Below are positions 1 through 24,032 of a DNA stretch of 24,032 nt, piece after piece. The notes beneath the pieces were generated by a model. The model was not told the DNA's origin. It searched no databases and worked only from the letters and a program-made list of their open reading frames with translations. Both the position numbers and the translations under genes were made by a program. The stretch lies in the IMG/VR virus record IMGVR_UViG_3300035698_013424, positions 1 through 24,032 of that record; one strand, given 5' to 3'. Origin of the DNA: a virus. Positions within the stretch are counted from its first letter, which is position 1, and the number at the start of each line of letters is the position of its first letter.

Positions 1-218
1 GCAGTCGCAGCCAAAACCCAACCATGCCCGGCAATAATGGAGTTATCGGCCGCGATCAAAACCGGATTGGTAAACCCGTACTCCTCGATCGATTGCGAAA
101 TTTGCACGATTTGCGTTTCGCTATGCGTGCGAGCGTTTGAGGCATACGGGACCAGGTCAGAAACCGCAATAAATTCCAACTGGTTAGGCATATCGGCCGA
201 TTTTGGAGAACTAGGCAT
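1..218 (-). CDS. ParB/Srx-fold N-terminal domain protein, 3' part cut by window edge
   Basis: Translation of the minus strand from the ATG at 218 gives about 72 residues that run off the left edge. They have the ParB N-terminal pattern: a hydrophobic strand, then LVPYASNARTHS, then QIVQISQSIEEYGFTNPVLI, then SIIAGHG. In this family the IAGHGR-type motif belongs to the nucleotide/nuclease pocket; here the residue after IAGHG is W, not R. In phages this domain is often fused to a DNA methyltransferase or sits just before the terminase genes, so the gene probably opens the head/packaging segment lying to the left. Start chosen because a G-rich stretch precedes it; a second in-frame ATG lies at 191. 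Domain call is firm, exact role unknown. Confidence 0.8.
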   Translation of the reverse strand, partial: MPSSPKSADMPNQLEFIAVSDLVPYASNARTHSETQIVQISQSIEEYGFTNPVLIAADNSIIAGHGWVLAAT

Positions 219-290
219 AAGCCCCCCCAAACGAAACGAAACGGGTTTTTTGAGGCATGCACAAATAAATTTTTGCGAGTATGATCACCC

Positions 291-611
291 TCATGCCCCA
301 CCCCCCCTAGAAGTACCTTCTTTTTCTGGAGCGCCTAGAGGCGAGCGTAGAGGATCAGAGCGAGAGAACGTCAGGATAGAACCCGGACACGCAGCGAAGA
401 ACACATCGTAGGACACACCGATCTCGGAACGGGTCACGTCCGTGTCCCAACTGGAACGCGAGGGGAGCGACTGCCCCCAGGCTTCACAGAGAGCCCTTTC
501 AGTCTCGGTAGCCTCGCTTGTCGGACTGTTGGTCGTACACGCGACCCCGAGCAGCATCAACGCGCCTACGCAGATCAGCAGCGCGCCCCTGGTCGAATTC
601 AATACCTTCAT
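291..611 (-). CDS. Small lipoprotein, probable o-spanin (Rz1-like)
   Basis: The ATG at 611 is preceded by GGGAGG at a 6-base distance. The 106-residue product starts with a signal peptide (basic MKVLNSTRG, hydrophobic core) ending in a lipobox-like LGVAC, so Cys26 is the likely lipidated residue. The middle (ALCEAWGQSLPSRS, later FFAACPG) resembles a small lipoprotein I remember from Rhodobacteraceae prophages. Its 5' part is nested in another frame inside the 499-732 gene, the classic Rz/Rz1 layout. Role inferred: outer-membrane partner in the last step of lysis. The basic Ser/Gly-rich C-terminus looks unconserved. It could also be an unrelated phage lipoprotein. Confidence 0.65.
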   Translation of the reverse strand: MKVLNSTRGALLICVGALMLLGVACTTNSPTSEATETERALCEAWGQSLPSRSSWDTDVTRSEIGVSYDVFFAACPGSILTFSRSDPLRSPLGAPEKEGTSRGGGA

Positions 612-732
612 CTTTTGCCTCCCTTTTGCCCTGATCAATGCCGCGTCTAAAGATACGCGCGACCAAGGCAGCCACAGAAAGAGCCCCGGCAAGAATTACC
701 AGAGCCCATAATTTCAGCCGACCGGGGATCAT
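499..732 (-). CDS. Probable i-spanin (Rz-like), one TM plus coiled coil
   Basis: The 77-residue product has a membrane segment at about residues 8-26 (LWALVILAGALSVAALVARI) followed by a highly charged, heptad-like helix (residues 30-75, rich in K, R, E, D). This is the usual i-spanin plan of an inner-membrane anchor with a periplasmic coiled coil. The start at 732 overlaps the endolysin stop as ATGA, implying translational coupling; a longer in-frame start at 804 would lie inside the endolysin gene and is less likely. It overlaps the downstream lipoprotein gene out of frame. Function is inferred from topology and position, not from a sequence motif. Confidence 0.65.
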   Translation of the reverse strand: MIPGRLKLWALVILAGALSVAALVARIFRRGIDQGKREAKDEGIEFDQGRAADLRRRVDAARGRVYDQQSDKRGYRD

Positions 733-1349
733 TCGCGCCCCATTTTCATCGCGCGCCATACCACCACACCAAGTGCAACAGCCGCCAATGCAGTGAAGCC
801 CCAAGTCATTATATGATCAGGCAACACCGGAGCCGCCTCAGTGAGTACGCGCTCGGCTGCAACCGCGACCAACGTGACCGTGCCGCCTTCTTTGGCAGCT
901 TGGGTAACGCGCGCCGGAACTTCCTCTGGCGCAAACCGGGTCTCACGAATTGGGAACTTTGTGCCCCAAGAGCGCGCTGGGCCAGTATCGATGTGCATGA
1001 AGCCCTGGCGCGGATAATAGCCAAAGCCCTTAAACCCGACAGATCGAGCCACCGCCTCGAATTCAACCGGGTCATGGTTTTCCATACGGATATCGAAAGC
1101 CTGGCCCTTCATGTGGTAGGAGCCGGTAGCGCCACCAACGCGGCGATTGTGCGCTGGATCACGATAAGCCGAAGTAACCAACATAGGCGCATCGATACGG
1201 ATGCGCAGAACCTCAAGCATATCCAGAGACGCCTCATCCAGCTTAAGAGATCCGTCGCCCTTAGAGGCCAACTCGGCCGGGGTGAAGTGACGCCAGCGCC
1301 AATCCGTAGCCAAGCTATGATGGGAAAACTCAATCATTTTTTTAGTCAT
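729..1349 (-). CDS. Endolysin, M15-type D-Ala-D-Ala carboxypeptidase-like, with C-terminal TM
   Basis: A 206-residue protein. Residues 15-125 form a peptidase M15_3-like zinc peptidase domain: HFTPAELASK at the start, SAYRDPAHNRRVGG, then SYHMKGQAFD (zinc ligands His79 and Asp86) and GFMHID (His119). It should cut peptide cross-links in peptidoglycan during lysis. After an Ala-rich linker there is a hydrophobic segment at about 181-199 and a basic tail, so the enzyme is probably membrane-anchored at its C-terminus. The start at 1349 has GGAGG 5 bases upstream and overlaps the preceding gene by 8 bases; it is preferred over the upstream in-frame start at 1457. Confidence 0.85.
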   Translation of the reverse strand: MTKKMIEFSHHSLATDWRWRHFTPAELASKGDGSLKLDEASLDMLEVLRIRIDAPMLVTSAYRDPAHNRRVGGATGSYHMKGQAFDIRMENHDPVEFEAVARSVGFKGFGYYPRQGFMHIDTGPARSWGTKFPIRETRFAPEEVPARVTQAAKEGGTVTLVAVAAERVLTEAAPVLPDHIMTWGFTALAAVALGVVVWRAMKMGRE

Positions 1350-1800
1350 TACGACCTCCACGTTTGCCCCGGCGGGGAAACCGAAGACGATTAATAAACC
1401 CGCCAAAGAGATTGTGGTCTGGATAGAATGCAGCCGTCCAAACCGACCAGCCGCCACGATCCGTCAAAGGGATCAGTAGCCACAGCAAAACGAGCAAATG
1501 GTAGAGCCCGCGCAAGAAAACCAGAGTAAACACGACATTAACCGCCAATCCGGTCCAGCCGTACCAAACGGCCCAAACGCCAGGAAAGACACCGCCCAAG
1601 AACGACGGAGTGACATCCCAATAAAATGAGCGCGCGAGGTAGGCGACCACGACCAAGGTGATACCAGCCGACAGCCGATAAGTGGTGCCGTCTCCCTGTT
1701 TGACAGCGCGAGGCGTGAACCCACGAACAACCATCACGCCAAAGAATAGCGCGACCGAAAAGAGCGACCAAAGACCCAAAAGCGACAAGTTAGACAACAT
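1342..1800 (-). CDS. Polytopic membrane protein of the lysis block (holin candidate)
   Basis: The 152-residue product has about three to four hydrophobic segments: residues 4-26, 45-60, 68-98 and 100-112, then a C-terminal tail very rich in Arg, Lys and Gly. It sits directly before the endolysin, overlapping it by 8 bases, and its own start overlaps the preceding small gene. Position and topology make it a holin candidate, but no family motif is recognised, and 152 residues is long for a holin. The upstream small membrane protein at 1962-2189 is an alternative holin. Confidence 0.6.
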   Translation of the reverse strand: MLSNLSLLGLWSLFSVALFFGVMVVRGFTPRAVKQGDGTTYRLSAGITLVVVAYLARSFYWDVTPSFLGGVFPGVWAVWYGWTGLAVNVVFTLVFLRGLYHLLVLLWLLIPLTDRGGWSVWTAAFYPDHNLFGGFINRLRFPRRGKRGGRND

Positions 1801-1972
1801 CCGTAAAATTCCGATCTTTCTTGATATCCTCGATCAACGCCTCAAGACGACGCGCCTGCAGCAACACCCGATCGACCTGCTCACGACTTTCCAAAGCAAG
1901 CGACGTCGCCGCGATATCGCCAGGCTTGGCTTTGCTTCTGGCTTTGAAAAACCCGAGAAAACTAAAAATCAC
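1790..1972 (-). CDS. Small hypothetical protein, GTG start
   Basis: About 60 residues. A short hydrophobic start (MIFSFLGFFKAR) is followed by a charged helical part with QVDRVLLQARRLEALIEDIKKD, likely a coiled coil. The GTG at 1972 overlaps the end of the preceding gene and has a G-rich stretch 7 bases upstream. A longer in-frame extension to 2125 exists, but it would lie entirely inside the preceding gene and reads as low-quality protein. Lies in the lysis cluster; no function recognised. Confidence 0.5.
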   Translation of the reverse strand: MIFSFLGFFKARSKAKPGDIAATSLALESREQVDRVLLQARRLEALIEDIKKDRNFTDVV

Positions 1973-2189
1973 GACCGGACCCCCGTTCGAGAACCCGAGT
2001 AAGCGCGTCGATCGATTGGCTGGCCGCGTCCGCAACTTCCCGGATTTCGCGTGCACTGGCCCGAGTGTCGTCGACCCGTTTGTTCTGGACATCGACATAG
2101 GCCCTCCAAAGATGAATGACCGCATAAGCCAACCCGACGATTACCGCGCCGGGAATGCCGTAGGTCTCGATGAATGGACCGCTCTCCAT
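1962..2189 (-). CDS. Small membrane protein with coiled-coil tail
   Basis: The 75-residue product has an N-terminal membrane segment (IPGAVIVGLAYAVIHLW, about residues 12-28) followed by a polar helix with heptad character (ASAREIREVADAASQSIDAL). This kind of one-TM protein often lies before phage lysis genes and may be a holin or antiholin-like factor, but nothing in the sequence proves it. It is the first gene after the Mor-like regulator and the copy of the 18-bp repeat at 2270, so it may open the late transcription unit. The start could also be the TTG at 2195. Confidence 0.6.
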   Translation of the reverse strand: MESGPFIETYGIPGAVIVGLAYAVIHLWRAYVDVQNKRVDDTRASAREIREVADAASQSIDALTRVLERGSGRDF

Positions 2190-2222
2190 CGCCAACGCCC
2201 CGTTTTAGATTAGCGACCCGCA

Positions 2223-2693
2223 TCACGCGCCCCTTACGTCTAAAGATTGGCTCGGCTTGGACCGCGCTGCCTCTGGCGGTTTTCCCGCAATAACTCGGCG
2301 GACAGCGGTCACATCGATACAAAGCCACTCAGCGATCTCAGTGGCGGAATAGGAATGTTCCTCATGCAGCACACGGATGCCGATCCTGCGCCAATTGCGC
2401 TCGATGTAGCGCAGGTTTGAAGTTTGCAGGATTTCCCCCCCAAACTCGCGAGATAGGGTCTTAGCATCACGCCAGCCAATCATGCGGACCAAATCGTGAT
2501 TGATCGGAAGTGTTTTAGGGACATAGAAACAAACGCGCCACGATCTGCCTGTTGCCCCCCGCATCTTGCCAACCAGGCTGCAGACGACAGTGCGACCAAC
2601 CACGGCCGCCAACTCACCCGCAACACCCTCAAGCGGCAATTGGAGAGCGCCGCCCGAGCTTTGCATTTGTAGATCAGTCACCAGAGAGTCCAC
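2223..2693 (-). CDS. Mor-like late transcription activator
   Basis: The 156-residue product follows the Mor/C activator plan of Mu-like phages: an N-terminal helix region (VAGELAAVVG, residues 24-33), a central strand with WRVCFYVPK (52-60), then GWRDAKTLSREFGGEIL (73-89), and a C-terminal helix-turn-helix YSATEIAEWLCIDVTAVRRVI (115-135). Mor family proteins bind a dyad next to a weak -35 region and switch on middle or late genes. Here it ends the early/replication part and precedes the lysis genes, which fits. Start uncertain: GTG at 2693 overlaps the previous gene by 20 bases; GTG 2681 or ATG 2666 are options. The C-terminal GKPPE is encoded by the 18-bp repeat. Confidence 0.7.
   Translation of the reverse strand: MDSLVTDLQMQSSGGALQLPLEGVAGELAAVVGRTVVCSLVGKMRGATGRSWRVCFYVPKTLPINHDLVRMIGWRDAKTLSREFGGEILQTSNLRYIERNWRRIGIRVLHEEHSYSATEIAEWLCIDVTAVRRVIAGKPPEAARSKPSQSLDVRGA
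2270..2287 (-). repeat. 18-bp late repeat, copy 1
   Basis: On the minus strand this reads CGGGAAAACCGCCAGAGG. It is identical to the copies at 17104-17121 and 21928-21945 and has the same orientation. Here it lies in the 3' end of the Mor-like gene, about 80 bases before the next start codon at 2189. Confidence 0.85.
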
Positions 2694-2928
2694 AGATCGA
2701 AAGAACTATCTCAGCCTCGGCACGGATCAGCGCGTCACGCATGTGAGGATGCAAATTCAAAGTGTAAAATCGCAGACCAGCCTGGACCTCATCGATGCCA
2801 GCATAGCAAGCGATGATCTCGCCAGTTTCAGTGTTGAAGATTTCAACGTTTGCCAGCAGCACATCGCAGCGCAGCGTGACCGTGTTAAAAACCTGCTCGA
2901 AAAAATCAACGCCAGATCCCATCATCAT
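2674..2928 (-). CDS. Hypothetical protein of the replication operon
   Basis: The 84-residue product is not recognised. It begins with three Met codons (MMMGSG), and the start overlaps the previous stop as ATGA. The central strand-rich part (TLRCDVLLANVEIFNTETGEI, then CYAGIDEVQAGLRFYTLNLH) suggests a compact beta fold. Its C-terminus overlaps the Mor-like gene by 20 bases if that gene uses GTG 2693. The unbroken overlaps imply co-translation with the replication initiator and the late activator. Confidence 0.6.
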   Translation of the reverse strand: MMMGSGVDFFEQVFNTVTLRCDVLLANVEIFNTETGEIIACYAGIDEVQAGLRFYTLNLHPHMRDALIRAEAEIVLSICGLSGD

Positions 2929-3203
2929 GACCGCCGCTGTTTGGCGTTGAGCCGTTGTCCGGCAAATTTAAGCGCGCGAGCGATATCGGCCGCCAGCTCA
3001 TCCTTCAAACCCAATTGAGCCTGGACCTGATACGCGCCATCCAGCTCATCCAGTGAATGCAGGTGCAGACGAACTGGCCGGGATTCCAAACGACCAGGAC
3101 GCGCGGTGTGCACAACACAATCACCGGCATCAACATCCACGGTCACTGTAGCGCGACCAAAGACGTGCCCAAAGCGATCGGGATCAATATGCGGCGACGT
3201 CAA
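2925..3203 (-). CDS. Hypothetical protein of the replication operon
   Basis: The 92-residue product is of unknown function. It is joined to the replication initiator by an ATGA overlap at 3203-3200 and to the next gene by another at 2928-2925. The first half is probably beta (ATVTVDVDAGDCVVHTARPG, RLHLHSLDEL); the second half is a charged helix ending in KQRRS. No motif or family is recognised. Confidence 0.6.
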   Translation of the reverse strand: MTSPHIDPDRFGHVFGRATVTVDVDAGDCVVHTARPGRLESRPVRLHLHSLDELDGAYQVQAQLGLKDELAADIARALKFAGQRLNAKQRRS

Positions 3204-4033
3204 AACGACACCTCAACAGCCCGGCATTGTTCGCGGGTTATTTCGCCAGAGTTGAGCAACTGGCGAACAATCTCAGCAGGGCAGTGACGGGCAAGGTTTC
3301 CCTTCGCACCAACAAACGCATCAATCCACGATTGCTGAATGGACGGCGCAGTCTTTGGATCAGCGGCCTTCACAGCATGCTGCTCCCACCGACGCTGCGA
3401 AAGCCAATTTTGAGGAAGCGCGATATAGCGCACTTCATTGCCCTTTTGCTCGACAGCGTAGGCCTTAGCAGCACCGATCAGATCATCAGGCAAAGCCCCG
3501 GATTTCAAAGCATCGATCAATTCAGCCTCAATCACATCACGAACGCCAGAGCGGGGATACACCGCAATGAAATCATCCAAGAAACCAATATCGAAATCGA
3601 TTGTTTGCGGCTCGGCTTCCGAGGCGCAAGGTTTAGTTACTGGTTCTCTTACAAGGTTAGTGTCGCATTTTGCGACACGGCTATCGCCATTTTTGCGACA
3701 CGGCTCTGGCGTTTTTTGCGACACGGCCCGTGTCTCATTTTGCGACACGGCTAAGTCATGATCGAATGCCAGCTCGTAGTAGGTCGAAAGCTGCCTTTTG
3801 GTGCGCGGACAGATGCGAGGCACGCGCCGAACAAGGCCGCGAAGCTCAAGCAAATCTAGGTTGCGATTGACCGTTGCGCGGTGCATTTCAGCATCAACCG
3901 CCAACAGATCCTGAGACGGATCACAGCGTTTCGTGTCCTTGTTGTGCCGATCAGCAAGGTGCCACAGCAATATCTTTGTGGCGGGTTTTAGACCGCGCTG
4001 CTGGATGGCCCAATTTGTGGCGGCGTGGCTCAT
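3200..4033 (-). CDS. Phage replication initiator-like protein (wHTH plus C-terminal domain) containing iterons
   Basis: A 277-residue protein. Residues 5-75 form a winged helix-turn-helix (LKPATKILLWHLADRH, then DLLAVDAEMHRATVNRNLDLLELRGLVRRV) as in RepO-type initiators. Residues 150-216 carry the segment FIAVYPRS ... YIALPQNWLSQRRWEQ, matching the C-terminal module common in phage replication proteins (pattern YPR ... hPatWL..rW). The linker at about residues 94-122 is polar and is where four DNA iterons lie, the same arrangement as lambda O, whose gene contains its own origin. Its ATG overlaps the VRR-NUC stop. No helicase loader or primase motif is seen, so host DnaB/primase would have to be recruited. 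Confidence 0.75.
   Translation of the reverse strand: MSHAATNWAIQQRGLKPATKILLWHLADRHNKDTKRCDPSQDLLAVDAEMHRATVNRNLDLLELRGLVRRVPRICPRTKRQLSTYYELAFDHDLAVSQNETRAVSQKTPEPCRKNGDSRVAKCDTNLVREPVTKPCASEAEPQTIDFDIGFLDDFIAVYPRSGVRDVIEAELIDALKSGALPDDLIGAAKAYAVEQKGNEVRYIALPQNWLSQRRWEQHAVKAADPKTAPSIQQSWIDAFVGAKGNLARHCPAEIVRQLLNSGEITREQCRAVEVSF
3660..3752 (+). other. Probable replication origin: four iterons inside the initiator gene
   Basis: On the plus strand TTTTGCGACACGGC occurs at 3668, 3691, 3714 and 3738, so the spacing is 23, 23 and 24 bases, about two helical turns plus. The first and last copies extend into dyads: GTGTCGCA-TTT-TGCGACAC at 3660-3678 and a one-mismatch dyad at 3728-3750. The repeats pass through more than one codon phase of the initiator gene, which argues for DNA-level rather than protein-level selection. 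The likely role is binding of the protein encoded around it, as for lambda O. Confidence 0.75.
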
Positions 4034-4407
4034 GAAAAACCTCGTTTGATGATCGTTTGAAAGCCGTGCTTGGAGAGAGCGCCCAGCGCATCATCCAGAG
4101 AGCGCACGATGGCGTAGGCGTGGCCCTGGGCTTCGACAGTTGACTGGAATTCTTTTTGAGACTTCGACTGCGAGCCCGTCTTTGACTTCACCTCCAAGAA
4201 CAGCGAGCGACCGTTCTGGAGCAGGACCAGATCCGCAAAGCCGGGATAGACACCCATGCCCTTAAGAATCGACTGTTTTAGGTAGGCCGCCTTGCCGTGA
4301 CCATTCACCTCGTTTGCAGAATGGTGGAGGATCGAGCCCTTGGGCAGAACCGGACGCAAGTGCTTGACGATTTCGCGCTGGGCGTCCGCCTCGGGGTGTC
4401 CGTTCAT
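4030..4407 (-). CDS. VRR-NUC domain nuclease
   Basis: The 125-residue product is a single VRR-NUC (PD-(D/E)XK superfamily) domain: conserved acidic residue in HPEADAQREIVKHL (residues 4-17), GMGVYPGFADLVLL with Asp59, LFLEVKSKTG with Glu72 and Lys74, then QKEFQ (84-88). Stand-alone phage VRR-NUC proteins are thought to act on branched DNA such as Holliday junctions. The start at 4407 has a GGAG/GAGG stretch upstream and lies 4 bases after the preceding stop; it is far better supported than the in-frame ATG at 4674. Overlaps the replication initiator by ATGA, consistent with a role in replication or recombination. Confidence 0.85.
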   Translation of the reverse strand: MNGHPEADAQREIVKHLRPVLPKGSILHHSANEVNGHGKAAYLKQSILKGMGVYPGFADLVLLQNGRSLFLEVKSKTGSQSKSQKEFQSTVEAQGHAYAIVRSLDDALGALSKHGFQTIIKRGFS

Positions 4408-4411
4408 AGCC

Positions 4412-4807
4412 TCACTCCGCCGCAAAAAGCATGGCAGGGGCAGTTTCTGGGTGCTCATTGATTGCGATTGCAACGTGCGAGCCATTGGCCCCACCCTCGC
4501 CTTTCCACCAGCGATATGCCGTGCGCTCGGATACACGGAACACCAGCTGCACCTGCAGAGGCGTTGCAAATTGAGCGCGAATGTAGCCCGCCCATCGTTT
4601 GGGAAATTCTTTTGCGATCTGGTGTGGGTCGTATCCGGCGACAACGCCGGCTTCATCGCCAGACGACTGAGCACAATCTACCGTGGTAGAATGGTCGTAT
4701 GGATCGAAATCGGCATGCAAAACGACACGATCAGGACCGCAGACGTCACTGCGGCGTCGTCGTGGCAAATGATAGCCGACGCGACGACTGGGTGACATTT
4801 CAGTCAT
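4412..4807 (-). CDS. Putative helix-turn-helix protein after the Cro-like gene
   Basis: A 131-residue product. The C-terminal half has a likely helix-turn-helix: FATPLQVQLVFRVSERTAYRWWKGEGG (about residues 80-106), followed by a helix and APAMLF. The N-terminal half (residues 1-55) is rich in Arg and Asp and looks poorly ordered. The start overlaps the Cro-like stop as ATGA (4807-4804). The position as second gene of the lytic operon suggests a regulatory or replication-linked DNA-binding role. The family is not recognised with certainty. Confidence 0.55.
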   Translation of the reverse strand: MTEMSPSRRVGYHLPRRRRSDVCGPDRVVLHADFDPYDHSTTVDCAQSSGDEAGVVAGYDPHQIAKEFPKRWAGYIRAQFATPLQVQLVFRVSERTAYRWWKGEGGANGSHVAIAINEHPETAPAMLFAAE

Positions 4808-5013
4808 GCTGCTGTGTCCACCACGGGCGGGACTGCATTTGCCTCGATATAATTGGTGAACCGCTCCGCAACATCCAGAGTACAACTCCCCCCGCCCAAA
4901 AGCGTCCGGTAAAGCCTATTGTTACCAACTGCCTTTTTGCAGAGCGTTGCCCTAGAGCAACCGCGCGCGACCGCCTGCTTCTCGATCAACTTTATGAGTT
5001 CATTCGATGTCAT
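4804..5013 (-). CDS. Cro-like DNA-binding protein, first gene of the leftward lytic operon
   Basis: A 69-residue single-domain protein with a helix-turn-helix pattern (RGCSRATLCKKAVGNNRLYRTLLGG, about residues 17-41, then DVAERFTNYIEAN). It is transcribed away from the Xre repressor gene at 5102, the standard cro/cI geometry. The -10-like TATTAT ends only 6 bases before the ATG and no Shine-Dalgarno is visible, so the mRNA may be leaderless. The promoter contains a GGGGA(N6)TCCCC operator. Inferred role: repress the repressor gene and tune early transcription after induction. Which of the two regulators binds which operator is not shown by sequence. Confidence 0.65.
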   Translation of the reverse strand: MTSNELIKLIEKQAVARGCSRATLCKKAVGNNRLYRTLLGGGSCTLDVAERFTNYIEANAVPPVVDTAA

Positions 5014-5019
5014 GGGTTC

Positions 5020-5050
5020 ATAATAGGGGATTATAGTCCCCTAATGTCAA
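5020..5050 (-). promoter_or_regulatory. Leftward early promoter with repressor operator OL
   Basis: On the minus strand TTGACA (5050-5045) precedes the dyad GGGGACTATAATCCCC (5041-5026), and a -10-like TATTAT lies at 5025-5020. The -35/-10 spacing would be 19 bases, with other AT-rich registers possible. The operator occupies the spacer, so a bound repressor would block RNA polymerase. Related dyads occur at 6354-6369 and 6383-6398. Confidence 0.65.
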
Positions 5051-5070
5051 GGGACTTTCGTCGCCTTAAA

Positions 5071-5101
5071 GTGATCCATTGTCACGGGTAACATTATCAC
5101 C
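5071..5101 (+). promoter_or_regulatory. Second operator type before the repressor gene
   Basis: Two imperfect dyads, GTGATCCATTGTCAC (5071-5085) and GGTAACATTATCACC (5087-5101), are packed directly against the repressor ATG. They differ from the GGGGA/TCCCC sites, so they may be read by the other regulator. The repressor gene has no Shine-Dalgarno in this stretch, so its transcript may be leaderless. Confidence 0.45.
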
Positions 5102-5443
5102 ATGAGAAATTTCCGTGAATCACTTCTTGAGAAGCTCGTCGAGACTGGTACTTCACTGCGTCAAGTCGCAGAGGGCACCGGTGTCTCCTACGAGCAACTG
5201 AAGAAGTTGAAACAAGTCGAAACGCGAAAAATGAATGTTGATGATGCGATCAAAGTAGCGAGATACTTCGATTTGACACTTGAAGAACTTATTGCGGGTC
5301 AGCCAGCGTCAGCCCAATATCAGATAATGGTCGTTCTGCAGTCGCTATCAGCTGAGTCCCGTGAGTTTCTAATGAATGCTGCAAAAGCTCAATTTGACGC
5401 TGAGGAGAAGGCTCGTCAGCAATCTGGGAAAGAAACCGAATGA
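5102..5443 (+). CDS. Xre/CI-type phage repressor
   Basis: The 113-residue product has an N-terminal Cro/C1-type helix-turn-helix (LVETGTSLRQVAEGTGVSYEQLKKLKQ, residues 12-38, then DAIKVARYFDLTLEELIAG) and a helical C-terminal part (SLSAESREFLMNAAKAQ) that could dimerise. There is no S24/LexA peptidase domain, so induction would not be by self-cleavage. It diverges from the Cro-like gene across an 88-base region holding both operator types. It probably holds the lytic (leftward) and early (rightward) promoters silent through the GGGGA(N6)TCCCC sites. No Shine-Dalgarno before its ATG. Confidence 0.75.
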   Translation: MRNFRESLLEKLVETGTSLRQVAEGTGVSYEQLKKLKQVETRKMNVDDAIKVARYFDLTLEELIAGQPASAQYQIMVVLQSLSAESREFLMNAAKAQFDAEEKARQQSGKETE

Positions 5444-5568
5444 CGTCTTTCTCCCTGTTCAACATTCGCAACCCTATCCAAATTCTTTTTAAGAACGTAA
5501 CAAGAACACCCAAGCACAGCAACACTTCTGGTCGGACTGGACCCGGCGAATTGCCGTCGCTGGGCTGA
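5440..5568 (+). CDS. Possible small coupled ORF after the repressor
   Basis: An ATG overlapping the repressor stop (ATGA at 5440-5443) opens a 42-codon frame, MTSFSLFNIRNPIQILFKN..., ending at 5568. The only support is the overlap. The peptide is basic with a hydrophobic start and matches nothing I know. It may simply be part of the 173-base gap between the repressor and the zinc-ribbon gene. Confidence 0.3.
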   Translation: MTSFSLFNIRNPIQILFKNVTRTPKHSNTSGRTGPGELPSLG

Positions 5569-5616
5569 AGCACCTGATAATAACGATGAAAAATTTTAGC
5601 CTTTGAAGGTCTATCC

Positions 5617-6327
5617 ATGTCAAAACTTGTGAAATGTGCTACCTGCAACAACGATATCTCGTCTTCTGCGAAGTCTTGTCCGAATTGCGGTCAGAAGTTG
5701 AAATCCGGCTTTATAATGAAGACCATCAAGTTATTTGGGTTTATGCTAGTTGCAGTGGTCGTGGCCGGGTTGATCTTTGGTGATCCGGATAAACCGCAAC
5801 AATACGCTTCCAGTTCAGACGAGGTCAGCGTCGACGAATCCGAGCTGGCTGTGAATCTGCGGCCCGAACAGCAAGTTGCGTTTATCCAGTCAGTCGAAAC
5901 TGGTCGTGCTGCAGCCGACCTGGCAGATAATGACATGCAGAAAGGCGCGGCGTTTGCGCAACGCTCAGCAGCAATGTGCGATCTTTTACCTGCTGACAAC
6001 AAAGTCGCTGACTGGGTAGGCACAATTTATAGCATTTCAGCAAATAACGACGGCAAAGGTGTTTTGGTGGTGACAGTTAGCGATGGTGTATGGGCATCGA
6101 CGTGGAATAACGCATTCTCGGATATTGGAAGCAATACACTGATCGAACCGACGAGCTCCTTATTCAGCGATATCAGCGCACTTGCTTCCGGAACTAGGAT
6201 TCAGTTTTCTGGCGAATTTTTCCGGGATCGCGAGAGTTGTATATCGATGCAGAACTTGGGACTGAACGGCAAAATAGACCGTCCAGAATTTACCTTTCGC
6301 TTCAGTTCAGTCCAGAAAATTGAATAA
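5617..6327 (+). CDS. Zinc-ribbon membrane protein, probable lysogenic moron
   Basis: A 236-residue protein. It starts with a zinc ribbon (Cys7-x2-Cys10 and Cys21-x2-Cys24, CPNCG type), then a membrane segment at about residues 35-54 (IKLFGFMLVAVVVAGLIFG), then a roughly 180-residue domain presumably outside the cytoplasm, with alternating strands in VLVVTVSDGVWASTWNN and TRIQFSGEFF. Base composition is more AT-rich than the structural genes. It follows the repressor and precedes the early promoter, where genes expressed in the lysogen are often found. Superinfection exclusion or another surface-related function is a guess; the C-terminal domain is not recognised. Confidence 0.7.
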   Translation: MSKLVKCATCNNDISSSAKSCPNCGQKLKSGFIMKTIKLFGFMLVAVVVAGLIFGDPDKPQQYASSSDEVSVDESELAVNLRPEQQVAFIQSVETGRAAADLADNDMQKGAAFAQRSAAMCDLLPADNKVADWVGTIYSISANNDGKGVLVVTVSDGVWASTWNNAFSDIGSNTLIEPTSSLFSDISALASGTRIQFSGEFFRDRESCISMQNLGLNGKIDRPEFTFRFSSVQKIE

Positions 6328-6352
6328 ACCGGTTAGCGGCTAGTCCCCAAAA

Positions 6353-6406
6353 AGGGGATTATAATCCCCTAAAGTAATTGACGGGGATAAAAGTCCCCAT
6401 TAGGTT
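6353..6406 (+). promoter_or_regulatory. Rightward early promoter with two repressor operators
   Basis: The perfect 18-bp palindrome AGGGGATTATAATCCCCT (6353-6370) is followed by GGGGATAAAAGTCCCC (6383-6398). A -35-like TTGACG (6378-6383) and a weak -10-like TAGGTT (6401-6406) are 17 bases apart and bracket the second operator, as in the leftward promoter. A further GTCCCC half-site lies at 6343. This promoter would drive the operon from 6435 through the SSB and Xis genes. Confidence 0.65.
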
Positions 6407-6434
6407 GACTCCAACAACAACATTGGAGGCGACA

Positions 6435-6551
6435 ATGCTACATTTCCCAAACATCAAGAAAACCAGCTACCCCACGCCACAATTTTTGACGGATGCTCGC
6501 CAAATCGTGGCCAACCCCGAGCAGTACGACCCCAGCCATGACGGCGCTTGA
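6435..6551 (+). CDS. Small hypothetical, first gene of the rightward operon
   Basis: A 38-residue product (MLHFPNIKKTSYPTPQFLTD...) whose ATG has a strong GGAGG 5 bases upstream. It lies just after the operator-controlled promoter and overlaps the start of the next gene by 14 bases. No function is recognised; the quality of the ribosome-binding site is the main support. Confidence 0.55.
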   Translation: MLHFPNIKKTSYPTPQFLTDARQIVANPEQYDPSHDGA

Positions 6552-6681
6552 TATCATCCGCCGCCTTGCGATCGCTACCGCCTTTGCAATCATCGCCGTT
6601 GCGATAGGCCACACCGGGCTGCAGGCCGCGCTGAACACCACGCACATGATCGAGAATGTCCACGCCGGAGCAATGCAATGA
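6538..6681 (+). CDS. Small membrane peptide
   Basis: A 47-residue product with a basic start (MTALDIIRR) and one membrane segment (LAIATAFAIIAVAIG, about residues 10-24), followed by a short polar tail. Its start overlaps the preceding gene and its stop overlaps the next start (ATGA at 6678-6681). An upstream in-frame ATG at 6493 exists but would put 15 more residues inside the previous gene. Confidence 0.5.
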   Translation: MTALDIIRRLAIATAFAIIAVAIGHTGLQAALNTTHMIENVHAGAMQ

Positions 6682-6773
6682 GCGGATGGGGTGGGCTTTT
6701 CACGCTGTTTGTCGTGCTGGTTGTTTTGTCATTTTTTGTGATCGCCGGGCTCGTCGCGGTTTTCATATCATGA
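6678..6773 (+). CDS. 31-residue membrane peptide
   Basis: The ATG overlaps the previous stop. Nearly the whole peptide is hydrophobic: [20 protein letters not shown], then [11 protein letters not shown]. It would span the membrane once. Its stop overlaps a 12-codon frame (6770-6808) that leads into the SSB gene. Chained overlaps through three tiny frames suggest real coupled translation, but there is no homology evidence. Confidence 0.45.
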
Positions 6774-6807
6774 CCGCCAAAATCAAACCCAACGATCGGA
6801 CGGCTTG

Positions 6808-7311
6808 ATGGCGGGATCAGTCAACAAAGTCACGCTGCTCGGCCACCTTGGCCGAGACCCTGAAACGCGGCAATTCCAGAATGGCGGTAGCGTCTGCAAC
6901 CTGCGCATCGCGACAGGCGAAAGCTGGAAAGACAAGAACACTGGCGAAAAGCGCGAGAAGACCGAATGGCACAGCGTCTCGATCTTTCAAGAGGGGCTGG
7001 TCCGAGTGGCCGAGCAATACCTGAAAAAAGGTTCAAAAGTTTACATCGAAGGCAAACTGCAAACCCGCAAGTGGCAGGATCAATCTGGCGCGGATCGCTA
7101 CAGCACCGAGGTTGTGCTGCAGGGATACGATGGGAAATTGGTCATGCTGGACGGCCGCCCAAGTGGTGGAGGCGGATCAGGCGATGGCGGAGGCAGCGAC
7201 CAGCGAAACTATGGTGGTGGCTACAGCGACAGCGGCAACCAGGACGGAGGATCAGGTGACGGAGCCGGTGGATACTCCGGCAGCGACATAGACGATGAAA
7301 TCCCATTCTAG
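6808..7311 (+). CDS. ssb: Single-stranded DNA-binding protein
   Basis: A 167-residue protein with the bacterial SSB pattern: an OB fold at residues 1-112 ([58 protein letters not shown]), a Gly/Ser-rich linker (118-158) and the acidic tip DDEIPF that recruits partner proteins. It binds single-stranded DNA as a tetramer in replication and recombination. The ATG at 6808 is preferred to the TTG just before it. It is early-expressed from the rightward promoter, while the initiator is on the opposite operon. Confidence 0.95.
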
Positions 7312-7327
7312 GATATTGGAGCGCACG

Positions 7328-7735
7328 ATGAGCAACGACCTAATGATGTCAGTTTCCACCCCCGATGGTAAAGGCGGAACGATCGACACCGGACCGTTCA
7401 AAGCATCACTTTTAAGCAAACTGGCCGATGATCTGCGGACCGAAAAACCAAAGCGTACACCCATGAAAAACACGCCAGCCGACAAAGCGGTGACTGACAC
7501 AGCATACCGCGCAACAGCCGAGGATCTGCGCCAATTCATTGAGCGGATCGAGCGCCTGGATGCCGAGAAAAAAGACCTGGCCGAGCAACAAAAGGAAGTC
7601 ATGGCCGAAGCCAAGGGACGCGGATACGACACAAAAGTGATGCGCAAGATCATCGCCCTACGGAAGCGCGATAGCGACGACGTGGCAGAGGAAGAAGCCG
7701 TCCTCGACTTCTACAAAGAAACGCTGGGCATGTGA
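7328..7735 (+). CDS. DUF2312/GapR-like DNA-binding protein
   Basis: A 135-residue product. The C-terminal part, from about residue 57, matches the GapR/DUF2312 family throughout: a long coiled helix (DLRQFIERIERLDAEKKDLAEQ), KEVMAEAKGRGYDTKVMRKIIALRK, then a short helix EEEAVLDFYKETLG. GapR of Caulobacter is a clamp-like dimer/tetramer on overtwisted DNA ahead of replication and transcription. Here there is an extra, probably disordered 55-residue N-terminus. The start at 7328 has GGAG upstream. It lies directly after the SSB gene, pointing to phage DNA replication or topology. Confidence 0.85.
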   Translation: MSNDLMMSVSTPDGKGGTIDTGPFKASLLSKLADDLRTEKPKRTPMKNTPADKAVTDTAYRATAEDLRQFIERIERLDAEKKDLAEQQKEVMAEAKGRGYDTKVMRKIIALRKRDSDDVAEEEAVLDFYKETLGM

Positions 7736-8109
7736 TGAGACAGACCGCGCCAAACACTCGAAAAAACGAGATAGACGACCAAGCGGCTGCATTCAGCGCC
7801 GCGAACCCGCAAGTATCGAAGTTATTTGTCAAATTCACGATCGAGGCGATCGAGCGGGGGTTTGCCAACTATTCGGTGAATGCCATTTTTGAGCGCATCA
7901 GATGGGAAAGCGACAGCGCCGATGGCGACGGCCGGTCAACCTTCAAAATCAATAACAATTACCGATCCTGGTACGCGCGCCGCTTTATGCAGCGATACCC
8001 GCATCACGCTGGGTTTTTCAGAACCCGAGCCCGCATCAGCGGTGACGACCCAGCAACCGGGCTGCCCGAATTGACCCCCAACGATTACCAGGAACGAACC
8101 ACAGCATGA
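7735..8109 (+). CDS. Conserved phage hypothetical protein
   Basis: A 124-residue product, start overlapping the GapR stop (TGATG). The core resembles a phage protein I remember from several tailed phages, with the pattern NAIFERIRWES ... FKINNNYRSWYARRFMQRYPHHAGFFRTR. The many aromatic and Arg residues are compatible with nucleic-acid binding, but the function is unknown. The next gene starts in its stop codon (ATGA). Confidence 0.7.
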   Translation: MRQTAPNTRKNEIDDQAAAFSAANPQVSKLFVKFTIEAIERGFANYSVNAIFERIRWESDSADGDGRSTFKINNNYRSWYARRFMQRYPHHAGFFRTRARISGDDPATGLPELTPNDYQERTTA

Positions 8110-8411
8110 CAAATCTGATCGACGTTACCGAACCCAAACGAAACATGATGCGCGCGCTCGGACTAGATCGCTGGATCAAAGCGCGACCGCTATCGGCACC
8201 AGGGATCAACCGGGACACTAAAACCACGATAATGGTGGACGCCAGAGTGACGCAGCCGGATGGAGAAACCATGACGATGATCGTTGACGTTTCACCACGC
8301 ACCGCGATCCAGGACATCCAGAACGAAGTGCGCGCCGCGCTCAATCGCGACCCACGGCTGCTACGCGCCAGGATCGATCAAATCACAATCCGCCCGCCCC
8401 GCAACGGATAA
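8106..8411 (+). CDS. Hypothetical protein of the early operon
   Basis: A 101-residue product joined to the previous gene by ATGA. N-terminus basic (EPKRNMMRALGLDRWIKAR), then two likely strands (TTIMVDARVTQPDGETMTMIVDV) and a helix (AIQDIQNEVRAALNRDPRLL), ending in RPPRNG. No family recognised. An 89-base gap follows, in which I see only the ribosome-binding site of the next gene. Confidence 0.6.
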   Translation: MTNLIDVTEPKRNMMRALGLDRWIKARPLSAPGINRDTKTTIMVDARVTQPDGETMTMIVDVSPRTAIQDIQNEVRAALNRDPRLLRARIDQITIRPPRNG

Positions 8412-8500
8412 AAGCAAAAGACGCCCAAATTCAGACGGTAAACCTGGCGCACCGCTGATGTGAGATCAAAAGTGCCGGAATATTTTGGAGTTAGAACCCA

Positions 8501-8644
8501 ATGAAAAATCAAGAAAAAACAGCCGTCGAAAAACTGATCGACAAGGCGACAAAAACACAAAAATCAGAGGACGCGATGCGTTTCTCGCAAGCCGCAGTTA
8601 ATGCCGCAAATGCGCTTTGCGCACAGGAACAACTGCCCAGATAA
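8501..8644 (+). CDS. Small conserved phage hypothetical
   Basis: A 47-residue product (MKNQEKTAVEKLIDKATKTQ, then EDAMRFSQAAVNAANAL) with GGAG 10 bases before the ATG. The amphipathic SEDAMRFSQAA-NAANAL part resembles a recurring short phage protein of unknown function. A strong hairpin follows it. Confidence 0.6.
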   Translation: MKNQEKTAVEKLIDKATKTQKSEDAMRFSQAAVNAANALCAQEQLPR

Positions 8645-8652
8645 TTACAACC

Positions 8653-8685
8653 GCGCGGGCAACCTAAGAGTAGGAAAGCCCGCGC
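8653..8685 (+). other. Two-tier hairpin between small genes
   Basis: The 8-bp stem GCGCGGGC/GCCCGCGC (8653-8660 with 8678-8685) encloses a second 4-bp stem CCTA/TAGG with loop AGAG. No T-run follows, so it is not a clear intrinsic terminator. It may stabilise or process the operon RNA, or bind protein. Confidence 0.6.
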
Positions 8686-8707
8686 TACCATTTAGGGAAA
8701 CGCTAAC

Positions 8708-8908
8708 ATGAAATCAGACATCATCGAAATATCGTTGCAGTTTCAGCACCAAACCGACGACGCTGTCTGCGTGCGCGCCGTAGAAGACGGCCCCGATATT
8801 TGGGTGCCGAAATCGCGATGCGAGATCCTGCAAACCGCACCCCGGCGCGGCCACTACATTCTGCTCACAACCGACGAAACGACCGCGACCGAAAAGGGTC
8901 TGGTCTAA
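8708..8908 (+). CDS. Small hypothetical protein
   Basis: A 66-residue product with mostly beta-type alternation (IIEISLQFQHQTDDAVCVRAVE, DIWVPKSRCEIL, HYILLTTDE). An AGGGA stretch lies 10-14 bases before the ATG. Fold may be a small barrel. Not recognised; kept because it fits the gene spacing of the operon. Confidence 0.55.
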   Translation: MKSDIIEISLQFQHQTDDAVCVRAVEDGPDIWVPKSRCEILQTAPRRGHYILLTTDETTATEKGLV

Positions 8909-8933
8909 CTTCAGCATTAAGGACGCCTAGAAA

Positions 8934-9176
8934 ATGAGCCGGCTAATTATATCAAGCACAGCAATTCGCGAATTGGCTGAAAAGGCTGACCAGTGCGAGT
9001 TGCAGCAAGAAGACGAGATAGGCGCGACCTTGCGTATGCTGGTGGAGGATCGCGACAACGAAAAAGAGGCCCGCCAAAAGACTGAAATGTGCCTACGCGA
9101 CAAGGATAAGTCGATGGATATTCTGTTCGACTTATTGCGCGAAAACGGCGTCGATTTCAGCCACCTAATTTCCTAG
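8934..9176 (+). CDS. Small coiled-coil hypothetical
   Basis: An 80-residue, strongly charged product, mostly helical with heptad pattern (IRELAEKADQCELQQEDEIG, then LVEDRDNEKEARQKTEM), ending in a short helix (MDILFDLLRENGVDF). No family recognised. Oligomeric scaffold or adaptor is possible but unproved. Confidence 0.55.
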   Translation: MSRLIISSTAIRELAEKADQCELQQEDEIGATLRMLVEDRDNEKEARQKTEMCLRDKDKSMDILFDLLRENGVDFSHLIS

Positions 9177-9195
9177 ACATAAAGGACAACAAAAA

Positions 9196-9504
9196 ATGAA
9201 CGTTTTTAAAATATTCACACGGAAAATCGGAGCCAACGATCGCTTTCACGGCATCAATCTAGGTGACGGTGCCCAAGACACGCTAACAGGATTTTCCGGC
9301 GTTGTTGTGTCTCAAAATTCTTGCATTTCTGGATGTGACCAAGTGGCGCTGCAACCAGAAATGTCAGACGGAAAGTTTGAGGATAGCCGCTGGTTTGACA
9401 TTGAGCGCATAGAGCAAACCCAAGCCGGTAAAGTCAAATTGACAGACCGCCGAACAGGCGCTGATGCGGTGCCGCCATCGCGCACACCCAAAGATACCAT
9501 TTAA
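9196..9504 (+). CDS. Conserved mobile-element hypothetical
   Basis: A 102-residue product with AAGGA upstream. The core (DTLTGFSGVVVSQNSCISGC, then VALQPEMSDGKFEDSRWFDIERIE) resembles a short protein found in phages and plasmids with the pattern TGF-G-V...ISGC.Q..L.P...G.F.....FD..R.E. It looks like a small beta domain. Function unknown. Confidence 0.6.
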   Translation: MNVFKIFTRKIGANDRFHGINLGDGAQDTLTGFSGVVVSQNSCISGCDQVALQPEMSDGKFEDSRWFDIERIEQTQAGKVKLTDRRTGADAVPPSRTPKDTI

Positions 9505-9525
9505 AGAAAACAGAGAGACAGACAG

Positions 9526-9723
9526 ATGAGTGATACCCTCAACACGCCAGTAATGGTCCGCGTTTCGAATGCAAAATCTGCCTTTGGAGTACACCGCGCC
9601 ACGCTTTACCGCTGGGCGGCCGCAGATCACATCAAGATCCACAAACGCGGCGCAATGTCATTTGTAGACCCGATCCAGGTCAAGAATTTCATTATGGGCC
9701 TGGGGGACCAGCTGGGGGACTAA
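9526..9723 (+). CDS. AlpA/excisionase-like HTH protein
   Basis: A 65-residue product with a MerR-like winged helix: VRVSNAKSAFGVHRATLYRW (residues 11-30) is the helix-turn-helix, and KIHKRGAMSFVDPIQVKNFI the wing. Small proteins of this type next to integrase act as excision factors or as activators of int. It lies two hundred bases before the integrase on the same strand. Its last residues (LGDQLGD) are encoded by the first copy of the attP-flanking direct repeat, so the gene end overlaps a probable integrase-binding site. Confidence 0.75.
   Translation: MSDTLNTPVMVRVSNAKSAFGVHRATLYRWAAADHIKIHKRGAMSFVDPIQVKNFIMGLGDQLGD
9700..9721 (+). repeat. Direct repeat, left arm of probable attP
   Basis: A 22-bp unit made of two CTGGGGGAC motifs 13 bases apart. 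It matches 9899-9920 at 20 of 22 positions, in the same orientation. Probable arm-type integrase or Xis binding site. Confidence 0.65.
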
Positions 9724-9764
9724 ATCGCCTCTCGGCAAAATTATTCAATAAAAACAGCGATAAA

Positions 9765-9780
9765 TGGTGCCCAGAAGACG
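9765..9780 (-). other. Candidate attP core resembling a tRNA 3' end
   Basis: On the minus strand CGTCTTCTGGGCACCA reads like the acceptor 3' strand of a tRNA with discriminator A and CCA. Upstream of it the T-loop consensus TTCGA is absent, so this is a fragment and not a gene. P4-type integrases commonly use tRNA 3' ends. The 200-base interval 9724-9923 holds no gene. Confidence 0.4.
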
Positions 9781-9898
9781 ACCCGCATGCCTGTCGCAAA
9801 CCGTTGCATAGCGTCCACCGATACCATTATAGATCAATGAATTAAGGGGATCATTGTCGCACGGAGCCACACGGCGATCCTCGAAAGCGCGCGCCCCC

Positions 9899-9920
9899 CT
9901 GGGGGACTAGCTGGGGGACC
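9899..9920 (+). repeat. Direct repeat, right arm of probable attP
   Basis: Second copy of the paired CTGGGGGAC unit; it ends 3 bases before the integrase ATG. Integrase bound here could also repress its own gene. Confidence 0.65.
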
Positions 9921-9923
9921 AGG

Positions 9924-11108
9924 ATGAAACTCACAACGATCGCGATAAAAAACGCACCTGACGGAAAGCACGAAGATGGTGCCGGGCTGCGCATGGTCAA
10001 ACGAGGCGATGCCGGGAAATGGGTTTATAGGTTTTCGATATACGGCAAGCGAAAGGAAATGGGCCTGGGCTCATGGCCCGCCGTAACATTGGCAGCCGCG
10101 CGCAAAATCCGCGACGGATGGGCAGCGGAAATCCGACAGGGACGCGACCCGGTCCAGGTCCGACAGGAACGAAAAGACGCGGTCGAATTGGACGCCCAGC
10201 GCATCGATCCGACATTTTCAGAAATGGTTGATGCGGTATTTGAGGCGCGCAAAGCCACGCTGCGTGGAGACGGAACGCGCGGCCGTTGGCGCAGCGCCCT
10301 AGACACCCACATCATCCCAAAAATCGGACGCAAGCCGATATCAAAAGTCACGACCAGAGACGTCCAGAATGCTATGGCGCCTATCTGGCACGCCAAGCCT
10401 GCAGTCGCGGTAAAAGCATACCAGCGCACGCGGATGGTTTTCACAAAAGCCCGGCTTATGGGATACGACTGCGACCCCTTCACGGTTGAAGCCGCGAAGG
10501 AATTACTAGGTGAGGTCGACCATATCCCGACACCACTAGCCGCGACACCTTGGCAAGAACTCCCCGCACTTTACGAACGGCTCAAGACCGGAGGCGACGT
10601 AGCGCAATGCTTGCGCTGGATCATTCTGACGCTGGTGAGATCAGACAGCGCCCGAGGTGCGAGGTTTGACGAAATAGACGACGGGCTGTGGATCGTGCCC
10701 AAGGACCGGATCAAAGGATTGCGTCGGCATGTGGCCGAATTCAGAGTGCCGCTTTCAGATGAGGCGCGATCAGTCATTGATGAACAAAAGCAGATCCACA
10801 CTGATTTGATGTTTACCGCCCTACGCGGCAACCCGGTCACTTCGCGCGGTTTGGAGATGCACCTCAACCGGCTGGGCGAGCCAGGACGGCCGCACGGTTT
10901 TCGAACCAGCTTTCGCACATGGGTCCAAGACACAAACGCCTGCGATTATGAAGTCGCAGAAACCGTGCTAAACCACTCCATCCATTCCAAGGTGGCAAAA
11001 TCCTACGCCCGATCAGACCTAATCGACAGAAGGCGCATCGTGATGGACGCCTGGGCGCGCTTTGTAACCGGCAAGGCATCCGCGACAGTCACGCAACTGC
11101 GCAGGTAG
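9924..11108 (+). CDS. int: Tyrosine integrase, P4-type with DUF4102 arm-binding domain
   Basis: A 394-residue protein. The N-terminus (residues 1-85) is a DUF4102-type arm-binding domain (DGAGLRMVKRGDAGKWVYRF, KRKEMGLGSWPAVTLAAAR); residues 95-185 are the core-binding SAM-like domain. The catalytic domain keeps every active residue: Arg239, Lys264, His324 and Arg327 (RPHGFR), His351 (LNHS) and Tyr361 (SYARSD). It carries out site-specific insertion and excision between attP and attB, usually at a tRNA 3' end for this family. It converges with gene D, with only 8 bases between the stop codons. Confidence 0.93.
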   Translation: MKLTTIAIKNAPDGKHEDGAGLRMVKRGDAGKWVYRFSIYGKRKEMGLGSWPAVTLAAARKIRDGWAAEIRQGRDPVQVRQERKDAVELDAQRIDPTFSEMVDAVFEARKATLRGDGTRGRWRSALDTHIIPKIGRKPISKVTTRDVQNAMAPIWHAKPAVAVKAYQRTRMVFTKARLMGYDCDPFTVEAAKELLGEVDHIPTPLAATPWQELPALYERLKTGGDVAQCLRWIILTLVRSDSARGARFDEIDDGLWIVPKDRIKGLRRHVAEFRVPLSDEARSVIDEQKQIHTDLMFTALRGNPVTSRGLEMHLNRLGEPGRPHGFRTSFRTWVQDTNACDYEVAETVLNHSIHSKVAKSYARSDLIDRRRIVMDAWARFVTGKASATVTQLRR

Positions 11109-11116
11109 GGAAGCGT

Positions 11117-12124
11117 TTATTTCGGAGGCTCGCCAGTGACAGAACAACGATACCCGGTCGCATCAAGTGAATGCTCAACCCGAGTGACCAGCCAAGTGCC
11201 GTCGACGTAGGACCGGAACCCCGACAGTTTGACCAGGCCCTCCGCAATCAAATCGGGATTGCCAGGCAAAGTCAGAGACAAAGCACGCCCAGCGCGCGAC
11301 GAACGAGCAAACTCAGCATCAGCGGCCCGTTGCGCCGCCTCCCGAGAGGGATAGCGATCCCTGAGACGACGAACAGGCGCGCCAGCACCCGCTAACAGCT
11401 CCACTGGCTGCCCAGCGTCCAGATCCTGCCATACAGCGACCACCTGCCCGACAGCCTCACGCAGCGACCGGCTGACACGCCAGGAACTCACATCAGACAG
11501 CACGATCGGGACCGTAGGCATCGCCATGCCCGACGCGGAAAGGCTCTCGCCACGTTTTGCCAAGATCAGCCGCCCGTTTGCAGGCTTTGCGATCGCGTCC
11601 AGATCCAGAGCAAGCCGCGACAACAGATTGATGTCGCTCTCGTCAACCTGATCGGTGTGGGGCAGGACGATACCGGACAGGGAAGCTGAAACCGCAGACA
11701 CCATCCCATGATCGCCCGCGACACGATCGACCAAGGCACCCAAAGTGGTACCGGCTGGCCAGGACCGCGACCGCTGCTCGGTGATCGCAGTTTGACCCGA
11801 TGTGGTCTCGCCATGCGGGGAAGCGAAAGCCTCGATGTTCATCAGATCAGGTGGCCCCGAGGTTTCCACCCGGTCAGCAATAAACAGCCCCATATATTTG
11901 AGACGCAGCCCGTAGCCCAGCCACACCTTGATCTCGGCACCGACGCCGGGCTCCTGAAGGCGCGCGAATGGTAAGGCGTCTGACAGCGAAAGCGAAAACT
12001 GATCCGATTGAACCCCCGCCGCATCGGATAATCGCAGCGAAACGAGGCGTTTTGAAACGACCGAAGTTATATCTTGCCCGTCGACCTCGACACGGAACGC
12101 TGGCCGGAAATCAATCAACCCCAC
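11117..12124 (-). CDS. D: Tail protein gpD (P2 late-control D family), baseplate hub
   Basis: A 335-residue protein of the P2 gpD/Mu gp44 hub family: N-terminal PAFRVEVDGQDIT, then SLSLSD, IKVWLGYGLRLKYMGLFIAD, a middle part with ESDINLLSRLALDLDAIAKP, and SREAAQRAADAEFARSSRAG near the end. It forms the hub that joins tube and spike, equivalent to T4 gp27. It is the last gene of the tail cluster, as in P2, and its start overlaps gpX by 10 bases. Confidence 0.9.
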   Translation of the reverse strand: MGLIDFRPAFRVEVDGQDITSVVSKRLVSLRLSDAAGVQSDQFSLSLSDALPFARLQEPGVGAEIKVWLGYGLRLKYMGLFIADRVETSGPPDLMNIEAFASPHGETTSGQTAITEQRSRSWPAGTTLGALVDRVAGDHGMVSAVSASLSGIVLPHTDQVDESDINLLSRLALDLDAIAKPANGRLILAKRGESLSASGMAMPTVPIVLSDVSSWRVSRSLREAVGQVVAVWQDLDAGQPVELLAGAGAPVRRLRDRYPSREAAQRAADAEFARSSRAGRALSLTLPGNPDLIAEGLVKLSGFRSYVDGTWLVTRVEHSLDATGYRCSVTGEPPK

Positions 12125-12339
12125 AGGCGTACCGCCTCAACGGCATCCGGCACTACGACGACCGGAAGATCGATGCGTGTGCCCAATGGCAGTATCGGAC
12201 CCAAAAGAGCCAGACCACGATTTGCAGCCAAGACAGTCTCGACAAGCCCGGCGTCTTGACGCCCATAGTGCGACCACACAACCCGATCGACCGTGTCGCC
12301 TTCTTCAGAAAGGTAGAATGGAACGGAGCCCGCCATCAT
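12115..12339 (-). CDS. X: Tail protein gpX, LysM-like
   Basis: A 74-residue product with the P2 gpX pattern: EEGDTVDRVVWSHYGRQDAG at the start, then VLAANRGLALLGPILPLGTRIDLP, a LysM-like fold. It is needed in tail completion and in P2 lies between U and D, as here. It overlaps gpU by about 35 bases and gpD by 10. Confidence 0.88.
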   Translation of the reverse strand: MMAGSVPFYLSEEGDTVDRVVWSHYGRQDAGLVETVLAANRGLALLGPILPLGTRIDLPVVVVPDAVEAVRLWG

Positions 12340-12715
12340 ATCGCCTCAATCTAATTTCAAATTCTTGACGCAGCGGCACACCACCACGCTCGAAAATGCG
12401 CTGGCCTTCATTTATAGCCTCAACAACCCAAAGGCCCATGACCCGACCACCTAACGAGATCAGGGGGAGCGGGATGCCGAGTGACGCCTGCGCGCGCATC
12501 CGCGTGATTTGATCAAGCCCGCCTTTGAAGTGCGGAAAGATCACGCCGCGCAACTCGAGCGTTTCACCAGGCGAGCCGGTGAATTGGAGCGCGTCATTTG
12601 TGCCAACCCGCTCCTGGGCAGACCAGCGGTATTCAGAACCGCGCGACAGCTCCTGATAGGCGGCCGTGGAGATCGAGAATTGATAGACGCCCAGCTGCAT
12701 CATTTCCGCACTCAT
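12305..12715 (-). CDS. U: Tail protein gpU
   Basis: A 136-residue product of the P2 gpU family: MMQLGVYQFSISTAAYQELS, RWSAQERVGTNDALQFTG, ELRGVIFPHFKGGLDQITRM, then MGLWVVEAINEGQRIF. It acts in tail assembly between tape measure and X. The ATG overlaps the tape-measure stop (ATGA at 12715-12712). A few internal Met codons (12703, 12700) could also serve as the start. Confidence 0.88.
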   Translation of the reverse strand: MSAEMMQLGVYQFSISTAAYQELSRGSEYRWSAQERVGTNDALQFTGSPGETLELRGVIFPHFKGGLDQITRMRAQASLGIPLPLISLGGRVMGLWVVEAINEGQRIFERGGVPLRQEFEIRLRRYDGGLRSILPF

Positions 12716-14907
12716 GCCGCGTTCCCGTACTGGCCGTAGCCACGTGGCTGGTCATAGAGCGATCCACCGTTAGAACGCGACAGACGGCGCTCAAGCTCAT
12801 CGATGATTGCCTGCGCAGACATACCGGCCGCATTGATCGAAATGTTGTTAGTGACAGAACCGCCCGAACCACCGGAACCTGACATAGCCGAAACGGCCGC
12901 TTCGACATTGGCCCTTGCACCGGATGCCAGGGACGCAATGCGCTCAGTTTGACGATTGGTCGCAATAAAGCCGGAACGGTTGACGAATTCGGCCTCTCGA
13001 CCGCGCTCTCCAACAATCCGCATCCCAGGCTTAAAATTGCCACCCGTTGCCCGAGACTGCATGACGCCCACATCAACAGGAAGTGGACCCGTTGCACTAC
13101 CTGTATATGGCGTGCGAGTTGATGGAACGTCCGATCTGGGCCTAGATCCACCAAACACATCGCCAACAGCGTCCAAAGCCCGCGCGCCCTGATCACGAAC
13201 CCAAGTAAGAGACTCAATCACCGGGGTGATCTTTTCAAGAACCCAATCAAACTTGGCACCGATCCAATCAATGACCGCCCCCAGACTATCCTTCAGGCCC
13301 TGCCACGCCCGCTCGATCGGCTCAGTCACGCCCAGCGCATCCATCACCGGCTTTATGACGTTATCGTAAGTGTAGCGGAAGATCGCGCCAACCCCCTCGA
13401 ACATCACCTCCCAAAAGTCGCTAAACCCGCCCCACGCCGCTTTGATGCCGTCGATCGCACGGCCCATGTCACCGGTGAACACCCCGCCAACCAAATCACT
13501 AAGCCCACTGAAATAATCACCAACGGCCCCAAACAGTCGACCAAACCAAGGCCCGACATCCTCCCAATTCTTATAGATCAGAAAGGCACCGCCTGCGATC
13601 ACCGCGATGGCCGCTCCAATCGGATTAGCTACGAGAGCCAAGCCAATGGCCTTAATACCACCCGCCACAATGGGCAGCGCAGGTACCAGAGCCCACATCG
13701 CAACGCCAAGTTTCCCAACTGAAAACACAAACTTACCAACTGACAAAATCGCCTTAGAAGCCATAACGGTACCCAGGATCACGCCAAAATTGTCCCAACC
13801 CCCGACCATTTCAGCCACTTTCGACACAACAGACCCCACCTTGGTGGCGACATCACCCATACCGCCCGCGACTTGCCAGACGATTGGCAAAACCCGCTCC
13901 AGCCCGAGGACTGCTGCCTCTGCAAACTCCTTAACACCGTCGCGATTGCTGATTGCCCAGGCCGAAAACGTCTCCATCGATCGCGTCACGACAGGCATAA
14001 ACTCAGAACCAATTACATTTTTTAACCCTTTGACCGTCAGTGTCGCATCGAGCAACCGATCCTGAAAGGTTTCGGCATCCCGAGCCGTGCGCTCAGAAAG
14101 AACATAGCCGGTATCACGCGCCGCCTGGCGTAAATCATCCAGCCCATCTTTGCCGTCGCCCAGCATGTTGACCATGCCGACGCCAGCGCGCGAAAACAGA
14201 TCCGAAGCGATCGCAGCACGCCGCGCTGGGTTTTCGACATCTTTCATCCGCTCGGCTATTTCAGCAAGCGCATCCTCTGGCCGCATTTCGATTAAAGTGT
14301 CGACCTCAAGGCCAAGAGCATTGATAGCATCGGCCGCTGGACCAACACCACCCTCGGCTTCACCCAGGCGTTTGACAAACGCGACCATCGAGCTGTCAAA
14401 AGTGCTTATAGCAACGCCAGACCGCTCGGCCGCATAGCGCAGCTCTTGATACGCCTCGACATTGATGCCCAGCGCGTCCGCACTTTTTGCGACTTCATCA
14501 CCCAGGGAAGCCGTAGAGGATGCGATGCCAAAAATGGCAGTGCCGACCAAACCGATCGCAATGCCAGCCGTGCGCGCCGATCGGCCAATTTGCCCCACCA
14601 TTGAATGGAAATTCTGACCAACGCGAGCCGACGCCTGCGCCGCGCGCGTCCAGGCTTGCTGGCGACGCTTCAGAACTTCTAGCTGCCGACCAAGCTGCTC
14701 ATATTCCCGATCCAACTCGGCAACAGACCGCCCCTGACGTTCAAGAACACGCCGCGTGCGCGACATTTCCTGTTGCCGATTTGTGATTGTTCTTATTTCA
14801 GAGCCGACACCCTGAAGGCCCGACTTGATAAAGCCGATATTGCGCCCAACAGACCGGTCCATGTTGGACCCGATCTGGACTGTGGCGTTAAGCCGTTGGT
14901 TTGCCAT
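12712..14907 (-). CDS. T: Tail tape measure protein gpT
   Basis: A 731-residue protein. A coiled-coil N-terminus (TNRQQEMSRTRRVLERQGRS, LDREYEQLGRQLEVLKRRQQ) is followed by a PhageMin_Tail-type region (DALGINVEAYQELRYAAERS) and hydrophobic stretches at about 113-132 and 395-435 that could cross the host membrane during DNA entry. The end is Gly/Ser-rich and polar. It sets tail length; at roughly 0.15 nm per residue a tail near 110 nm would follow. Its start lies inside the E' frame, as usual for this cluster. Confidence 0.92.
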   Translation of the reverse strand: MANQRLNATVQIGSNMDRSVGRNIGFIKSGLQGVGSEIRTITNRQQEMSRTRRVLERQGRSVAELDREYEQLGRQLEVLKRRQQAWTRAAQASARVGQNFHSMVGQIGRSARTAGIAIGLVGTAIFGIASSTASLGDEVAKSADALGINVEAYQELRYAAERSGVAISTFDSSMVAFVKRLGEAEGGVGPAADAINALGLEVDTLIEMRPEDALAEIAERMKDVENPARRAAIASDLFSRAGVGMVNMLGDGKDGLDDLRQAARDTGYVLSERTARDAETFQDRLLDATLTVKGLKNVIGSEFMPVVTRSMETFSAWAISNRDGVKEFAEAAVLGLERVLPIVWQVAGGMGDVATKVGSVVSKVAEMVGGWDNFGVILGTVMASKAILSVGKFVFSVGKLGVAMWALVPALPIVAGGIKAIGLALVANPIGAAIAVIAGGAFLIYKNWEDVGPWFGRLFGAVGDYFSGLSDLVGGVFTGDMGRAIDGIKAAWGGFSDFWEVMFEGVGAIFRYTYDNVIKPVMDALGVTEPIERAWQGLKDSLGAVIDWIGAKFDWVLEKITPVIESLTWVRDQGARALDAVGDVFGGSRPRSDVPSTRTPYTGSATGPLPVDVGVMQSRATGGNFKPGMRIVGERGREAEFVNRSGFIATNRQTERIASLASGARANVEAAVSAMSGSGGSGGSVTNNISINAAGMSAQAIIDELERRLSRSNGGSLYDQPRGYGQYGNAA

Positions 14908-15031
14908 CTACCAGACCCTCAATCCACCAATTGAAACGCGAGCTGGGCATCGCCATGATTTCGGCGTGACCCCAGCCGGTGCGAGACGCCAGGATTAGAA
15001 CACCCGAGCGCAACACATCCGGCTCAAGCAT
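14888..15031 (-). CDS. gpE'-like extension, reached by -1 frameshift from E
   Basis: A 47-codon frame (MLEPDVLRSGVLILASRTGW, later AEIMAMPSSRFNWWIEGL) matching the short GpE'/GpE family pattern of a W followed by an acidic-hydrophobic helix and a W motif. Its frame is the -1 frame of gene E, continuous with it at the slippery site 15043-15049. The product is therefore most likely made as an E-E' fusion of about 150 residues, the tail assembly chaperone pair of P2-like phages. Independent initiation at the ATG 15031, which overlaps the E stop, is possible. It overlaps the tape-measure start by 20 bases. Confidence 0.75.
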   Translation of the reverse strand: MLEPDVLRSGVLILASRTGWGHAEIMAMPSSRFNWWIEGLVDGKPTA

Positions 15032-15339
15032 TACCCGTACAAAAAACCCAGCGCCTCCTGGAGCCGAATGAAATCACGCATCATAATGCCACGCAGATCA
15101 TCCGGGGCAATTTCCGCCAGATTGGCGATCAACGCGACCTCCGCCTCGGCACTATTGCTGTTTTTTTGCGATGTTAGCTGATCCTCGAGAGACGGCTCGC
15201 GCAGCTTTACAGATGTGACCTTTGCACCCGCGACTAGAAAGCCGCGAGCAAGAGTGACGGTCAGAGAGTTATCCGACCCCTCTTTGATGTATTCCGGGTA
15301 AATTGACGCCTCGGGTTTTTCCGCTGTTTTTGCCATCAT
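15031..15339 (-). CDS. E: Tail assembly chaperone gpE
   Basis: A 102-residue product of the phage tail assembly (P2 gpE/Mu gp41-like) family: YIKEGSDNSLTVTLARGFLV, KLREPSLEDQLTSQ, then LIANLAEIAPDDLRGIMMRD and FIRLQEALGFL at the end. It coats the tape measure during tube polymerisation. It ends in a canonical G GGT TTT slippery heptamer that allows -1 shifting into E'. Two Met codons begin the frame (15339, 15336). Confidence 0.88.
   Translation of the reverse strand: MMAKTAEKPEASIYPEYIKEGSDNSLTVTLARGFLVAGAKVTSVKLREPSLEDQLTSQKNSNSAEAEVALIANLAEIAPDDLRGIMMRDFIRLQEALGFLYG
15043..15049 (-). promoter_or_regulatory. Programmed -1 frameshift site in E/E'
   Basis: Codons CTG GGT TTT TTG contain G GGT TTT in the X XXY YYZ register, three codons before the E stop codon. 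A -1 slip continues as TTT GTA CGG GTA ATG CTT, directly into the E' frame. Confidence 0.75.
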
Positions 15340-15347
15340 ACCGCCCC

Positions 15348-15854
15348 TTAAATACCAATAGCCGCGCGCCGCGCAGCCAACTGATCAACACCGTTAATCA
15401 CGCGCGTCATGTTAAGGACGTCGATGTTGTGAATTTCACGACCATCCAGCTCCTCGGAAAAGAAATCGCAGCGAACAGTGACGGTCAAAGGAGCCATCTG
15501 CCCAGGCGACCAGGTGCCACGTTCAATACGAGTGATCTTGCCGCGCAGGCGATGAACCGACGCTTTGACCGTGCCGTCATAACTTTCGACAGCACCGCGC
15601 GCGGTGAAGTTAACGCTTTCACCCTCGGCAACGCCCCAAAGTGTCAGGACGTCGAAATCATAAGCGGTAAGCACGAAAGACGCCTCAAGCCCCTCCATGC
15701 CCATATCGAGCGCGATCGGGGCATCCATACCACCGGCCCGAAAGTCCTCGGTTTGCACCGCGAGAGGAGGTGCAGAATATTCGGAGACGTTGCCAGCATA
15801 GCCCCGGCCGTCCACGAACAGATTAAAATTGCGAAGGATATCACGAGCGGCCAT
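15348..15854 (-). CDS. FII: Major tail tube protein gpFII
   Basis: A 168-residue protein of the P2 FII family: ILRNFNLFVDGRGYAGNVSE, PLAVQTEDFRAGGMDAPIAL, DMGMEGLEASFVLTAYD, then MTRVINGVDQLAARRAAIGI at the C-terminus. It stacks as hexamers to form the inner tube. Its ATG overlaps the sheath stop by one base (TAATG), giving strong coupling between sheath and tube. Confidence 0.93.
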   Translation of the reverse strand: MAARDILRNFNLFVDGRGYAGNVSEYSAPPLAVQTEDFRAGGMDAPIALDMGMEGLEASFVLTAYDFDVLTLWGVAEGESVNFTARGAVESYDGTVKASVHRLRGKITRIERGTWSPGQMAPLTVTVRCDFFSEELDGREIHNIDVLNMTRVINGVDQLAARRAAIGI

Positions 15855-17041
15855 TAGGAAAGTGCCTCCGAAATGTAGGTGTCAACCAGGTGAGAGCGGA
15901 ACGTGATATGTTCCGCAGGATAGGGAGGCGTGAATTCAAGATTAAAATACACCTTCCCCTCGAGGATGGAAGCCGGAGTGTTTAGATCCGGGTCCGGGAA
16001 ACAACGCCCTCCGAGTAGCGCGCCCAGCTCGACAAGAGTGGCAATGTAGCCATTCACGCCGTCCGACACGTCCTCCAGGTAGGTTTTCGTGATATTGCGA
16101 TCGACAGCCCAAAGATGCGCGCGCTGCAGGCTTTCGTGGAGGATATCGGCCGTGCGCCGCACAGAGATAAACTGGAATTTTGGATCATCGGTCGGCACCC
16201 GGTTGCCCCACAGACGGAAGCCGTCCTGGCGGATGATTGTGGCCACATCATTCTCGTTCAAGAGATTGGCGCGAGACGACGCATCACCCAACTTGAAATC
16301 GACCGGGCGAGCCGTGCCGATAATGCCGAAAATGCCTTTGTTAGAAGGCGACCACCAAAAGCCGCGATCGTTATCCGTGCGAGCGATAACACCCGCAACC
16401 CGAGCCGAACTAGGCTCCACAACAACATCGCCCGCGCCGTCCAAAACCTTGACCCAAGGATCAACGACATAAACCCGACCCGAGGTGCCCCAATCGGCCG
16501 CATGCGTTTGAGCAGCCGCGTCCGTGGTGTTTGGACCATCAGCGACAATGATGGAGCGCAGGCGAGAGGCGATGCCCTCAAGCTCGGCAATAACCGGGTT
16601 TGCAGCATCCGAGGGACGCTGGTGTGTCCAGCCCGGCGCGCAAAGGATGCGCGGCGCAAAGCCGACAACACTCTCAGCAGCAGCAAGCGCATGAACGCCC
16701 TCATAAGCGCCGTTATTTGCATCAACACCGCCAACGATATTAGCCAGAGTAGCCGCCTCGTCCGCGCCTTCCTCAACCCGAACCACGATAACCACCGCAC
16801 CGATTTGATCGAAAATGCCGTCGAGAGCGGATGGCAGAGAGCCGAGCCCGGTCCCGACCGTGTCCAGTTTTGCCGCTTCCAGGCGATTGCCCGCGATCAG
16901 AACTGGAGTGTTTAAAGGGAATGCGGTCGCATCGGCATTTGTGGCAGTGCCCACGATACCGATAACGCCCGATCGCACCGTGCGGATCGGCCGAGCGCCG
17001 GTGTCCACCTCGATGACTTCAACGCCGTGTAAGAATGCCAT
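15854..17041 (-). CDS. FI: Tail sheath protein gpFI
   Basis: A 395-residue protein matching P2 FI: start FLHGVEVIEVDTGARPIRTV, then GVIGIVGTATNADA, PRILCAPGWTHQRP, the GFWWSPSNKGIFGI and GFRLWGNRVPTDD blocks, and a C-terminal TPPYPAEHITFRSHLVDTYI. It forms the contractile sheath, so this phage is a myovirus. The 18-bp repeat lies about 63 bases before its start, inside the preceding gene. Confidence 0.96.
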   Translation of the reverse strand: MAFLHGVEVIEVDTGARPIRTVRSGVIGIVGTATNADATAFPLNTPVLIAGNRLEAAKLDTVGTGLGSLPSALDGIFDQIGAVVIVVRVEEGADEAATLANIVGGVDANNGAYEGVHALAAAESVVGFAPRILCAPGWTHQRPSDAANPVIAELEGIASRLRSIIVADGPNTTDAAAQTHAADWGTSGRVYVVDPWVKVLDGAGDVVVEPSSARVAGVIARTDNDRGFWWSPSNKGIFGIIGTARPVDFKLGDASSRANLLNENDVATIIRQDGFRLWGNRVPTDDPKFQFISVRRTADILHESLQRAHLWAVDRNITKTYLEDVSDGVNGYIATLVELGALLGGRCFPDPDLNTPASILEGKVYFNLEFTPPYPAEHITFRSHLVDTYISEALS

Positions 17042-17065
17042 TTTTATCCGCTCCGATGATTGCCG

Positions 17066-17518
17066 CTATTCAGGACGATCATCACGACGCGGCCGGGGTG
17101 TTTCCTCTGGCGGTTTTCCCGACGCGATAATGGCGCCTGAAATGATCTCATCAAGGCTGGCATAGGAGCGGCGGTAGTCAAACGAACCGAACTGGCCCAA
17201 AACCCGCACCGCGAGGTAAAACAAGAGGCTGATCAAAATAGCAGTGAGGAATTTTAGGTGCCGCGAACCGCCGCGATACTGCCGCGCCGCGTCTCGCAGC
17301 ATTGCCTTGAAAAACAGCCAATCACAGCGCGCGCGATCCCAACGATCGCCACCGACCCAATAGCCAAAGTCGTGGTGACGCCAGCTGGCATCTTTGAAAT
17401 ACCAACTGGCGTTTTTAGTTATCCAGGCGCGAGCCCGGACAGAGAGCCAACTCGGCCCGATGCCGTTCCCAAATTGCAGCTGCTGCGCGGCCGTCAAATC
17501 ATAAAAAGACGGCCGCAC
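17066..17518 (-). CDS. Phospholipase A2-like membrane protein in the tail cluster
   Basis: A 150-residue product from a GTG at 17518, with GAGG 9 bases upstream; the frame remains open to an ATG at 17557 inside the previous gene. Residues 17-22 (GNGIGP) look like a calcium loop, 46-52 (WRHHDFG) like the PLA2 His-Asp dyad (His49/Asp50), and RARCDWLFFKAM (62-73) like the second PLA2 helix with its Asp. A membrane segment follows at 90-108, then a polar tail whose GKPPEET is encoded by the 18-bp repeat. Inferred: a lipid-cleaving protein used in entry or lysis. No such gene occurs at this place in P2. Confidence 0.55.
   Translation of the reverse strand: MRPSFYDLTAAQQLQFGNGIGPSWLSVRARAWITKNASWYFKDASWRHHDFGYWVGGDRWDRARCDWLFFKAMLRDAARQYRGGSRHLKFLTAILISLLFYLAVRVLGQFGSFDYRRSYASLDEIISGAIIASGKPPEETPRPRRDDRPE
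17104..17121 (-). repeat. 18-bp late repeat, copy 2
   Basis: Same CGGGAAAACCGCCAGAGG on the minus strand, in the 3' end of the PLA2-like gene, about 63 bases before the sheath start. The match with copy 3 extends through AAAC and, after a 4-base gap, CGGCCGC. Confidence 0.85.
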
Positions 17519-17522
17519 CCAA

Positions 17523-18011
17523 TTATGCCTCGGGAACGCCCAGCGCGATCTCGGCACGCCGTGCCTCGGTGATCAAACCAGCTTGGGCCAAACCGGCCAA
17601 ACCGCCAACGACCATCGAAGTCTCGATGTTGAGCGTTTCCATTTGCGGATTGTCCAGCACGTCATAAAGCGCATCGAGCGTGAACTTTAAGACCAACTCC
17701 TGCTCGCCGGTGCCAGAGTATGCCCGCGCCATTCGGATCGCGACCTGCTCTTGAATGGTGAACAACATTTTGAACTCAACGCGACTGACCAAGGTGCGGA
17801 ATTGTGGCACCGGATCAACGGCTGCAGGTTCTTCTGGATGCGTCCACATCTGCCCGTTTTTTGACGACAGCCGCGTGGTCAAATCAGGAACTTCGATAAA
17901 CTCGCCCGCAATATCTGGGTGGAACCGTTCCGCAGGATCACCGTCGATCAAGTCGATCACCAAGCGGTCACCGTCGTCATTCGCGTCTGTCATTCTTGCA
18001 AATTTTGTCAT
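17523..18011 (-). CDS. Hypothetical protein after the fibre gene, possible fibre chaperone
   Basis: A 162-residue product; the ATG at 18011 follows the fibre stop with GTGGAG upstream. N-terminus acidic (DANDDGDRLVIDLIDGD), then a Pro-rich stretch, then a helical domain (VEFKMLFTIQEQVAIRMARA, ELVLKFTLDALYDVLDNPQM, VVGGLAGLAQAGLITEARRAEI). Genes at this position often code for fibre assembly factors, and the FTIQE(Q/R)xAIRMAR helix recalls such proteins, but no defined family is recognised. Confidence 0.6.
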   Translation of the reverse strand: MTKFARMTDANDDGDRLVIDLIDGDPAERFHPDIAGEFIEVPDLTTRLSSKNGQMWTHPEEPAAVDPVPQFRTLVSRVEFKMLFTIQEQVAIRMARAYSGTGEQELVLKFTLDALYDVLDNPQMETLNIETSMVVGGLAGLAQAGLITEARRAEIALGVPEA

Positions 18012-18012
18012 T

Positions 18013-19026
18013 TCACCACTCCACAACTACGAGGCCGTGGCCACCACGACCACCAGCAGCACTGCCACCAGCGCCGCCACCAGCACCAAAACCACCAATG
18101 GCAAAGAGGCCAGAACCGGCATTATAGCCATTACCTCCACCGCCACCACAGACGCCGCCGTTGCCGCCATTTGCTCCGGTACCGGAACCGTTTGCACCGC
18201 CGCCGCCACCGCCACCGCCGTCACCACCAGTGCCAGCATTACCGCCTGCGCCGCTGCTCACCGTTCCATTACCTCCATGTCCTCCAAAAAAGTCTGTAGG
18301 AAAACGGATCAATTGACCTGTAGGATTAGATAAAAGCGTTCCAAGAACATCTAACCCGCCATCGTTTGAGTTTGCAGATTGTGTTGAACTACCCCCGCCA
18401 CCACCAACGGCACCAGCACCGTCCGCGCCATTATTGCCTGCGATGCCGCCACCGCCGCCACCAGCGTTGCCATTTGCATTGCCGCCATTGCCCCCATTGC
18501 CAAGTTGGGTCGCGGCACCGCCGCCACCGCCACCAGTATGGGCGTTGCCGCCGTGACCGCCGCGCCCGCCGATGAACTGAGCCAGCCCTCCGGTACCAGC
18601 ACCGGCAAGCCCCGTTGTGGCCCCATTGCTAGAAGCGCCTCTGCCGCCGGTCGCGGAAATGAGACTGGCAAAAGATGACGAACCACCAGTCGCTCCAGTG
18701 CTGCCTTTAGCCCCACCAGAACCAACTGTAACAGCATGAGATGAACCAGGCACCAAATCAAAAATGCCCCAAGCAAAACCGCCGCCACCGCCACCGCCAG
18801 CCGGTCCCTGGCTAACATCGCGAGCGCCGCCGCCTGCGCCCAATACGCGGATGCGCGCTTTTGTTATTCCAGCCGGAACCTGAAAGTTTCCCGAACCAAG
18901 AAACACCTGATACAACCCATTGCCAAAAATATCTTGGCCTTGAAGTCGAGGAACACCAGAAACCCCAAACTGAGTGAATTCCGAACCGCCTGCCGACACC
19001 GCTGCTGCAGAAATAAACCGCCCCAT
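18013..19026 (-). CDS. Glycine-rich tail fibre tip / adhesin
   Basis: A 337-residue protein. Residues 1-60 (FISAAAVSAGGSEFTQFGVS, YQVFLGSGNFQVPAGITKA) form an attachment domain; the rest is dominated by Gly-rich runs (GGGGGG, GGNGGNANGNAGG, GGRGGHGG) and ends GLVVVEW. Gly-rich fibre tips of this sort form polyglycine-II sandwich lattices that expose variable loops to the host receptor, as in S16-like gp38 adhesins. Likely the host-range determinant. The repetitive DNA produces long antisense open frames that are not genes. Confidence 0.8.
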   Translation of the reverse strand: MGRFISAAAVSAGGSEFTQFGVSGVPRLQGQDIFGNGLYQVFLGSGNFQVPAGITKARIRVLGAGGGARDVSQGPAGGGGGGGFAWGIFDLVPGSSHAVTVGSGGAKGSTGATGGSSSFASLISATGGRGASSNGATTGLAGAGTGGLAQFIGGRGGHGGNAHTGGGGGGAATQLGNGGNGGNANGNAGGGGGGIAGNNGADGAGAVGGGGGSSTQSANSNDGGLDVLGTLLSNPTGQLIRFPTDFFGGHGGNGTVSSGAGGNAGTGGDGGGGGGGGANGSGTGANGGNGGVCGGGGGNGYNAGSGLFAIGGFGAGGGAGGSAAGGRGGHGLVVVEW

Positions 19027-19341
19027 TTAAACGTCCTCCTCAAAGCCATGAGCGCGGTAGGAAACCACGCCCGTATCATCTTGCACCACGATCTTCTCGC
19101 CAGCCGCGCAAACCAGCGCGGTCACATGCAGCACGCCGCTGCTAGGCAACGGAGCATCGTACTCGATCCAATCTTTATTGCCTGCCGTGGCATCCGACGT
19201 GATCGCGATCCGCACCTTTGCAGCGTCCGCGCCACGATTGACGCAAATCAAATTCGCAGTCGTCACATGCGCGGCAGGCACCGTGTAAAGAGTGGCAGCG
19301 GTATCCGCCGCCGGGGCAACACTGCCCAGTTTTCCCGTCAT
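19027..19341 (-). CDS. Small beta-rich fibre-associated protein
   Basis: A 104-residue product, ATGA-coupled to the gpH-like gene before it and separated by no base from the glycine-rich fibre. Predicted beta-sandwich: TAATLYTVPAAHVTTANLIC, AAKVRIAITSD, WIEYDAPLPSSGVLHVTALV, EKIVVQDDTGVVSYRAHGF. Similar short proteins with the LYTVPA pattern occur in fibre regions of Rhodobacterales phages. Probably part of the fibre; the precise role is unknown. Confidence 0.65.
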   Translation of the reverse strand: MTGKLGSVAPAADTAATLYTVPAAHVTTANLICVNRGADAAKVRIAITSDATAGNKDWIEYDAPLPSSGVLHVTALVCAAGEKIVVQDDTGVVSYRAHGFEEDV

Positions 19342-20024
19342 GATTGCTCTCCAAAATAAGCCCGTGATTTACGTTTGCGCAGGGATGGAGCCTGCGAAAG
19401 AATGGTGGCCAGCGCGTCCCGCGTCACTTTCTTAGGCAAATCGGCACTCGCGTCCTGGACGACAAACCGATCGAGAGCGCCGTCGAACTGCGCAGCCGTA
19501 AGACTGCCCAGCGCGCCAAGGTCTAAAGCAATGGTGCGATCGACTAAAAGATCACCGCCGCCTTTCAGACCCGCAGCGGCGTTAACTTCACGCTCGCCAG
19601 GCACCATAGAACTTGCCGCCTCGATACGAATGACGAGGTTTTCCAAGTCGGAAAAAACAACAATGACATCAAGCGACAGCGCAAAGCCGACCGGCTTATT
19701 TATGGGCAGCGGATATTTGACGATCGCGATCAAATCACCATCATCGTCCAGCAAGCCGACCTCGCGAATATCCGAAAACGGACCCGCATCAACAGCAAGC
19801 TCGATGCGGAAAAACGCCTCGTTTGCATTGCCGGTTTGGCCCTGGGCCATGACAGCCACACGGCCGGTTTCATTTACCAGCGCCGTCTCGCCCCCGGTCG
19901 GTGAATAGTTACCGTCACCAAAAGCGATGTGCGTGATATTGATAACGCCACCGCCCGAGACAGCAAGCGCGGCCGCCTCTTTGTTGCGGCCCACATTTGT
20001 CAGAAATCCATAAGGTTGTGTCAT
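19338..20024 (-). CDS. H: Tail fibre protein gpH, N-terminal DUF3751-type part
   Basis: A 228-residue protein. Residues 1-150 match the phage tail-collar fibre domain of P2 gpH: YGFLTNVGRNKEAAALA, INITHIAFGDGNYSPTGGET, FSDIREVGLLDDDGDLIAIV. It joins the fibre to the baseplate. P2 gpH is much longer; here the distal part is missing and the receptor-binding role is probably taken over by the separate small beta protein and glycine-rich protein downstream. Confidence 0.85.
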   Translation of the reverse strand: MTQPYGFLTNVGRNKEAAALAVSGGGVINITHIAFGDGNYSPTGGETALVNETGRVAVMAQGQTGNANEAFFRIELAVDAGPFSDIREVGLLDDDGDLIAIVKYPLPINKPVGFALSLDVIVVFSDLENLVIRIEAASSMVPGEREVNAAAGLKGGGDLLVDRTIALDLGALGSLTAAQFDGALDRFVVQDASADLPKKVTRDALATILSQAPSLRKRKSRAYFGEQS

Positions 20025-20665
20025 GTGACCCTTTCAACTCTTACGGCTGGCCCAATGATTTGAGCCCAGCCGGTGACGCCACAGCCTGCAGCCGTGGACA
20101 CGATAGGCGCAGGCGGGATGCCCCCGATGTTTAGCGCGCGCATGCGATGATAGGACGTCGCACCAAGATAAGTGCGCGCGCGCGATTGGATCACAGCCGA
20201 CACATCATAGTGCGCGCTGGCCGGTTTCACTCGATCGATAACCAAGACCAGCTGATCGATCACATCAGAGATAAGCACACCGGACGTGAGCAATTCGGCA
20301 ACCGACAAACGCACAGTGAATGTGCCAGGATCAGCGCCCTGCGCAGCACCCGCCTCCCACCATTCAATGATTTGAGCATCAGACCCGAGAGACGCGATAG
20401 CCAACTCGACTGCGCGCCGCGTGCCCTTGCGGCGATGGACCTCAACGGATCGCTCAATAACGGCCCGTTTGACCGGCTCGCTCCAGGACGCGTCCCACAC
20501 ATCGACGGAAAACGCCCAGGCAAGCCAAGGCAACACGGACAACGGGCAGCTTTGTGGGTTCCACAAATCCGCAATCGGTACTGGCACATCCGACAGCCGC
20601 GCCGTTGATTGATCGAGTGCGACCTCGGCATTTGTGGCGTTAGATGGGAGCAAGCGATCAGACAT
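20021..20665 (-). CDS. I: Tail protein gpI, baseplate
   Basis: A 214-residue protein of the P2 gpI family: LLPSNATNAEVALDQSTARL, VPIADLWNPQSCPLSVLPWL, AWAFSVDVWDASWSEPVKRA, VHRRKGTRRAVELAIASLG. It forms the outer part of baseplate wedges. The start at 20665 overlaps the J stop and has GGTGG 5 bases upstream; a longer start at 20725 is inside J. Confidence 0.93.
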   Translation of the reverse strand: MSDRLLPSNATNAEVALDQSTARLSDVPVPIADLWNPQSCPLSVLPWLAWAFSVDVWDASWSEPVKRAVIERSVEVHRRKGTRRAVELAIASLGSDAQIIEWWEAGAAQGADPGTFTVRLSVAELLTSGVLISDVIDQLVLVIDRVKPASAHYDVSAVIQSRARTYLGATSYHRMRALNIGGIPPAPIVSTAAGCGVTGWAQIIGPAVRVERVT

Positions 20666-21557
20666 CAGTGCCACCCACAACAACAGTGACGCCGGTGCAG
20701 AATGTGGCCTCGGTACCGCCAACAACGATATCGGCCGCAGGCGTGGTCAAGGTCACGTTTTGAACACCGGGCTGGTGAAGTGCGGCGAAAATGGCCGAGC
20801 GCGTCACATCGTGCCCGAGACGACGCATGGACGCGACATAAGCCAAAACAGCCGCCTCGGCTGACGCTTCGATTAAAGCGGCATCAGGACCAGGATAAAG
20901 AGTTAAAGTGGCATCGATCGCGTAACTGGAGATCGATGCAGCGACCACAGTGACAACATCGGTCAATGGGCGGATTTCATCAGACGAAAGCGCAGCAAGA
21001 ACGATGGCCAAAAGAGCATCGGTAGGCGCGCCATCGCCCTGGCGAGACAGGATCGTGACGACAACAGCGCGTGGCGTTGGGCTGGCAACGGAGACGTCCA
21101 AAACATCAGGATCAGCGCCCAGCGCATGGAAAATATATGCCCCAGATGGACCGGCGGTGCTAAAACCCTCAAACGACAACTGAACCCGACGCCGCAGATC
21201 CGTGTCGTTTTCATAGGTCGCCAGAGTTGGTGGGGTTGCAGCCGGATCAGCCGCGACCAAGACAAAGCGTGCCAGGTTATAATTTGCAGCAATTTGATCC
21301 AGGTCCGCACCAGCTGCATAGCCGAGCATCACAGCGAGAGCGCCATCATTGACGCGCTGCCGAATAAGCGTCTCACGATACGCCGCAACTTCTAGAATTT
21401 TGAACGCCGGATCACTCTCGACCAAAGCGTCAAACTCAGGCGCGCGCGCACGTAGATCCGCGAGCATCGCTGCCAGAATTGTCTCATAGTCCAGCGCCTG
21501 GACAACATCAGGAGGTGCCAGCAAAGACAGATCAACCGCAGTAAAGGCCCCACTCAT
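20658..21557 (-). CDS. J: Baseplate J-like protein gpJ
   Basis: A 299-residue protein of the baseplate J family (T4 gp6-like): LLAPPDVVQALDYETILAAM, DLRARAPEFDALVESDPAFK, ILEVAAYRETLIRQRVNDGA, AGADLDQIAANYNL, then DVSVASPTPRAVVVTILSRQ. It makes the wedge ring that triggers sheath contraction. Its ATG overlaps the W stop (ATGA). Confidence 0.95.
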   Translation of the reverse strand: MSGAFTAVDLSLLAPPDVVQALDYETILAAMLADLRARAPEFDALVESDPAFKILEVAAYRETLIRQRVNDGALAVMLGYAAGADLDQIAANYNLARFVLVAADPAATPPTLATYENDTDLRRRVQLSFEGFSTAGPSGAYIFHALGADPDVLDVSVASPTPRAVVVTILSRQGDGAPTDALLAIVLAALSSDEIRPLTDVVTVVAASISSYAIDATLTLYPGPDAALIEASAEAAVLAYVASMRRLGHDVTRSAIFAALHQPGVQNVTLTTPAADIVVGGTEATFCTGVTVVVGGTDV

Positions 21558-21916
21558 TGCGCCACCTCAATGCCGTCAAGCGTGACCTGCCGACCATCCG
21601 GTAAATAGTTTGCCGTTATTGAAAGCGAGATCCGGCCAACTTCGACACTATCCGCAATAACAGAGACGACATCGATGCGAGGCTCCCAGGCGGCCAACGC
21701 TTCAGCCGTCGCGGTGTAGAGATCGAGCAAGATCGAGCCGTTCATAGGCGCATCGACCAGGCGATACAGGCGAGAACCATAGTCACGACGCATCACCCGA
21801 CTGCCAATCGGAGTGGTCAGAATATCCGTGATGGATTGGCGCAAGTGGCCAAGACCATCGAGCGCCGCGCCGTTTGATGCGTTAATGCCATTCATTACCA
21901 GAGCATCGACGCGCAT
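21554..21916 (-). CDS. W: Baseplate wedge protein gpW (gp25-like)
   Basis: A 120-residue protein with the P2 gpW/T4 gp25 pattern: LDGLGHLRQSITDILTTPIG, SRVMRRDYGSRLYRLVDAP, AALAAWEPRIDV-type WEPRI block and a final DGIEVAQ. It links sheath and wedge at the baseplate. The ATG at 21916 has AGAGG about 11 bases upstream, within the 18-bp repeat; ATG 21895 is an alternative start. First gene of the tail run; the usual preceding gpV spike gene is absent. Confidence 0.92.
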   Translation of the reverse strand: MRVDALVMNGINASNGAALDGLGHLRQSITDILTTPIGSRVMRRDYGSRLYRLVDAPMNGSILLDLYTATAEALAAWEPRIDVVSVIADSVEVGRISLSITANYLPDGRQVTLDGIEVAQ

Positions 21917-21927
21917 GCGGCCGGTTT

Positions 21928-21945
21928 CCTCTGGCGGTTTTCCCG
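21928..21945 (-). repeat. 18-bp late repeat, copy 3
   Basis: Identical to the copies at 2270 and 17104, here outside any gene, 12 bases before the gpW ATG. Its CAGAGG end also supplies the probable Shine-Dalgarno sequence of gpW. Confidence 0.85.
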
Positions 21946-21952
21946 AAGGGAC

Positions 21953-21966
21953 TAAACCGGTTTAGG
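21953..21966. promoter_or_regulatory. Perfect 14-bp palindrome before gpW
   Basis: CTAAACCGGTTTAG lies between the upstream accessory gene and gpW. In RNA its CCGGTTT half could instead pair with AAACCGG just after the gpW Shine-Dalgarno, and GGTTT-AG-TCCC-TTC-GGGA-AAACC forms another hairpin. Operator or RNA switch is possible. Confidence 0.45.
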
Positions 21967-21971
21967 CTCCT

Positions 21972-22268
21972 TTACGGGGTGTTTGGTTTTTCTAACGCGG
22001 CGTCGTGTTCGTGGCGATGAACCAGCCCCATGAGCCTTGCACACCAGAATACGTGTGGCTTACTTCTGTCCCATCGGCCCCACCCCACGCCGTCTAAAAC
22101 TGCGCACGCCTCGTCAACACCTAAACCGCCACGACGAGCCAACGTCTCAAGAGATTGGCTGTGGTTGTTTTCCGCCTGACCTGACTTCGGGGCCAAAACC
22201 TCCCACGGTATGGCTTTCAACATATCACTTCCCATAATGGGAAACATGCGTTGATGTCTTACGGGCAT
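21972..22268 (-). CDS. Conserved phage hypothetical
   Basis: A 98-residue product with an excellent AGGAGG 6 bases before the ATG. The block LKAIPWEVLAPKSGQAENNH, SQSLETLARRGGLGVDEACA, VLDG resembles a short phage protein with the pattern W..LAPHE.QA..NH.Q.LE.LA.RGGLS..EA. Function unknown. The C-terminus (KPNTP) and the following CGTAAAGGAG resemble the end of the preceding gene (PTNP, CGTAAAGGAGG), hinting at a local duplication. Confidence 0.7.
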   Translation of the reverse strand: MPVRHQRMFPIMGSDMLKAIPWEVLAPKSGQAENNHSQSLETLARRGGLGVDEACAVLDGVGWGRWDRSKPHVFWCARLMGLVHRHEHDAALEKPNTP

Positions 22269-22280
22269 ATCAAGCCTCCT

Positions 22281-22499
22281 TTACGGGTTGGTTGGTTTAG
22301 GCGGGATAAATTCAGAAATGGCGGCGACTAGAGCGCCATAAGACCCCCTTTCAACAACAATCTGTGCTTCCCCATGTTTGATAAAAAGCCGCCCCCAGTT
22401 TTCGGTAATTGTAACAGCACCGAAATCCACGTCCATTACCGGCATAGGCAAAATTTGCTCAACGGTAACAGTTTTTCCTGCGTTATGCGGTGTACTCAT
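22281..22499 (-). CDS. Small hypothetical, accessory block
   Basis: A 72-residue product; the ATG at 22499 has AGGAG 5 bases upstream, better than the in-frame ATG at 22523. Beta-type alternation (VTVEQILPMPVMDVDFGAV, RLFIKHGEAQIVVERGSYG), then AISEFIPPKP. No family recognised. Confidence 0.6.
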   Translation of the reverse strand: MSTPHNAGKTVTVEQILPMPVMDVDFGAVTITENWGRLFIKHGEAQIVVERGSYGALVAAISEFIPPKPTNP

Positions 22500-22507
22500 G
22501 TCGGCTC

Positions 22508-22765
22508 CTATTGTGAACGCCATACGAGCCAGTCAAGTAGCAAACTCGGCTCATCCGCTGCATGCAGCAAATCAAGTAATTCTTCTTCACCTACGAGGTG
22601 CGGGATTTTATTGTTAGCAACTGAGCGATTGAGCTCAGTTAGATAGCAAATCCAGCCCGACACCGGGTCCGTTACGATGTACTTTTCATCTGTGAATGTC
22701 ACATCTAGGTCTATGGTTTGACCGTTCGCTAGCGATATCGACTTCTTGAATTCTTTAGTGTTCAT
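22508..22765 (-). CDS. Small hypothetical, accessory block
   Basis: An 85-residue product from the ATG at 22765 (AAGGGA upstream). First part beta (SISLANGQTIDLDVTFTDEK, YIVTDPVSGWICYLTEL), then an acidic Leu-rich helix (EEELLDLLHAADEPSLLLDW). It could be a small adaptor; no known family. Confidence 0.6.
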   Translation of the reverse strand: MNTKEFKKSISLANGQTIDLDVTFTDEKYIVTDPVSGWICYLTELNRSVANNKIPHLVGEEELLDLLHAADEPSLLLDWLVWRSQ

Positions 22766-22779
22766 TTGCTGTAATCCCT

Positions 22780-23217
22780 TCAATTTTTTGCGCTGCGCAC
22801 ACCGCACATTCTGTTTAACTGCGAACGCGACAGGTCTATGCCCGTGCGCCGCCTTGCCGTCGCCTGCACCGCATCAGGAGGCTGCGATCCATGCCATTGA
22901 CCGCAAATCACGGTCTTATCATCTGGCTCAATTTCACTTATTCGGCCAGTCTTCTTGCGGGTAGCACGGGGCAATGGGCGTTCTTCCAGCGTTGCTCCGA
23001 TAGCCTTCACACGATCAACGTTGCGCTTTGCGCCCGCCCCGTGGCCTAGCTGCGACTTTGCGCAAACCACCAGTATATCGCCAGACTTCAAACCGCCGCT
23101 TTCCAGCAATGCCGCAAGGTCTAAGCGTTCTGTTTTTGGCGTATCAATAAACGTCTTTTCAACCAGCCAATCGGCGGTGATGTCAGCGTTCTTGTCATAG
23201 ATGTATGCAATTCTCAT
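22780..23217 (-). CDS. Resolvase-fold-like protein without catalytic serine
   Basis: A 145-residue product. Residues 1-80 follow the layout of a serine-recombinase N-terminal domain: MRIAYIYDKNAD (normally Y.RVS), TERLDLAALLESGGLKSGDI, LVVCAKSQLGHGAGAKRNVD, IGATLEE. The catalytic Ser is absent, and the Arg residues of the usual DRLGRS motif are replaced (KSQLGHG). Residues 85-145 are basic, with RRRTGIDLSRSQLNRMCG as a possible DNA-binding helix pair. It may therefore be a DNA-binding regulator derived from a recombinase. No Shine-Dalgarno is visible. Confidence 0.5.
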   Translation of the reverse strand: MRIAYIYDKNADITADWLVEKTFIDTPKTERLDLAALLESGGLKSGDILVVCAKSQLGHGAGAKRNVDRVKAIGATLEERPLPRATRKKTGRISEIEPDDKTVICGQWHGSQPPDAVQATARRRTGIDLSRSQLNRMCGVRSAKN

Positions 23218-23246
23218 TGTGTCAGACTTAACCTAAGCTGCACAAC

Positions 23247-23305
23247 CGCACAATACTTTATTCGGCTTTAGTGTTGACCTAATAAACCGCACAATGTATT
23301 GTGCG
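23247..23305 (+). promoter_or_regulatory. Divergent promoter region with CGCACAAT operator
   Basis: TTGACC (23274-23279) and TATTGT (23297-23302) are 17 bases apart and point right. The dyad CGCACAAT-GT-ATTGTGCG (23288-23305) covers the -10, and a half-site CGCACAATA lies at 23247. It would control the gene at 23359, and perhaps the leftward gene at 23217. Confidence 0.6.
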
Positions 23306-23358
23306 TTTAAGGGGTCAAATTGATCCGAAACCGAACACACCAACGAGGGACCGACAGC

Positions 23359-23808
23359 ATGAAAGACGAAGCCCCAAAAGAGTATCGGCTAAGAAGCGAG
23401 ATTGAGCGCGCGGGTTGGTATTGGTCGGCATCTGACGATAGTGGTTGCTATGGCCCTTTTGACACCCCCGAAGAAGCGCGGGCGGAATTTTGGCATGACG
23501 GCGCAGGCGAGGATATCTTCAACGAATGGGTCTCTGACGGGGATCATCCAGACTTAACAAAGGAAACATTCTTGGCTGACTGGGAGTACATCCAGCACCT
23601 ATCTTCTTGGCCAATATCCACAGACATTTTTGACGCCGATCGCGCCATCGAAGACCTTGAGGAAAAGAACGAAGAGGCGGTCTGGGGTGAATGCGAACCA
23701 ACTTGGCCAAAAGAACACAAGCGCGAACTCGAACAGATGCTTGGACAGGCCCTGTTTGATTGGATGAAAAAGCATGATCTCTGGAAAGAGTTTCGCAGCC
23801 TGCAATAA
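23359..23808 (+). CDS. Acidic, Trp-rich hypothetical protein
   Basis: A 149-residue product; the ATG at 23359 has GAGGGA 8 bases upstream, preferred over 23320. It begins with a GWYWSASDDSGCYGPFDTPE segment resembling a common phage/plasmid short motif (gWyw...g.yGPF.T.eeA), followed by a helical acidic domain. About 38 Asp/Glu against 16 Lys/Arg, and roughly ten Trp. A DNA-mimic or anti-defence role is only a speculation based on charge. Regulated by the operator just upstream. Confidence 0.65.
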   Translation: MKDEAPKEYRLRSEIERAGWYWSASDDSGCYGPFDTPEEARAEFWHDGAGEDIFNEWVSDGDHPDLTKETFLADWEYIQHLSSWPISTDIFDADRAIEDLEEKNEEAVWGECEPTWPKEHKRELEQMLGQALFDWMKKHDLWKEFRSLQ

Positions 23809-23820
23809 AGGACCGATGAA

Positions 23821-24032
23821 GTGCCGCGACACTGCCCAGACTGCACCGCACAGATGGCCGATGATGGCGTGAATTGCTGGTGCGAAGATGGTGGCTGCAT
23901 CTTCGCGGGGAATGTCAGGCTTACAGATGGCAAGATTGATCGTAACCACACAAACTGGACAATAAACATGAACGAATTTACAGCCGCAGACGCCACCGCA
24001 GAAAGCATTGCGGACGCGATGGAAACACTGGA
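23821..24032 (+). CDS. Cys-rich N-terminus of a hypothetical protein, cut by window edge
   Basis: A frame open to the right edge from a GTG at 23821, with AAAGGA 8 bases upstream. N-terminus HCPDC ... NCWCEDGGC (Cys5, 8, 19, 21, 26) looks zinc-binding. Further on, ATG 23968 in the same frame (MNEFTAADATAESIADAMETL) could instead be the true start of a separate gene. Function unknown. Confidence 0.45.
   Translation, partial: MPRHCPDCTAQMADDGVNCWCEDGGCIFAGNVRLTDGKIDRNHTNWTINMNEFTAADATAESIADAMETL

Follow-up and report, generated by a model that had tools for sequence, protein, structure and literature searches.

An 18-bp repeat ahead of phage late genes as the predicted activator-binding half of a late promoter set

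Three copies of an 18-bp repeat beside late gene blocks

Why does one 18-bp sequence recur, letter for letter, ahead of the lysis genes, the sheath gene and the gpW gene of a single virus? The initial annotation of this DNA had proposed a DNA or RNA control element, perhaps the target of a Mor-like activator, or a small mobile repeat. We scanned the window, which is the whole virus record of 24,032 bp with positions counted from its first letter, and found CGGGAAAACCGCCAGAGG in three exact copies, all on the minus strand, at 2270-2287, 17104-17121 and 21928-21945, as had been annotated. Comparison of all window 18-mers revealed that this is the sole one with three copies on either strand, and no extra copy was observed in the window at up to three mismatches. 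Three copies are far beyond chance; the shuffled window gave a mean of 0.05 matches and never three. Between the second and third copies, the identity extends to 22 bp.

Each copy was also confirmed to precede a late block. The first lies within the 3' end of the Mor-like gene (2223-2693, minus strand), next to the lysis genes, and the lysis block downstream of it encodes an endolysin-like M15 peptidase (729-1457, minus strand; PF08291 and PHROG endolysin). The second lies in the end of ORF 17066-17557, next to the operon for sheath, tube and tape measure that begins with the tail sheath gene (15854-17041, minus strand; PF04984, PF17482). The third, next to the gpW operon, is noncoding. Copies 1 and 2 are in-frame and both encode GKPPE with identical wobble bases (AGKPPEAAR in the Mor-like protein and SGKPPEETP in the ORF product), which bears out the earlier description of two gene ends in one frame and a noncoding third copy.

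Overall, the window carries a tail block with the sheath gene, gpW and other P2-like genes, the lysis block with the M15 endolysin, and an integrase. Head genes are absent from the 24,032 bp; most likely, the record covers part of a genome that is circular or permuted. As the head genes are missing, only three of the five sites at which relatives carry the element are visible in the window.

Spacing to a -10-like hexamer and the gpW start

A -10-like hexamer was observed 20 nt downstream of each of the three window copies, and in 11 aligned copies an A2/T6 hexamer begins 21 nt past the end of each. On the minus strand, the hexamers are CAATCT (2244-2249) for the predicted promoter P-lys, GATGAT (17078-17083) for P-sheath and GATGCT (21902-21907) for P-gpW, with a predicted +1 at 2237 (about 48 nt before the ATG at 2189), 17071 (30 nt before the sheath ATG) and 21895, respectively. 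Exact matches to CGGGAAAACCGCCAGAGG were found in three other viral contigs, and additional relatives were gathered by a portal-protein query, independently of the motif. In these portal-gathered relatives, all 49 occurrences of the core motif were on the late strand, with 0 on the opposite strand. Of the 42 sites outside the discovery set, 36 had the A2/T6 hexamer at offset 21, with every other offset below 6, and 38 had a purine as predicted +1.

A broader collection, in which the sites were seeded from the gpW copy, gave 121 sites on the late strand versus 12 on the opposite strand; some of the sampled phages are closely related, and the counts are not independent events. Among 130 sites from 32 records, collected with the same gpW seeding, the -10 was blurred when the alignment was anchored at the gpW ATG (64/130), because the distance between ATG and motif is not identical across phages, and registering on each phage's own motif placed the hexamer at offset 21 in 114/130, with a next-best of 19 and a median of 3. 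The offset test at the 42 sites, like the de novo scans and the leave-phage-out comparison given below, is free of the gpW seeding or less affected by it.

The hexamer consensus is S-A-n-n-M-T, a degenerate and weak -10 of the sigma70 type in which position 1 is G or C at most sites and T in only 3/130. With the -10 set at -12 to -7, the 18-mer spans -50 to -33, and this placement holds whether +1 is set from the -10 or from the gpW ATG. A sigma70 two-box scan of positions 15000-24032 detected no -35 consensus at the two element sites of that region, and its total promoter count was the same as in shuffles. That the scan misses both sites is expected where the -35 is absent.

These positions bear on whether the repeat acts as DNA or as RNA. 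A post-transcriptional element in late mRNA, i.e., a ribosome-binding, processing or antitermination signal, would agree with the orientation of the copies, which is that of transcription, and transcripts from upstream would contain the copy. However, the -10 and +1 at a fixed distance put each copy outside the transcript that it precedes, copies are present inside genes and at varied distances before genes, and no Rfam family (and no tRNA gene) was found in the window; an RNA element is therefore very unlikely. The DNA half of the "DNA or RNA" proposal is supported, while the RNA half is disfavored, since each predicted transcript begins only downstream of its copy.

The spacing also bears on where gpW begins. 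In 30/32 phages, the gpW ATG is 6-7 nt past the -10, at about +1 or +2, and the start chosen by the depositors of the E. coli phage HeidiAbel (9517) coincides with the predicted position, as does the gpW start of a further relative, G002. The first-listed gpW start of the window, 21916, lies upstream of the -10, and so the gpW-like baseplate wedge gene (PF04965, minus strand) should begin at the conserved start 21895, giving 21554-21895 with its ATG at the predicted +1. The Acinetobacter members differ in that gpW begins directly at the stop of the upstream gene. From these positions, gpW appears to be transcribed leaderless, and it would be translated in the same leaderless form.

Conserved locations and phage-specific versions of the motif

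The element was found in Iiscvirinae/Jilinvirus phages and temperate relatives, where, rather than at random places, it recurs at five fixed sites by late genes: the Mor-like gene at its 3' end, directly ahead of the lysis genes, the 3' end of terL, the linker joining the protease and capsid (MCP) domains, a site before the gpW ATG with the motif end about 33-35 nt upstream, and a site upstream of the sheath gene, often about 80-100 nt before it. The additional copies that the initial annotation suggested looking for near head genes are those at the terL end and in the protease-MCP linker of the relatives. HeidiAbel, which was annotated independently, has all five sites, at 2426, 5165, 9467, 13923 and 39193. 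Together with the fixed -10, the purine-rich +1 and the strand count of 49 versus 0, the five late locations strongly support the proposed DNA control element. The annotated records of ECOO78 and HeidiAbel list no promoters at the element sites, and an earlier description of these promoters was not found in the literature covered, to which the original ep3 and PPpW-3 papers did not belong.

In the relatives, in-gene copies are in one reading frame at 59/59 sites. This would favor a conserved GKPPE peptide motif, such as a protein docking or processing tag, but the peptide changes with the DNA motif of the phage (GKPPE, ENPQE, GNPPQ or DTPHE), conservation is just as strong in the noncoding copies ahead of gpW and the sheath gene as in the coding ones, and the nearby -10 is conserved at coding and noncoding sites alike. 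Since the peptide follows the DNA motif and the noncoding copies are equally conserved, the constraint acts on DNA. The single frame is probably the one whose peptide does no harm in a protein tail or linker, and a peptide tag is extremely improbable as the reason for the repeat.

Across dozens of relatives, each phage was found to have its own motif, nearly identical across its sites, examples being GAAACCCACCACAAG at most sites of the relative G031, AAACCCTCATGTGGA in a Paraburkholderia prophage, AAACCCACAAGAGGA in Limnohabitans and GACAAACCCCAAGAAG in HeidiAbel. When sites were re-collected with a profile leaving that phage out, mismatches per 18 positions were 2.49 within a phage versus 5.51 for the same site between phages, a contrast reached in 0 of 2000 shuffles of the phage labels (p ≤ 0.0005). 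De novo scans, with no motif supplied, turned up quite unrelated repeats in Acinetobacter phages (AATTGTGAATAATGAA) and in G033, lying at the same genes and keeping a constant distance to the -10, as well as a repeat in five copies with constant -10 spacing in G004; an exact-seed scan of G005 returned no repeated motif. Copies that are alike within a phage and divergent between phages point to targets of one trans-acting protein per phage.

Near-identical copies within a phage are also what a small mobile or recombinogenic repeat, or a module-boundary sequence, would give, and some recombination process may help to maintain them. Such a sequence would not be expected, however, to keep to one strand, one frame and the same loci across genera, nor to be followed by a conserved -10, and we regard this second proposal of the initial annotation as disfavored to the point of near exclusion. 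The 18-mer is almost certainly, as judged from these comparisons, the site at which a phage-encoded protein docks to switch on the lysis, head and tail genes.

The candidate activator and its relation to known late promoters

The most likely binder is the Mor-like product of 2223-2693 (minus strand, 156 aa). It matches PHROG 836, "late transcriptional activator," with an E value of 1.3e-13, and had no Pfam match up to E 0.05. Among its aligned relatives, 33/33 match PHROG 836, 18/33 match PF08765 Mor (best 9.1e-7) and 15/33 match HTH_23. A structure model of the product (pLDDT 82.6) has C-terminal helices, and HTH fold matches cover residues 94-150 with a best Z of 5.2. No Mor entry was among the matches listed in a whole-model fold search, which were generic HTH only, and a PDB sequence search with the family profile returned a designed repeat protein and other HTH domains but no Mor entry. 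The PHROG 836 activator is present in 30/38 records, and the remaining records are mostly fragments.

We hypothesize that the 18-mer, at -50 to -33, is the upstream, activator-binding half of a late promoter set that has a degenerate sigma70-type -10 at a fixed distance and no -35 box. The element, bound by the Mor-like protein, would stand in for a -35, and the protein would recruit or activate the host RNA polymerase, so that transcription from the elements would induce the lysis, sheath-operon and gpW-operon genes together and late. Two more copies would be expected in the missing head region, one where terL ends and one in the linker between protease and capsid. That the 18-mer is such an activator-binding half, and that the phage Mor-like protein binds it to switch the late genes on, we consider highly probable.

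The earlier suggestion of a Mor-like target gains support from the motif variants, which are common to all sites of one phage, and binding by the 2223-2693 product itself is the predicted step. Motif distance correlates with Mor-like distance given portal (r 0.39, p 0.002) and given gpW (r 0.56, p 0.0002). Given terL, the partial correlation is 0.245 (p 0.05) and terL itself correlates better, so that the genetic-distance test is mixed as to which protein binds. This borderline terL-conditioned Mantel result would fit a late promoter element bound by another phage protein or a host factor, as would the imperfect fit of G020, where repeats are present but the PHROG 836 match carries none of them, and of G032, which has repeats without a PHROG 836 match. 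Another binder would also be in line with two Burkholderiales Mor-like proteins, L107 (3746-4147) and L108 (2704-3084), that are without the usual C-terminal HTH in phages that keep the repeated element. Against another binder, a host factor that is conserved is excluded by the phage-specific motifs. The Mor-like gene, moreover, is syntenic and has the lysis promoter in its own 3' end, annotation places its family among late activators, and the element position matches that of Mor binding in Mu (PMC4390567). A different binder is accordingly unlikely in our judgment, and the Mor-like protein is preferred. As separate observations, G020 (L046) and G032 (L071) may have a second or diverged activator, and the L107 and L108 proteins end in AT-hook-like GRPKKNP/GRPPRNP.

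The predicted promoters resemble the Mor/C-dependent promoters of Mu (Pm; Plys, PI, PP and Pmom), at which an activator element lies upstream of a recognizable -10 without a -35 (PMC4390567, PMC4461284). Shared features are a small HTH activator that probably belongs to the Mor/C family (PF08765 in the 18/33 relatives given above), several late promoters of which one serves the lysis genes, and the element position, about -51 to -36 in Mor/C-type promoters and -50 to -33 here. In contrast to the Mor site of Mu, with its 5-bp inverted repeats and 6-bp spacer, the element here is asymmetric and conserved as a whole over 18 bp, and the dyad that a Mor dimer would be expected to bind is partial at best (CCnC-nn-GnGG, 74-76% at three pairs; 35-41% complementary overall). 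These phages also differ from Mu in their promoter sites, which number five and in three cases fall within coding ends or linkers, and in having an apparently leaderless gpW, a tyrosine integrase or lytic life style, and P2-like tail modules. These comparisons support Mor/C-style late promoters that here form a coordinated, coding-embedded set of five in another phage group.

The tail-gene layout and operon starts of these phages resemble those of P2. The late promoters of P2 are activated by Ogr, with an element TGT-N12-ACA around -55, whereas the activator here belongs to PHROG 836. The window has a single TGT-N12-ACA (2356-2373), which does not fall at -55 relative to any of the three promoters. 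In the Iiscvirinae/Jilinvirus phages ECOO78, Arya, PPpW-3 and HeidiAbel, the gene order is the same, the activator is again of PHROG 836 and equivalent elements are present; the motif sequence differs, varying by phage.

More tentatively, and with somewhat less than even confidence, we propose the full set of features as one system: the Mor-like protein would read an asymmetric 18-bp site as a surrogate -35, five promoters, three of them in coding tails, would co-vary with their activator as orthogonal pairs, and a baseplate gene would be leaderless, with its start codon as the transcription start. The predicted promoters, starts and activator make up a concrete late regulon for a widespread, little-studied phage group, for whose regulation no description was found in the literature searched. 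One motif per phage at five matched sites is a natural experiment on how regulator and promoter specificity change together and supplies candidate orthogonal activator-promoter pairs. Gene starts such as that of gpW can be corrected, identical wobble bases in gene ends can flag promoters, and since HeidiAbel infects K-12, the late-promoter proposal is testable.

Three other features of the window were noted. Repeats of TTTTGCGACACGGC at 3651-3753 lie within a replication-initiator gene (3200-4033) and are iteron-like, as in a lambda-O-like origin. GGGGATTATARTCCCC palindromes at about 5026-5050 and 6350-6400, which are probable early operators, flank an HTH repressor-like gene (5102-5443). Between the fibre region and the sheath operon, ORF 18013-19026 encodes a very glycine-rich, tail-fibre-like product.
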